Positions 1-64,000 of a stretch of 64,000 nucleotides of DNA are shown piece after piece. The notes under the pieces were generated by a model. It was not told the origin of the DNA, did not search any database, and saw only the letters and a list, made by a program, of their open reading frames with translations. Source of the stretch: Euzebya pacifica (GTDB lineage Bacteria > Actinomycetota > Nitriliruptoria > Euzebyales > Euzebyaceae); NCBI RefSeq assembly GCF_003344865.1, contig NZ_CP031165.1, forward strand, positions 3,415,910 through 3,479,909, in the 5' to 3' direction. Made by a program: the position numbers and the translations under genes. Each line of letters begins with the position of its first letter. Within the stretch, counting starts at the first letter, position 1.

Positions 1-1208
1 GAGGACATCGCTGCCCGCAGGACACCTTCCCGAGGGTGCCCGAGGACGAGGTCGACCATACAAGCGGGGTCCTGGTGGACGGTGTTGAGGGTGGCCGGGA
101 CGACCCCGTGGTGGAGCGCCTGCACGGTCACCACTGCCTCGATCGCACCGGCGGCCCCCATGAGGTGGCCGAAGGAGGACTTGGGCGCGGTGACCGCCGG
201 ACGGTGGTCGCCGAACACGGTGGCCATCGCGGTGGCCTCCGCCAGGTCGCCGACGGGAGTTGAGGTGGCGTGGGCGTTGACGTGGTCGATGTCGCCGGGC
301 CCCAGGCCCGCGTCGGCCAGCGCCAGCCGCATGGCACGGACGGCACCCTCGCCGTCGGGAGCAGGGCTGCTGGGATCCAGCGCATCGTTGGAGGCGCCGT
401 AGCCCGCCAACCAGGCGATCGGCGCAGCCCCTCGGGCCGTCGCGTGCTCGGCGGTCTCCAGGACCAGGACCGCCGCCCCCTCCCCCGCGACGAAGCCGTC
501 CCGGTCGACGTCGAAGGGTCGGCTGGCAACCGCGGGGTCGTCGTTGCGTCGCGACATCGCCCCGGCTGCATCGAACCCGGCGAGCAGGAGCGGGTTGATG
601 GCCGCCTCGGTCCCGCCGACGACGGCCACGTCGGCCCGGCCGGCGCGCAGCAGGTCCAGGCCGGTGCCGATCGCGTCAGCCGCGGAGGCACACGCCGAGA
701 CCACGGCGCTGGCCGGCCCACGCAGGCCATGGCGCATGGCGACCTGCCCGGCCGCCATGTTGAGGGGCATGGCGATGGACAGGTAGGGACGGACCCGGTC
801 GGGCCCGTCGGCCAGGAGGCGCTGGTGCTGGGTCGTGATCTCGTCGATGCCCCCCGCCCCGGAGGCGATGACGACGGCCACACGGTCGGCGTCCACCCCC
901 TCCACCGGGTGCCGCACCGCCTGTGGATCGGGCGTCAGCAGTCCGGCGTGGACCAGCGCCTCCTCCGCGGCGATCAACGCGTATCGGGCGAACGGGTCGG
1001 TCTGGCGCTGCAGCCGTCTCGGCAACCTGTCCGACAGGTCGCCGGGGACCTCACAGGCGAAGCGGACGCGATGCCCGCTGGCGTCGAACCGGGTGATCGG
1101 CGCCGCACACGAGCGCCCCGCGAGCAGTCCGTCCCACAACGCGTCGGTACCGACGCCGTGGGGGCTGACGGCGCCGAGACCGGTGATCGCGACGTGGGCT
1201 GGGCTCAT
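1..1208 (-). CDS. fabF: beta-ketoacyl-ACP synthase II (FabF-like), 3' end outside window
   Basis: Condensing enzyme of type II fatty acid synthesis: joins acyl-ACP and malonyl-ACP. Reading from the ATG at 1208, the protein begins MSPAHVAITGLGAVSPHG and stays open for 402 codons to the window edge, so the C-terminal end is missing. The full catalytic triad is visible: Cys173 in VVSACASAADA, His313 in NAHATSTPVGD and His348 in SFGHLMGAAGA, spaced as in KAS II (Cys163/His303/His340 in E. coli). The gene is divergent from the ABC transporter at 1266. No acyl carrier protein gene is visible because the operon continues to the left. A KAS-like subunit of a polyketide pathway is possible, but the intact triad favours FabF. 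Confidence 0.9.
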   Translation of the reverse strand, partial: MSPAHVAITGLGAVSPHGVGTDALWDGLLAGRSCAAPITRFDASGHRVRFACEVPGDLSDRLPRRLQRQTDPFARYALIAAEEALVHAGLLTPDPQAVRHPVEGVDADRVAVVIASGAGGIDEITTQHQRLLADGPDRVRPYLSIAMPLNMAAGQVAMRHGLRGPASAVVSACASAADAIGTGLDLLRAGRADVAVVGGTEAAINPLLLAGFDAAGAMSRRNDDPAVASRPFDVDRDGFVAGEGAAVLVLETAEHATARGAAPIAWLAGYGASNDALDPSSPAPDGEGAVRAMRLALADAGLGPGDIDHVNAHATSTPVGDLAEATAMATVFGDHRPAVTAPKSSFGHLMGAAGAIEAVVTVQALHHGVVPATLNTVHQDPACMVDLVLGHPREGVLRAAMS

Positions 1209-1265
1209 GGTGCAGGCATGGGTGGAGGACGGATGGATTCGTCCTGCCATACTGGCGGGTCGCAG

Positions 1266-2288
1266 ATGGTAACCACCGAGCACGCAACGCCCGCGCCGGT
1301 CGATAGTGCCGCTCCCCCGGCGATCGAGGTGACGGGCCTGGTGAAGGCCTACGACGACCGGCGTGTCGTCGATCAGGTCGACCTCGCCGTGCCCGTGGGG
1401 CAGGTCGTGGCGTTGCTGGGCCCCAACGGCGCCGGCAAGACCACGACCGTGGAGTGCATCGAGGGCTTCCGCCGTCCCGACGCCGGCACGGTGCGCGTCC
1501 TCGGGCTGGACCCCGTCCGCGACCGCAACACGCTGACGCCCAAGCTGGGCGTGATGCTGCAGGAGGGAGGGGTCTGGCAGGCGGCCACCCCCCGCGAGGT
1601 GCTGAGGCTCTTCGCCCGCCTGCACCCGGACCGCTGGAACCCCGACGACCTGATCGAACGCCTCGCCCTGGGCACCGTTGCGGGCTCGAAGTACCGCAAC
1701 CTGTCGGGCGGCGAGAAGCAGCGGCTGAACCTGGCGCTCGCGCTGGTCGGCCGTCCCGAGGTGCTGATCCTCGACGAGCCGACGACGGGCATGGACCCCG
1801 AGGTCCGCCAGCAGACCTGGGAGCTGATCCGCGGGCTGCGCAACGAGGGCACGTCGGTGCTGCTGACCACCCACTTCATGCAGGAGGCCGAGGTGCTGGC
1901 CGACCAGGTCGCCATCATGGCGCGCGGCCGGATGCTGGCCGAGGACTCACCCGCCGGGCTGATCGCCACGCATGCACCGCCCGGCATCGTCGTCACCACG
2001 CCGGACCGGATCGACGCCGAGTCGCTGTCGGACCGCCTGGACGGCGCACTCGTGCTGGCCGACACCGCCGACCGCTGGCTGGTCGACGCCGGCGAACGGG
2101 ATCCTCAGTCGTTGCTGGTCGGGATCACCACCTGGTTCGCCGACAACGGCCGCCACCTGACCTCGATCGCCACGGGCGGCGAGGGGCTGGAGGCCGCGTA
2201 CCTGGAGCTGACGCGTCAGGCGTTCGGCGAGCCAGCGACGCTGCCGGACGGCGCGGGCGGCGGCATGCCCCTGGAGGCCCGCCGATGA
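1266..2288 (+). CDS. ABC transporter ATP-binding protein (ABC-2 exporter type)
   Basis: 340-aa nucleotide-binding subunit of a drug/lipid-type exporter. Walker A GPNGAGKT at residues 52-59, Q-loop Gln99, signature LSGGEKQR from 146, Walker B VLILDEPT at 166-173, then a C-terminal extension typical of the DrrA/CcmA group. The ATG at 1266 is chosen because homology starts about 20 residues later; the reading frame is open far upstream, but that stretch is antisense to fabF. A CATACT box at 1248-1253 could be the -10 element. The stop overlaps the permease start (ATGA at 2285-2288), so the two are translationally coupled. The substrate cannot be told from sequence. Confidence 0.9.
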   Translation: MVTTEHATPAPVDSAAPPAIEVTGLVKAYDDRRVVDQVDLAVPVGQVVALLGPNGAGKTTTVECIEGFRRPDAGTVRVLGLDPVRDRNTLTPKLGVMLQEGGVWQAATPREVLRLFARLHPDRWNPDDLIERLALGTVAGSKYRNLSGGEKQRLNLALALVGRPEVLILDEPTTGMDPEVRQQTWELIRGLRNEGTSVLLTTHFMQEAEVLADQVAIMARGRMLAEDSPAGLIATHAPPGIVVTTPDRIDAESLSDRLDGALVLADTADRWLVDAGERDPQSLLVGITTWFADNGRHLTSIATGGEGLEAAYLELTRQAFGEPATLPDGAGGGMPLEARR

Positions 2289-3022
2289 TGGGCGCGGTCA
2301 GCCGGTTGTCGGCCCAGACGGTGATGGAGCTGAAGCTGATGCTCCGCAACGCCGAGAACCTCATCGTCACCTTCGGCATCCCGACGGGGATGCTCATCTT
2401 CTTCTCCATCATCCGCGTGCTGCCGACCCCGGACGACACCGAGCCGGTGGCCTTCCTGGCCCCGGGCATCCTCGCGCTCAGCGTCATCGGCGCGGCGATG
2501 GTGTCGCTCGGCATCCAGACCGGATTCGAGCGGTTCTACCTCGTCCTCAAGCGGCTGGGTGCCACGCCGCTGCGCCGCTGGGAGCTGATCGCCAGCAAGG
2601 CGCTGGCGGTGCTGCTGACGGAGATCGCCCAGGTGGTCGTCGTGGTCGGCGTGGCCCTGGCGTTGGGCTGGCGTCCGCAGGTCGACCAGCTGGCGCTGGC
2701 GGTCCCGGCGCTGCTGCTGGGCACCTCGGCCTTCGTGGGGATCGGCCTGTCGATGGCCGGCCGGTTGCGCGCTGTGGCCACCCTGGCGGCGACCAACGCG
2801 CTGTTCCTCGTCTTGCTGGTGTCCTCGGGGATCATCTTCCCGCTGGACCGGCTGCCGGAGGTCATGCAGTTCGGCGCCCGCCTGCTGCCTGCCGCCCCGC
2901 TGACCGACTGGCTGCGTGCGGCCTTCGACGGCGCGCAGATCCCCGTCGCCTCGCTGATCGCCCTTCCCGCCTGGGCCGTCGGCGCCCCGATCCTGGCCTC
3001 CCGCATCTTCCGCTGGGAGTAG
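2285..3022 (+). CDS. ABC-2 type transporter permease
   Basis: 245-aa integral membrane partner of the ATPase just upstream. It starts at the ATG overlapping that gene's TGA; a second ATG follows directly at 2288. The sequence shows about six hydrophobic segments, with an early cytoplasmic helix (LSAQTVMELKLMLRNAENL), the segment with ALSVIGAAMVSLGIQTGFE, and a last pair around LVLLVSSGIIFPLDRLPEVM, which is the usual ABC2_membrane pattern seen in DrrB-like exporters. Together with the ATPase it should form a homodimeric-permease exporter. The 3' end is followed by degenerate tandem repeats. Substrate unknown; neighbours do not indicate one. Confidence 0.88.
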   Translation: MMGAVSRLSAQTVMELKLMLRNAENLIVTFGIPTGMLIFFSIIRVLPTPDDTEPVAFLAPGILALSVIGAAMVSLGIQTGFERFYLVLKRLGATPLRRWELIASKALAVLLTEIAQVVVVVGVALALGWRPQVDQLALAVPALLLGTSAFVGIGLSMAGRLRAVATLAATNALFLVLLVSSGIIFPLDRLPEVMQFGARLLPAAPLTDWLRAAFDGAQIPVASLIALPAWAVGAPILASRIFRWE

Positions 3023-3033
3023 GCACTCCCTCG

Positions 3034-3132
3034 GCGCGAGGGCTTGGGCCGCCCCTCCAGCGCGAGGGCCCGGCCGGCCCTCCAGCGCGGGTGCTTGGCC
3101 GCCCTCCAGCGCGTGGGCTCGGCCGCCCTCCG
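3034..3132. repeat. four degenerate 24-26 bp tandem repeats
   Basis: Four head-to-tail copies start GCGCG and end CCCTCC(A/G): 3034-3059, 3060-3084, 3085-3108 and 3109-3132, with a fifth broken start after it. The array fills the first part of the 322-base space between the convergent permease (ends 3022) and ctaB (ends 3345). The rest of the gap (3133-3344) holds no ORF with coding character and no hairpin that I can support. It may act as a transcript end or simply be a slippage product. Confidence 0.6.
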
Positions 3133-3344
3133 GCGGCGTGTGCGTTCCCCTCCTCTGGGGTCAGCCGATCCCGCACGCCCTGACACCTCGTGCGCGATCC
3201 CACGCCGATGGGGGCGGGCATGCCGCACGAGCGTCGGGGGCGTGCGACATGGGCCGCACGGACAGGCGTGCATCGCGCACGCCGTCCGGGCCGACGGGGC
3301 GCCCGGACGGGGCCTGGAGGACGCTCCCCCGAGCTGATCCGGTC

Positions 3345-4268
3345 CTAGACGAACACGTCCGCGGCGAGGGCGAAGAACAGCAGGCCGAGGTAGGCGATGG
3401 AGAAGCGGAAGACCGCCATCGCGGGGCCGTGGACCTCCTCGTCCTCCTCGGCCCGCAGGCCGACTCGGTGCAGGCGGAGGGTCAGCTGGGCGAAGCGGAT
3501 GCCCAGCAGCATCGCGATCACCATGTACAGCGGACCGGCGCCGGCGACGAGCCCGAGGGCCAGCGAGAAGCCGACCATGATGAAGGTGTAGCCAACGATC
3601 TGGCGGGTCGTCTCGAGCGTCCCAGCGACGACCGGCAACATCGGGAACGACGCGGCCGCGTAGTCCTCCTTGTACCGCAGGGCCAGAGCCCAGAAGTGCG
3701 GGGGCGTCCACAGGAACACGATGGCGAACATCAGCCACGGCACCAGCGACAGGTCGTTGGTGACGGCCGACCAGCCGGCGAGCACGGGAACACAGCCCGC
3801 CGCGCCGCCGATGACGATGTTCTGCACCGTCCGGGGCTTGAGGTAGGCGGTGTACACCAGCACGTAGAAGACGTTGGCGGCCAGCACCAGCAGGGCGGTC
3901 AGCAGGTTCGCCCACGTCCACAACATCCCGAAGGAGATGACCTGGAGGAGGGCGGAGAAGACGATCGCGGCTCGCGGCTCGATGCGGTGGTTGGGCATCG
4001 GACGGCGGCGCGTGCGGGCCATCAGCTTGTCGGCCTCGCGCTCGATGATGGAGTTGAACGCGTTGGCGCTGCAGGCTCCGAGCGTCCCGCCGACCAGCGT
4101 GACGAAGACCAGCCCGGCCGACGGCAGCCCATCGGCCGCGACGACCATGGCCGGCAGGGTCGTGACCAGCAGTAGCTCGACGATGCGGGGCTTGGTCAGC
4201 GCGACGTAGGCGCGGACGACGTCGCCGACGCTGGTGCCGGTGACCTCGGTGGTGGTGGAGGAGCTCAC
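3345..4268 (-). CDS. ctaB: protohaem IX farnesyltransferase (haem O synthase)
   Basis: 307-aa polytopic membrane prenyltransferase that adds a farnesyl group to haem B, giving haem O for cytochrome oxidase. The UbiA-family Asp-rich motif is present as N72-x3-E76-x3-D80 followed by LMARTRRRP, and the second motif around YLKPRTVQNIVIGGAAG. GTG at 4268 is chosen because it overlaps the ctaA stop (GTGA) and places the start about 20 residues before the first helix; the frame is open further upstream only as a shadow of ctaA. ctaA and ctaB therefore form one operon for haem A synthesis, as in many actinobacteria and Bacillus. Nine or so membrane segments are visible, the normal number. Confidence 0.93.
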   Translation of the reverse strand: MSSSTTTEVTGTSVGDVVRAYVALTKPRIVELLLVTTLPAMVVAADGLPSAGLVFVTLVGGTLGACSANAFNSIIEREADKLMARTRRRPMPNHRIEPRAAIVFSALLQVISFGMLWTWANLLTALLVLAANVFYVLVYTAYLKPRTVQNIVIGGAAGCVPVLAGWSAVTNDLSLVPWLMFAIVFLWTPPHFWALALRYKEDYAAASFPMLPVVAGTLETTRQIVGYTFIMVGFSLALGLVAGAGPLYMVIAMLLGIRFAQLTLRLHRVGLRAEEDEEVHGPAMAVFRFSIAYLGLLFFALAADVFV

Positions 4269-5320
4269 GCGGGGACCTCGACGAGGGTGTCGGTGGTGAC
4301 GTCGACGGCGGACTGCTCGTCGGCGCGGCACAGGCTGATCAGGACCATGACCATGGCGGCAAGGATCCACGAGGCCACGGCCAGGTGTGGGATGACGGAC
4401 AGGAACGACAGCGACGACCACAGGTTGGCGACGCCGAGCAGGACCTGGATGCCGGTCAACGACGCGGCGACGCGCGCCCAGGTCTGCGGCGCACCGCCGA
4501 TCCCTGCACGACGCATGCGACCGGCCGTCGCCATGGCCAGGCCGGCGACGACGAAGCCGAGGTACCGGTGGACGACGTTGACGGCTTCCGGCTCCATGGT
4601 GATCGGTCCGATGGAGAACAGCCCGAGCGCGGGGTCGTTGACGAACGCCAGTCCGCCCATGACGCCGGTGAGGTGTCCTCCGACGAGGATCTGCAGCCAC
4701 AGCACCCCGGTGACGACGGCGGCGAAGCGCCACATGCGCACGAGCCGCTCGGCGCGGGACGGCCTCCGCAGGGGCCCTTGGGATCGGGCGGCCACGTAGA
4801 CGAGCAGGGCCATGGTGGCGGTCCCGAGGCCGAGGTGGGTGGTGACCAGCTCGACCTTCACGAGGTTCCACACCACAAGGGCGCCGAGGAGGGCCTGGAT
4901 GTTGACGGCCACCGCGGCAGCGACGACGGGCCACAGCAGCCCCGGCGTCCGGCGATGGCGAGCCAGGACCCAGACGAGCAGCGCGGCGACCATCAGGCCG
5001 AGCACGCCGGCGACCAGCCGGTGGCTGTGCTCCAGCCACACGTTGAGCCCCGACACCGATCGACCGAGGCCGTCAACGGCGCTCACGTCGACGGGCGGCA
5101 GGAAGTCGCCGCCGCTGAAGCAGCCGGGCCACGTCGGACAGGCGAGTCCGGAATCGGTGGCACGGGTCGCACCGCCGATGGCGATCACCACGAGGGAGGT
5201 GATCGCGGCAACGACGGAGAGGCGGCGGAAGCCGGAAGAGGGCATGGCAGGCGTGTCAGGCACGATGAGGAAGCGTCCCCGGGTCGGGATGGCGGCCGGC
5301 GGAGGGGGCACGCGGGCCAC
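4265..5320 (-). CDS. ctaA: haem A synthase (COX15/CtaA family)
   Basis: 351-aa membrane protein oxidising the haem O methyl group to the formyl of haem A. Signature stretches are [20 protein letters not shown] near the N-terminus, [13 protein letters not shown] with the first ligand His, a second His in [21 protein letters not shown] in the second half and IPHLAVASW near the end, matching the four-His, eight-helix COX15 plan. The GTG at 5320 is supported by a TAAACT -10 box at 5333-5338, which would give an almost leaderless transcript; the ATG at 5245 (MPSSGFRRL) is the alternative. First gene of the ctaAB operon, divergent from transketolase. Confidence 0.9.
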
Positions 5321-5332
5321 GGGGGACGTCGG

Positions 5333-5338
5333 AGTTTA
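5333..5338 (-). promoter_or_regulatory. -10 box for ctaA
   Basis: TAAACT on the minus strand, 12 bases before the ctaA GTG. Predicted start of transcription lies within about 5 bases of the start codon. Confidence 0.5.
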
Positions 5339-5452
5339 CGCCCTCCGGGCGCGTCGGCCCCAACCCGTACTTGGTGGGTCGGACAACAAACCTCTGGGCT
5401 CGCGCGCGCGGGCCCACGAGTGGCCGAGGTGTCGGTCGCCCACCGGACCGGA

Positions 5453-5458
5453 TAGCCT
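5453..5458 (+). promoter_or_regulatory. -10 box for tkt, probably leaderless
   Basis: TAGCCT with 7 bases to the GTG at 5466, so transcription should begin at or one base before the start codon. Confidence 0.55.
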
Positions 5459-5465
5459 GCCCCAT

Positions 5466-7457
5466 GTGACCGACAACGACTCCCTTGCCGTCAGCGCCAT
5501 CCGTGCCCTGTCCATCGACGCCGTCGAGCGGGCCAACTCCGGGCATCCCGGTGCCCCGATGGGCCTTGCGCCGCTGACCCACACGCTGTTCACGAAGCAC
5601 CTGGTGCACAACCCCAGCAACCCGAACTGGATCGACCGCGACCGGTTCGTGCTGTCCTGTGGCCACGCATCCATGCTGCTGTACTCCACGCTGCACCTCA
5701 CCGGGTACGACGTGTCGATGGAGGACATCAAGAACTTCCGGCAGCTGGAGTCGCGGACACCGGGTCACCCCGAGTCCTTCGCCACGCCCGGCGTCGAGAC
5801 GACCACGGGTCCCCTGGGTCAGGGCCTGGCCAACGGCGTTGGCTTCGCGCTGGCCGAGAAGATGCTGGCCGCCCGGTTCAACACCGAGGACACCACCATC
5901 GTCGACCACCGCACCTGGGTGCTGGCCTCCGACGGTGACCTCATGGAGGGCGTCGCCGCCGAGGCCTGCTCGCTGGCCGGCCACCTCGGCCTGGACAAGC
6001 TGATCGTCTTCTGGGACGACAACGAGATCACCCTCGACGGGCCGGCCTCCTGGTCGTTCTCCACCGAGGACGTCGTCAAGCGCTTCGACGCCTACGGCTG
6101 GCGCACGCTCGAGGTCGACGACGGCAACGACCTCGGCGCGCTGGACAAGGTGATGGAGGAGGCCAAGCAGTCCGACGGCCGCCCCACGCTCGTCCGCGTC
6201 CGCACCACCATCGGCTACGGCGCCCCCACCAAGGCCGGCACCGCCAAGGCCCACGGCTCCCCCCTGGGCGCGGAGGAGGCTGCGGCCGCCAAGGCGGCCT
6301 ACGGCTGGTCCCACGAGCCCTTCGAGGTGCCCGACGAGGTCTACGAGGCCACCAGCCAGGTCGAGCGCGGCAAGGTCGCCGAGGAGGCGTGGAACACCCT
6401 CTACGCCAGCTACGAGGAGGCACACCCCGACCTCGCAGAGGAGCTGGAGCGGGCGTTCGCCGGCGAGCTCGCCGAGGACTGGGACGCCGCGCTGCCCGAG
6501 TTCGACGACGGCCACAGCGAGGCCACCCGCTCCACGAGCGGTGCGGTCATCCAGCGCCTCGCGGCCACGGTCCCCGAGCTGGTCGGCGGCTCCGCCGACC
6601 TCGCCGGCTCCAACAAGACGATGATCGAGAGCTCCGGCGCGGTCACCCGTGACCTGTTCGCCGCGCGCAACATCAACTACGGCGTCCGCGAGCACGCGAT
6701 GGCCGGCATGGCCAACGGCATGATCCTGCACGGCGGCGTCCGGCCGTTCATCGGCACGTTCCTGACGTTCAGCGACTACATGCGTGGCTCGATGCGCCTC
6801 TCGGCGCTGTCCGGCCTGGGCGTGATCTACGTGTTCACCCACGACTCGATCGGCCTGGGCGAGGACGGTCCGACCCACCAGCCAATCGAGCACATCGCCT
6901 CGCTGCGCACCATCCCGAACCTGCGCGTCATCCGACCGGCCGATGCCCGCGAGACCGTCGGCGCCTGGCTCGAGGCCGTGCAGCGGACCGACGGCCCGAC
7001 GGCGCTGGCCCTGTCCCGGCAGAACCTGCCGGTGCTCACCGGGTCCTCCGCCGACCAGGTCAGCATGGGCGCCTACGCCCTCAACGACGTGGCTGACCCC
7101 GACATCGTGCTCGTCGGCACCGGCAGCGAGGTCCAGCTGTGTGTCGCGGCGGCCGAGAAGCTGGCCGAGGAGGACGACCTGGCCGTCCGCGTCGTCTCCA
7201 TGCCCTGCATGGAGCTGCTGGCCGACGGCGACCCCGACTACGCCGACGAGCTGCTCGGTGGCGGCGACGCCCCCGTGCTGTCGGTCGAGGCCGGCGTCAG
7301 CTTCGGCTGGGAACGCTGGGCCGACGACCACGTCGCCATGGACGACTTCGGTGCATCGGCCCCTGCCGAGGTGCTGTTCGAGGAATTCGGTTTCACCCCC
7401 GCTGCGGTCGCCGACGCCGCCCGGGACCTGCTCGAGGAATGGGAGGACGACGAATGA
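5466..7457 (+). CDS. tkt: transketolase
   Basis: 663-aa thiamine-diphosphate enzyme of the non-oxidative pentose phosphate pathway, moving two-carbon units between sugar phosphates. Clear family blocks: [11 protein letters not shown] near residue 20, the ThDP-binding [13 protein letters not shown]-type segment (read ASDGDLMEG), and in the second domain [10 protein letters not shown] with the catalytic Glu, then [18 protein letters not shown] at 5466 fits the -10 box and the family N-terminus; upstream open frame is antisense to ctaA. Its TGA overlaps the transaldolase ATG (ATGA at 7454), so both pathway enzymes are made together. Length is normal for bacterial Tkt. Confidence 0.95.
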
Positions 7458-8545
7458 GCGACAAGAACCCGCTGCAGAAGATCCACGACGCCGGCCAGGC
7501 GATCTGGCTGGACTCGATCAAGCGGTCCTACCTGGGCGAAGGCGCCTATCTGGACCGGCTGATCAGCGCCGGTGAGATCCACGGCCTGACGTCCAACCCG
7601 GCGATCTTCGCCAAGGCCGTTGCCGAGGACGACACCTACGACGCGCAGGTCGACCCCATGGTCGAGCAGGGCGCCGACGCCCGCGAGATCCTGTGGGCCG
7701 TCATGAAGGACGACATCGTCGCCGCCTGCGACCAGTTCGCGGCCGTGTACGAGTCCTCCGACGGCGCCGACGGGTACGTCTCAATCGAGGTCGACCCGGC
7801 CCACGCCTTCGACACCGAGCGCACCGTGTCGGAGGCCCTGTCGCTGTGGCAGGAGATCGACCGGCCCAACCTGATGGTCAAGGTTCCCGGCACCGAGCCG
7901 GGTCTGGCGGCGATCACCCGCCTGATCGGCGAGGGCCTGAACGTCAACGTCACCCTGCTGTTCAGCGTCGACCGCCACCGCGCGGTCATGGACGCCTACA
8001 TGGCAGGCCTGGAACGTCGTCGCGACGCAGGCGGCAAGCTGGATCACATCGCCAGCGTCGCCTCGTTCTTCGTCTCCCGCGTGGACGCGAAGGTCGACGG
8101 ACTGCTGCCCGAGGGCCACGACCTTCGCGGCAAGGTGGCGATCGCCAACGCCCGTGCGGCGTACGGCGCGTTCCTCGAGGTCACCGCATCGGACCGCTGG
8201 AAGTCGCTGGCTGCCGACGGCGCCAAGCCCCAGCGGCCGCTGTGGGCGTCGACGTCCACCAAGGACCCGTCGCTGCCCGACACCCTGTACGTCGACGAGC
8301 TCGTCGGCCCCCAGACCGTCAACACGGTGCCGGAGCCGACCATGGACGCCACGCGCGACCACGGTGCCGAGCCCACCGACAACCTGAACGGTCGGGTCGA
8401 CGAGGCGCTGGCGCTGCTGGCTCGCCTGCCCGAGCTCGGGGTCGACCTCGGCCAGGTCACCAAGGAGCTGGAGACCGAGGGTGTGGAGAAGTTCGTCGAC
8501 AGCTTCGAGGAGGCTGTAGCAACCGTGGCCGGCGCCGCCGACTAG
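7454..8545 (+). CDS. tal: transaldolase
   Basis: 363-aa class I aldolase moving a dihydroxyacetone unit from sedoheptulose-7-P to glyceraldehyde-3-P. Schiff-base Lys143 lies in [12 protein letters not shown]; further family segments are [15 protein letters not shown] near residue 40 and [15 protein letters not shown]. At over 360 residues it belongs to the long actinobacterial/cyanobacterial subfamily (TalB-like proteins of about 370 aa). It is translationally coupled to tkt by ATGA. The gene ends 33 bases before the convergent DUF916-like gene, with an inverted repeat across the junction. Confidence 0.95.
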
Positions 8546-8578
8546 GCCGCGTCACCGGCCGGACGGCCAGCTACACCG

Positions 8579-9727
8579 TCAACGAGGCGGGTCGGGCACC
8601 AGCTCGGCCCGCCTCGTGCGTTGCGGGGGCGGCGGCGGCATGACAGCGGTTGCCGGATCGGGCGAGGGCCACCGCGGTCCGGACGGATGCACCGGTGTCG
8701 ACGCGGCGGACGTCCTGCCACGGCCAACGACCAGCCAGGCGATGCCGGCGAGGACCGCGAGCACGCCCAGGCCGCTGCCGAGGAGGACCGCGGTCGAGAT
8801 CCCCCTGGACGGGGTCGTCGACTCGGCGGCCACCGCCTCGGCGGTCTCGCCGACCGGCGGGAAGGTCAGCCGTGCCGTTGCCATGCGCTCCACGAGGCCC
8901 GACCGTAGCGTCACGTCGGCACGCCACGGCCCGTCCGGCAGGTCGACCCCGAGGATGGTGGTGACCCTCCCCTCCTCCCCCGGCGGCAGGGTGGTGCCAA
9001 GGGCGACGTCGAAGGGTTCCGTGGTCGTCCCGCCGGGCCCGTCGGCCAGCTGCAGCTCGCCCGACAGGTCGATCGCCCGGCCTCCGGTGTTGCGAACCAG
9101 CGTGTCCAGCCGGGGCCGGCCGTCGTCGCCGCGGCTTGGGAGCACCGACATGATCTCGAAGTCGATCGGCGGGGCGCCGCCCGGCCCCACCGACAGGTAC
9201 ACCCGCAGTCCGACGCGGGTGGCGACCTCCACCCCGTCGACGTCGCCGCCGGGCAGCCGTTCGGCGAAGACAACGGCGTAGTGCTCACCCCGCGTGGCGT
9301 CGGCGGGGACGTCGATCCGCATCGTCACCTCTGCCCGCTCGCCCGGTTGGAGGGTCAGGGCGGACGGTTCGACGCTGATCCATGTCGCCAGCTCGTTGGG
9401 ACGTCGGCCGGCGTCGGCGAGGAACGCCTCGTCGCGGATGTCGGCCGCGACGGGATACAGCTCGACGTCGAACGGCGTCGGTTCGCCGTTGCTGACCTCG
9501 AACCGACGCTCGATCGTCGTGGCGGGCGGGAGGTGGTCGATGACGTAGACCTGGGCCCGAGGGTCGTCGACGAGCTCGGCCGGGGCCTCCAGCAGGCGCA
9601 CACCGATGCCGGGCGGCGGGAGGTCCTGCGCCTTCGACGCGCTGGTCAGCAGCCCCACGACGACCAGCGCGAACACGACCAGGCCGGGGACGACGCTGGC
9701 TGCACGACTGGAGGATGGGGCACGCAC
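8579..9727 (-). CDS. DUF916-like secreted, membrane-anchored protein (pair A)
   Basis: 382 aa. GTG start, then a signal peptide (VVPGLVVFALVVVGLLTSA), two beta-rich Ig-like regions, and a C-terminal membrane helix near 315-340 (VLLGSGLGVLAVLAGIAW) followed by a short Pro/Arg-rich cytoplasmic tail. The first region reads YVIDHLPPATTIERRFEVSN ... WISVEPSALTLQPGERAEV ... RIDVPADATRGEHYAVVFAE, which is the DUF916 (WxL-interacting protein, peptidoglycan-side domain) pattern. The second half with TLVRNTGGRAIDLSGELQL recalls the DUF3324-type domain. It is a clear paralogue of the gene ending at 10347, with the same order of segments. Its partner WxL-like gene ends 65 bases upstream. Likely an outer-surface scaffold; exact ligand unknown. 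Confidence 0.75.
   Translation of the reverse strand: MRAPSSSRAASVVPGLVVFALVVVGLLTSASKAQDLPPPGIGVRLLEAPAELVDDPRAQVYVIDHLPPATTIERRFEVSNGEPTPFDVELYPVAADIRDEAFLADAGRRPNELATWISVEPSALTLQPGERAEVTMRIDVPADATRGEHYAVVFAERLPGGDVDGVEVATRVGLRVYLSVGPGGAPPIDFEIMSVLPSRGDDGRPRLDTLVRNTGGRAIDLSGELQLADGPGGTTTEPFDVALGTTLPPGEEGRVTTILGVDLPDGPWRADVTLRSGLVERMATARLTFPPVGETAEAVAAESTTPSRGISTAVLLGSGLGVLAVLAGIAWLVVGRGRTSAASTPVHPSGPRWPSPDPATAVMPPPPPQRTRRAELVPDPPR
8582..8617. terminator. inverted repeat between convergent tal and DUF916-like gene
   Basis: Perfect 10-base arms ACGAGGCGGG (8582-8591) and CCCGCCTCGT (8608-8617) with a 16-base loop. It starts 37 bases after the tal stop and lies inside the last codons of the opposing gene. 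No T-run follows, so it is a structural candidate only. Confidence 0.45.
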
Positions 9728-9792
9728 GAGGCCGTTCTACCTGCCGCGTGGACGACCGCAGGAGATTCCGGACACCGCTGACCGGGCTCGGG

Positions 9793-10347
9793 TCAGTTGA
9801 TCGAGGTGGTCAGGGTGCCGGTGTACTCGCCGGGGGCCTTCCCGGTGATCGGGACGGTGATGGTGCCGTTGACGGTGTAGCTGTTGGCACCCAGGCCGAG
9901 TCCCAGGCCGATGGCGACGATGGCGGTGCCGTTCAGCGCGCCGCCGGCCCCGAGGACACCCGGGGCAGGGCTGCCGCCGCCCGTGGTGGCCGAGGTCGAC
10001 AGCCAGATCATGCCGGCGTTGCTGATCGTGTCCGAGCCGTTGGTCAGGTCCGTCGCGCTGGCCGTCGCGGTGAATACACCGGGGAGGGTGCGGGCGTCGG
10101 TGATGACGATGCCGTTGACCGGGATCGTGGCGGTGATCCCCGACGTCGAGGTCACGTCGGTCGTCGCGCTCGCAGCGGCGGGGGCATCGATGGACAGGGT
10201 GCCGGAGTTGGTGAGCGACAGGGTGAGCGCGGTGGTGTCCGCGCCGACCGGCAGGACGGTGCCCGCCCCCACCAGGGCAGCAGCGGTGACGAGCGCGATG
10301 CTGGTGCGACGACGGGTGGCGGCTCGACCTGGGGAATACGTCCTCAT
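9793..10347 (-). CDS. WxL-like small secreted protein (pair A)
   Basis: 184 aa with a signal peptide (TSIALVTAAALVGAGTVLPVGA) and an all-beta Thr/Ser/Gly/Ala-rich mature part. Two segments match the WxL surface domain plan: VITDARTLPGVFTATASATDL (the usual D-x-R...GW, here with Phe in place of Trp) and the C-terminal VPITGKAPGEYTGTLTTSI (usual AGxYTATLTWTL). Tryptophans of the true WxL motif are absent, so this is WxL-like, not canonical. The start ATG overlaps the preceding stop (TGATG at 10345-10349), giving tight coupling to the DUF916-like gene upstream. No cysteine or LPXTG anchor is seen. Confidence 0.65.
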   Translation of the reverse strand: MRTYSPGRAATRRRTSIALVTAAALVGAGTVLPVGADTTALTLSLTNSGTLSIDAPAAASATTDVTSTSGITATIPVNGIVITDARTLPGVFTATASATDLTNGSDTISNAGMIWLSTSATTGGGSPAPGVLGAGGALNGTAIVAIGLGLGLGANSYTVNGTITVPITGKAPGEYTGTLTTSIN

Positions 10348-11699
10348 CAGGGCCTGATCGGCCGCGGTGCCACGGAGCTGAGTCGTTCGGGCGAACCGAT
10401 CCGGACCGTCGTAGGCGTCGGGAGGTCGATCCGGACGGTTACGTCAGGTTCCGCCGTCGCCCGGGGGCGACGACGGCGGCACGGGTGGTGGCGGCGCCGA
10501 GGCCGCTGGCCGGGGCCTGCCGGGCGGAGGGGGAGGTGGCTCGGGTGAGGAGGCCCCGGGCGGTGGCCGCCCGGGCGGCGGCGGGGTGGCGGCCCACCCG
10601 ACGTACCGGGGGCCTCCCAACCCGCAGCGGCCGCCGGCCTGCGACCTGGGTCGGGAACCGTCGGCGCCGGGCTCGGATCGTCCGTCCGCGTCGCCCGTCG
10701 TCGTCCCCACCACACGCCGAGCGCGACGAGCAGGAGCAGCAGCAGTCCGAGGCCGAGCGCCACGACTGGTACTCGCGGGCCGTCGTCGTCCTCGGCGTCC
10801 ACGACCACCGCGTCCTGCGGGGCACCTTCTGCCCCCGCCTCGTCGGGGAAGTCCAGGCGGGCGGTGGCCTCCCTGACCAGCGTTCCGGAGGTCAACGTCA
10901 GGCGCGCATCCCACGGACCGCTGGGGATCGCGTCGTCGAGCTCCACGTCGAGCTCGACCGTCGCCGAGGGGACGAGCGTGGTGCCGGGCGTCACCTCGTA
11001 GGGACCGGCGGTCAGGCCCGCGGGCCCCTGGTCGAGGGCCAGCTCGCCGCTGAAGTCCAGGGCCCGGCCACCGGTGTTGGTGACCACGGCACGCACGACG
11101 CGGACGCCGTCGTCCCTGGTTGCCCCGGCAAGGGACTCGATGCGGAAGTCGGTGGTGGGCTCGCCGCCGGGTCCCACGGACAGGTAGACCCGGATCCCGA
11201 CGCGGGCGGCGACGCCGAGCTCACCCTCCCCCACGTCGGAGGGTGGGCCGCGCTCGGCCAGCACGACGCCGTACCGCTCCCCCTCCGTGGCGTCGGGAGG
11301 GACGTCGATCCGCAGCGTCGCGGTCGCGGTCCCACGCGGGGCCACCTCCACCGTCGCCGGGTCGACGCTGATCCACGAGGACAGCTCGTTGCCCTCTCGG
11401 CCGGCCCCCGGGACGAAGGCATCGCCGACGATCTCGGCGCCGACCGGGTACAGCTCGAGCAACGACGCGGTGTCGTAGCCGTTGGTGACCTCGAAGTCGC
11501 GTTCGATCGTGGTGCCCGGCGCGACGTGGTCGATCACGTAGGACAGGGCACGGGGGTCGTCGACCCGGTCGGCGGGCGCCTCCAGCAGGCGGATGCCGAG
11601 GCCGTCGCGTACCTCCTGGGCGGACGCGCCGGTGCCGACGAGGACGGTGAGCAGCAGGACGCCCAGCAGGCGGGACATCGACATCGAACGGATCCGCAT
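10347..11699 (-). CDS. DUF916-like secreted, membrane-anchored protein (pair B)
   Basis: 450 aa from the ATG at 11699, which directly precedes a signal peptide (SRLLGVLLLTVLVGTGASAQ). The body parallels pair A closely: YVIDHVAPGTTIERDFEVTN, WISVDPATVEVAPRGTAT, RIDVPPDATEGERYGVVLAE, RVGIRVYLSVGPGGEP, VVTNTGGRALDFSGELAL. A membrane helix follows near 325-345 (VVALGLGLLLLLLVALGVWW) and then a long, Arg/Pro-rich cytoplasmic tail of about 100 residues that pair A lacks. The tail frame was checked because another frame gives a proline-rich tail too; the TGATG junction to the next gene supports the annotated frame. A 13-bp hairpin lies in the leader. Confidence 0.72.
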   Translation of the reverse strand: MRIRSMSMSRLLGVLLLTVLVGTGASAQEVRDGLGIRLLEAPADRVDDPRALSYVIDHVAPGTTIERDFEVTNGYDTASLLELYPVGAEIVGDAFVPGAGREGNELSSWISVDPATVEVAPRGTATATLRIDVPPDATEGERYGVVLAERGPPSDVGEGELGVAARVGIRVYLSVGPGGEPTTDFRIESLAGATRDDGVRVVRAVVTNTGGRALDFSGELALDQGPAGLTAGPYEVTPGTTLVPSATVELDVELDDAIPSGPWDARLTLTSGTLVREATARLDFPDEAGAEGAPQDAVVVDAEDDDGPRVPVVALGLGLLLLLLVALGVWWGRRRATRTDDPSPAPTVPDPGRRPAAAAGWEAPGTSGGPPPRRRPGGHRPGPPHPSHLPLRPAGPGQRPRRRHHPCRRRRPRATAEPDVTVRIDLPTPTTVRIGSPERLSSVAPRPIRP

Positions 11700-11720
11700 C
11701 GCGGCTGACCATAACTGGCA

Positions 11721-11754
11721 CAGCCGGCCCCGGGGATGGAACCGGGGCCGGCTG
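11721..11754 (-). terminator. strong hairpin between the first WxL-like gene and its DUF916-like partner
   Basis: Perfect 13-base arms CAGCCGGCCCCGG (11721-11733) and CCGGGGCCGGCTG (11742-11754), loop of 8. It sits between the WxL-like stop (11802) and the next start (11699). No clear T-run follows on the minus strand. It could be a partial terminator or an RNA-stabilising stem that favours the first gene's product. Confidence 0.6.
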
Positions 11755-11801
11755 CGGGTCGTTGCCCCCACGAGGGCCACGGTGCGAGAAGGGTGGCTGC
11801 G

Positions 11802-12326
11802 CTAGGAGATCGTGGTCGTCAGGGTGCCTGTGTACTCGCCGGCGCGAGCGTTGAGGGGGACGGGAACCGTGATGGCCCCGTCGACCGTGAACTCGCCCGG
11901 GCTCACGAGCGGCGCCCCCACGGCGATGACAGAGGAGACACCCAGGGAGCCTCCCGCAGGCAGGCTGATGGCGGTCTGCCCCTCCGCGGGTGTGATGGAG
12001 TCGGTTCCCCAGAGCAGGGTCGTGGCCAAGATCGTCTCGCCGACCTCGTCGCCGCCCCCAGTTGTCAGGTCCGTGGCGCTGGCAGTAGCCGTCCACCCGA
12101 GAAGCGAGCCGCGGCCGTCGTCGATGGCGACCGTCGGCACGTCGACCACCACCGTGCTGTTGATGCCACCGCTGCCGGTGACCGTGGCGGGTGCGTCGAT
12201 CGTCAGGTTGCCTCCGGCGATGGTGACGGTGATGGTGGTCTCGTCCGCCCCGCTCGGACCGGCCACGAAGGCGAGCATGGAGGCAGCAGCGACGGTGGCG
12301 GCAAGCAGGGGGCGACGACGGATCAT
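11802..12326 (-). CDS. WxL-like small secreted protein (pair B)
   Basis: 174 aa, first gene of the four-gene surface locus. The ATG at 12326 is preferred over one 45 bases upstream because GAGGAA sits 7 bases before it and the signal peptide (PLLAATVAAASMLAFVAGPSGA) then starts at the right distance. The mature part shows the WxL-like segments more clearly than its paralogue: AIDDGRGSLLGWTATASATDL (with the Trp retained) and VPLNARAGEYTGTLTTTIS at the end. The canonical second W-x-L is not present. Together with pair A this makes the order WxL, DUF916, WxL, DUF916, as if one two-gene unit had duplicated. Confidence 0.65.
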   Translation of the reverse strand: MIRRRPLLAATVAAASMLAFVAGPSGADETTITVTIAGGNLTIDAPATVTGSGGINSTVVVDVPTVAIDDGRGSLLGWTATASATDLTTGGGDEVGETILATTLLWGTDSITPAEGQTAISLPAGGSLGVSSVIAVGAPLVSPGEFTVDGAITVPVPLNARAGEYTGTLTTTIS

Positions 12327-12430
12327 GGGGGGGTTCCTCGGGTGACGTACGTTCGGTGACACTCTCTGCATCGCCGCGTTACGTAGAGGAGTTGATGGTC
12401 CATTCGGGTCATTAGTCGCCCGCGGCGGAA

Positions 12431-13012
12431 CTAGTCAGCCCACCGCACGATCTCGTCTAGGTCGAGCCTGGAGCGGTTCTGGGACCCGGGTCGGCCGTCC
12501 TCGACGGGGTGGCCGAGGGTCACCAGTCCGATCGGGTCCCAGGCCTCGGGGATCCCGGCCGCGTCCCGCAGGACCTGGCTGTCGACGGCGAGGAACCCCG
12601 CCCCCAGGCCCTCCTCGACCGCCGCCAGCAGCAGCATGCCGAACGCCGCGCCGCCGTCGACCCACGCGAAGGGCGCCGACCAGCCGTCCGGCCCGACCGA
12701 CGCCGCCTTGTCCGCCTCGGCGTAGCGGCGGTCGTAGGCCCCGGCATCCACGCAGGGGATGACGTGCACCGGGGCGACCGACAACCATGGCTGCAGACCG
12801 CGAGCCACGTGGTGGGGTTCACCGCAGGCGTCGGCGATTCGTTGTCGGGCCGCCTGGCCGACGGCGACGACGAACCGCTGTGGCTGGCTGAACCCGGCAC
12901 TCGGTCCCCGGCGGGCGGTGTCGAGCACGCGTCGCAGGACCGCCGGGTCGACCGGATCCGGTCGATACCGTCGCACCATGCGGCGCCGACGCACGACCTC
13001 GTTGAACTCCAT
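12431..13012 (-). CDS. nitroreductase family protein
   Basis: 193-aa FMN-dependent NAD(P)H oxidoreductase of the nitroreductase fold. N-terminal MEFNEVVRRRRMVRRYRPDPVD is the family's FMN-phosphate binding RRS/RRxxR-type start, followed by ARRGPSAGFSQPQRFVV (flavin contact) and a C-terminal GIPEAWDPIGLVTLGHP segment. ATG 13012 is chosen from that homology, with AAGGAC about 7 bases upstream; the longer frame is only antisense overhang from the next gene. It starts 23 bases after the topoisomerase stop, so the two are likely cotranscribed, although there is no functional link. Substrate not predictable; some relatives act on F420 or aromatic compounds. Confidence 0.82.
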   Translation of the reverse strand: MEFNEVVRRRRMVRRYRPDPVDPAVLRRVLDTARRGPSAGFSQPQRFVVAVGQAARQRIADACGEPHHVARGLQPWLSVAPVHVIPCVDAGAYDRRYAEADKAASVGPDGWSAPFAWVDGGAAFGMLLLAAVEEGLGAGFLAVDSQVLRDAAGIPEAWDPIGLVTLGHPVEDGRPGSQNRSRLDLDEIVRWAD

Positions 13013-13035
13013 CGACGTGTCCTTCGGTGCGACGG

Positions 13036-16545
<3,510 letters not shown>

Positions 16546-16631
16546 GCCCCCAGTGTGGCAAGCGGGTGCGACATCGCCGGGCAGGCAGAGCAAGCCAGGT
16601 GATTGACGGTTCCACCCCAGCGGGCGTACGT

Positions 16632-16663
16632 TTCACCACACGATGAATTCATCACGAGGTGAA
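16632..16663. promoter_or_regulatory. 32-bp palindrome, candidate TetR operator
   Basis: Dyad centred at 16647/16648: TTCACC-4-GATGAA | TTCATC-4-GGTGAA, 13 of 16 positions symmetrical, with a perfect 12-bp core GATGAATTCATC. It lies between the topoisomerase start (16545) and the exporter permease start (16699), where the promoters of both must be. The exporter operon ends in a TetR gene, so autoregulation through this site is the simple reading. Confidence 0.65.
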
Positions 16664-16698
16664 TACCCGCGGCGCGATGCGCGGCCGAGGGGGTCCCG

Positions 16699-17688
16699 GT
16701 GGAAGCGATGATCCGCAAGGAGTTCGAGCAGCTGCGTCGCGACCGACGCACCGTCGCGATGCTGGTGGCGGTCCCGCTGCTGATGCTCGTCGTCTTCGGC
16801 TACGCCGCCCGCTTCGACGTCGAGACCGTGCGAACCGCCGTGCTCGGCCAGGCCCCACCCGCCGGCGCACTTTCCGCCGCCTTCGACATCCTCGAGACGG
16901 TCCCTGCCGACGCCGACCCCGTCGACGTGCTGCGTCGCAACGACATCGACGCCGTGCTGATCCCCAGCGAGGACCGGGTGCTGGTCGACGGGACGAACCT
17001 GTTCGCCGGTCAGCTCGTCCAGCGCCTGACCGCGACGTCACCGTTGCAGGCAGAGGTGTTGTTCAACCCGGACCTGGACACCACAACCGTGATGGTCCCG
17101 GCCCTGGTCGGCCTCATCATGTTGTTCATCGGGGCGCTGGCCACCAGCCTCGGCGTGGTCCGGGAACGCCAGACCGGCACGATGGAACAGCTGGCGGTCA
17201 TGCCCTTCTCCCCCACCGACCTGTTCGTCGGAAAGCTCGCGCCGTACCTCGCGATCGCGGTGCTGGACCTGCTGGTCATCGTCGGGGTCGGCTTGCTGGT
17301 GTTCTCCGTGCCCTTCGTCGGATCGCCGTTGCTGTTCGCCGCGGGTGCGGGGCTGTTCCTCTTCGTCGCCCTGTCGCTGGGGGTGCTCATCTCCACGGTC
17401 TCCGACAACCAGGGACAGGCCGTCCAGCTCGCGCTCATGGTCCTGCTCCCCCAGGTGATGCTCTCCGGCCTGATCTTTCCCATCGAGTCCATGGCCGGGC
17501 CCCTGCAGGTCGTCGCACGGGTGCTGCCGCTCACCTGGTTCAACGAGATCGCGCGAGGGGTGATGATCCGAGGGGCAGGGATGGCCGAGGTGTGGGTGCC
17601 GATGGTCGTGCTCGTCGGCATGGGCGGCGTGGTGTTCCTGGCCGCCATCCGACGCTTCGGCCGCGTGCTGACCGGGGGTGCTGCGTGA
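16699..17688 (+). CDS. ABC-2 permease of YbhF/S/R-like exporter
   Basis: 329-aa membrane protein. One N-terminal helix (TVAMLVAVPLLMLVVFGYAARFDV) is followed by a large external loop and then five helices in the C-terminal half, with the typical RERQTGTMEQLAVMPFSPTDLFVGKLAPYL segment. This is the YhhJ/YbhS/YbhR arrangement. GTG at 16699 is preceded by GAGGGGG at 6-7 bases; ATG at 16708 is the alternative. The TGA overlaps the ATPase GTG (GTGA at 17685). Most YbhF systems have two permeases; here only one is present, so it would act as a homodimer or with a partner elsewhere. Efflux of small toxic compounds is inferred. Confidence 0.86.
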   Translation: MEAMIRKEFEQLRRDRRTVAMLVAVPLLMLVVFGYAARFDVETVRTAVLGQAPPAGALSAAFDILETVPADADPVDVLRRNDIDAVLIPSEDRVLVDGTNLFAGQLVQRLTATSPLQAEVLFNPDLDTTTVMVPALVGLIMLFIGALATSLGVVRERQTGTMEQLAVMPFSPTDLFVGKLAPYLAIAVLDLLVIVGVGLLVFSVPFVGSPLLFAAGAGLFLFVALSLGVLISTVSDNQGQAVQLALMVLLPQVMLSGLIFPIESMAGPLQVVARVLPLTWFNEIARGVMIRGAGMAEVWVPMVVLVGMGGVVFLAAIRRFGRVLTGGAA

Positions 17689-19475
17689 GGACCCGGCCCA
17701 TGGCCTCCGCCCCCACCGATGGTCCCCTGCTCGTCCTGCGCGGCGTGACCGTCGACATCGCAGGCCAACCAGCCGTTCGCGACATCGACCTGACGGTTCC
17801 ACCCGGCTCCATCGTGGCCCTCGTGGGCGGCGACGGGGCCGGGAAGACCACCCTCCTCCGCACGTTGGCGGGCCGCCTCCGGCCGAACGACGGACGGATC
17901 AGCCGCGCGGAGGGCCTGACCGCCGGCGTCATGCCCGCGACCGGGGCGGTGTTCGAGGACCTGACGGTCGCCGAGCACATCGCCTTCGCGCGACGGGCGC
18001 ACCACCTGCGGGCCGACACCGGGCACGAGCTGCTCGTGCGGATGGGGCTCGGCGACGCCGTGCACCGCCTCGCGGGGCGGCTGTCGGGCGGCATGCGCCA
18101 GAAGCTCGCGCTGGCCGTGGCGCTGCAGCACCAGCCCGACCTCCTGCTGCTCGACGAACCAACGACCGGCGTCGACCCGATCAGCCGAGCCGAGATCTGG
18201 CGGTTGCTGACCGAGGAGGTGGCTGCTGGCCGGACCGTCGTGATGGCCACGACCTACCTCGACGAGGCTGCTCGCGCCTCCACCGTCGTGGTCATGCACG
18301 ACGGCGACGTCCTGGACCGCGGCACCGCTGCGGAGATCCGGCAGCGGATGCCCGGCGAGCTCACGACGGGCCCCCAGCCGCTGCCCGGCGTGCGGTCGTG
18401 GCGGCGCGGGGCGGCCTGGCGGCGTTGGCACCCCGATGGCGTCCCACCGATCGCTGCCCGCGAGCGGATCGACCCGGACCTCGAGGACGCGGTCGTCGTG
18501 GCCACCCTTCGCCGTGCCACAGCCGACGAACTTGAGCCCGGCCCGACCACGCCCCGATTTCGTCGGCCCGCACGACCGAGCGGACCGCGCACACCGGCGG
18601 TTGCGGCCGACGACGCCTCGATCCGGTTCGGCCCCGTGTCGGCCGTGCAGGCGGTGTCACTGCACGTGGACCCGGGCGAGGTCGTCGGCCTGCTCGGGGC
18701 CAACGGGGCGGGCAAGACCACGCTGATCCGGGCGCTGCTCGGCCTGCAACGGCTGACCGACGGCAGGGCCGAGCTCCTGGGTGGCCCGCCGGGCCCCGCC
18801 ACGCGGGCGCGTGTCGGGTACGTCCCCCAGGGACTCGGGCTGTACCAGGACCTCACCGTCGCGGCCAACCGTCGGTTCCAGCAGGCCGCCTACGGTGTCC
18901 ACGCCGACCCACCGACGACGGTGGCGGGCATCGACGAGGGCACGCTGGTCGGTGCCCTCCCCCTGGGCCTGCAGCGGCGGCTGGCCTTCGCCGTTGCCAC
19001 CGCTCATCGGCCCGACCTGCTGATCCTCGACGAGCCCACCTCGGGCGTCGGCCCACTCGGACGGGCCCGGTTGTGGGAGGACATCCACGACGCCGCCACC
19101 GCGGGCACGGCCGTGCTGGTGACGACCCACCATCTCGCGGAGGCGGAGCAGTGCCAGCGGCTGGTCGTGATGGCCGCGGGCGTGGTCGTGGCCAGCGGCA
19201 CCGTCGAGGCGGTTATCGGCGGACAGGAGGCGGTGACCGTTCCGACGTCCGACCCGGGTCCGGTGGTCGATGCCCTCGTCCGCGCACACATCGCCGCGAC
19301 GCTCGCCGACGGCGGGGTGGCCACGGCAGACGCGGATGCCGACCGCGTGCGGGAGGTGTTGCGCGCGGCAGGCCTGCCGGACATCGTGACCACGAGGCCG
19401 GCCACGCTCGAGGAACGGTTCGTCACGCTCGGCGCCGAACGGGACGTCCGGGAACCGCGGATGGTGTCGACGTGA
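17685..19475 (+). CDS. double-NBD ABC transporter ATP-binding protein (YbhF-like)
   Basis: 596 aa with two nucleotide-binding domains in one chain. NBD1 has Walker A GGDGAGKTT near 50, signature LSGGMRQK and Walker B LLLLDEPTTG. A linker rich in Arg/Pro joins to NBD2, which has Walker A GANGAGKTT, a degenerate signature (LPLGLQRR in place of LSGGxxQR) and Walker B LLILDEPTSG. The last 80 residues form a small C-terminal domain. GTG at 17685 overlaps the permease stop; ATG at 17700 is the alternative. The same order permease, fused ATPase and TetR is known from YbhFSR with CecR in E. coli, there linked to cation and antibiotic efflux. Confidence 0.88.
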   Translation: MRTRPMASAPTDGPLLVLRGVTVDIAGQPAVRDIDLTVPPGSIVALVGGDGAGKTTLLRTLAGRLRPNDGRISRAEGLTAGVMPATGAVFEDLTVAEHIAFARRAHHLRADTGHELLVRMGLGDAVHRLAGRLSGGMRQKLALAVALQHQPDLLLLDEPTTGVDPISRAEIWRLLTEEVAAGRTVVMATTYLDEAARASTVVVMHDGDVLDRGTAAEIRQRMPGELTTGPQPLPGVRSWRRGAAWRRWHPDGVPPIAARERIDPDLEDAVVVATLRRATADELEPGPTTPRFRRPARPSGPRTPAVAADDASIRFGPVSAVQAVSLHVDPGEVVGLLGANGAGKTTLIRALLGLQRLTDGRAELLGGPPGPATRARVGYVPQGLGLYQDLTVAANRRFQQAAYGVHADPPTTVAGIDEGTLVGALPLGLQRRLAFAVATAHRPDLLILDEPTSGVGPLGRARLWEDIHDAATAGTAVLVTTHHLAEAEQCQRLVVMAAGVVVASGTVEAVIGGQEAVTVPTSDPGPVVDALVRAHIAATLADGGVATADADADRVREVLRAAGLPDIVTTRPATLEERFVTLGAERDVREPRMVST

Positions 19476-20039
19476 CGCGGCGAACCGGACGGCGCCCGGG
19501 CGATGCCGACACCCGCGGGGACATCCTGGTCGTGGCCCGGCGCCGTTTCGCACGCGACGGCTACGACGCGACCTCGTTGCGTGGGATCGCGCGCGAGGCC
19601 GAGGTCGACCCGGCGCTCGTGCATCACTACTTCGCGGGGAAAGCGCAGCTGTTCGAGGCGGCGCTGGCGTTGCCGTTCGACGCACCGTCGGTGGTGGCGC
19701 ACGTCCTCGACGGGCCCGTCGACGGGGTGGGCGAACGGCTGGCACGCACGTTCCTGCAGGTCTGGGACGGGCCCGGCAGCGAACACCTCGAGGCCCTGCT
19801 GCGGTCGGCGGCCGCCAACGAGCACGCTGCGCGGATGCTGCGGGAGTTCATGACCGACGCGGTCCTCCGCGAGATCGCCGGAAGCCTGGACGCCGACGAA
19901 CCGGAGCTGCGGGCCGGGTTGTGCGCCGCCCAGCTCGTCGGCGTTGCCCTGCTGCGACGGGTCCTGCACTTCGATGCCCTCGTCACGCCGGATGCGGAGG
20001 AGCTGATCGGATGGCTCGCCCCGACGCTGCAGCGCTACC

Positions 20040-20632
<593 letters not shown>

Positions 20633-20636
<4 letters not shown>

Positions 20637-21865
20637 CCGCCCGACACCACCGCGCCGGCAGCCGCCGGAAGTCGGGTGTGGGTGTCCCGGGAGTCGAGCC
20701 AGCCGTCGGGAAGTCGTACGGGCTTGGGGCCGTGGGTGTGTCCGCGATGCATCGAGACCGCACTCTCGGGCATCGGCGCCTCCCGGTCCACTGTCCCCAG
20801 CAGCTCGGCCATCTCCTCCAGCCGCTCCACGCGGCGCAGGGCGCCACGCAGCGTCTTGCCGAGCTCGAACCCCTGCAGGTACCACCCGGTGTGCTTGCGG
20901 ATGTCACGCATGGCGACTGCCTCTCCGAGATGGTCAACGAGCTTCGTGGCGTGGTCGAGCAGGGTGTCGGCCACCTGGCCGAGGTTCGGCGGTGGCGGCA
21001 CGGGACGGCCGGCCAGCGCCGCCTCGAGCTCGCCGAACAGCCACGGGCGGCCGAGGCAACCGCGGCCGACGACCACGCCGGCACAGCCGGTGCGGGCGAT
21101 CATCTCCACGGCGTCGGCAGCCTGCCAGATGTCGCCGTTGCCGAGCACGGGGACCTCGTCGCCGATGGCGTCGACCAACGCGGCGATGGCGTCCCAGTCG
21201 GCGTGGCCGCCGTAGGCATCCTGTGCGGTGCGACCGTGCAGGGTGACCGCCGCGACGCCGAGGTCCCGCGCGATCCGTCCGGCCTCGATGAAGGTCAGGT
21301 GGTCCGCGTCGATGCCCTTGCGCATCTTGACGGTGACCGGACGACCGCCGGCGGTGGAGACGGCCGCCTCGACGAGCTCGGCGAACAGGCCGAGGCGCCA
21401 CGGCAGCGCCGCGCCGCCACCCATGCGGGTGACCTTGGGGGCTGGGCAACCGAAGTTCAGGTCGATGTGGTCGACCAGGTCGTACTCGGCCAGCACGGCC
21501 ACGCCGTCCCGCATGTGGTCGGGGTCGATCGCGTACAGCTGCAGCGATCGGACCGGCTCGTCGGGGGCGAACGCCGCCCGGAGCATCGTCCGCAACCGAC
21601 CGCCGGACAGCTCGTCGGCCAGCTTCGCCTTGTCCGACTCGGCGTCCAGCGACCCGTCATCGGTGCGGAGCAGGGCCATCGCCCCGTGCTGGTCGGCTTC
21701 GACGAGGGCGCGGGCGCCGACCATCTCGCTGACGTAGAGGCCGCCGCCAAACGCGCGGCAGACGGCACGGAACGGCACGTTGGTGACCCCCGCCATGGGG
21801 GCGAGGACGACCGGCGGGTCGACGGTGACGGCGGTGCGGGCACCGGCCAGGGTCAAGGGGCTCAC
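20633..21865 (-). CDS. dus: tRNA-dihydrouridine synthase (DusB-like)
   Basis: 410-aa FMN-dependent reductase making dihydrouridine in tRNA. The flavin-binding [17 protein letters not shown], the catalytic Cys140 in [45 protein letters not shown] and [15 protein letters not shown] are all in order. At 410 aa it is longer than the usual 320-350, mainly from an acidic/basic insert around 65-100 and a C-terminal extension. GTG start at 21865. Forms an operon with maf through ATGA overlap. The pairing of dus and maf is a conserved-looking house-keeping arrangement rather than a functional complex. Confidence 0.92.
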
Positions 21866-21945
21866 GACCGTCGATGGTGCCAGCGACGGAGCCGATCGCA
21901 GCGTGTGCGGACGACCACCCCGGCCGGAATCAGCCGCGACAGGGG

Positions 21946-22359
21946 TCAGGACTCGCGCAGCTCGGGGCGGTCACGCAGTGCCGCGATGGCGGCGATGGCG
22001 TCCTCGGCCCGGTTCGGCGGGACCAGCAGGTGGTCGTGGTGGAACCCCGCGATGATGTTGCAGGGGATACCCACGACGGCCAGGGCCGCGCTGACCGATG
22101 CGGTCAGCCCGATGGCCTCCAGGGAGGAGTGCACGGCAAGGGTCAGCCAAGCGGACGGGAACTCCGTGTCCATGCCCGCTTCGTCGGCGTCGGACTGGCG
22201 CAGCACGATCGTGGTGCCCTCGACCTCGGTGACGACCGCAGACAGCGGGAGGTCGGGCAGCGGTGTGCCCGGCGGCAGGTTGACGTAGACGTACGTGCCC
22301 TCGCGCTGGCGAACGTCGAGCGATTCGAGCAGCGTTCCCAGATCCGTTTCACCAGCCAT
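21946..22359 (-). CDS. ACT domain-containing protein (DUF2241/ACT_3-ACT_7 type)
   Basis: 137 aa, with an N-terminal half LGTLLESLDVRQREGTYVYVN and a C-terminal half WLTLAVHSSLEAIGLTASVSAAL ... IPCNIIAGFHHDHLLVP, the pattern of the small two-ACT-unit family (PF10000). Such proteins are thought to bind amino acids but have no proven role. A TAGGTT -10 box at 22368-22373 places the transcript start at the ATG, so it is probably leaderless and separate from the topoisomerase gene to its right. It lies between dus and the topoisomerase B subunit with no obvious partner. Confidence 0.85.
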   Translation of the reverse strand: MAGETDLGTLLESLDVRQREGTYVYVNLPPGTPLPDLPLSAVVTEVEGTTIVLRQSDADEAGMDTEFPSAWLTLAVHSSLEAIGLTASVSAALAVVGIPCNIIAGFHHDHLLVPPNRAEDAIAAIAALRDRPELRES

Positions 22360-22367
22360 GGGGCCAC

Positions 22368-22373
22368 AACCTA
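22368..22373 (-). promoter_or_regulatory. -10 box for ACT protein, probably leaderless
   Basis: TAGGTT on the minus strand, 8 bases before the ATG at 22359. Confidence 0.5.
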
Positions 22374-22426
22374 GCCCATGGCGACCGGACGGCCCTGCAG
22401 CGTCGTCAGGACGTCAGATGTCCGTC

Positions 22427-25612
<3,186 letters not shown>

Positions 25613-26119
25613 TCAGCCCTCCACGACCTGCTCGATGGCCCGCAGGTCCGGATGGCGCTCGGCAAGGGAGGGGGCGATCCGCACGGTCCAGCGACGGACC
25701 GACGACAGGGTGGCGTGCCGCTCGTACATCACCTCGATGACGGCCGACGCCATCTCGGGCCCCATGCCGTTGAGCTGCGCCAGCCGGGCGCGAGCCCGCG
25801 CACCGCGGCCCCGGGACTCCGCCAGCCCGTAGTGGGTGACCTCGTCGCAGGGGCGGCACTGCATCCGCAGGGCCGCGAGGGTCGCGATGCCCTGTCCCTC
25901 GCCGATGCGATGGTCCCAGACCTCGTGGCAGATCAGGCCCTTGGACTGCGCCCGACCACAGACCTCACAGGCCCCGCCGGCGCGGTCGACCTCCTGGGCG
26001 CGGATGGCCCGCCAGGTCGCGGTCGGCAGCAGCCGGAACCCCGAGATGCCCCAGATGGGCGAGGGGATCATCTCCGGGACGTGGACCAGCTTCGGCAGGC
26101 CCGGCTCGACCTCGGGCAC
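25613..26119 (-). CDS. HNH/zinc-ribbon-like protein of unknown role inside the dap cluster
   Basis: 168 aa, GTG start directly after the dapD TGA with no gap. The centre holds two CxxC pairs, CEVCGRAQ near 51-54 and CRPCDEV near 88-91, with CHEVWDHRIGEG between them, which resembles an HNH endonuclease zinc finger in which the WDH takes the DH position. The N-terminus reads LVHVPEMIPSPIWGISGFRLLP, unusual and conserved-looking. The second half (ARARARLAQLNGMGPEMASAVIEVMYERH) is helical with an HhH-like turn. I recognise the general HNH-like look but not a named function. Its tight junction to dapD makes cotranscription likely. Confidence 0.6.
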   Translation of the reverse strand: MPEVEPGLPKLVHVPEMIPSPIWGISGFRLLPTATWRAIRAQEVDRAGGACEVCGRAQSKGLICHEVWDHRIGEGQGIATLAALRMQCRPCDEVTHYGLAESRGRGARARARLAQLNGMGPEMASAVIEVMYERHATLSSVRRWTVRIAPSLAERHPDLRAIEQVVEG

Positions 26120-27241
26120 TCAGTTGGCGTGCAGCTCGGCGTTCAGGCCGCTCCACGACCCACCGTCGCGCACCAGCGCCTGCACCGCCCCGGTCTCGGA
26201 GTTGCGGCGGAACAGGAGGCCGTCGGCGCCGGAGAGGTCCCGGGCCTTGACGACCGAGCCGTCGGGCATGGCCACGCGGGTGCCGCCGGTCAGGTACAGG
26301 CCGGCCTCGACCACGCAGTCGTCACCGAGGGAGATGCCCAGGCCCGAGTTGGCCCCCAGCAGGCAACGCTCGCCCAACCGGATCGTCTCGGTCCCACCGC
26401 CGGACAGCGTCCCCATGATCGAGGCGCCACCACCGATGTCGGAGCCGTCACCGACGACCACACCAGCGGAGATCCGCCCCTCCACCATGGAGGCCCCGAG
26501 CGTGCCGGCGTTGAAGTTGCAGAAGCCCTCGTGCATCACCGTGGTGCCCTCGGCCAGGTGGGCGCCCAGCCGGACCCGGTTGCCGTCGGCGACCCGCACC
26601 CCGGCCGGGACGACGTAGTCCAGCATCGGCGGGAACTTGTCGACGAGGCGGACCTCGACGTGGCGTCCCTCGACGCGGGCGGCCAGCCGGGCGGCCTCGA
26701 AGCCCTCGACCTCGAACGGGCCGTGGTTGGTCCACACGCAGTTGGTCAGCAGGCCGAAGACGCCGTCGAGGGCGACCCCGTGCGGGGCGACCCGTCGGTG
26801 GCTGAGCAGGTGGAGGCGCAGCCACGCGTCGACGGCGTCGACCGGCGCGTCGGCCAGGTCGCCGATGAAGGCCGCGACAACCTGCCGGGTGCCGCCCGCG
26901 GCGGGCACGTCGACCAGCGAGGCGAGCTGCCGCCACGCCGCGAGGTTGGGGTGGGGCACGTCGACGGACTCGGCCGGCGCGACCACGGCGATCGCAGCCT
27001 CGAGCTGGTCCGGGGTCAGCCGGTGGGTGGCGGTGCCGGCGACGTGGCCGACCTGCTGTGCGACGGCGACCGCCGACAGCGACGGGGTGTCCAGGTTGAC
27101 CACGGGGAAGGTGACGTCGAGGACCGAACCGGACGGGCCGATGGTGGCCACGCCGACCGCCCACGCGGCGGGGTGGGCCCAGCCGTCGATGGTGGCCTCG
27201 AGGGCCGTGCGTGCCGTGGCGATGTCGTCGAGGGTGCGCAT
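26120..27241 (-). CDS. dapD: tetrahydrodipicolinate N-succinyltransferase
   Basis: 373-aa acyltransferase adding succinyl from succinyl-CoA to tetrahydrodipicolinate. The C-terminal half is a left-handed beta helix of hexapeptide repeats: [50 protein letters not shown] in successive turns, [20 protein letters not shown]. These and NFNAGTLG.. are typical of the actinobacterial DapD type rather than the 270-aa E. coli form. A large N-terminal domain (1-190) matches that longer type. Lies between dapC and the HNH-like gene, all on the minus strand. Confidence 0.92.
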
Positions 27242-27298
27242 GGCACAGAGCGTGCCCGTTCCCGTCCCGCCTCGCCAAGCCCCCGACCGGTCAGGCGC

Positions 27299-28471
27299 TC
27301 AGGTGGGCAGCACCCCGTCGTCGATGGCCTGTCGCCACGCCGCCGCCGCCGCGTGGCAGCCGTCCACCGAGGGGACCAGGGCCAGCCGCAGCCAGCCAGC
27401 CCCCGCCGGGCCGAACGCCGACCCGGGCGAGGCGACGATCCGCCTGGTCAGCAGCGCCTGGGCGTACGCCCGATCGTCGCCGCCGGGTGCCCGCAGCCAC
27501 AGGTAGAAGGTGGCGGCCGAGCCGCTGACCTCGAGCCCGACCTCGTCGCAGAAGGCCTGCATGACCTGGCGCTTGGCCTCGAACACCTCGCGGCGTTCGG
27601 CGACGTGGACGTCGTCGGCCCATGCTGCGGCTGCCGCGTGCTGCACGAACTCGGGGCTGGCCGAGCCGATGTTGGGCCGCATCGTGCGCTGGGCGGCGAT
27701 CAGGTCGGGGTCCCCGACGAGGGCGCCGCAGCGGTAGCCGGTCATGCCGCTGCGCTTGGACAACGAGAACGCCACCAGCACACCGGTCAGGTCACCGTCG
27801 GCCACCTCGAGCATCGACGCGGGCAGCGGGCCGGCCGGCGGGTGGATGTCGACGTAGCACTCGTCGGACCCCATGACGATGCCGTGCTCGCGCGCGACGG
27901 ACAGCTGGGCCCGGAGCCACTCGGGTTCGGCGACGGCCCCGGTCGGGTTGTGCGGGTAGTTCAGCCAGGCGATGAACGCGCGGTCCAGCCGGTCGGCGGG
28001 CAGCCGGTCGAGGTGCAGCAGCCAGCCCTCGTCTGCGGACAGGTCGACGCGGTCGGACTCGCCGCCGGCGAAGAGGGTGCCGCGCTCGTAGGGCTGGTAG
28101 CCGGGCGAGCCCCAGATGCAGTGCCGTTTGGCCGACCCGGCGTCGAGCAACCCGAGGGGGGCATGGAAGATGCCTTCCTTGGACCCCGAGGTCGGCAGGA
28201 CGTGCAGGTCGGGGTCCACCTCGACGTCGAACCGGCGCTGGACCCAGCCGGCGATCGCCTCGCGGAGGGGGCGGACCCCGGCCGCGGTCGGGTACTGGCT
28301 GACCTCGGGGACGGCGTCGATCAACGCCTGTCGGATGAACGGCGGGGTCGGTTCGACCGGGTCGCCGATGGAGAAGTCGAAGCTTGGCTCGTCCTCGGCG
28401 CGCATCTGCCGGGCGAGGTCCTGGAAGGCGGCCAGCGGGTACCCGCCCAGCCGCGCGAGCACGGGGTTCAT
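27299..28471 (-). CDS. dapC: succinyldiaminopimelate aminotransferase
   Basis: 390-aa fold-type I PLP aminotransferase converting N-succinyl-2-amino-6-ketopimelate to N-succinyl-LL-DAP. PLP lysine in AFSLSKRSGMTGYRCGALVG; cofactor Asn/Asp in WLNYPHNPTGAVAEPEWL and MGSDECYVDIHPP. The N-terminal NPVLARLGGYPLAAFQDLARQM is typical of DapC of actinobacteria. ATG 28471. Gene order dapC-dapD fits the succinylase pathway, so annotation as DapC is stronger than a general aspartate aminotransferase. A 57-base gap separates it from dapD. Confidence 0.88.
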   Translation of the reverse strand: MNPVLARLGGYPLAAFQDLARQMRAEDEPSFDFSIGDPVEPTPPFIRQALIDAVPEVSQYPTAAGVRPLREAIAGWVQRRFDVEVDPDLHVLPTSGSKEGIFHAPLGLLDAGSAKRHCIWGSPGYQPYERGTLFAGGESDRVDLSADEGWLLHLDRLPADRLDRAFIAWLNYPHNPTGAVAEPEWLRAQLSVAREHGIVMGSDECYVDIHPPAGPLPASMLEVADGDLTGVLVAFSLSKRSGMTGYRCGALVGDPDLIAAQRTMRPNIGSASPEFVQHAAAAAWADDVHVAERREVFEAKRQVMQAFCDEVGLEVSGSAATFYLWLRAPGGDDRAYAQALLTRRIVASPGSAFGPAGAGWLRLALVPSVDGCHAAAAAWRQAIDDGVLPT

Positions 28472-28780
28472 GCCCGCAGCTTCGCACGCCGGGCAGGTGA
28501 CCGCCGATCTCGTCAGCGCAGGGTCAGAACCCTCGCCATGCCGGATGTTGTCGTTGGGTGACGAACCGAACCAGCCGGATCGTCATCGGCGACGAACTGG
28601 TTGTGGACCATCGTCCAGCGCGATGACGACCCGAGGAGCGGCCGTGCTTTACCGACACTTTGCCAAGGCAGTGGAAACCCATGGGGCCACTCCACCGTCT
28701 ACTGGAACAACACCGCCCACGAGGCGGGGCCGGCCGGCTCCGCTGGACCTGCTGGGGCGGAAAGGAAGGTGCGGAGACCG
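28472..28780. other. intergenic region between divergent dapC and sigma factor
   Basis: 309 bases holding the divergent promoters of dapC and the sigma gene. The frame of the sigma gene is open through the last 180 bases, but that part (GNPWGHSTVYWNNTAHEAG) has no likeness to sigma factors and is best read as leader. The 3' end carries AAAGGAAGG and GGAG, the only strong purine tracts. I see no confident -10/-35 pair and no riboswitch. Confidence 0.5.
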
Positions 28781-29695
28781 TTGAAGCTTCACAGCTCGGT
28801 TCCCGAGGACTTGCTCGACCTCTACTTCGGTGAGCTCGGAAAGGTCGCGCTGCTGACTGCGGCCGACGAGGTGCGGTTGGCGAAGGCCATCGAGGCCGGC
28901 GTCGAGGCGCGGGCACGCCTGGACGACGAGGACGAGGTGCTGTCCGCCCAGGAGCGGATGCAGCTGCAGATCGTCTCCGATGCCGGCGAGGCCGCCTTCG
29001 ACCACTTCGTCAACGCCAACCTCCGCCTCGTGGTGTCGGTGGCATCGAAGTTCTCCAAGCGGTCCCAGCTGGGCCTCGACGAGCTGATCCAGGAGGGCAA
29101 CCTCGGGCTGATCAGGGCCGTGGAGAAGTTCGACTGGCGTCGTGGGTTCAAGTTCTCCACCTACGCGACCTGGTGGATCCGCCAGGCGATCCAGCGTGGC
29201 GTCGCGGCGAGCGAGCGGACCATCCGCCTGCCCGTCGCCCTGCACGACGCCCTGGTGAAGGTCCGCGCGGCCCGTGCGCGGCTGGAAGCCATCAACGGTG
29301 ACGAGCCGACCATCGCCGAGCTGGCGGAGGCCACTCGCCTCAGCGAGCACCGCGTGCGTCGTGCGCTGGACGCCGACAAGACCGTGACGTCGCTGGACCG
29401 CAAGGTCGGGCACGACAGCGACGCCAGCGAGATGGCGGACTTCGTCGCCATCGCCGAGGACGCCCCTGCCGAGGAGGTCGTCGAGGCCGAGTTCAACCGC
29501 CACATGCTCTCGGTCGCCGAACACCGCCTGGACGAGCGCTCCTGGTACGTCATCACCCGCCGCTACGGCCTCGACGGCCGCATGATCCTCACCCTCGACG
29601 CCCTCGGCAAGGAGCTCGGCCTGTCCCGCGAGAGCGTCCGCAAGATCGAGACCCAGGCGTTGAACCGCTTGCAGAAGGAGCTCCGCGCCGCGTAG
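28781..29695 (+). CDS. RNA polymerase sigma-70 factor, RpoD/SigB-like group
   Basis: 304 aa from a TTG at 28781 (LKLHSSVPEDLLDLYFGELGK), chosen because GGAAGG and GGAG lie 4-12 bases upstream and region 1.2 starts here; GTG at 28769 is an alternative. Region 1.2 LYFGELGKVALLTAADEVRLAK, region 2 FVNANLRLVVSVASKF, LGLDELIQEGNLGLIRAVEKFDW and FKFSTYATWWIRQAIQR, region 3 RTIRLPVALHDALVKV, region 4 WYVITRRYGLDG and LGLSRESVRKIETQALNRL. Region 1.1 is absent, so it looks like a group 2 (SigB/HrdB-like) factor, although it could be a trimmed primary sigma. Located near topoisomerase genes, as HrdB is in Streptomyces. Confidence 0.9.
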   Translation: MKLHSSVPEDLLDLYFGELGKVALLTAADEVRLAKAIEAGVEARARLDDEDEVLSAQERMQLQIVSDAGEAAFDHFVNANLRLVVSVASKFSKRSQLGLDELIQEGNLGLIRAVEKFDWRRGFKFSTYATWWIRQAIQRGVAASERTIRLPVALHDALVKVRAARARLEAINGDEPTIAELAEATRLSEHRVRRALDADKTVTSLDRKVGHDSDASEMADFVAIAEDAPAEEVVEAEFNRHMLSVAEHRLDERSWYVITRRYGLDGRMILTLDALGKELGLSRESVRKIETQALNRLQKELRAA

Positions 29696-29836
29696 GAACG
29701 GAGCGAAGCGAGGCCCGAGCGCGGCGCGGGCACGCGCCAGCGTGCTACAGCGGGCACAGCGCCGCGTAGCAATCAGACACCGCGCCCCGTAGGAAGCAGA
29801 CACCGGCGCCGCATGGGCGCGGCGCCGGGCGGCGCC

Positions 29837-29842
29837 TACCCT
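29837..29842 (+). promoter_or_regulatory. -10 box for DNA glycosylase, probably leaderless
   Basis: TACCCT with 7 bases to the ATG at 29850. The preceding 29700-29830 holds a GC-rich direct repeat (CGTAG[G/C]AANCAGACACCG, around 29766-29807) and a short inverted repeat GGCGCCGC...GCGGCGCC. Confidence 0.5.
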
Positions 29843-29849
29843 GTCAGGG

Positions 29850-30788
29850 ATGACGAGCACGGTGTTGGCGGAGGACGTCGTGCCGCGCCGGCCGCTGGCA
29901 TCGACCATGTGGTTCGGCAGTGGCCGGTCCAGGGGGCGGACCGTCGCCAAGCTGCCCGGCGGCGGGTGGCGACGCGCCGAGCAGGGGCCTGCTGGACCGC
30001 TCGTCTTGGAGGTTCGCCCTGCCAACAACCGCATCGTCCTGCAGGTCTGGGGGTCGGCGGCCACTCCCCCCGGTGCCGTCGAACGTGCGCTGGAAGGCGC
30101 ACGGGCCTGGGCCGGGTTCCGTGACGACCTGACCGGGTTCGCGGAGCTCGTCGCCCCGCATCCGTTGCTCCGCCACGCGCTCAAGGTCGTCGGAGCACCG
30201 ATCCTCGGTGCGCTGCCCCGCGCCTCGGAGTCCTTCGGTCGTGCGGTGCTGGGCCAGCTCGTGCAGGGGTTGGAGGCCGCCCGCAGCGCCCATCAGCTGG
30301 TCGCCATGCTCGGCAGCTCCACGCCGCAGCAGGTGTCGGCCTGGCCCACGCGCGAGTCGTTGGGGGCGGCACCGGCCCATCAGCTGCGCAGGTGCGGGAT
30401 CGCGCTGCGCTCGGCGACCGCGTTGCACGCCTTCGCCGTCCACGAGGCGACGTTCGAGCGGCAGGCGGCGGCCCGCGCGTGGCACGAGATGGATGCCAGC
30501 CTCACCTCGATCCGAGGGGTCGGCGGATGGACATCGGCGGAGACCCGCCTGTGGCTCGGCGACGCCGACGCCGTCAGCGTGGGCGACTACCACATCCCTG
30601 CCACGATCGGCTGGGCGCTGGGCGACCGCTCGGAGGACGACGCGACGATGCTGGAGCTGCTGGCGCCCTACGCCGGGCACCGCGGCCGGGTCATCCGGCT
30701 CGTCGAGCGGGCGGCAGGTCGCGGGCTGGTGGAGACCAAGCCTCGTCGTGGCCCTCGTCAGGCGCTGTCGGCGCACCGGTACTGGTAG
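29850..30788 (+). CDS. HhH-GPD DNA glycosylase (AlkA-like)
   Basis: 312-aa base-excision repair enzyme of the helix-hairpin-helix class. The HhH motif is LTSIRGVGGWTSAETRLW at about 215-232 and the catalytic Asp follows in AVSVGDYHIP. The N-terminal half, with PLVLEVRPANNRIVLQVWG, is the AlkA-type beta domain in divergent form. No Cys cluster for an Fe-S centre is present, so it is unlike EndoIII/MutY. Likely substrate is 3-methyladenine or other alkylated bases. Its last 98 bases overlap the convergent SDR/DUF2867 gene. Confidence 0.82.
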   Translation: MTSTVLAEDVVPRRPLASTMWFGSGRSRGRTVAKLPGGGWRRAEQGPAGPLVLEVRPANNRIVLQVWGSAATPPGAVERALEGARAWAGFRDDLTGFAELVAPHPLLRHALKVVGAPILGALPRASESFGRAVLGQLVQGLEAARSAHQLVAMLGSSTPQQVSAWPTRESLGAAPAHQLRRCGIALRSATALHAFAVHEATFERQAAARAWHEMDASLTSIRGVGGWTSAETRLWLGDADAVSVGDYHIPATIGWALGDRSEDDATMLELLAPYAGHRGRVIRLVERAAGRGLVETKPRRGPRQALSAHRYW

Positions 30789-32274
30789 GCGGCAGCGAGG
30801 GCTGGATGGCCTCGGCGTCGCGGGCCAACGACCGCACCATCGACGTGAAGATGGGCCCGTGGAAGGGCACCAGCACCCACCAGTAGAGCCGCCCGATCAG
30901 CCCCCGCGGGGCGAAGAGGGCGCGCTGGTGGAGGACGGTCCGGTCCGGCCCGTCGGGTTCCAGCCGGAACTCCAGCCACGCATCGCCGGGCAGCCGCATC
31001 TCCGCGCGCAGCCTGACCAACCGGTCGGGCGCCAGCGCCTCGACCCGCCAGAAGTCCAGCGCGTCCCCGGGTCGCAGGTCGTCGGGGTCTCGCCGGCCGC
31101 GCCGCAGCCCGACCCCACCGACGAGCCGGTCGACCCAACCACGCATGGTCCAGGCCCACATGTGGGTCGGCCAGCCCCGGTCGCCACCGATCCGCGACAC
31201 GGCCTCGTACACCGCGGCGGCGGAGGCCGCTGCGGTCTCGGAGCGGACGTCGCGCAGCAGGACGCCGCCGGACCACTCCGGGTCGCCCGGATAGGGCTCG
31301 GCAGGGCTGCGACCGGCGAGCGCCGCGTCCCGCCACGACGTCTCGACCTCGCGATCGGCGACGCGCTGGAGCGCAAGCCGGAGGGCGGTCTCGTAGGGCA
31401 GACAGGGTTCGGGGTCCAGGTCCTGACCGGTCTCGTGGCCGTCACGGACGACGACGTCGACCGACAGGCTCTGCACGAGGGGCTTCGCCAGGCCGAACGG
31501 GACCGGCGTGACGACGTTGACCCAGTAGCTGGACAGGGTCGGGGTCAACGCCGGCACGGTCAGGATGGCGCGCTTGCGCAGGCCAGCGACGGCGGCGTAG
31601 CGCTGCATCATCTCGCGGTAGGTCAGCACGTCGGGGCCACCGATGTCGTAGTCGTGGCTGGCCGTGTCCTGCGTGTCCATGGCGGCGATCAGGTAGCGCA
31701 GCACGTCGCGGATGGCGATCGGCTGGACGCGGGTGTCGATCCAGCGGGGGCAGACCATGAACGGCAGCTTCTCCGTCAGGTGGCGCAGCATCTCGAACGA
31801 CGCGCTGCCCGAGCCGATGACGACGGCCGCTCGCAGCACGGTGATGGGCACCGCGCCGTCCTTCAGCACGTCGGCGACCTCGCCCCGGCTGGCGAGATGG
31901 GCGGAGGAGTCGTCGTCGACCTCACCCAGGCCGCCGAGGTACACGATCCGCTTGACCCCGGCGGACTCCGCGCAGGCCGCGACGTGGTCGGCGGCGCGAC
32001 GGTCGGCCGAGGCGAAGTCGTCGGCCGTGCCCATCTGGTGGATGAGGTGGTACACGCCCTCGCAGCCCTCGACGGCAGCGGCGACGTCCTCGGCGACGGT
32101 GGCGTCACCGGCCACGACGTCGACCTTGTCGTGCCACCCGTGTTGGGCCAGCTTCTCGGGCGACCGGACGAGGCAGCGGACGCGATAGCCGGCCTCCAGC
32201 AGCCGCGGCACCAGACGACCCCCCACGTAACCGGTCGCTCCGAGCACGCAGACGGTCTTCTGAGGGGAGTTCAT
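30691..32274 (-). CDS. NAD(P)-binding SDR-like protein fused to DUF2867
   Basis: 527 aa with two parts. Residues 5-300 are an atypical SDR (NmrA/complex I NDUFA9-like): VCVLGATGYVGGRLVPRLLEAG as cofactor loop, VKRIVYLGGLGE, PITVLRAAVVIGSGSASFEMLR and YDIGGPDVLTYREMMQRYA. Residues 330-500 match DUF2867: FWRVEALAPDRLVRLRAEMRLPGDAWLEF and LYWWVLVPFHGPIFTSM. Such fusions are common in actinobacteria and are often annotated as NAD-dependent epimerase; the true substrate is unknown. TACAAC about 7 bases before the ATG may be its -10. The C-terminal 33 residues are encoded in the overlap with the glycosylase gene. Confidence 0.82.
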   Translation of the reverse strand: MNSPQKTVCVLGATGYVGGRLVPRLLEAGYRVRCLVRSPEKLAQHGWHDKVDVVAGDATVAEDVAAAVEGCEGVYHLIHQMGTADDFASADRRAADHVAACAESAGVKRIVYLGGLGEVDDDSSAHLASRGEVADVLKDGAVPITVLRAAVVIGSGSASFEMLRHLTEKLPFMVCPRWIDTRVQPIAIRDVLRYLIAAMDTQDTASHDYDIGGPDVLTYREMMQRYAAVAGLRKRAILTVPALTPTLSSYWVNVVTPVPFGLAKPLVQSLSVDVVVRDGHETGQDLDPEPCLPYETALRLALQRVADREVETSWRDAALAGRSPAEPYPGDPEWSGGVLLRDVRSETAAASAAAVYEAVSRIGGDRGWPTHMWAWTMRGWVDRLVGGVGLRRGRRDPDDLRPGDALDFWRVEALAPDRLVRLRAEMRLPGDAWLEFRLEPDGPDRTVLHQRALFAPRGLIGRLYWWVLVPFHGPIFTSMVRSLARDAEAIQPSLPPTSTGAPTAPDEGHDEAWSPPARDLPPARRAG

Positions 32275-32299
32275 GGGTGAGGTTGTACCCCGCGGTGCG

Positions 32300-32305
32300 T
32301 ATCCT
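32300..32305 (+). promoter_or_regulatory. -10 box for J-domain gene
   Basis: TATCCT, 10 bases before the GTG at 32316. It supports that start over the in-frame codon at 32277. Confidence 0.5.
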
Positions 32306-32315
32306 CTCCCCTGCT

Positions 32316-32786
32316 GTGACGATCCCCGCGCCCGACGACGACCTCTATGCAGTGCTGGGCGTGCCCCACGTGGCCCCCCACATGGTCATCCGTGACGCGC
32401 ACCGCCGGATCATCCGCGAGTCGCACCCCGACCTCGTCGGCGACTCCACCGCAACGGAACGCACCGTCAGGGCCAACGCCGCATGGGCGGTCCTGAAGGA
32501 CCCGGTGCGACGGGCGGCCTACGACCGGCGTCGCGCGTCCCGTGACGCCGGGCCCTCGACTGCCGCCGATGACGGCAGTGGCTCCGATGGCCAGGTGCCC
32601 AGCTGGGGACCCGGAGGAGTCCGTCCGGTCAGCGTCGCCCAGCTGCGCGAGGCCGCCGCACGGGAGTCGGCCTACTCCGTCATCGGACGCACGCAGCGGG
32701 CGGCGTTCTCCGCCGCAAGCCGTCGCGTCGGCGCGGGCATCGTGCTGGTCGGCACGATCGTGCTGCTGCTCGTCGCGCTCCGCTGA
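32316..32786 (+). CDS. DnaJ-domain membrane protein
   Basis: 156 aa. J-domain at about 6-65: DDDLYAVLGVPHVAPHMVIRD, then IIRESHPDLVGD with the essential HPD tripeptide, and ending AWAVLKDPVRRAAYDRRR. A Gly/Ser-rich linker follows, then a C-terminal membrane anchor (VGAGIVLVGTIVLLLVALR). There are no zinc-finger or substrate-binding domains, so it is a J-protein that recruits DnaK to the membrane rather than a general DnaJ. GTG at 32316 is preferred because of the -10 box at 32300; the frame is open back to 32277. Confidence 0.82.
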   Translation: MTIPAPDDDLYAVLGVPHVAPHMVIRDAHRRIIRESHPDLVGDSTATERTVRANAAWAVLKDPVRRAAYDRRRASRDAGPSTAADDGSGSDGQVPSWGPGGVRPVSVAQLREAAARESAYSVIGRTQRAAFSAASRRVGAGIVLVGTIVLLLVALR

Positions 32787-32790
32787 TCCG

Positions 32791-32807
32791 CGACGCCGTC
32801 GGCGTCG
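32791..32807. terminator. hairpin between convergent genes
   Basis: CGACGCC-GTC-GGCGTCG, 7-bp perfect stem with a 3-base loop, midway in the 27-base gap between the J-domain gene and the unknown gene. Bidirectional terminator candidate; no T-run. Confidence 0.5.
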
Positions 32808-32813
32808 CCGACG

Positions 32814-33281
32814 TCAGGAGGTCGTGATGATCGGCAGGCCGCCGGCGGCAGGGTCGTCCGGTGCCTCGGCCATGTCGGCGGCGTGCTGGAGCGGCTGGAC
32901 GAAGGGCATGGCCGTCTTCTCCAGGGGTTCGGACGGCGTGAACTCCGTCAGGGCGCCGTCCTCGTCGAACATCGCCGCGATCACGTGGCTGCCACGGCGA
33001 CGGGCACCGTAGACGACCACCATCAGGTCCTCGCCGTCCGGTCCGGTCGCCTCGGCCAGGAGGCCGAAACAGGCGGCGTTGGCCGGGACCATGTGCTGGG
33101 CGGCGAACACCGACAGGGCGTCCTTGCGTTCGGTGTCGTCGTCGGGGAACCCGTCGAGCGCGGTGACCCTCGTGGCGCCCTCCAGCGGGAGGACGACGGT
33201 GACGGGCAGTGGCCGCTCGTGTCGCTCGGTGACGTTGGCGGCCGCTTCCTCCATCAGGACACGAAGCTGGTCGATGTTCAT
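32814..33281 (-). CDS. hypothetical protein, third gene of exonuclease operon
   Basis: 155 aa, soluble and acidic, no signal peptide, no cysteine pairs beyond a single Cys. It begins MNIDQLRVLMEEAAANVTER and has an alternating strand pattern in the middle (LPVTVVLPLEGATRVTALDGFPDDD, LMVVVYGARRRGSHVIAAMF). I do not recognise the family. The ATG overlaps the stop of the lipoprotein gene (ATGA at 33278), so the two are coupled. It is the last gene of a three-gene unit with the exonuclease. Confidence 0.75.
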   Translation of the reverse strand: MNIDQLRVLMEEAAANVTERHERPLPVTVVLPLEGATRVTALDGFPDDDTERKDALSVFAAQHMVPANAACFGLLAEATGPDGEDLMVVVYGARRRGSHVIAAMFDEDGALTEFTPSEPLEKTAMPFVQPLQHAADMAEAPDDPAAGGLPIITTS

Positions 33282-33805
33282 TCGTCCTCCAGGTCCTCGG
33301 TCGGTGCCGTGTCGCTCGTGTCCGACAGTGCCGCGAAGAGCTCGTCGGCCGCAACGTCGAAGATCTCGCCCCAGGCGTTGTCGGCGATCAGCGGCGGCCA
33401 GATGACCTCGCTGACCTCCTCGCGGGTGCCACGCCCCAGCTCGAAGTCATCGAGGGGGGCCAGGCCGACACAACGGTCGCCGTCGGCGTCGTCGAAGTCA
33501 CCGGGCTCGGCGACGGCCACGACGGCCACGTCGGCCTCCCACGCCTGCACGAACTCGCGGCCGGCACGGAACGCCTCGCCGCAGTTGGCCCCCTCGACGG
33601 TGTAGGTCAGGGCGACAATGTCGACCCCGTCGTCGGCGTACCCGGCGAGCGTGGCCTCCAGCGCCTCGGTGTCGAGGATGTCGGCCTCGTCCAGGACCTG
33701 GCGGCCGTCGCGGTCGGGGATGTCCAGCGCGATGGGCGGCTCGCCGCACGCCGAGAGGGCGAGCGCGAGCAGCGCGACGATGAGCAGGGCGGTCGGGCGG
33801 GTCAC
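33278..33805 (-). CDS. TPM-domain-like lipoprotein
   Basis: 175 aa. N-terminal signal with lipobox LALSAC and Cys20 gives a lipid-anchored protein outside the membrane. The following VLDEADILDTEALEATLAGYADDGVDIVALTY resembles the start of TPM/YgcG domains, in which a short helix is followed by a strand and a DxD-like acidic patch. The rest is very acidic (Asp/Glu rich, including a DFDDADGDRC loop). Two more Cys (near 75 and 115) could form a disulfide. Start and stop overlap both neighbours (ATGA each), tying it to the exonuclease upstream. Function unknown. Confidence 0.7.
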   Translation of the reverse strand: MTRPTALLIVALLALALSACGEPPIALDIPDRDGRQVLDEADILDTEALEATLAGYADDGVDIVALTYTVEGANCGEAFRAGREFVQAWEADVAVVAVAEPGDFDDADGDRCVGLAPLDDFELGRGTREEVSEVIWPPLIADNAWGEIFDVAADELFAALSDTSDTAPTEDLEDE

Positions 33806-34659
33806 TGGCGGGCCTCGGTGTAGCGCTGGACGGGAGACTCCACGGCATGGGCGGCGGCCAGCTCGGCGACGACCGCCGGGTCGGCCTCACCGGGGAGCTC
33901 GTGCAGGTCGACGTCGGTGCGGACGGGCACCACCTCGAGCATCGCGTCGATGTAGTCCGCGCTGTCGCGCAGGGTGGCGGCCAGCTTGGGCGTCTGTTGA
34001 TCGGCTGCCGCGACGACCGATGCCAGGTCGGCATGGTCCTCCAGCAGCCGGATGGCGGTCTTGGGTCCGACGCCCTTCACCCCGGGCAGCCCGTCGGAGG
34101 GATCCCCGCGCAGGATGGCGAAGTCGACGTACCGGTCGGGTGCGATGCCGTACTTGTCGTGCACGCCGGCCTCGTCGTACAGGGCGACCTTCTTGGTGCC
34201 CGACAGGGTGTAGCGGACCCGGACGACGGGATCGCGAACGAGCTGGATGAGGTCACGGTCGCCGGTCAGGACCTCGACCCGGTCGCCGGGACCTGCCTTG
34301 GCGGCGAGCGTGCCGATGACGTCGTCGGCCTCCCAGCCGGGGGCCTCGACCAGCCGCTCGCCCATCGCCGGGAGCAACCGTCGGAGCAGCCCGAACTGCC
34401 AGACGATCTCCTCCGGTGGGGCGGCCCGGTCGGCCTTGTACGCAGGGAACGCGTCCAGGCGTCCCGTGGGCACCTCGGTGTGGTCAAGGCAGTGCACGAC
34501 CTCGTCGGGCCGTAGCTCGGCGATCACGGTGGCGACCATGTCGAGGTAGCCGCGGACGGCGTTGACTGCGTGGCCGTCGGCGTCGGTGATGGACGCGGGC
34601 AGCGCGAAGAACGCCCGATAGGTCAGGCTGGACGTGTCCACCAGCAGGCTCGATGTCAT
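33802..34659 (-). CDS. 5'-3' exonuclease (FEN/Pol I N-domain type)
   Basis: 285 aa, stand-alone flap/5' exonuclease. Acidic metal residues sit in LLVDTSSLTYRAFFALP, HCLDHTE, GWEADDVIGTLA, LTGDRDLIQLV and the H3TH motif in ILRGDPSDGLPGVKGVGPKTAIRLL. ATG at 34659 has a TACCCT -10 box 8 bases upstream. The longer open frame upstream is antisense to the SDR gene. Pol I is not fused here, so it may process RNA primers or flaps separately. It leads an operon with an exported lipoprotein, an odd pairing. Confidence 0.9.
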   Translation of the reverse strand: MTSSLLVDTSSLTYRAFFALPASITDADGHAVNAVRGYLDMVATVIAELRPDEVVHCLDHTEVPTGRLDAFPAYKADRAAPPEEIVWQFGLLRRLLPAMGERLVEAPGWEADDVIGTLAAKAGPGDRVEVLTGDRDLIQLVRDPVVRVRYTLSGTKKVALYDEAGVHDKYGIAPDRYVDFAILRGDPSDGLPGVKGVGPKTAIRLLEDHADLASVVAAADQQTPKLAATLRDSADYIDAMLEVVPVRTDVDLHELPGEADPAVVAELAAAHAVESPVQRYTEARQ

Positions 34660-34667
34660 GCGTGCGC

Positions 34668-34673
34668 AGGGTA
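34668..34673 (-). promoter_or_regulatory. -10 box for exonuclease, probably leaderless
   Basis: TACCCT on the minus strand, 8 bases before the ATG at 34659. Confidence 0.55.
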
Positions 34674-34708
34674 GCCGCCTGCGTCCACGCCTGGCCGGAC
34701 CGCCCGGG

Positions 34709-34714
34709 TAGGCT
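34709..34714 (+). promoter_or_regulatory. -10 box for SDR operon
   Basis: TAGGCT, 10 bases before the ATG at 34725; divergent from the exonuclease promoter 36 bases away. Confidence 0.5.
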
Positions 34715-34724
34715 TCCCGCCGAC

Positions 34725-35474
34725 ATGGCCACTTCTGCACTCGTCTGGATCTCCGGCGCATCGGGCGGCATCGGGGCGGCACTTGCCGCCTCCGTACCGT
34801 TCGAGGACGCCCACACCTTCGACCTGTCCCGCTCCGGCGGGGCGCCCGGCACCGAACACGTGCCCGCTGACCTGTCCGACCCGGCGGCGTGGGCGGCGGT
34901 TGCGGCCCACTTCGACGCCGTGCTCGGCGACACCGAGGCCGAGACGGCCGTCTTCGTGCACAACGCGGGGACGCTGGACCCGATGGGCTTCGCCGGCCGG
35001 GTCGACCAGGCCGCCTACACGCGCAACGTGCTGCTGAACAGCGCTGCCCCGCAGGTGCTCGGCAACGCGTTCCTCGCGGCCGTGGGTCGTGCGCCGTCGG
35101 TGACCAGCGCCAGCCTCGTCCTGCTGTCCTCCGGTGCCGCCAGCAAGCCCTACGAGGGCTGGTCGTCCTACTGCGGTGCGAAGGCCGGTGTGGACCACTG
35201 GGTCCGGACCGTCGGCGCCGAGCAGGCATCGACCGACAACCCGGTCAAGGTCGTCGCCGTGGCCCCCGGCGTCGTGGGAACCGGCATGCAGGAGTACATC
35301 CGGGCGCAGGACGAGACGGTGTTCCCGGCCAAGGAGAAGTTCGTCGGCCTGTACGAGCGTGGCGAGCTGGTCGACCCGGCCGACGCCGCCACCGGCATCT
35401 GGTCGGTCGTGCAGCGCGAGGACATCGAGACCGGTGCGGTGATCGACCTGCGGAAGCTGTCGCCGGCGTCGTGA
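34725..35474 (+). CDS. short-chain dehydrogenase/reductase (sepiapterin reductase-like)
   Basis: 249 aa classical SDR. Cofactor loop SGASGGIGAALA at 12-23; VFVHNAGTLDP for the NAG motif; catalytic Ser in VLLSSGAASKPYEGWSSYCGAKAG with Tyr and Lys of YxxxK. The C-terminal part VVAVAPGVVGTGMQEYIR is the usual PG loop. The sequence resembles sepiapterin/benzil reductase-type SDRs, but the substrate cannot be set. The stop overlaps the hydrolase GTG (GTGA at 35471). Confidence 0.88.
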   Translation: MATSALVWISGASGGIGAALAASVPFEDAHTFDLSRSGGAPGTEHVPADLSDPAAWAAVAAHFDAVLGDTEAETAVFVHNAGTLDPMGFAGRVDQAAYTRNVLLNSAAPQVLGNAFLAAVGRAPSVTSASLVLLSSGAASKPYEGWSSYCGAKAGVDHWVRTVGAEQASTDNPVKVVAVAPGVVGTGMQEYIRAQDETVFPAKEKFVGLYERGELVDPADAATGIWSVVQREDIETGAVIDLRKLSPAS

Positions 35475-36259
35475 GCGATGCCGTCGAGCCGCTCGGCCTG
35501 GTCGAGGTCGGCGACGGGCCACCCCTGGTCGCCGTGCACGGCGCCCTTGCCGGCGGCCGGCTGACCTTCGAGGGTGTCGCGCGCCGATGGGGACGTCGCT
35601 CACGGGTGCTGGTGGTCGACCGGCCGGGCTTCGAGCGAACGCCGGGCCCCGAGGCCACCATCGGCGAGCAGGCCCTGCGGCTGCTGGCCACCATCGACGA
35701 GCACGCCGACGGCGGACCCGTCGACGCCATCGGGAGCTCCTTCGGTGGGCTGGTGCTGCTCCGGGCGGTACAGGCCCGTCCCGACGCGTTCCGCTCGCTG
35801 GTCGTCGTGGAGACCGCCGCCATCGACCTGACGCCGTCGGACATGGTCGAGCCGACGCGCCTGCTTCGTGCCGCGAGGGCCGCGCACGAACGTGCCCAGC
35901 TCGATGTCGAAGCGGCGTTCGGCGACCTGTTCGACGCGGTCGACCCGGCGTTGATGGCTGCGCTGTCCCCCCTGTACCGCCGGGGGGACCCGGGGCTGTC
36001 GATGCTGCCCGGCGACCTCGCCATCTGGCAGGCGATGCTGGACCGGGCCGGGCTTGCCGACGCCGTGTCGGGGGAGGTTCCGATCCCCGTGACGACCGTC
36101 TCGGGCACCACCAGCCATCCGGCGTTCCGCACCTTCGGCGCCTGCACGGCAGCCGCGCTGTTCGGCCACCATCACGTCCTCGACGGGGCCGGTCATGCCG
36201 CGCACCTGCACCCTCGTTTCCCCGACCTGTTGGGCGCTCACCTGGACACCGTGGGGTGA
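35471..36259 (+). CDS. alpha/beta hydrolase
   Basis: 262 aa. Nucleophile elbow DAIGSSFGGLVLL (Ser in GSSFGG), oxyanion-side motif PLVAVHGALAGG near residue 18 and catalytic His in DGAGHAAHLH at the end. This is the AB_hydrolase_1/6 type of unknown substrate. GTG start overlaps the SDR stop and its own TGA overlaps the cyclase GTG, so the three genes are one translational unit. The pair of an SDR and a hydrolase suggests a small metabolic modification, but the link to cyclic AMP is not explained. Confidence 0.85.
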   Translation: MSDAVEPLGLVEVGDGPPLVAVHGALAGGRLTFEGVARRWGRRSRVLVVDRPGFERTPGPEATIGEQALRLLATIDEHADGGPVDAIGSSFGGLVLLRAVQARPDAFRSLVVVETAAIDLTPSDMVEPTRLLRAARAAHERAQLDVEAAFGDLFDAVDPALMAALSPLYRRGDPGLSMLPGDLAIWQAMLDRAGLADAVSGEVPIPVTTVSGTTSHPAFRTFGACTAAALFGHHHVLDGAGHAAHLHPRFPDLLGAHLDTVG

Positions 36260-37779
36260 CCCCTCCCGACGATCCTGGATCCCGCAGGCAACGCGCCAGC
36301 GGCCGGCACGTGGCGCGGCGCACCGTCGTCCTGGGTTCGTTGTCCCTGTCGCTTGCGAACCTCGCCGGGGCCATCGTCGTCTTCGTCCTGCTGGCGTTCG
36401 TGCTGCCCACCCCCGACGGCATCGACGAACAGCGGTCTCGCATCCTCAACCTGATCCTTGCCGGTGCCTACACGGGCACCGTGGCCGTCGGCGGCGTGAT
36501 CTTCGGCGCACGTCAGGCGTCGCGGCGGCTGCGCTGGCTGGTCGAGGAACGACTCCCGGACCGCCACGAACGTCGTCTGGCCGTGCGGATCCCGCTGGCC
36601 TCGGCGAGCCGGCAGACGGCCCTCTGGGGACTCGCTGCGCTGCTGTTCGCCCTGGTCAACGGGCTGCAGGACGTGCTGCTGGGCGTGGAGGTGGGACTGA
36701 CCGTGCTCATCGGCGGCCTCACGACCTCCACGACGAGCTACCTCCTGCTGGTCCACCTGAACCGTCGCGTGGTTGCGCGGGCCTACGCCGGCCGGTCGCT
36801 GCACCGTCCGCCAGGGGCCGGTGTGGCCTGGCGGGCGGTGCTGACCTGGACGCTGGGCACCGGCCTGCCGCTGGCAGGCATCACGCTGCTCAGCGGACTG
36901 GCGATCGGCCTGGACGTCTCCCGTCGCGAGCTGGCCATCGCGGTGTTCGTGCTCGGGCTGACGGCGCTGGCCACCGGTCTGCTCACGGTCCTGCAGTTCG
37001 CACGTGGGATGGCCGATCCGCTGCGGGCGCTCCGCCGGTCGCTGGAACGGATCGAGCGCGGCGACCTCGACGTCGACGTCCCGATCACCGAAACAACCGA
37101 GATCGGCGTGCTCCAGGCCGGCGTGACCCGGATGGTGGAGGGGTTGCGCGAGCGCGAACGCGTCCGCGACCTGTTCGGCCGGCACGTCGGTGAGGACGTC
37201 GCCCGCACCGCCATCGCCGACGGGGTGGCCCTGGGTGGCGAGGAACGGTTCGCGGCAGCGTTGTTCGTCGACGTCGTCGACTCCACCGGGCTGGCCGAGC
37301 ACAGCTCGCCCCACGAGGTCCTCGAGCTGCTCAACAGCTTCTTCGCCGTCGTGGTGGAGGTCGTGGATGCCCACGGCGGGGTGGTCAACAAGTTCATGGG
37401 CGACGCGGTGCTGGCGGTGTGGGGAGCCCCCCTGGCCCACGACGACCCGGCGGGTGCGGCCCTGGCCGCCGCACGGGAGCTCGGCGAGCGGTTGCCCGTG
37501 GAGGTGACCGAGCTGCGCGCGGGGACGGGCGTGGCGGCTGGACAGGTCGTCGCCGGCAACCTCGGCGCGTCGACGCGGCTGGAGTACACCGTCATCGGCG
37601 ACCCCGTGAACGTGGCGTCACGGCTGTCGGGCATGGCCAAGGACCACGACCCGGCGGTGCTGGTCGACCGGGCCGTGCTGGACCGGGCCGACCCCGCCGA
37701 GGCCGTGCGTTGGGTCGACGCCGGGGAGGTCGTCCTGCGGGGCCGGTCGAGTCCGACCCCGCTGGCGACGCCGGCCTGA
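36256..37779 (+). CDS. membrane adenylate cyclase (class III) with HAMP domain
   Basis: 507 aa. Six hydrophobic segments in residues 25-245, HAMP at about 250-302 (ADPLRALRRSLERIERGDLDVDVP), then a class III cyclase domain 330-485. Metal Asp339 (LFVDVVDST) and Asp383 (KFMGDAVLAVWG), and Lys379, the ATP-selecting residue, are present, as is NVASRLSGMA with the transition-state Asn/Arg. The plan matches mycobacterial Rv1318c-Rv1320c/Rv3645. GTG at 36256 overlaps the hydrolase stop. Last codons lie in a palindrome shared with the convergent gene. Confidence 0.9.
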   Translation: MTPPDDPGSRRQRASGRHVARRTVVLGSLSLSLANLAGAIVVFVLLAFVLPTPDGIDEQRSRILNLILAGAYTGTVAVGGVIFGARQASRRLRWLVEERLPDRHERRLAVRIPLASASRQTALWGLAALLFALVNGLQDVLLGVEVGLTVLIGGLTTSTTSYLLLVHLNRRVVARAYAGRSLHRPPGAGVAWRAVLTWTLGTGLPLAGITLLSGLAIGLDVSRRELAIAVFVLGLTALATGLLTVLQFARGMADPLRALRRSLERIERGDLDVDVPITETTEIGVLQAGVTRMVEGLRERERVRDLFGRHVGEDVARTAIADGVALGGEERFAAALFVDVVDSTGLAEHSSPHEVLELLNSFFAVVVEVVDAHGGVVNKFMGDAVLAVWGAPLAHDDPAGAALAAARELGERLPVEVTELRAGTGVAAGQVVAGNLGASTRLEYTVIGDPVNVASRLSGMAKDHDPAVLVDRAVLDRADPAEAVRWVDAGEVVLRGRSSPTPLATPA

Positions 37780-37789
37780 TCAGGCCGGC
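37770..37789. terminator. 20-bp palindrome spanning both convergent stop codons
   Basis: GCCGGCCTGATCAGGCCGGC is perfectly self-complementary. It contains CCG GCC TGA on each strand, so the cyclase and the opposing protein both end Pro-Ala-stop and the stop codons abut with no spacer. As RNA it would form a stem with a tight loop, a probable bidirectional terminator. Confidence 0.6.
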
Positions 37790-39864
37790 ACGACCTTGGC
37801 CACCGTGCCGCCGATGCCGAGCACGTAGACCTCACCGCTGTGGTCGACCCCGAACCCCACGGGGCTGTCGATGTCGATGCCGAGGTCCGCGATCTGCGTG
37901 ACGTCGCCGTCCTGGACGAGGATGGCGCGCACGTCGCCGCGGCAGAAGTCGGCGAACACGTAGGCGCCGGTGAGCTCGGGGATCGCGGTGCCCCGGTACA
38001 CCACCCCACCGGTGACCGAGCAGTTGCCGCCGCTGCGGGGGTACTCGAAGACCGGCGGGACGTGACCGGGGGCCGAGCCACCACCCGGGCCGGCCTGCGT
38101 GCCCTCGAACACGGGCCACCCGAAGTTGCTGCCCGCGCCGGTACCCGCGGCGAGCCAGTCGATCTCCTCCACCGCTCCCTGTCCCACGTCGCCGATGTAG
38201 AGGTCCCCGGTGGCGTCGTCGAAGGAGAACCGGTAGGGGTTGCGCAGGCCATAGGCCCAGACCTCGGGGGCGCCGCCCTGACCGTCGGCGAAGGGGTTGT
38301 CCGGCGGGATGTCGTAGCCGTCGGCCGTGGGGGCGATGCGCACGAGTGAGCCCAGCAGGGTGAACGGGTCCTGGCCGTTGTCGAAGTCGTCGTTGCTGCC
38401 GCCGCCGTCGCCGAGGGACCACCACAGGTAGCCGTCGGGGCCGAGGTGCAGGTCGCCGCCGTTGTGGTTCGACGCGGGCTGGTCGACCCGGATCAGCTCG
38501 CGTCGGCTGGCCAGGTCGACTGAGTCGCCGGTGATGGTGAAGGCGTCGATCACCGAGTCACCGGCGCGGTTGGTGGAGGAGACGTACAGCGTCTGGCCGT
38601 CGCCGGAGAAGTCGAACCCGAGCAGGCCACCCTCGCCGCCGGTCCCGACGGTGCTGCTGATGTCCAGGACGGTCCGTGGCTGGGCGGTGCCGACGGTCCG
38701 GATGATCCCCGCTCGTTCCCCGATCCACAGCTCACCGGTGTCCGGCCTCGGCCGGAGGGTCAACGGCGCCGCGAAGGATCCGACGGTCTCGAGCGCCACG
38801 TCGGCTGCAGCCAGGTCCGGCCCGGTCGGTGGTTCCGGGGTGGGCCCGGGCGACGCGTCGGGCGGCACCGCCGGTCCGACCGCGAGGACCGTGACGCGTT
38901 CGCCCTGGACCCACGACGCGGACGCTGCCGTCAGCCCGTTGTCGTCGGCATACAGGATCGGCCTGGACTGCTGGCCCGCCAGGGGTGCGGCGGCGAAGAG
39001 ATAGGCCCAGCTCGTGCCGGCGTACCCGTTGCCGGCCGCCACGCCGTCGCCTGCATCGTCGCCCCAGACCTGGTCGGCGATGGCCACGGCCGTGGCGTCG
39101 CGGGCCGGACCCGCGATCCGTCGCACCGGCGCGATCTCGGCCGCCGACTGCTCGACGGCCGTGGACAACGCTGCTTCGCCGCCGAGCAGGAGGATCTCGG
39201 TGGGCGCGTGCCGACGGAGCGCGTCGGCGGTGCGCGCGTCCAGGGCGTCGGTGGGGGTGATCAGGATGCGGCTGTTGGTCAGGGCGGCCCACGAGCCGAT
39301 GGCGGCGGAGTCCGCCCAGTCGTCGTCGCGCACCAGGACCACGGTGTCGGACTGGTCACCGACCGCATCGGCCACCGCGACGGCCGTGTCGATGCGGGTG
39401 GCCCCGTCGAGGCGGCGCATGCAGTACCCGAGCTCGGCCACCGCCTGTTCGACGGCCGTGCTGACGGCCGCGTCACCGCCGGCCAAGTAGACCTGCGGTG
39501 CGCCGCCCACCTCGCAGCGGCCGGGTCCGAGCGCCCGCTGCAGCTCCTCCAGCATCTCCTGACGGGGCTGCGCATCGGCACCGCCGGTGGTCAGCAGCAG
39601 CGTGCCGAACCGGCCGACCAGGGCGGTGGCGGCGAGGTTGTCGACGAACACGTCGTCACGACCGATGACCGCGTGGGAGGCCATGCCGTCGGCGTGCGCG
39701 GCCGTGCTGAGCTGCACCGCGCCGATCACCGGGTCGAGGTCGTCGCCGATCCGGCCGTCCTCCTGGGCGTCCGCGCGGCTGCCGACCAGCGGCACGAGCA
39801 GCGCCAGGGCGAGCAGCGCGACCATCAGGCGGGTGCGTGAGGACATCGAAGGGGCAGGGCTCAT
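37780..39864 (-). CDS. cell-wall-binding repeat 2 / sugar-dehydrogenase-like fusion, secreted
   Basis: 694 aa with signal peptide (RLMVALLALALLVPLVGSRADA). Residues 45-330 carry cell wall binding repeat 2 units: QVYLAGGDAAVSTAVEQAVAELG and RRLDGATRIDTAVAVADAVGD, then EILLLGGEAALSTAVEQSAAEI and RRIAGPARDATAVAIADQVW. After a Pro-rich linker, residues 355-694 form a PQQ-type glucose/sorbosone dehydrogenase beta-propeller: LWIGERAGIIRTV, GLLGFDFSGDGQTLYVS, PASNHNGGDLHLGPDGYLWWSLGDGG, EVWAYGLRNPYRFSFD, GDVGQGAVEEIDW. It is coupled to the lipoprotein paralogue (ATGA at 39861). Likely sits on the cell wall; PQQ use and substrate are not certain. Confidence 0.85.
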   Translation of the reverse strand: MSPAPSMSSRTRLMVALLALALLVPLVGSRADAQEDGRIGDDLDPVIGAVQLSTAAHADGMASHAVIGRDDVFVDNLAATALVGRFGTLLLTTGGADAQPRQEMLEELQRALGPGRCEVGGAPQVYLAGGDAAVSTAVEQAVAELGYCMRRLDGATRIDTAVAVADAVGDQSDTVVLVRDDDWADSAAIGSWAALTNSRILITPTDALDARTADALRRHAPTEILLLGGEAALSTAVEQSAAEIAPVRRIAGPARDATAVAIADQVWGDDAGDGVAAGNGYAGTSWAYLFAAAPLAGQQSRPILYADDNGLTAASASWVQGERVTVLAVGPAVPPDASPGPTPEPPTGPDLAAADVALETVGSFAAPLTLRPRPDTGELWIGERAGIIRTVGTAQPRTVLDISSTVGTGGEGGLLGFDFSGDGQTLYVSSTNRAGDSVIDAFTITGDSVDLASRRELIRVDQPASNHNGGDLHLGPDGYLWWSLGDGGGSNDDFDNGQDPFTLLGSLVRIAPTADGYDIPPDNPFADGQGGAPEVWAYGLRNPYRFSFDDATGDLYIGDVGQGAVEEIDWLAAGTGAGSNFGWPVFEGTQAGPGGGSAPGHVPPVFEYPRSGGNCSVTGGVVYRGTAIPELTGAYVFADFCRGDVRAILVQDGDVTQIADLGIDIDSPVGFGVDHSGEVYVLGIGGTVAKVVPA

Positions 39865-41195
39865 CGGGCAGTCACCTCGTGGATTGGGCCGTCAAGGGAG
39901 AGAACGTACAGGGCACCGTCAGCACCCTCGCCGAACGCGACCGGAGCCGACAACGACATGCCGGTGTCGACGTCCTCGACCACGCTGCCGTCGGCGTCGA
40001 CGACCAGCGCGAAGATCCGGCCGTCGCAGAAGTCGGTGTAGAGGTAGGCGCCGCGCAGGGCGTCGAGGTCGTTGCCCCGGTAGACCCGCCCGCCCGTGAT
40101 CGAGCACCCGCGTCCGTGGGTGTAGGTGTGGACGGGCTCCACGGTCGGGCCGTCGGCCTGTCCGCCGTCGAAGGGTTCGTCGCCCTCGCGGTGGGGCCAG
40201 CCGTAGTTCAGGCCCGCCTCGGCGACGCCGACGCGGTCGATCTCCTCCACGCTGTTCTGGCCGACGTCGGCGATCCAGACGGTGTCGGTGACGGTGTCGA
40301 ACGCGAACCGCCACGGGTTGCGCAACCCGTACGCCCAGACCTCCGGGGCCCCTTCTCCACCCTCGGCCCACGGGTTGTCGGCCGGGATGCCGTAGGGGTC
40401 GCCGCCGTCGGGGTCGATCCGCAGCATGGCGCCGAGCAGGGTGTCGGGCCGCTGGCCGTTGCCGAACCGGTCGTCGGCAGCGCCTCCGTCGCCGAGGGCC
40501 CACCACAGGTAGCCGTCGGGACCGAGCTGCAGGTCGCCGCCGTTGTGGTTGGACGCGGGCTGCGGGACGGTCAGCAGGGCCCGACGGTCGTCGGCGCGCA
40601 GGACGCCGTCGGACACGGGGACCGCGGCCAGCACGTTGGCGCCGTCGGTGTCGGTGTAGGACAGGTACAGGGTGTCGCCGTCGGCGGACCACGTCAGGCC
40701 CAGGAGGCCGCGTTCCGATCCGGTCGTGGTGTCGCCGGAGATGTCGAGGATGGCCTCGCCGACGGTGCCGTCGGGCTGGACGGGCACGACGCGACCCGCG
40801 CGCTCGGCGACCCAGAGGGTGTCGTCGCCGGGGCGGACGGCCATCGCGATCGGTGCGGACAGGCGTGCGATCTCCTCCAGCACCAGGTCGACGCTGCCCG
40901 GGTCGGCAACCGTCGCTGGTTCGTCGGGCGTGGGATCCGGGGTGGTGGTGGGCGTGGCCGGCACGTCGTCGGTGGGGGTCGCCGAGGGGGTCCCGTCCTC
41001 GGCTTCGGTCGTTGCCGATGACGGTTCCGTGGTCGGCGCTGGCGTGGTCGGCGCTGACGTGGTCGGGGCTGGCGTGGTCGGCGCCGACGTGCCATCGCCC
41101 AGGGTCGGATCGACGGTGGCGGTCCCTTCCGTGTCGGCGCTGCACGCGGTCAGCAGCAGGAGGAGGACGGCAGGGATCACGACACGGCGCAGCAC
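39861..41195 (-). CDS. lipoprotein with PQQ-type sugar-dehydrogenase propeller
   Basis: 444 aa. GTG 41195 gives a short signal with lipobox LLTAC and Cys18, then a Thr/Pro/Ser-rich spacer (18-105), then the same propeller as the next gene: LWVAERAGRVVPVQ, GLLGLTWSADGDTLYLS, PASNHNGGDLQLGPDGYLWWALGDGG, EVWAYGLRNPWRFAFD, DVGQNSVEEIDRVGVAEAGLNYGW. The two propellers share the GDH-B/HHIP-like PASNHNGGDL motif with the catalytic His. Operon with the wall-binding paralogue, the stop overlapping its ATG. Role could be extracellular sugar oxidation. Confidence 0.86.
   Translation of the reverse strand: MLRRVVIPAVLLLLLTACSADTEGTATVDPTLGDGTSAPTTPAPTTSAPTTPAPTTEPSSATTEAEDGTPSATPTDDVPATPTTTPDPTPDEPATVADPGSVDLVLEEIARLSAPIAMAVRPGDDTLWVAERAGRVVPVQPDGTVGEAILDISGDTTTGSERGLLGLTWSADGDTLYLSYTDTDGANVLAAVPVSDGVLRADDRRALLTVPQPASNHNGGDLQLGPDGYLWWALGDGGAADDRFGNGQRPDTLLGAMLRIDPDGGDPYGIPADNPWAEGGEGAPEVWAYGLRNPWRFAFDTVTDTVWIADVGQNSVEEIDRVGVAEAGLNYGWPHREGDEPFDGGQADGPTVEPVHTYTHGRGCSITGGRVYRGNDLDALRGAYLYTDFCDGRIFALVVDADGSVVEDVDTGMSLSAPVAFGEGADGALYVLSLDGPIHEVTAR
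41029..41088. repeat. four 15-bp repeats in the lipoprotein spacer
   Basis: Four tandem units of GTGGTCGGCGCTGGC-like sequence (41029-41043, 41044-41058, 41059-41073, 41074-41088), coding on the minus strand for Ala-Pro-Thr-Thr-x repeats. Expansion by slippage is likely. Confidence 0.75.
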
Positions 41196-41262
41196 CGCGC
41201 CGAGCCTATGAGCGTGCCGATCCCCCGGCAGGACACGACCCCGACGACCTGCGAAACCCCGG

Positions 41263-41291
41263 TTGCCGTACGAGGTGGAGGGGCGTACGGT
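41263..41291 (+). promoter_or_regulatory. promoter of the Thr leader/thrS unit
   Basis: TTGCCG (41263-41268), 17-base spacer, TACGGT (41286-41291). Predicted start at about 41298, exactly the GTG of the leader peptide. This would be a leaderless message, common in actinobacteria. Confidence 0.65.
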
Positions 41292-41297
41292 CGACCC

Positions 41298-41357
41298 GTG
41301 ACCAACCACGCGCATGTGCAGACGACGACGCCGGAGCGATCCGGCGTGCTCGTGTAG
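41298..41357 (+). CDS. Thr-rich leader peptide of the thrS attenuator
   Basis: 19 residues, VTNHAHVQTTTPERSGVLV, then TAG. Four of 19 codons are Thr, three in a row (ACG ACG ACG at 41322-41330). Start GTG lies 6 bases after a -10 box, where transcription would begin. The stop precedes a strong terminator stem by 15 bases, and a short threonyl-tRNA synthetase follows. Position and codons match classical attenuator leaders (trp, thr, his). No protein function is expected; ribosome stalling at the Thr codons is the signal. Alternative ATG frames starting 41314 run into the synthetase gene and look non-coding. Confidence 0.7.
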   Translation: MTNHAHVQTTTPERSGVLV

Positions 41358-41384
41358 GCCACAGACCGACACACACCCCGGGTC
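41331..41384 (+). promoter_or_regulatory. alternative RNA pairings of an attenuator
   Basis: Two exclusive pairings can be drawn. Protector: CCGGA (41331-41335) with TCCGG (41340-41344). Antiterminator: GATCCGGCGTG (41338-41348) with CACCCCGGGTC (41374-41384), 10 of 11 positions paired counting one G-U. The second uses the right arm of the first and the left arm of the terminator. A ribosome stalled on the three Thr codons would cover the protector's left arm and allow the antiterminator. Confidence 0.65.
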
Positions 41385-41407
41385 CACGCCCGGGGTGTCG
41401 TCGTTTT
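41373..41407 (+). terminator. intrinsic terminator of the attenuator
   Basis: Perfect 10-bp stem ACACCCCGGG (41373-41382) / CCCGGGGTGT (41389-41398), 6-base loop, then CGTCG and TTTT at 41404-41407, the only T-run in the region. It lies between the leader peptide and the synthetase start. Confidence 0.7.
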
Positions 41408-41458
41408 CGTGGCGTCCTCGCCGGGATCGGGCCCCGGACACCAGAGAGGACCAGCCAG

Positions 41459-42724
41459 ATGAACCCACCCTCCACCACCGTCCACGACCACGTTCAGGAC
41501 AACGCCCTGCCCGACCACCGCCGGATAGGTCGACAGCTGGGCGTCTTCGCCACCGATGAGTCCCTCGGTGCCGGGCTGCCGCTGTGGCTGCCCGCCGGGG
41601 CGGCCATCCGCTGGGAGGTCGAGCGCTACATCGTCGAGCTCGAACGCCGGCACGGGTATCGCCACGTCCACACCCCGGTGCTGGCCAAGCGAGAGCTGTA
41701 CGAACGTTCCGGTCACTGGGCCCACTACCGCGACGACATGTACCCACCGATGGACGTCGGTGGTGACCAGGTCGTGCTGCGACCCATGAACTGTCCCCAT
41801 CACGTCCTCGTCTTCGGCGCCGAGCGGCCATCGCTGGGCGAACTGCCCTACCGCCTGGCCGAGCTCGCGCCCATGTTCCGCTTCGAGCGTTCCGGCGTGG
41901 TCGGCGGCCTCTCGCGGACCCGTCAGATGACCCTGTCCGACGGCCACGTCTTCTGCACCCCCGACCAGATCCACGACGAGATCAGCGACATGCTCAGCAT
42001 GGTCGGTGCGGCCTACGACACCCTCGGGATCCCACGACCTCGGTTCCGGCTGTCCCTGCGTGACGAGGGGCCCAAGTTCGTCGACGACGACGACATGTGG
42101 GCCCGCAGCGAAGCGGCGTTGCGGTCCACCCTCGTCGACCACGGCCTTCCCTTCACCGAGGCACCGGGCGAGGCCGCCTTCTACGGGCCCAAGATCGACC
42201 TGCAGGTCAGCGACCCCCAGGGACGAGAGGAGACCCTGTCGACCATCCAGGTCGACTTCCACCTTCCCGAACGGTTCGACCTGTTCGCCGAGCACGGACC
42301 GCACCGGGTCATGCCCGTGATGATCCACCGGAGCATCGTCTCGACCATGGAGCGCATGGTGGCGCACCTGCTGGAGGTCCACGACGGGGCGATGCCGCCC
42401 TGGCTCGCCCCGGTGCAGGTCCGCGTCGTACCGATCGAGCCGCTCCCGTCGGGTCATGTGGCTGCCGTCCGGAACGCGTTCCTTCGTCGAGGGCTGCGAG
42501 TGGACGTCGATGCCCGCGACGCGACCCTCGGTGCGCGGATACGGCAGGCCAGGCTGGACAAGGTCCCGTGGACCGCTGTGGTCGGCCCTCGAGAGGCGGC
42601 CGACGGCACCGTCGCCCTGCGGCTGCGATCGGGTGCGCAGCGCCCACCAGCGGCGTTGCAGTCCACCGCCGACGCCCTCGGTGCGCTCGTGGACAGCCGC
42701 TCCCCCGACCTGTGGCCCGCCTGA
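41459..42724 (+). CDS. thrS: short threonyl-tRNA synthetase without TGS and editing domains
   Basis: 421 aa, about 220-250 fewer than normal ThrRS. The catalytic class II core starts near residue 28 and the anticodon-binding domain spans about 308-415 (VRVVPIEPLPSGHVAAVRNAFLRRG in parts). The zinc ligands that select threonine are kept: Cys112 (LRPMNCPHH), His163 (LSDGHVFC) and His290 (PVMIHRSIV). Motif 2 Arg (FRFERSG) and motif 3 Arg (TMERM) are also kept, so it should be active. It cannot hydrolyse Ser-tRNAThr without the editing domain. GAGAGGA lies 9-14 bases before the ATG. Probably a second copy; a full-length ThrRS is expected elsewhere in the genome. Confidence 0.9.
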   Translation: MNPPSTTVHDHVQDNALPDHRRIGRQLGVFATDESLGAGLPLWLPAGAAIRWEVERYIVELERRHGYRHVHTPVLAKRELYERSGHWAHYRDDMYPPMDVGGDQVVLRPMNCPHHVLVFGAERPSLGELPYRLAELAPMFRFERSGVVGGLSRTRQMTLSDGHVFCTPDQIHDEISDMLSMVGAAYDTLGIPRPRFRLSLRDEGPKFVDDDDMWARSEAALRSTLVDHGLPFTEAPGEAAFYGPKIDLQVSDPQGREETLSTIQVDFHLPERFDLFAEHGPHRVMPVMIHRSIVSTMERMVAHLLEVHDGAMPPWLAPVQVRVVPIEPLPSGHVAAVRNAFLRRGLRVDVDARDATLGARIRQARLDKVPWTAVVGPREAADGTVALRLRSGAQRPPAALQSTADALGALVDSRSPDLWPA

Positions 42725-42831
42725 GCAGGCCCCCCGCCAGCACTGTCCACAGACGTGCCGAATCCGGAGGTTGGCCACGGTGGATGACACTGTTCAACAC
42801 CAGCCACGAAGCGGAGATCATCACCACTGAT

Positions 42832-42896
42832 ATTTCGTCCGAAATGGTGTTTGAGCTGGGGAAACAGGCGATCCGAGACCCCCGCTGCGGTATACT
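42832..42896 (+). promoter_or_regulatory. AT-richer upstream region of the 13E12 HNH gene
   Basis: A short low-GC stretch in the gap 42725-42934. It contains the palindrome ATTTCGTCCGAAAT (42832-42845) and a good -10 box TATACT (42891-42896), 38 bases before the ATG at 42935. No clear -35 at 17 bases. Base composition differs from the neighbours. Confidence 0.5.
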
Positions 42897-42934
42897 CGAA
42901 CACACGATCGAGACAGGAAGACGGGGTCGAGGAC

Positions 42935-44224
42935 ATGGGCGGGCAAGGGGTGGTTGAGGCAGGTGAGGTGACCGAGCTGGTCACCCACCTCCACACCCTC
43001 GCCAGCCGGTTCGACCCCGACCAGATCCCCGATGGTGACGTGGCGGGGTTGGTGGTGGACCTGGGTCGTGCGGGTCGGCTGGTCGACGGGATGCTCACCC
43101 GGGCCGCCCGACGCGCCACCGAGACCTCCGCACACGAGACCACCGGCGCCAAGGACGCGGCGACGTTGATCGCCACCGCGACCGGCACCTCCACCGCCGC
43201 AGCCAAGAAGATGCTTCGCACGTCAGAGCAGCTGGTCGACCAGCCCGACGTGGACAAGGCCGTCACGGACGGGACCCTGTCGACCGACCAGGCCGTCGTC
43301 GTGTCCGAAACCGTGGCCGATGCGCCAGAGAAGGCGGGCGAGCTGATCGGGGACGCCACCAGCCAGACGTTGCCGGAGCTGCGCAAGAAGGCCCGGGACA
43401 TCCGCACCGCCGCCGATCCGGACCCCGAGATCACCCGCCGTCGGCACCTGGCCCGGCGGGCGTTCCGGTCGTGGACCGAAACCGACGGCGAATGGAAAGC
43501 GTTCCTGTCCGGCCCGGGTGATCTGGGTGCCCGGATCGAGGCGGCCCTCCGTGGTGAGCACGACGCGGTGTTCCGGACCGCCCACGCCGCCGGACAACGC
43601 GAGGACGATGCCTGCTATCGGTTCGACGCCCTCCTCAACCTGCTCGAGACCGCCAGCGGCAGCACCGTTCGCGGTGACACCCCCGACGGCGGCAGCGCCG
43701 ACGACGATCCCGGCACCTCGACTCCCACAGCCGCCCCACGGTCAAGGCGGACGGGTCGGCAGACCAAGGTGATCATCCGCGTCGACGGCTCCGCACTCGT
43801 GCGGGGTGAGGTGGAGGACGGCGAGACCTGCGAGATCGCTGGCATCGGATCGGTCGCCCTGTCCGCCGTGCGCGAGCAGATTCCCGACGCCCACATCACC
43901 TACGTCATCACCAACGCCCAGGACGTCACCGTCGCCCACCTCGGACGACAGGTCACCGCCCACCAACGCACCGCGCTGGAAGCCCGCGGCTACCAATGCG
44001 AAGTCCCCGGCTGCACCGCCGACCACCTCCTGGAGATCGACCACGTCACCGGCTGGGCCATCACCCGCACCACCCGGCTGTCCGACCTCGCCTGGCTCTG
44101 CACCAGCCACCACCGACAGAAATCCAGACGTCACTACCGACTGCTCGGCCCACCCGGACAACGGACCTGGGCCACCCAAACCGGCGTGGAGATCAGCCGC
44201 GACCCACCCGCCGAAGCCGCCTGA
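42935..44224 (+). CDS. 13E12-repeat/DUF222 HNH endonuclease-like protein
   Basis: 429 aa. Residues 10-330 are the DUF222 (13E12) domain, Ala/Thr/Glu-rich and helical, with RRATETSAHETTGAKDAATLIATATG split, TLSTDQAVVVSETVADAP and LRKKARDIRTAADPDPE. The C-terminal HNH finger is ARGYQCEVPGCTADHLLEIDHVTGW ... LSDLAWLCTSHHRQKS in pieces, with Cys pairs and the catalytic His. Family members are multicopy in actinobacteria and suspected of being selfish or phage-defence nucleases. ATG 42935 follows GAGGAC closely. The lower-GC promoter region suggests it was acquired. Confidence 0.88.
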   Translation: MGGQGVVEAGEVTELVTHLHTLASRFDPDQIPDGDVAGLVVDLGRAGRLVDGMLTRAARRATETSAHETTGAKDAATLIATATGTSTAAAKKMLRTSEQLVDQPDVDKAVTDGTLSTDQAVVVSETVADAPEKAGELIGDATSQTLPELRKKARDIRTAADPDPEITRRRHLARRAFRSWTETDGEWKAFLSGPGDLGARIEAALRGEHDAVFRTAHAAGQREDDACYRFDALLNLLETASGSTVRGDTPDGGSADDDPGTSTPTAAPRSRRTGRQTKVIIRVDGSALVRGEVEDGETCEIAGIGSVALSAVREQIPDAHITYVITNAQDVTVAHLGRQVTAHQRTALEARGYQCEVPGCTADHLLEIDHVTGWAITRTTRLSDLAWLCTSHHRQKSRRHYRLLGPPGQRTWATQTGVEISRDPPAEAA

Positions 44225-44374
44225 ACGCGAACAGGTCCGACCCCGCTCGTTGTCGCTACGAGGTGCGACCGAACCCTTGGGTCGAACACAGTCCGGGCCC
44301 GCTGGTCACGTGAACTGGTGGGGCCCCGCGGGTGAACGCGCGAGCCCTGTTGGCACGGGGATCGCCTTCCCGGA

Positions 44375-44380
44375 TAGCGT
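44375..44380 (+). promoter_or_regulatory. -10 box for gpmA, probably leaderless
   Basis: TAGCGT, 8 bases before the ATG at 44389; TTGGCA at 44350-44355 may be the -35 (19-base spacer). Confidence 0.5.
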
Positions 44381-44388
44381 GCCCGGCC

Positions 44389-45003
44389 ATGAGCACCCTG
44401 ATCCTCATCCGCCACGGCCAGTCGACGTGGAACGCCGAGAACCGTTTCACCGGCTGGGTGAACGTCCCCCTGACCCCGCAGGGCGAAGCCGAGGCCACCG
44501 CCGCAGGTGAACGCCTGGCCGCCGAGGGGCTGACCATCGACGTGGCCTACACCTCCGAGCTGCAGCGGGCCATCAACACCGGCCAGCGGGTCCTGGCAGC
44601 CATGGGCCAGCCGGACCTCGAGCAGATCCGCTCCTGGGAGCTCAACGAGCGCTTCTACGGGGCCCTGACCGGCCGCAACAAGCAGCAGACGCGCGAGGAG
44701 TTCGGCGAGGAACAGGTGCACATCTGGCGTCGGTCCTACGACATCCCCCCGCCCGCCGGCGAGAGCCTGGCCGACACCGGCAAGCGCACCCTCCCCTTCT
44801 TCCACGACACGATCGTCCCGGCCACCCGGGAACACGACGTCGTCCTGGTCGCTGCCCACGGCAACTCCCTGCGCGCGATCCTCAAGGAGCTCGACGGCAT
44901 CAGCGACGAGGACATCCCCTCGGTCAACATCGACACCGGGGTCCCCTACCTCTACGAGATGACCGACGGCACGCCCACCGGCAAGCGCATCCTCGAGGCG
45001 TAG
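44389..45003 (+). CDS. gpmA: 2,3-bisphosphoglycerate-dependent phosphoglycerate mutase, short form
   Basis: 204-aa glycolytic enzyme interconverting 3- and 2-phosphoglycerate. Phospho-His in LILIRHGQSTWNAENRFTGW at about 10; SELQRAINT, SWELNERFYGALTGRNK and second His in VAAHGNSLRAILKEL. It lacks the internal segment that follows SYDIPPP in E. coli GpmA and the C-terminal tail, so it is about 45 residues shorter but with all active-site residues. A probable leaderless promoter precedes it. The gene stands alone, between the HNH gene and a convergent small gene. Confidence 0.92.
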   Translation: MSTLILIRHGQSTWNAENRFTGWVNVPLTPQGEAEATAAGERLAAEGLTIDVAYTSELQRAINTGQRVLAAMGQPDLEQIRSWELNERFYGALTGRNKQQTREEFGEEQVHIWRRSYDIPPPAGESLADTGKRTLPFFHDTIVPATREHDVVLVAAHGNSLRAILKELDGISDEDIPSVNIDTGVPYLYEMTDGTPTGKRILEA

Positions 45004-45010
45004 CCGGTCC

Positions 45011-45029
45011 GAGCGAGACCGGCTCGCTC
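45011..45029. terminator. hairpin between gpmA and the convergent Zn-ribbon gene
   Basis: GAGCGAG-ACCGG-CTCGCTC, 7-bp stem and 5-base loop; its right arm touches the stop codon of the opposing gene. Confidence 0.5.
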
Positions 45030-45294
45030 AGGCCTGAATGTCCCGTGCATGGCGTGCGCCGCAGGCCATGCACGTGTGCCAGAGCTGCCCCCGCTCGCGG
45101 CTGATCACGGCACCCGAGGCGTGGCACTCGATGCAGTGCACCGAGGACGTCCACAGGTTCTGGCCTCCCTCGCCCTGTCCGGTCCACTCCGACCCACGGG
45201 CTGCACGACGGGCGACGTCCCGACGCAGGTGCGCCACCCACAGCCCGCCGAGCACGACCGCAGCGACCAGCGCGGCGGCGACGAGCGGATCCAT
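45028..45294 (-). CDS. small membrane protein with zinc-ribbon
   Basis: 88 aa from the ATG at 45294, supported by a TAGCCT -10 box 7 bases upstream. An N-terminal membrane helix (PLVAAALVAAVVLGGLWVAHL) is followed by two CxxC pairs, VHCIECHASGAV and WHTCMACGARHA, which would bind one zinc. No family name recognised; it may be a redox or assembly factor facing the cytoplasm. Divergent from the ammonia-lyase gene. Confidence 0.7.
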   Translation of the reverse strand: MDPLVAAALVAAVVLGGLWVAHLRRDVARRAARGSEWTGQGEGGQNLWTSSVHCIECHASGAVISRERGQLWHTCMACGARHARDIQA

Positions 45295-45301
45295 GCGACC
45301 G

Positions 45302-45307
45302 AGGCTA
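45302..45307 (-). promoter_or_regulatory. -10 box for Zn-ribbon gene, probably leaderless
   Basis: TAGCCT on the minus strand, 7 bases before ATG 45294. Confidence 0.5.
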
Positions 45308-45315
45308 CTGGTGCG

Positions 45316-45321
45316 TAGATT
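45316..45321 (+). promoter_or_regulatory. -10 box for ammonia-lyase gene, probably leaderless
   Basis: TAGATT, 8 bases before ATG 45330; back to back with the opposite promoter. Confidence 0.5.
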
Positions 45322-45329
45322 CCGCCGGA

Positions 45330-46271
45330 ATGGACTCCGCACCACCCGCCACCGTCACCCTCGACGACGTCGACGCGGCGGCCCGTCGCCTCGACGGTGT
45401 CCTCCGCCGCACGCCGACGATCCGCATCGCCCTGGACGACGGTCGCCCGCTGACGCTCAAGCTCGAGCAGCTGCAGGTCACCGGGTCGTTCAAGGCACGC
45501 GGGGCGACCAACGCGATCCGTGCGCTGCCGGCCGACACGCCGGGAGTGGTGACCGCATCGGGCGGCAACCACGGCCAGGCCGTCGCCTGGGCCGCCACCA
45601 ACGCGGGCATCGACGCCGTCGTGGTGGTACCCACCACGTCACCGGACCTCAAGGCCGACCGGGTCGCGTCGTTCGGGGCACGCGTGATCCGCCACGGGGA
45701 CGTCTACGACGATGCCGAGGCGCTCGCCCGCGAGATCCAGGCCGACGAGGGACGCACGTTCGTGCACGCCTTCGGCGACCCGATGGTCATCGCCGGACAG
45801 GGCACCGTCGGCCGCGAGATGCTGGCCCAGGCGCCCGACTGCGACGCCCTCGTGGCGGGCATCGGCGGCGGCGGACTCGTCTCCGGCGTCGGCGTGGCCG
45901 CGTCCACCAGCGCCGTACGGGTCATCGGCGCCGAACCCGTCGGCGCGCCCACCCTGTACGAGGCCGTGGCCGCCGGCGGCGTACCGGTCGAGGTGACCGT
46001 CGACACGATCACGCGCCCGTCCCTCGGGGCGCGGGTGACCACCGCGCTCAACGCCCGACTCGTCGCCGACCACGTCGACCGGATCGTCCTCATCGACGAC
46101 GCTGCCGTCCTCGCTGCCCGCGACTGGCTGTGGGACCGGGTCAGGATCGCCGCCGAGCTCGGCGGCTGCATCGGCCTGGCAGCGGTCCTGACCGGGAACG
46201 TCGACGCTGACCACCCCTGCGTGCTGATCTGTGGCGCCAACGACGACTGGGCCGCACCGACCTTCCGGTGA
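45330..46271 (+). CDS. threonine/serine ammonia-lyase-like PLP enzyme
   Basis: 313-aa fold-type II PLP enzyme. PLP Lys55 in QVTGSFKARGATNAI, phosphate-side loop ASGGNHGQAVAW near 75, cofactor glycine loop GIGGGGLVSGVG. It lacks the C-terminal ACT regulatory domain of biosynthetic IlvA, so it is the catabolic or serine-racemase-like type. Product would be 2-oxobutyrate or pyruvate and ammonia. Stands alone behind a divergent promoter. Hydroxyaspartate dehydratase is an alternative. Confidence 0.86.
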   Translation: MDSAPPATVTLDDVDAAARRLDGVLRRTPTIRIALDDGRPLTLKLEQLQVTGSFKARGATNAIRALPADTPGVVTASGGNHGQAVAWAATNAGIDAVVVVPTTSPDLKADRVASFGARVIRHGDVYDDAEALAREIQADEGRTFVHAFGDPMVIAGQGTVGREMLAQAPDCDALVAGIGGGGLVSGVGVAASTSAVRVIGAEPVGAPTLYEAVAAGGVPVEVTVDTITRPSLGARVTTALNARLVADHVDRIVLIDDAAVLAARDWLWDRVRIAAELGGCIGLAAVLTGNVDADHPCVLICGANDDWAAPTFR

Positions 46272-46322
46272 CCGGCGGGGGCCACCGGCCCGAACGGCCC
46301 ACCCCCGGATGCCATCGGCCAC

Positions 46323-46328
46323 TAGACT
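46323..46328 (+). promoter_or_regulatory. -10 box for pepA
   Basis: TAGACT, 10 bases before ATG 46339; the leader would be at most 3-4 bases. Confidence 0.5.
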
Positions 46329-46338
46329 CCCCGCCCAC

Positions 46339-47814
46339 ATGATCACCATCACCGCGCAGAGCACCGACCTGGCCGAGCTCGACGTCGACGCCATCGCCGT
46401 CGGCGTGTTCAAGGGAGGCATCGAGGGTCCCGGCGCCAGCCACCTCCTGTCGGTCCTCGGGCTCGACGACTTCCCCGTCACCCCCTCCTTCCGGGGCGAC
46501 GTGGGCCAGACGCTGCGCATCGCCGCACCGGGCCAGCCGTTCGGCAGCATCGTGCTGGTCGGCCTGGGCCGCATGGACGGGATCAGCCCGGCGTCGCTGC
46601 GTCGGGCCGCTGGTGACGTCATCCGCGCCGTCCCCACGGCAGCACGCATCGCCACCACCCTCGCCGAGGTCCATCCGACCCGCGCCGCGATCGAAGCGGT
46701 GGCCGACGGCCTGACCCTCGGCGCCTACACGTTCACCGAGTTCACCTCCACCGGTGCCGGCGACGTCCCGGCGGAGCGCGAGGCGATCCTCGTCCTTCCC
46801 TCCTCGATCCTCGCGGAGGCCGATGCCGCGATCGAGCGGTCCCGGGTGGCGTGCGAGGCCATCGCCTTCGCCCGCGACCTGGTCAACACCCCGCCGGGGG
46901 ACGCCACACCCATCGACATCGCCGACCGCGTCGTCGAGCGGATGGGCGACCGGCTCGAGGTGACCGTCCTCGACGAGGACTGGCTGACCGAGCAGGGTTT
47001 CGGGGCGATGCTCGGGGTCGCGCAGGGGTCAGCCAACCCGCCGCGCCTGGTCCGCATCGACTGGACGCCCGAGAACCCGCTGGCCCACGTGGTCGTCGTC
47101 GGGAAGGGCATCACCTTCGACAGCGGTGGCCTGAACCTCAAGACCGGCGCCGGCATGATGACGATGAAGGCGGACATGGCCGGCGCCGCCGCGGTCGCCG
47201 GGGTCATGGACGCGATCGCGACCCTCGGGGCACGGGTCCGCATCACCGGGTTCATGGGGCTGGTGGAGAACGCCATCGGCGGCAACGCCCAGCGCCCCAG
47301 CGATGTCGTCACGGCATGCAACGGCACCACCATCGAGGTGGCCCACACCGACGCCGAGGGCCGTCTGGTGCTGGCCGACGTGCTCGCCCACAGCGCCGAG
47401 ATGGCACCTGACGTCATCATCGACCTCGCCACCCTCACCGGGTCCGCGGTGGCAGCGCTCGGCCCGTACACCGCGGCCCTGCTGTCCAACGACGACAGCC
47501 TGCGCGACGCCGTCAGCCGGGCCGCCGATGCGGCCGGAGAACCCCTGTGGCCCCTGCCCCTCATGGAGGACCTCGACGTCTGGCTCGACACCGGCACCGC
47601 CGACGTCCACCACCTGGGCCCCGACAAGGGCCCGGACGCCATCATGGCGGCGCTGTTCCTCCAGCGCTTCGTGGGCGACGTGCCGTGGGCACATCTCGAC
47701 ATCGCCGGGCCGGCCTTCCTCGACAAGGCTCACGTCCGGGGACACCAGCCCGTCGGCGGAACCGGCTACGGCGTGGCCACGCTGCTGGCCTATCTGCAGC
47801 AGCAGGCCAGCTGA
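46339..47814 (+). CDS. pepA: leucyl aminopeptidase (M17)
   Basis: 491-aa dimetal aminopeptidase, hexameric in the family, freeing N-terminal residues from peptides. Metal and catalytic residues: Lys256 and Asp261 in GKGITFDSGGLNLKTG, the Asp of MKADMAGAAAV, and Asp338/Glu340 with Arg342 in AHTDAEGRLVLADVL (the usual Asn before TDAEGR is replaced by His). N-terminal domain 1-160 is the diverged macro-like fold. ATG 46339 fits the -10 box. A hairpin follows the stop. Not linked to neighbouring genes by overlap. Confidence 0.93.
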   Translation: MITITAQSTDLAELDVDAIAVGVFKGGIEGPGASHLLSVLGLDDFPVTPSFRGDVGQTLRIAAPGQPFGSIVLVGLGRMDGISPASLRRAAGDVIRAVPTAARIATTLAEVHPTRAAIEAVADGLTLGAYTFTEFTSTGAGDVPAEREAILVLPSSILAEADAAIERSRVACEAIAFARDLVNTPPGDATPIDIADRVVERMGDRLEVTVLDEDWLTEQGFGAMLGVAQGSANPPRLVRIDWTPENPLAHVVVVGKGITFDSGGLNLKTGAGMMTMKADMAGAAAVAGVMDAIATLGARVRITGFMGLVENAIGGNAQRPSDVVTACNGTTIEVAHTDAEGRLVLADVLAHSAEMAPDVIIDLATLTGSAVAALGPYTAALLSNDDSLRDAVSRAADAAGEPLWPLPLMEDLDVWLDTGTADVHHLGPDKGPDAIMAALFLQRFVGDVPWAHLDIAGPAFLDKAHVRGHQPVGGTGYGVATLLAYLQQQAS

Positions 47815-47836
47815 GGAGAACCCACACGGGTACATC

Positions 47837-47856
47837 CCGGGGACTCAGGTCCCCGG
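47837..47856 (+). terminator. hairpin after pepA
   Basis: CCGGGGAC-TCAG-GTCCCCGG, 8-bp perfect stem and 4-base loop between pepA and the GGDEF/EAL start at 47882. No T-run. Could be a weak terminator or a stem over the leader of the next gene. Confidence 0.4.
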
Positions 47857-47881
47857 CACGCGCGCCGATCGAGAGCGAGAC

Positions 47882-49603
47882 ATGCCTCCTCCCGACGCGC
47901 ATCACGATGCGCCCGCCCACGACGAACGCCAGGACGCGCTCCACGACGCGGAGGAGCGGTTCAGGCTGGCCTTCGAGATGGCGCCGACCGGCAACGCGAT
48001 CCTGCAGCCCGACGGCCGGCTGATACGGGTCAACGCCTCGCTCGGGACGATGCTCGGCACGGACGGATCGGCGCTGCTGCAACGCCGGATCACGGAGGTG
48101 GTGCGGGCGGAGGACCGCGACCGCCTGCAGCAGTTCCTGGACGAGGTCGTGGCCGGTCCCGGCCCGGTCCGGGTGCAGCTTCGGCTGGCCCATGGCAGCG
48201 GACGCCCCGTGCACGTCGTGGTGACCGCGTCGGCGGTCCACGATTCCGGTGGGGCGGCGACATGTGTCATCGCCCAGATCGAGGACGTGACCGCCCGCAA
48301 GCTGGCCCAGGCCGCCCTGACCCACCAGGCGACGCACGACCCGCTGACCACGCTGCCCAACCGCACGCTGCTGCTCGACCGGCTCGGGCAGGCGCTGGAA
48401 CGTTCGCGTCGAAACGGCGGTCACATCGCGTTGCTCTTCTGCGACGTCGACCGCTTCAAGCGGATCAACGATTCGCTCGGCCACGAGGTCGGTGACCAGC
48501 TGCTGGTCGAGATCGCCCGACGGCTGCGCACCTCCATCCGGGGTGCCGACACCGCAGGACGTCTCAGCGGCGACGAGTTCCTGGTCATCTGCGAGGAGCT
48601 GGGCCGCGAGTCCGATGCCATCCGGCTGGCCGAACGCGTTCGTGCGATCACCGACGAACCCATCGCCGTGGCCGGGCACTCCCTGGCGGTCACGCTGTCC
48701 ATCGGGGTCGCCCATGCCGGCCCGAACGACCAGCCCGCCGCGCTGCTCCGCCGCGCCGACACCGCGATGTACGAGGCCAAGGAACGCGGTCGTGGACGCG
48801 TGGAGGTCTTCGACGAGACCCTTCGCGAGCGGGCTCGGGCCCGGCTGCAGCTGGAGACCGAGCTGCGCACCGCCGTGGACGGCGATCAGCTGCGGCTGCA
48901 CCACCAACCCATCGTGGACCTCTCCACGGGTGACATCGTGGGCCGGGAGGCGCTGGTCCGCTGGCAACATCCCGTCGAGGGCCTCCTGGCCCCCGGGGCG
49001 TTCCTGGACGTCGCCGAGGAGTCCGACCTGATCGTCGACCTCGGCTCCTGGGTGCTGGACGAGGCGTGCCGGCAGGGACGCCTCCTGACCGCCAGCAGCA
49101 CCCGGACCCACGTGGCCATCAACGTCAGCGCCCGCCAGCTCGGACGGCCGGACTTCCGGCGCAGGGTCGAGAACGCGTTGGCCACCAGCGGACTGGGACA
49201 CGGCCAGCTGATCCTGGAGCTCACCGAGACCTCGTTGCTCAAGGCCGCGAAGTCGACCCTCGCCGACGTCGATGCGCTCAACCGTGCAGGTGTGCGGTTG
49301 GCCGTCGACGACTTCGGCACCGGGTACTCCTCCCTGACCTACCTGCAGAAGCTGCCGGTCGGCGTCGTCAAGATCGACCGGTCCTTCGTCGCCGACATCA
49401 CCACCGACGCCAAGCGTCGGGCGATCGCCAAGGCGGTCATCAGCCTCGGCCAGGCGCTCCAGCTGGACGTCATCGCCGAAGGGGTCGAGGACGCCGAGCA
49501 GGCAGCGGTCCTCGCCGACATGGGCTGCCGACAGGCACAGGGATACCTCTTCGGACGGCCCACACCGTTCGAGCACCTCGTGGGCACCACCACCGGCTCC
49601 TGA
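47882..49603 (+). CDS. PAS-GGDEF-EAL protein
   Basis: 573-aa cyclic-di-GMP signalling protein without membrane helices. PAS at about 20-140 (RFRLAFEMAPTGNAILQPDG), GGDEF domain 150-310 with site motif GRLSGDEFLV, where Ser replaces the first Gly, and EAL domain 330-565 with GREALVRWQHP, INVSARQLGRPDF, ELTETSLLK and VDDFGTGYSSL, KIDRSFV, EGVED all kept. Thus phosphodiesterase activity is likely and cyclase activity uncertain. ATG 47882. Independent of pepA by the hairpin between. Input is cytosolic, through PAS. Confidence 0.9.
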   Translation: MPPPDAHHDAPAHDERQDALHDAEERFRLAFEMAPTGNAILQPDGRLIRVNASLGTMLGTDGSALLQRRITEVVRAEDRDRLQQFLDEVVAGPGPVRVQLRLAHGSGRPVHVVVTASAVHDSGGAATCVIAQIEDVTARKLAQAALTHQATHDPLTTLPNRTLLLDRLGQALERSRRNGGHIALLFCDVDRFKRINDSLGHEVGDQLLVEIARRLRTSIRGADTAGRLSGDEFLVICEELGRESDAIRLAERVRAITDEPIAVAGHSLAVTLSIGVAHAGPNDQPAALLRRADTAMYEAKERGRGRVEVFDETLRERARARLQLETELRTAVDGDQLRLHHQPIVDLSTGDIVGREALVRWQHPVEGLLAPGAFLDVAEESDLIVDLGSWVLDEACRQGRLLTASSTRTHVAINVSARQLGRPDFRRRVENALATSGLGHGQLILELTETSLLKAAKSTLADVDALNRAGVRLAVDDFGTGYSSLTYLQKLPVGVVKIDRSFVADITTDAKRRAIAKAVISLGQALQLDVIAEGVEDAEQAAVLADMGCRQAQGYLFGRPTPFEHLVGTTTGS

Positions 49604-49636
49604 CCTGTCGACGTGCCCGACGCCCCGTCGAGCACG

Positions 49637-49642
49637 TACCCT
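49637..49642 (+). promoter_or_regulatory. -10 box for proS
   Basis: TACCCT, 9 bases before ATG 49652, with GTGCCC 18 bases further upstream as a weak -35. Confidence 0.5.
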
Positions 49643-49651
49643 GCCGTCCCT

Positions 49652-51424
49652 ATGCTGCGGATGTCGACCCTGTTCCTGCGCACCCTGCGCGAAGACCCTG
49701 CTGACGCCGAGGTGCCGTCCCACCGGCTGCTCGTGCGTGGTGGCTACATCCGTCGGGCAGCGCCCGGCGGGTTCACCTGGCTGCCGCTGGGCTGGATCGT
49801 GTACCGCAAGGTCGAAGCCATCGTCCGTGAGGAGATGGACCGTGCGGGCTTCCAGGAAGTCCACTTCCCGGCGATGCTGCCGCGTGAGCCCTACGAGGCC
49901 ACGGGCCGCTGGACGGAGTACGGCCCCAACCTGTTCCGGCTCAAGGACCGTCGCGACAACGACATGCTGCTGGCCCCCACCCACGAGGAGATGTTCACGC
50001 TCCTCGTGAAGGACCTGTACAGCTCCTACAAGGACCTGCCGCTGTCGATCTACCAGATCCAGACCAAGTACCGCGACGAGGCCCGTCCGCGCGCAGGGTT
50101 GCTCCGCGGTCGCGAGTTCGTGATGAAGGACTCCTACTCCTTCGACATCGACGCCGACGGCCTGCAGGCGTCCTACGACCGCCACCGCGATGCCTACATC
50201 GCGACCTTCGACCGCCTCGGCATCGACTACGAGATCGTCTCGGCCATGTCCGGCGCGATGGGCGGGTCGGCCAGCGAGGAGTTCCTGGCCCCGATCGAGG
50301 TCGGTGAGGACACCTTCGTCCGGTGCACCGCCGGGGACTACGCCGCCAACACCGAAGCCGTCGAGGTCGCCGCCCCCGAGGCGCAGCCGACCGACGGCCT
50401 GCCCGACGCCGTCGTCGCCGACACCCCCGACACCCCGACCATCGCCACCCTGGTCGACCTGCTCAACGGGCGGGACGACCTGCGTCGCGAGGACCGTGAC
50501 TGGACGGCGGCGGACACGCTCAAGAACGTCGTCATGATGCTCGAGCACCCCGACGGCACCCGCGAACCCCTGGCCGTCGGCGTGCCCGGTGACCGCGACG
50601 TCGACCTCAAGCGGGTCGAGGCGCAGCTCGCCCCAGCCGTCCCCTCCCCCTTCACCGAGGCCGACTTCGCAGCACACCCGTCGCTGGTCAAGGGCTACAT
50701 CGGGCCGGAGGTGCTGGGCGAGGAATCGGCGTCGGGCATCCGCTTCCTGGTCGACCCGCGGATCGTCGACGGCACCCGTTGGGTGACCGGGGCCAACGAG
50801 CCGGGCCGCCACGTCGTCGGGCTGGTCGCCGGACGTGACTTCACCGCCGACGGCACCATCGAGGCCGCCGAGGTGCACGAGGGCGATCCCTGTCCCCGCT
50901 GTGGTTCGCCGATGGAGATCGCCCGTGGCGTGGAGATCGGCCACATCTTCCAGCTCGGCACCAAGTACGCCGAGGCGCTGGACCTGACCGTCCTCGACGA
51001 GAACGGCAAGACCCGCACCGTCACGATGGGGTCCTACGGCATCGGCGTGTCCCGCGCCGTGGCCGTGCTGGCCGAGGCCAACCACGACGACGACGGCCTC
51101 GTCTGGCCTCGCGCCGTCGCCCCCGCCGACGTGCACGTCGTCGTCGCCGGCAAGAAGAACGGCCCCCAGGGACCGGCCGCCGAGACGCTCGCCACCGAGC
51201 TCGAGGCCGCTGGCCTGGAGGTCCTCCTCGACGACCGTGTCGGGGTCTCCCCCGGGGTGAAGTTCAACGACGCCGAGCTGCTGGGCGTGCCCACCATCCT
51301 GGTGGTCGGGCGCGGCCTGGACAGCGGTGTCGTCGAGGTCAAGGACCGCCGGACCGGCGAACGCGAGGACGTGGCCCTCGACGTCGTCGTCGACAGGCTC
51401 GTCGAGGTCTGCGCAGCGGGCTGA
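49652..51424 (+). CDS. proS: prolyl-tRNA synthetase (bacterial type, with insertion domain)
   Basis: 590-aa class II synthetase charging tRNAPro. Motif 1 region [32 protein letters not shown], motif 2 [31 protein letters not shown], the inserted editing-type domain at about 225-400, and motif 3 [25 protein letters not shown] zinc-like knuckle lies near 415. The C-terminal anticodon domain follows. ATG 49652 ([15 protein letters not shown]) is set by the -10 box; ATG 49661 is near-equivalent. Full-length and standard. Confidence 0.94.
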
Positions 51425-51426
51425 TC

Positions 51427-51440
51427 GCGAGGCGCCTCGC
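51427..51440. terminator. palindrome after proS
   Basis: GCGAGGCGCCTCGC is perfectly self-complementary, just after the proS stop and before the convergent GGDEF/EAL stop at 51453. Weak candidate for a bidirectional terminator. Confidence 0.35.
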
Positions 51441-51452
51441 CGCCCCGAGCGC

Positions 51453-53678
51453 TCAGCAGGGCGGGGGCGCGGACAGGGTTGCCTGGAGCTGTGCTGCGGT
51501 CTGCGGACGGCCGAGCAGGTAGCCCTGCGCGACCTCGCACCCCAGCGTTCGGAGCCGCTCGAGGGCGTCGCGGGTCTCGACGCCCTCGACGACCGTCTGC
51601 AGGCCGAACGCATGGGCGAGTCCGACCACGGCGGCCATGACGTCATCGGCCTGCGGGGTCACCCCGAGGTCCTTGGTGAAGGACCGGTCGATCTTGACTG
51701 CCACCACGGGCAGGTCCCGCATTCGCGCGATCGAGGAGTAGCCGGTGCCGAAGTCGTCGATGACGAGGTGGAGCCCCATGCGCCGCAGCTGATCCAGCGC
51801 CTCTCGCGCCTGGTCGAAGTGCCGCATGACCGCCGACTCGGTGACCTCGACGACCAGTAGCTCCGGCGGCAGGCCATGGCGCTGGAGCATGTCGCCCAGG
51901 CGTTCGACCAGGTTCGGGTCCGTGAGCTGCTGGACCGCGAGGTTCACCGACACCACCGTGGACCTGCCGGCCGCGTGCCAGGCGGCGGTCTGCTCGACGA
52001 CCTGCTCCAGCAGCAGGAGCCCGAGCTCCACGATCTGTCCCGTCTCCTCCGCCAGCGGGATGAAACGGTCGGGGTTGGCGACGACGACCCCGTCGCGGTA
52101 CCAGCGAGCCAGCGCCTCGGCACCGCCCCACTCCCCCGTCTCGAGCATCAGGCTTGGTTGGTAGTGCACGGTGAACTCGCCGTCGGCGATGCCCCTGCGC
52201 AGCTGCGCCTCGAGGTCGACGCGTTCCAGCGCCCGTTCGCGCAGCTGCTGGTCGAACACGACCCACCGTGCCCGGCCGCGTTCCTTGGCGGCGTACATCG
52301 CGGCGTCGGCGTCGCGAACGAGCCCCTCCGCATCGGCCAGACCGTCATCGATCGCGATGCCGATCGACACCGTCAGGACAAACTCGCCCCGGTCGACGTG
52401 GAACGGTTCGGTCAGCACCTCGGCAACGTGACGGGCAGCGTCGGCGATTCGGTCGTCGGTCGCGTCCTCGAGCAGCACGGTGAACTCGTCACCGCCGAAC
52501 CGGGCAACGGTCTGCTGGCCGGTGAACGCCTTCTGGAACCGATGTCCGAGCTCGGCGAGGATTCGGTCGCCCGTCGGGTGGCCGAAGCTGTCGTTGATCC
52601 ACTTGAAGCGGTCCAGGTCGAGGAACATGACCGCGGTCCGCGTGGAGCCGTGCCGGAGCCGTCCAACCAGCTTCTGCAGGAACTGCTGGCGGTTGATCAG
52701 GCCCGTGAGTGAATCGATCTGCGCCGAGCGGACCAGCTGCTGCTCGGTCCGCTCCCGCTCGATCGCAAGCGCGACCACATCCGCTGCTGCCCTGACCACT
52801 GACGTCTCGTCGCGGTCCGGGACGTGCGGGACGTTGCGGTACAGGGCGAAGGTGCCAAGCGCCTCACCTGCCGCGTTCTTGAGCGGGTGGGACCAGATGG
52901 CCCGCAGGTCGTAGGTCCCGACGATGTCCTGGTAGCCCTTGGCCAGCGGGTCCACGAGGGTGTCCTCGACCACGACCGCCTCGCCCCGGTGCGCGGCCGT
53001 GCCACAGGCACCTTCGCCCTCCCCGATGGGCAGGCCGTCCAGCGCCGCACGCGCACCGGCTGGCAGGCTCGGTGCGGCGCCGTCGCGCAGCACGCCGAGG
53101 TCCTCGTCCACCAGCATCACCGAGCAGTACGTGTGCGGGAACCGTCGCTCGATGTCCCGACACATCGTGTCCAGCGTCACGCCGAGCGGCTGTCCACGAA
53201 CGATCTGCTGCAGGATCGCCTGGTGTGCCGCCAGGTCCTCGTGGGCTCGGCGACGACGATCCTCGGCCTCGTGATCCTCGGTGACGTCCCTGACGATGCC
53301 CACGACCTGACGCAATTCGTCGCCGACGCCGTCGGGCAGCGCCCGAGCGGCCAGCCATCGCTGGGTCCCGTCCGGACGCACGATCCGGTACTCCAGATCC
53401 CAGGGAACGCCGTCGCGCAGCATGCGCCGCCAGCTGTCCTGCACGTCGTCCCGGTGGTCGGGGTGGACCAGTCGCCTGCTGTAGTCGGCGTTCACCGGCG
53501 ACTGGTCGGGGGCGATCCCGTGCAGCCGTCGCATCTCCGCGGACCACCACAGTCCACCCCGCGGGTCCCAGGTCCATGTCCCGATGCCCCCGACACGCTC
53601 GATCTCGGCAAGCCGGGCATGGCTCGCCTGCGAACCACCCACGCCACCACCTCCGCTCGAACGCCGATCCGGGATCAC
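51453..53678 (-). CDS. PAS-GAF-GGDEF-EAL protein
   Basis: 741 aa, soluble. PAS/PAC at 28-130 (GGIGTWTWDPRGGLWWSAEM, LEYRIVRPDGTQRWLAAR), GAF at about 160-315 (TYCSVMLVDEDLGVLRDGAAPS, IWSHPLKNAAGEALGTFALY), GGDEF 325-480 with intact RFGGDEFTVL, and EAL 495-735 with GAEALARWYRD, VNLAVQQLTDP, EVTESAVMRHF, DDFGTGYSSIARM, KIDRSFTKDLG. Both catalytic sites look usable, so it may make or break c-di-GMP depending on input. GTG 53678; TAAGCT at 53706-53711 is a -10 candidate. Convergent with proS, divergent from the macrodomain gene. Confidence 0.9.
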   Translation of the reverse strand: MIPDRRSSGGGGVGGSQASHARLAEIERVGGIGTWTWDPRGGLWWSAEMRRLHGIAPDQSPVNADYSRRLVHPDHRDDVQDSWRRMLRDGVPWDLEYRIVRPDGTQRWLAARALPDGVGDELRQVVGIVRDVTEDHEAEDRRRRAHEDLAAHQAILQQIVRGQPLGVTLDTMCRDIERRFPHTYCSVMLVDEDLGVLRDGAAPSLPAGARAALDGLPIGEGEGACGTAAHRGEAVVVEDTLVDPLAKGYQDIVGTYDLRAIWSHPLKNAAGEALGTFALYRNVPHVPDRDETSVVRAAADVVALAIERERTEQQLVRSAQIDSLTGLINRQQFLQKLVGRLRHGSTRTAVMFLDLDRFKWINDSFGHPTGDRILAELGHRFQKAFTGQQTVARFGGDEFTVLLEDATDDRIADAARHVAEVLTEPFHVDRGEFVLTVSIGIAIDDGLADAEGLVRDADAAMYAAKERGRARWVVFDQQLRERALERVDLEAQLRRGIADGEFTVHYQPSLMLETGEWGGAEALARWYRDGVVVANPDRFIPLAEETGQIVELGLLLLEQVVEQTAAWHAAGRSTVVSVNLAVQQLTDPNLVERLGDMLQRHGLPPELLVVEVTESAVMRHFDQAREALDQLRRMGLHLVIDDFGTGYSSIARMRDLPVVAVKIDRSFTKDLGVTPQADDVMAAVVGLAHAFGLQTVVEGVETRDALERLRTLGCEVAQGYLLGRPQTAAQLQATLSAPPPC

Positions 53679-53705
53679 TGGAACCCGAAGCCCCGTTGCG
53701 TGCGC

Positions 53706-53711
53706 AGCTTA
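53706..53711 (-). promoter_or_regulatory. -10 box for PAS-GAF-GGDEF-EAL gene
   Basis: TAAGCT on the minus strand, 27 bases before the GTG, giving about a 20-base leader. Confidence 0.4.
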
Positions 53712-53808
53712 CTGGTGGGCTGTCGAGCGCGCCCCGCACGACCGAGGCCGACGGCAACCGGCCCGACGAATCCGTGGCTGTCGCCCGGGCGCGGCGTTCC
53801 GTCGGGCG

Positions 53809-53814
53809 TAGGCT
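53809..53814 (+). promoter_or_regulatory. -10 box for macrodomain gene, probably leaderless
   Basis: TAGGCT, 8 bases before ATG 53823. Confidence 0.5.
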
Positions 53815-53822
53815 CGGCCGGG

Positions 53823-54353
53823 ATGGGATCCATCGAGGTCATCGACGCCGACATCACCACGCTCCGGGTGGATGCGATCGTCAACGCGGCCAACGAACGG
53901 CTGCGCGGAGGTGGAGGCGTGGACGGGGCGATCCACCGTGCCGGCGGACCGGCCGTCCTCGAGGACTGCCGACGGGTGGTCCCCGACGGCGCACGCCTGC
54001 CGACCGGCGAGGCGATCGCCACCACAGCTGGTGACCTGCCGGCACGGCTGGTCGTGCACACCGTCGGGCCGGTGTACGCCGCGGCGGGTGACGACGCCCC
54101 GGCGCTGTTGCGCTCCTGCTACGAGCGCAGCCTCGCCGTCGCCGCCGAGGAGGGGTGCCGGTCGATCGCGTTCCCGTCGATCTCCACCGGCATCTACGGC
54201 TACCCGGTGGACGACGCGAGCCGTATCGCCATGGATGTCCTGACCGCGCACGTCGACGCCGGCCAGGAGCCATCCGTCGTGACCATGTGCTGCTTCGGTG
54301 AGGACGACCGGGCCGTGTACCAGCAGGCCCTGGAGGACCTGCGGACCGGCTGA
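53823..54353 (+). CDS. macrodomain protein (ADP-ribosyl/O-acetyl-ADP-ribose hydrolase type)
   Basis: 176 aa, a single macrodomain. MacroD/YmdB signatures: VDAIVNAANERLRGGGGVDGAIHRAGG at about 16-43 with the catalytic Asn and Asp, LPTGEAIATTAGDLPARLVVHTVGPVY in two parts, and AFPSISTGIYGYPVDDA with the ribose loop. Predicted to remove ADP-ribose from proteins or nucleic acids or deacetylate OAADPr. Not next to an ART toxin (DarT) or sirtuin, so it is not a DarG-type antitoxin here. Start set by the -10 box. Confidence 0.92.
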   Translation: MGSIEVIDADITTLRVDAIVNAANERLRGGGGVDGAIHRAGGPAVLEDCRRVVPDGARLPTGEAIATTAGDLPARLVVHTVGPVYAAAGDDAPALLRSCYERSLAVAAEEGCRSIAFPSISTGIYGYPVDDASRIAMDVLTAHVDAGQEPSVVTMCCFGEDDRAVYQQALEDLRTG

Positions 54354-54401
54354 CCCGACACGGCGTGCATCGGGGACACCGAATCCGGGTACCCACAGGC
54401 C

Positions 54402-55577
54402 GTGCCCACCACGTCATCCCCGTCGTCCAGCACGGACCCGTCGTCCAGCACGGACCGCAGCACGGACACCGCCACCGGTGCGTCCGCCCCGTCCGAGGTT
54501 GACGGGGGCCCGACCCTGGCGTCGATGGGACGGTCGGCGTGGTACCTGCTGGGCATCCTGCTGGCGCTGGGCGCGGTCGGTTGGCTGGTCAGCAGGGTCG
54601 CTCTCGTCGTCGTGGCGTGCATCCTCGCGGTGCTGATCGCCGCGACCATCGAACCACTGGTGGAACGCCTCGAGGACCGTGGCGTGTCCAGGACAGTGTC
54701 CGCGCTCGGCCTGACCGTGTCGTGGATCCTTGTCCTGCTGGGCGTCTTCGCCCTGGTGGGATGGCGCTTCGTCGACCAGGTGCCCGAGCTGGCCGACCAG
54801 CTGCGACAGGCGCTGGAGCGACTCCGCGGACAGTTCCCCGGCCTGCCGATCCCCCGGAACGGGGGGGTCGAGGAGATCTTCTCCTCAGTGGCCGGCACCG
54901 GGGACGGCGAGGGCGGCGGCAGCAACGCCGCGGTGTCCGGCCTCCGGGTGCTGGCCGAGGTGCTGACCGGGGCGGCGCTGGCGGTCGTGCTGTCGTTCTT
55001 CCTGCTGCGCGACGGGCGTTCGATGTGGGCGTGGTTCCTGGGCCTGTTCTCGCGTCGTCGTCGGGCCCGGGTGGACCGGATGGGCCATGCTGCCTACGGC
55101 ACGATCGCCCAGTACGTCCGTGGCCTGACCGTCGTCGCCCTGGCCGATGCCACCCTAAGCGCCATCGGGCTGTTCGCGCTCGGTGTGCCCCTGGCCGAGG
55201 CGCTCGTCGTCCTGACCCTCTTCGCCGCCTACATCCCCACCATCGGTGCGTTCGTGGTGGGCGGCCTTGCCGTCGCCACCGCGTTCGCGTCCGGCGGGAC
55301 GGGGCTGGCGATCACCGTCGGGGTGCTCTACACCGTGATCCAGCAGGTCGACGGCAACGTCCTCCAGCCGTGGGTGATGGGCTCGCGGCTGCCACTGCAT
55401 CCCGCGGCGGTGCTGATCGCCCTGACGTGCGGTGGGCTGCTCGCCGGCGTCGTCGGCGCCCTGCTGTTCGTGCCGCTGTCCGCCGCGGTGGTGGCGGCCT
55501 TCCGGGCCTGGCGCGAGGACCGCGACGGGGTGCACGAGGATCAGACCACCATCCCGGCGGCGGCACACACGGCCTGA
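54402..55577 (+). CDS. AI-2E family transporter (PerM/YtvI-like)
   Basis: 391-aa membrane protein. GTG 54402, then a Ser/Thr-rich N-terminus with two copies of an 18-base repeat coding for SSSTDPSS, then about seven to eight helices: WYLLGILLALGAVGWLVSR, VALVVVACILAVLIAATI, a long amphipathic part with QLRQALERLRGQFPGLP, and C-terminal EALVVLTLFAAYIPTIGAFV, GVLYTVIQQVDGNVLQPWVMG, LTCGGLLAGVVGALLFVPL. This is the UPF0118/AI-2E transporter pattern. True cargo of such proteins is mostly unknown; the AI-2 name comes from TqsA. Confidence 0.88.
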   Translation: MPTTSSPSSSTDPSSSTDRSTDTATGASAPSEVDGGPTLASMGRSAWYLLGILLALGAVGWLVSRVALVVVACILAVLIAATIEPLVERLEDRGVSRTVSALGLTVSWILVLLGVFALVGWRFVDQVPELADQLRQALERLRGQFPGLPIPRNGGVEEIFSSVAGTGDGEGGGSNAAVSGLRVLAEVLTGAALAVVLSFFLLRDGRSMWAWFLGLFSRRRRARVDRMGHAAYGTIAQYVRGLTVVALADATLSAIGLFALGVPLAEALVVLTLFAAYIPTIGAFVVGGLAVATAFASGGTGLAITVGVLYTVIQQVDGNVLQPWVMGSRLPLHPAAVLIALTCGGLLAGVVGALLFVPLSAAVVAAFRAWREDRDGVHEDQTTIPAAAHTA

Positions 55578-55619
55578 CCCGTGGTCGGAGGGCCCGCCGG
55601 CGCCCTTCGGGTGCGGCGT

Positions 55620-56369
55620 TCACCAGAGGTTGTGGTCGACCTCGGCGGTCAGGAAGGCGTATGTCCGTTCGAAGGTGGTCGCCGCACGGACCTCTGCACC
55701 GTGCAGCGCCCGCGGCGAGTTGGGGAACACCACGAGCGTGTTCGGGGCGTAGGGCACGGTCACCACCGGCTCCACCCGGTCCGCTGACAGCTCCAGGTCG
55801 TCCGCGAACGTCGTCGGCGCGCCGTCACGCCAGCGATACAGGACCAGGCCGCCCCCGTCGGTGTCGTCGTCGGGATGTCGCATGTACAGCAGCGCGGAGA
55901 ACAGCCGGCTGGGGAGGTCGAGATGTTGCTGCCGATGGCTGCCCGCTTCCGCCGGTGAGGCCGAGATCGTCTCCAGGCGACAGTCCACCCGGACCTCGGC
56001 GTCGGCCGGCATCGGGTCCCCGAGGCCCGGCGGGATCATGTCAGCGCCCACGAGTGACCACGATGCCGTCTCCAGCGCGGCTGCTGTCGGCAGCGGCGGG
56101 GCCCAGTGGTCGGCGAACACCTCGGCGACGCGAACCGCCATGTCCACCGTCAGGTGGCGGCCGACGAAGTCCCGCCATGCCGGGTCGACGTGGGGCAGCC
56201 GTTGCAGGACCCAACCCGGGACGACCGAACGCACGTTGGCCCCTGTTGCCGGGCCGGCTTGACGTGTGCGGGCCAGGCGCTCGTACACCTCGTCGGGCAG
56301 GGCGTCGTGCACGACCGCGTGCGGAAAGGGGTCCACCACGACGTCGTCGGGGCCGAGGCGGTCGAACAC
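55620..56369 (-). CDS. 2-oxoglutarate/Fe(II) oxygenase-like protein
   Basis: 249 aa. The facial triad is visible: His149-x-Asp151 in RQQHLDLPSRLFS and His223 in PRALHGAEVR, with Arg235 in TTFERTYAF for 2-oxoglutarate. Around it are LFSALLYMRHPDDDTDGGGLVLY and TLVVFPNSPR, as in the PKHD/prolyl-4-hydroxylase-like 2OG-FeII_Oxy_3 family. The N-terminal half is specific to this subgroup (FPHAVVHDALPDEVYERLA). GTG start at 56369. Substrate may be a small molecule or a protein residue; context gives no clue. Confidence 0.8.
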   Translation of the reverse strand: MFDRLGPDDVVVDPFPHAVVHDALPDEVYERLARTRQAGPATGANVRSVVPGWVLQRLPHVDPAWRDFVGRHLTVDMAVRVAEVFADHWAPPLPTAAALETASWSLVGADMIPPGLGDPMPADAEVRVDCRLETISASPAEAGSHRQQHLDLPSRLFSALLYMRHPDDDTDGGGLVLYRWRDGAPTTFADDLELSADRVEPVVTVPYAPNTLVVFPNSPRALHGAEVRAATTFERTYAFLTAEVDHNLW

Positions 56370-56460
56370 GGTGGGGTGAGGGGAGCTGATGAGGGGTCCC
56401 TGCGGGTGTGGGTGGATCGGGACGGCGGGGAAGCCTACTCCTCCGCACCCGGCCGCTGGT

Positions 56461-56466
56461 TAGCCT
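56461..56466 (+). promoter_or_regulatory. -10 box for thioesterase, probably leaderless
   Basis: TAGCCT, 7 bases before ATG 56474. Confidence 0.55.
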
Positions 56467-56473
56467 GCGCCCC

Positions 56474-56887
56474 ATGCCGACCCTGACCACCGATCATGCC
56501 CACACACTGCTCGCCGAGGGCTTCAGCGCCTGGGTGAACGAGCTCGACCTGCGGGTGGAGGAGATCACCGACGACGGGGTGGTCATGCGGATGCCGTTCG
56601 ACCAGAAGCTGTGCCGGGCAGGCGGCATCGTGTGCGGGCAGGCGTTCATGGCCCTGGCCGACACGGCTTCGGTGTTCGCCTTGTGGGCCGCGGCCGGCGA
56701 CATCCGCGCCTGCACCACCGTCGACCAGTCGACGCAGATGATGCGTCCCATCAGCGACGCCGACGTCCTTGCGACCGCGCGTGTCCTGCGGTTGGGCCGG
56801 TCCATGGCCTTCGTGCAGGTCCTGCTGACCGCCGACGGCGACCCGCGACCGGCGGTCAACGCACAGGTGACGCTCGCCCTGGTGTGA
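56474..56887 (+). CDS. PaaI-type hotdog thioesterase
   Basis: 137-aa acyl-CoA thioesterase of the hotdog fold. Conserved: LRVEEITDDGVVMRMPFDQKL, the helix GGIVCGQAFMALADTASVFAL with catalytic-side Gly/Gln and Asp, TTVDQSTQMMRPISD, and LRLGRSMAFVQVLLTADG. Lengths and motifs fit PF03061/PaaI. Probably leaderless. The neighbouring 2OG-oxygenase is divergent; no phenylacetate genes are nearby, so the substrate is unknown. Confidence 0.87.
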   Translation: MPTLTTDHAHTLLAEGFSAWVNELDLRVEEITDDGVVMRMPFDQKLCRAGGIVCGQAFMALADTASVFALWAAAGDIRACTTVDQSTQMMRPISDADVLATARVLRLGRSMAFVQVLLTADGDPRPAVNAQVTLALV

Positions 56888-56936
56888 GCCGGGACGCGCC
56901 TCGACGAGGGCGACGCGAGCGAGCGGGCCGGTCGTC

Positions 56937-57677
56937 CTAGAACGCGAAGTCGATCACGGCGGTGTCGCCCTCGAAGATCGTCAAGGAGCCCGAGTCCACC
57001 AGGTTGCCGTCCACGTAGATGTCGTAGGCGACGGACGCGTCGACGAGATTGCAGGCCGAGAAGAGGGTGACCTCGAGGGTGTAGGCGCCGTCGCTGCCGA
57101 TGTGGTTGACGGACTCCTCGGCCGGGAACGGCGCCCCGCAGTCGCCCGTCGAGTCGTTCCCCGCGGGGATCACGTCCTGCGTCGGCGTGATCAACCGTGC
57201 ATCGAAGTCCGAGCCGTCGTCCCAGAAGATCTGGACGGTGACATCGAAGTCCTCCTGCACCTGCGGAACCACCGGTGCGGGAGGTGGCGCCGCGGGGGCC
57301 GGGGCCGGGGCCGGGGCCGGGGCGGGAGCCGGGGCAGGAGCCGCAGGGGCGGGTGCGGGTGCCGGAGGGGCAGGCGCGGGGGCAGCCGGCGCCGGTGTCG
57401 GCGTCGTGGCCGGCTCGGTCGTCCGTACGGGGACAGGTGACGACGTGGCCGCGTCGAGCACGACGTCGTCACCGTCGTCGTCCCCGAGGACGACGAAGGC
57501 GGCGATGCCGACCGCGACGAGTGCGACGACCAGGGCCACGATCCCGAGGATCAGGCCCCTGCGGTCGTTGGGCTGCTGCGGCGACTGCTGGTAGTAGCCA
57601 CCCTGCGGTGGCGGTCCGCCCGGCCCCTGCGGCGGGTACTGCTGGCCGCCCGGTGGATACTGCGCGCCCATGTCCAT
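56937..57677 (-). CDS. Pro/Ala-repeat membrane protein
   Basis: 246 aa. N-terminal Gly/Pro/Gln/Tyr-rich cytoplasmic tail (YPPGGQQYPPQGPGG), one membrane helix (GLILGIVALVVALVAVGIAAFVVLG at about 42-66), a Pro-Ala spacer made of PAPAPA runs (about 95-140), then an external beta-rich domain of 105 residues with DFDVTVQIFWDDGSDFDARLI, two Cys (GDCGAPF, SACNLVD) and a C-terminal YVDGNLVDSG segment. No family recognised. ATG 57677 has GAGAGG just upstream. Looks like a surface-displayed domain held off the wall by the PA stalk. Confidence 0.72.
   Translation of the reverse strand: MDMGAQYPPGGQQYPPQGPGGPPPQGGYYQQSPQQPNDRRGLILGIVALVVALVAVGIAAFVVLGDDDGDDVVLDAATSSPVPVRTTEPATTPTPAPAAPAPAPPAPAPAPAAPAPAPAPAPAPAPAPAAPPPAPVVPQVQEDFDVTVQIFWDDGSDFDARLITPTQDVIPAGNDSTGDCGAPFPAEESVNHIGSDGAYTLEVTLFSACNLVDASVAYDIYVDGNLVDSGSLTIFEGDTAVIDFAF
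57297..57350. repeat. GGGGCC-type 6-bp tandem repeat coding the PA stalk
   Basis: Near-perfect 6-base repeats of GGGGCC/GGAGCC on the plus strand encode Pro-Ala pairs of the stalk. Such tracts change length by slippage. Confidence 0.7.
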
Positions 57678-57808
57678 GGTCCTCTCGTCGTCCCGCTGAC
57701 CGACGCACCATATATCGGAGCGTGGCCCAGGGGTGGGCGGCACACGCGAAACGCCTCCAGGGTTGCTGAAAGGTCGCGCGAGCGACTGCAGCCAACGACG
57801 CTCGGGGT

Positions 57809-58087
57809 GTGCCCATCCCGTCCTGCGGCTCAAGCGCAGGGGCGGCGGTGCCGATGGTGGAGGAGATGGTGATCTTCGGCACCGCCAGCGGCGCGGTCTA
57901 CGAGTGGCACGGCAACCTCCTGACCCGTGCCCTCGACGGCGTGCTGCAGGCTCGGACCGACATCAACGACGTGGCCCGCGTCGTGGTGGGCCAGCGCGCC
58001 GTGCTGATGACCCACGACGGCACCGTCAGCCTGACCGACCGGGTCGTCCGCGTGATCGCCGGAAACGCCCTGGCCCAGGCGGTCTGA
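57809..58087 (+). CDS. small hypothetical protein
   Basis: 92 aa from the first ATG; starts at 57854 (77 aa) or 57866 (73 aa, with GGTGGAGGAG directly upstream) are equally possible. The convincing part is MVIFGTASGAVYEWHGNLLTRALDG and the following NDVARVVVGQRAVLMTHDGTVSLTDRVVRVI, a small beta-rich protein resembling one or two propeller-blade strands. No signal peptide or motif recognised. Convergent with gcvP, 19 bases apart. Confidence 0.55.
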   Translation: MPIPSCGSSAGAAVPMVEEMVIFGTASGAVYEWHGNLLTRALDGVLQARTDINDVARVVVGQRAVLMTHDGTVSLTDRVVRVIAGNALAQAV

Positions 58088-58106
58088 GCCAGGACGTCGC
58101 GTCGCC

Positions 58107-60926
<2,820 letters not shown>

Positions 60927-60998
60927 GTGCGCTCCAGCGGTGGTCGAGTCAGCGTCCTCGCCCCGATGCGGTGGCGAAGGGTGACCCCCGCTGTTCCT

Positions 60999-61167
60999 GG
61001 CCTGAGAGCTTCACCGCCCGGGTGCGGACGGCTTTCCCCTTCGGCGCCGGCCAGCACTGGCCGAGCTCTTCAGCGTGCGCCTGATCGGGCGGTCCGGGTG
61101 CCTGAGAGTTTCCGGGGCGGTTGCTCCTTCGGCGCCGGTCGAGGTGGATGCCCGACCGATCTCTCCC
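60999..61167 (-). ncRNA. tandem glycine riboswitch
   Basis: On the minus strand, aptamer 1 runs from GGGAGAG (61167-61161) through GGCGCCGAAGGAGCAA to CTCTCAGGCA (61108-61099). Aptamer 2 runs from AAGAGCT (61070-61064) through GGCGCCGAAGGGGAAAG to AGCTCTCAGGCC (61010-60999). Both show the GCGCCGAAGG and CUCUCAGG cores of the gcvT glycine motif, and the P1 stems pair (GAGAG/CTCTC; AAGAGCT/AGCTCTC). They lie 73-240 bases before the gcvP start, the usual position. Activation by glycine is typical of the class. No obvious terminator stem was seen between aptamer 2 and gcvP, so control may be translational. Confidence 0.93.
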
Positions 61168-61215
61168 GCGCGACCGTGGCGGCGCAGCCCTGAGGGTAGC
61201 GCAGCGAGCCGCCCG

Positions 61216-61248
61216 GGTCGCCTGACCTTCATCCGACGTTCACTCCCC
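61216..61248 (+). promoter_or_regulatory. PHO-box-like direct repeats upstream of phoX
   Basis: Three 11-base units in register: GGTCGCCTGAC (61216-61226), CTTCATCCGAC (61227-61237), GTTCACTCCCC (61238-61248). Streptomyces-type PhoP boxes are 11-base direct repeats of GTTCACC plus four bases; the third unit fits best and the first is weak. About 98 bases before the phoX start. Confidence 0.5.
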
Positions 61249-61345
61249 CTCAACAGGGTCGGGGCGGGGTGATCGCGAATCAAGTGGGTGTCCCCCTTCC
61301 GCGTCGCCGTTGTCGCGGACATCACCACCAGGAGCCCGTCCGACC

Positions 61346-62848
61346 ATGCCCGCCATCCCCGTTCCCGACCAGCCCCTCGGCCGTCGCTCGTTCCTGCAGC
61401 GCAGCGCCTACTTCATCGGCGGCGCCGCAGCCGCCGTGCCGCTGTCGGCGCTGGCAGCCAACGCCGCACACGCCCAGACCGGTCCCGTCACCGCCGGTCC
61501 GCTGGGGCTGCACCTCGACGAGTCCCTCCAGCTCACCGACAACGGCGGCTACGGGCCGCTGCAGCCGTCCAACCTCGGTGAGGAGCTGTACCTGCCCGAG
61601 GGCTTCACGGCGAAAACGCTCTCGCCCAGGGGGACCACGATGAGCAACGGTGTGCCGGTCCCCGGTGCCCACGACGGCATGGCCTGCTTCGGCATGCCCG
61701 ACGGCACGCTGCGGCTGGTCCGCAACCACGAGACCTCCGGTGGCTCGCCGTTCGGTGCCAACGCCTACGACACCCAGCTCGGTGGCACGACGACCGTCGT
61801 GTTCGACCCCGAGGGAGACGGCGTCGAGCTGTCCACGCATCCCTCGGTGACCGGCCTGATCCGGCCGTGCGGCGGCGGTCCGACCCCGTGGGGTTCGTGG
61901 CTGGCCTGTGAGGAGACCACCGCCACGACCGACAAGCCGCACGGCTACGTGTTCGAGGTTCCCGCCGCCGCGGATACCCCCGTCGACCCCGTGCCGCTCG
62001 TGGCGATGGGCCGGTTCAACCACGAGGCTGTCGCCGTGGACCCGCGGTCCGGCGACGTCTACGAGACCGAGGACACCGGCAACTCCGGCATCTACCGGTT
62101 CCGGCCGACCGAACCCGGCAACCTGGCCGCCGGCGGCGAGCTGCAGATGCTCAAGGTCGTCGGGGTCGACGGCTACGACACGCGCACCGGGCAGGCCGTC
62201 GGCTCCTCCCTGGCGGTGGAGTGGGTACCGATCAACGACCCCGATCCCGCCGAGGCCGAGTGGACCGGTGACAACACCTACCGCGAGGGCATCGCGCGCG
62301 GCGGTGCGACGTTCGCCCGTGGCGAGGGTGCATGGACGGGGGTGACCACCGACGAGGACGGCAACGTCGTCGACGTCACGATCTGGTTCGCCTGCACCTC
62401 CGGCGGTGACGCCGGCGAGGGGCAGGTCTGGGCCTACCACCCGGACGTGGCCGACCCGGAGCACGGGCAGCTCACCCTCGTCTTCGAGTCGCCGGGCAAC
62501 CACGTCCTCGGCCACCCGGACAACATCACCGTGCACCCGGTCAGCGGGGTCGTCACGGTCTGCGAGGACGGCGGTGGCGCCCCCATCCAGCTGGCCGGCC
62601 AGGGCCTGCCGGGGTCGACCAACGGCATCCCGGCGGAGTCGACGTACAACGAGGCCCTTGCCCGCCGCCAGCGCGTCCACGGGGTGACCACCGACGGCAG
62701 GATCTTCTCCTTCGCCCACCAGTTCGGCTCGGAGTTCGCCGGCGCGTGCTGGAGCCCCGACGGGAAGTGGTTCTTCGTCAACATCCAGGGCAACGCCACG
62801 ACCTACGCGATCACCGGTCCCTGGGAGAAGGGTCCGTTCGGCCAGTGA
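61346..62848 (+). CDS. phoX: PhoX-family alkaline phosphatase, Tat-exported
   Basis: 500-aa secreted phosphatase (DUF839). Tat signal LGRRSFLQRSAYFIGGAAAA with AHAQ cleavage region. PhoX motifs: IRPCGGGPTPWGSWLACEET with the essential Cys, FNHEAVAVDPRSGDVYETED with acidic Ca/Fe ligands, VTIWFACTSGG, and HPDNITVHPVSGVVTVCEDG. ATG 61346 is chosen because AGGAG is about 11 bases upstream and the twin-arginine follows at residue 13. Uses Ca and Fe in characterised members and is exported folded. Preceded by a PHO-box-like repeat, so induced by phosphate limitation in all likelihood. Ends at a bidirectional terminator. Confidence 0.93.
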   Translation: MPAIPVPDQPLGRRSFLQRSAYFIGGAAAAVPLSALAANAAHAQTGPVTAGPLGLHLDESLQLTDNGGYGPLQPSNLGEELYLPEGFTAKTLSPRGTTMSNGVPVPGAHDGMACFGMPDGTLRLVRNHETSGGSPFGANAYDTQLGGTTTVVFDPEGDGVELSTHPSVTGLIRPCGGGPTPWGSWLACEETTATTDKPHGYVFEVPAAADTPVDPVPLVAMGRFNHEAVAVDPRSGDVYETEDTGNSGIYRFRPTEPGNLAAGGELQMLKVVGVDGYDTRTGQAVGSSLAVEWVPINDPDPAEAEWTGDNTYREGIARGGATFARGEGAWTGVTTDEDGNVVDVTIWFACTSGGDAGEGQVWAYHPDVADPEHGQLTLVFESPGNHVLGHPDNITVHPVSGVVTVCEDGGGAPIQLAGQGLPGSTNGIPAESTYNEALARRQRVHGVTTDGRIFSFAHQFGSEFAGACWSPDGKWFFVNIQGNATTYAITGPWEKGPFGQ

Positions 62849-62858
62849 TCACGGGGCG

Positions 62859-62887
62859 CTGGCCGGCCAGCCGGACTGGCCGGCCAG
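62859..62887. terminator. bidirectional terminator between phoX and methyltransferase
   Basis: CTGGCCGGCC (62859-62868) and GGCCGGCCAG (62878-62887), perfect 10-bp stem with a 9-base loop. A second stem GCCCGATC/GATCGGGC follows, using the last codons of the opposing gene. Confidence 0.65.
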
Positions 62888-62894
62888 GGCCCGA

Positions 62895-64000
62895 TCAGCA
62901 GTACCGATCGGGCACGCCGACGATGGTCAGGTCGCCCGGGCCCGACGGGGTGCGGTGATGCGGATCGACCCGCCCGGGAAGGAGGTCGGTCAACGAGCCG
63001 TTCTCCGCGGCGTACCACTCGCTGGGAAAGGCGAATCGCTCGTCGTCCCCATCGGACACATAGAGCGGGTTGCGGACCAAGCGTCCACGGTGATGCGGCG
63101 CCGGATCCGACAGGGCCGCTTCAGCAGCCAGTCCGTCGCCGATCGCCGCACACAACCACTTGCCACCCTCGAGGTCCGGACCGTCGATGGTCGGATCGGC
63201 GGTCCGGTTCGACAGGTAGGTCGCCTGCAGCTCGTCCTCGGTCCACATCCGGACCGGCCCGAGGGCCGACAGCATCCCGCGCCAGCCCTCCACGGTGTGC
63301 TCGGTGCCCTCGTGGGGTGCGTGGGCGACGTTGCCCAGCCTGGCCAGGACCACGGGCCCCCCTCCGGCGACTCGGACGAGCTCGGCGGCACGAGCGGGAA
63401 GGTCCGACAAGTAGCAGAACGCGTCGGAGCAGACCGCCGACGTCGCGGCACCGTCGCGAAGGGGCAGCGTGCGGTTGGCATCGGCGCACACGTGCAGCGC
63501 GTGCGGTGCGACGTACCACCTGCTGACCCACAGCGACAGGAACGACTGGTCGACGGCGATGGCCGGCCGTGTGGTGCCCAGCGTATGCAGCAGGTGCCCG
63601 TACCCGCTGCAGAGGTCGACGATCGGCCCGTCCGGCATCCCTTCCAGCAGCGCCAGCGCGGCCAGCATGCGGGGCTGTCCGAAGCGCATGAAGAAGTGGT
63701 TGTACAGGTCGCCCGGCAGCGCGGTGCGTCGGTAGGTCAGATGCAGCCAACGCTCTGCGGTCATCGTGTCCCGTCGACGTCGCAGGACGGCACCGATCAG
63801 GGGACGGCGCAGACGGGCCATCTCGCGGGCGATCGGCGATGCCGTGGCGACCCACCGGGGGATCCGTCGTCCGGACAGTCGATGCGGTGCCGGGGGCCGG
63901 ACGAGCAGGGTCGACAACACCGTGCTGGTTCGTCCCTCCCGCAGCCGAGCGACGACGTCGGCCACGCTCGGACCAGGAAGGACCACACCGGCGTCGGCCT
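62895..64000 (-). CDS. class I SAM-dependent methyltransferase, 5' end possibly outside window
   Basis: The frame is open from the right window edge to the stop at 62895. A GTG at 63986 would give 363 aa, but the codons before it (ADAG) look like more of the same protein, so it may start further right. The SAM site is DGPIVDLCSGYGHLLHTLG near residue 125 of that version, then PAIAVDQSFLSLWVSRWY and ALHVCADANRTLPLRDGAATSAVCSDAFCYL, which are motifs I to IV of Methyltransf_11. The C-terminal third is specific (GPDLEGGKWLCAAIGDG, FPSEWYAAENGSLTDLL). Similar genes occur in natural-product and surface-glycan clusters; the substrate is unknown. Confidence 0.75.
   Translation of the reverse strand, partial: ADAGVVLPGPSVADVVARLREGRTSTVLSTLLVRPPAPHRLSGRRIPRWVATASPIAREMARLRRPLIGAVLRRRRDTMTAERWLHLTYRRTALPGDLYNHFFMRFGQPRMLAALALLEGMPDGPIVDLCSGYGHLLHTLGTTRPAIAVDQSFLSLWVSRWYVAPHALHVCADANRTLPLRDGAATSAVCSDAFCYLSDLPARAAELVRVAGGGPVVLARLGNVAHAPHEGTEHTVEGWRGMLSALGPVRMWTEDELQATYLSNRTADPTIDGPDLEGGKWLCAAIGDGLAAEAALSDPAPHHRGRLVRNPLYVSDGDDERFAFPSEWYAAENGSLTDLLPGRVDPHHRTPSGPGDLTIVGVPDRYC

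Follow-up and report, generated by a model that had tools for sequence, protein, structure and literature searches.

The nearest described relative of the element reported here is thrL (MKRVRPFLETTPGFVPAR, then a stop codon) of Streptomyces lividans TK24; the 2021 reannotation of this strain placed it before thrS (SLIV_19412/19410) and mapped it by RNA-seq as leaderless, termination being left unclear (PMC8079986). The sequence-only reading of the present DNA had stated that no Thr leader was described for thrS, which is wrong in view of this entry. Shared features are a leaderless Thr leader (ending in TTPGFVPAR and stop in S. lividans), one hairpin and the position 5' of thrS, and the S. lividans peptide shares the consensus of the leaders found here in relatives; the differences are that one strain and a two-Thr leader were given there, with no comparison, antiterminator, link to a short paralogue or member of the class studied here, whereas our copy has three Thr codons and a TTTT tract. 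Judged by its leader peptide, SLIV_19410 would be the short paralogue discussed below.

Auxiliary trpS of Streptomyces (attenuation: Vecchione and Sello 2010, as cited in PMC4787780, ref. 57; trpL2 in PMC8079986) is likewise an inducible synthetase paralogue attenuated through codons of its own amino acid; the codons are Trp instead of Thr, and the control was demonstrated experimentally for trpS and is proposed for the present thrS. The T-box system of Bacillus subtilis thrZ/thrS (Putzer 1992, as cited in PMC4787780, ref. 56) also induces a second ThrRS gene by uncharged tRNA-Thr, but senses the tRNA directly. Mycobacterial poly-Cys attenuators (Canestrari 2020, as cited in PMC9031893 and PMC13236596) are leaderless short ORFs with repeated sensor codons controlling a downstream gene; they differ in the codon (Cys), the target (cysteine genes) and the translational output, which was shown by experiment. 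In Actinobacteria, Seliverstov et al. (2005) described attenuators at trpS and leuS and no conserved RNA structure for threonine genes (PMC1262725); these and the LEU element of leuA share a leader peptide and alternative helices with our locus, one alternative helix of the LEU element involving the Shine-Dalgarno sequence. The same survey corrects the earlier remark that the T-box is the usual device for synthetases in this phylum: unusual T-boxes occur at ileS, and classical attenuators at trpS and leuS. A Thr leader before thrS (S. lividans) and trpS/leuS attenuators in Streptomyces are thus already known; new here are the breadth of the family, its restriction to a short ThrRS paralogue and two extra helices (P4 and P5).

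The window, i.e., the whole 64,000-nt stretch of Euzebya pacifica DNA analysed (NZ_CP031165.1, 3,415,910–3,479,909), contains the following elements (AT, antiterminator; SD, Shine-Dalgarno):

41253–41258 (+): GAAACC box, 33 nt 5' of the −10; possible WblC/WhiB7-type element
41263–41291 (+): promoter, TTGCCG (41263–41268), 17-nt spacer, TACGGT (41286–41291)
41298–41357 (+): thrL-like leader-peptide ORF, probably leaderless, 19 codons, GTG start (VTNHAHVQTTTPERSGVLV, then stop)
41322–41330 (+): sensor codons, three Thr codons ACG ACG ACG
41328–41347 (+): P1 protector hairpin, 8 bp, ACGCCGGA (41328–41335)/TCCGGCGT (41340–41347), GCGA loop
41338–41384 (+): AT, 41338–41348 pairing with 41374–41384, 10 of 11 pairs, one of them G-U
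41367–41407 (+): P2 terminator-like GC hairpin, 11-bp core 41373–41383/41388–41398, then TTTT (41404–41407)
41384–41412 (+): candidate P4, 5 bp, CCACG (41384–41388) with CGTGG (41408–41412)
41411–41456 (+): P5 SD-sequestering helix, GTCCTC (41414–41419)/GAGGAC (41446–41451) and GGC (41411–41413)/GCC (41454–41456)
41446–41450 (+): SD sequence GAGGA of the short thrS
41459–42724 (+): short threonyl-tRNA synthetase, 421 aa, the genome's second ThrRS; ATG start at 41459

The P2 core could be extended to 41367–41403. The promoter boxes read earlier (GTG 41298 lies six bases after TACGGT), the 19-residue leader with its three ACG codons and the antiterminator with its 10 of 11 pairs were found as described; the protector hairpin and the terminator hairpin with TTTT are also present, but with stems of 8 and 11 bp, not 5 and 10 bp.

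Domain search of the 41459–42724 product gave the class II core (PF00587) and the anticodon-binding domain (PF03129) only; the TGS and editing domains of bacterial ThrRS were not found in its 421 residues. The product scored above the TIGR00418 threonine--tRNA ligase cutoff, and its best match among solved structures was 1nyq, threonyl-tRNA synthetase 1, which we take to be the S. aureus enzyme. A second ThrRS match was detected elsewhere in the genome (6.37 Mb, 2 contigs) as a 690-aa open frame, 45% identical. Because this full-length copy exists and the editing domain is absent, 41459–42724 is, by its sequence, an auxiliary, editing-less ThrRS, and the full-length thrS lies elsewhere; the regulated gene had been correctly named as a threonyl-tRNA synthetase, but it is the auxiliary short paralogue and not the housekeeping thrS. 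In a tree of 32 sequences, a single branch (support 100/99) sets the 21 short enzymes apart from the full-length ThrRS; the zinc ligands Cys/His/His and the motif 2/3 residues are kept in all 21. Distribution of the short gene is patchy: one congener (G023) gave a full-length match only. In two loci (L006 and L010, from genomes G007 and G028) the short thrS carries an in-frame stop or a frameshift behind an apparently intact leader, and is either a pseudogene or an assembly error.

Relatives of the locus were drawn from 66 genomes of the window's class and 48 GTDB loci. Short thrS genes from 54 loci were examined, 8 from the window's class and 46 from other actinomycetes (Streptomyces, Nocardia, Amycolatopsis, Kribbella, Frankia, Nocardiopsis, Microtetraspora, Stackebrandtia, Prauserella); L039 and L078 encode full-length ThrRS and were left out of the leader statistics. 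A uORF with a Thr run followed by a GC hairpin was present in 54/54 of these loci, i.e., in two deeply separated lineages; the run comprises 3–5 codons (2 in one Nocardia), the remaining peptide being variable. A strict scan (TTT-uORF plus hairpin) recovered 51 of the 54 leaders, gave no further match in 719,692 strand-bases of the relatives' loci and found a leader upstream of 0/23 full-length thrS genes. Applied to the 64-kb window, it returned two matches, the thrS leader and one at 31916 on the minus strand; the latter was rejected, as it lies inside a real minus-strand coding gene. A covariance model whose training set was limited to actinomycetes detected the window leader (34.4 bits). 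Among 396 genomes of the phylum, all matches of at least 39 bits, and the window match, precede a short thrS; other matches below 39 bits do not, with one doubtful locus of the 37.8-bit class.

The T-box model RF00230 gave no match in the window or in the short-thrS loci scanned, and a T-box riboswitch was rejected as an explanation of the window leader; no Rfam family covers the leader in the loci scanned. The only T-box detected (L039, 1865–2095) lies 5' of the full-length thrS of Caldibacillus, whose product is the non-actinobacterial ThrRS nearest to the short clade in the 32-sequence tree. Elsewhere in the window, tandem glycine riboswitch aptamers (RF00504, 60 and 43 bits) were found at 60987–61178 (−).

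P1, AT and P2 are mutually exclusive, and covariation supports P1, AT and the terminator-like P2, for AT between lineages only. In the loci listed, the start of P1 lies 4–9 nt past the first Thr codon, and in 52/54 loci P1 exceeds codon-order shuffles in strength; for P2, 98.5% of alignment cells were paired, with 34 double-changed cells (0/500 shuffles). The AT geometry is the same across relatives, and a C.C mismatch is kept in most copies; near it, the outer position X2:Y10 is A-U, G-C, U-A, C-G or U-G according to lineage. Within actinomycetes AT is nearly invariant and showed no covariation, changes being seen only between lineages. In the window alone, AT was not beyond chance in its GC-rich leader (47/500 shuffles; 656/2000 random 21-mers), and the case for it comes from comparison only. 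Residues after the Thr run are diverse in the window's class (TTTPERSGVLV, TTTGTCPA, TTTTGAVPEV, TTTTTGLPPA) with P1 and AT kept; because they differ among class members, the Thr codons and not the peptide are, as far as sequences tell, the kept feature. The U-tract after P2 varies (TTTT in the window, T6–T7 in some Kribbella, poor or absent in many relatives). Conservation of both the Thr codons and the exclusive stems in the aligned relatives supports the earlier proposal of a Thr-codon attenuator before a ThrRS gene.

We consider it likely (probability about 0.85) that the locus is a ribosome-mediated Thr-codon attenuator turning on the auxiliary editing-less ThrRS when charged tRNA-Thr is scarce. 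Sequence comparison shows the leader with its Thr codons, both hairpins (P1 and P2) and the AT geometry; from them we infer control of thrS by leader translation, the output used and the physiological trigger. Transcription would start on or at the leader GTG, and a 70S ribosome would trail RNA polymerase. When Thr-tRNA is plentiful, this ribosome would reach the stop codon and cover the AT strand, P2 would form and thrS would be off, either because transcripts end at TTTT or because the SD-sequestering helix P5 is left intact, or both. When Thr-tRNA is scarce, through starvation or inhibition of the housekeeping ThrRS, it would stall on ACG-ACG-ACG with the 5' arm of P1 covered; the 3' strand of P1, now free, would capture the 5' arm of P2, P2 would be pre-empted and the short thrS expressed.

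Equilibrium folding of the window leader with ribosome masks showed no switch, P2 standing at ≈0.98 in all states. Nascent RNA was modelled by partition function on a transcript truncated where the P2 loop ends, to represent the RNA emerging from the polymerase; AT probability in the window: 0.98 (ribosome at Thr1), 0.99 (Thr2), 0.38 (Thr3), 0.00 (no ribosome), 0.04 (ribosome at the stop codon); mean of the 54 loci: 0.85 (Thr1), 0.18 (no ribosome), 0.43 (stop). The switch was absent in this test in a few relatives (L007, L010). Since P2 wins at equilibrium whatever the ribosome position, the decision would be kinetic.

Two further readings were weighed. That P2 is an ordinary terminator or an mRNA-stabilising hairpin, with an incidental ORF in front, would agree with the frequency of GC-rich hairpins and with the chance-level strength of the window AT taken alone; it is extremely improbable, as the Thr run, the leaderless start, the P1 placement and the AT geometry are kept across 54 loci, whereas 23 full-length thrS genes lack them. 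The peptide might instead act itself, as an arrest peptide or a functional micro-protein, and the actinomycete form M[K/Q]RA...TTTPExVPAR is indeed highly conserved; that conservation, however, also takes in third codon positions, a requirement of RNA pairing, and the divergence after the Thr run in the window's class, at constant P1 and AT, further makes this very improbable.

The output of the Thr-codon attenuator is a separate matter. Termination, proposed earlier, is consistent with the 11-bp hairpin and TTTT, but is not established as the sole output in view of the equilibrium stability of P2, the downstream helices and the S. lividans leader, which has no U-tract (PMC8079986). It is possible, if rather doubtful, that translation is the main target of the leader, with P2 and AT gating an anti-sequestor (P4) that displaces the SD-hiding P5, with intrinsic termination unneeded. 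In actinomycetes P4 joins the last part of the P2 5' arm and the loop to a strand downstream of P2 (e.g., GGGCGAGTG/CACTCGCCC), and this strand or the one next to it can also form P5 with the SD; in 43 of them 93% of cells were paired (42–54% when slid), with 37 double-changed cells (0/500 shuffles), and it was read by eye in several new sequences outside the alignment. Its 3' partner lies at least 3 nt beyond P2 (mostly 8–14) and would thus be made after any termination decision; because a helix that draws on sequence past the terminator would hardly serve termination by itself, the output may be translational or dual. The CTCGC strand of Streptomyces has two alternative partners, the P2 loop (P4) and the SD region GCGAG (P5), the SD helix energy is −14.8 vs −10.3 for 292 control SDs, and the leaderless poly-Cys uORFs of mycobacteria offer a precedent for translation attenuation. 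Against this stand the moderate covariation of P5, with weak alignment counts and a register that differs between lineages; a window P4 of 5 bp only, unrecognisable in congener L005; and the TTTT of the window and T6–T7 of some Kribbella after P2, as in intrinsic terminators. Swap tests of P5 gave modest differences only; the window P5 (GTCCTC/GAGGAC) is a good helix, equalled in strength by 6/500 shuffles. Tentatively, the thrL family may be a relay of five helices through which a single leader ribosome governs transcription termination as well as translation start; the P2 loop strand would mimic the SD region and, once P2 is pre-empted, pull the anti-SD strand off (P4 vs P5). P4 and P5 thus hint at a possible additional translational output, for which the window copy makes the weakest case.

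In 53/54 loci a −10 of the form TAnnnT precedes the leader start by 5–9 nt, vs 0.5% of control ATG/GTG codons, and because of this spacing the leader is probably transcribed leaderless. Several Streptomyces relatives carry a GAAAAC/T box 33 nt before the −10; the window GAAACC has the same spacing and is identical in congener L005, and is not an exact match to GAAAWY. S. coelicolor thrS2 is presumably SCO3778. GAAAWY is the motif of the WblC antibiotic-response regulon, of which S. coelicolor thrS2 is a member (PMC7157823). The boxes suggest a possible second control layer at the promoter, via a WblC/WhiB7-like element. The window region 37783–39864 (−) encodes a secreted protein with CWB2 cell-wall-binding repeats joined to a glucose/sorbosone dehydrogenase domain; a second dehydrogenase-like gene, on the minus strand from 39861 onwards, is divergent to the thrS leader.

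For the family, the finding means that a widespread but patchy editing-less ThrRS would be tied, in much of Actinomycetota, to a single ancient sensor that reads Thr-tRNA charging through codons. This suggests leader peptides as the actinobacterial device for backup synthetases, in place of the T-boxes of B. subtilis. Because S. coelicolor thrS2 belongs to the WblC regulon (PMC7157823), the switch may have a part in tolerance of ThrRS inhibitors and of translation-targeting antibiotics.
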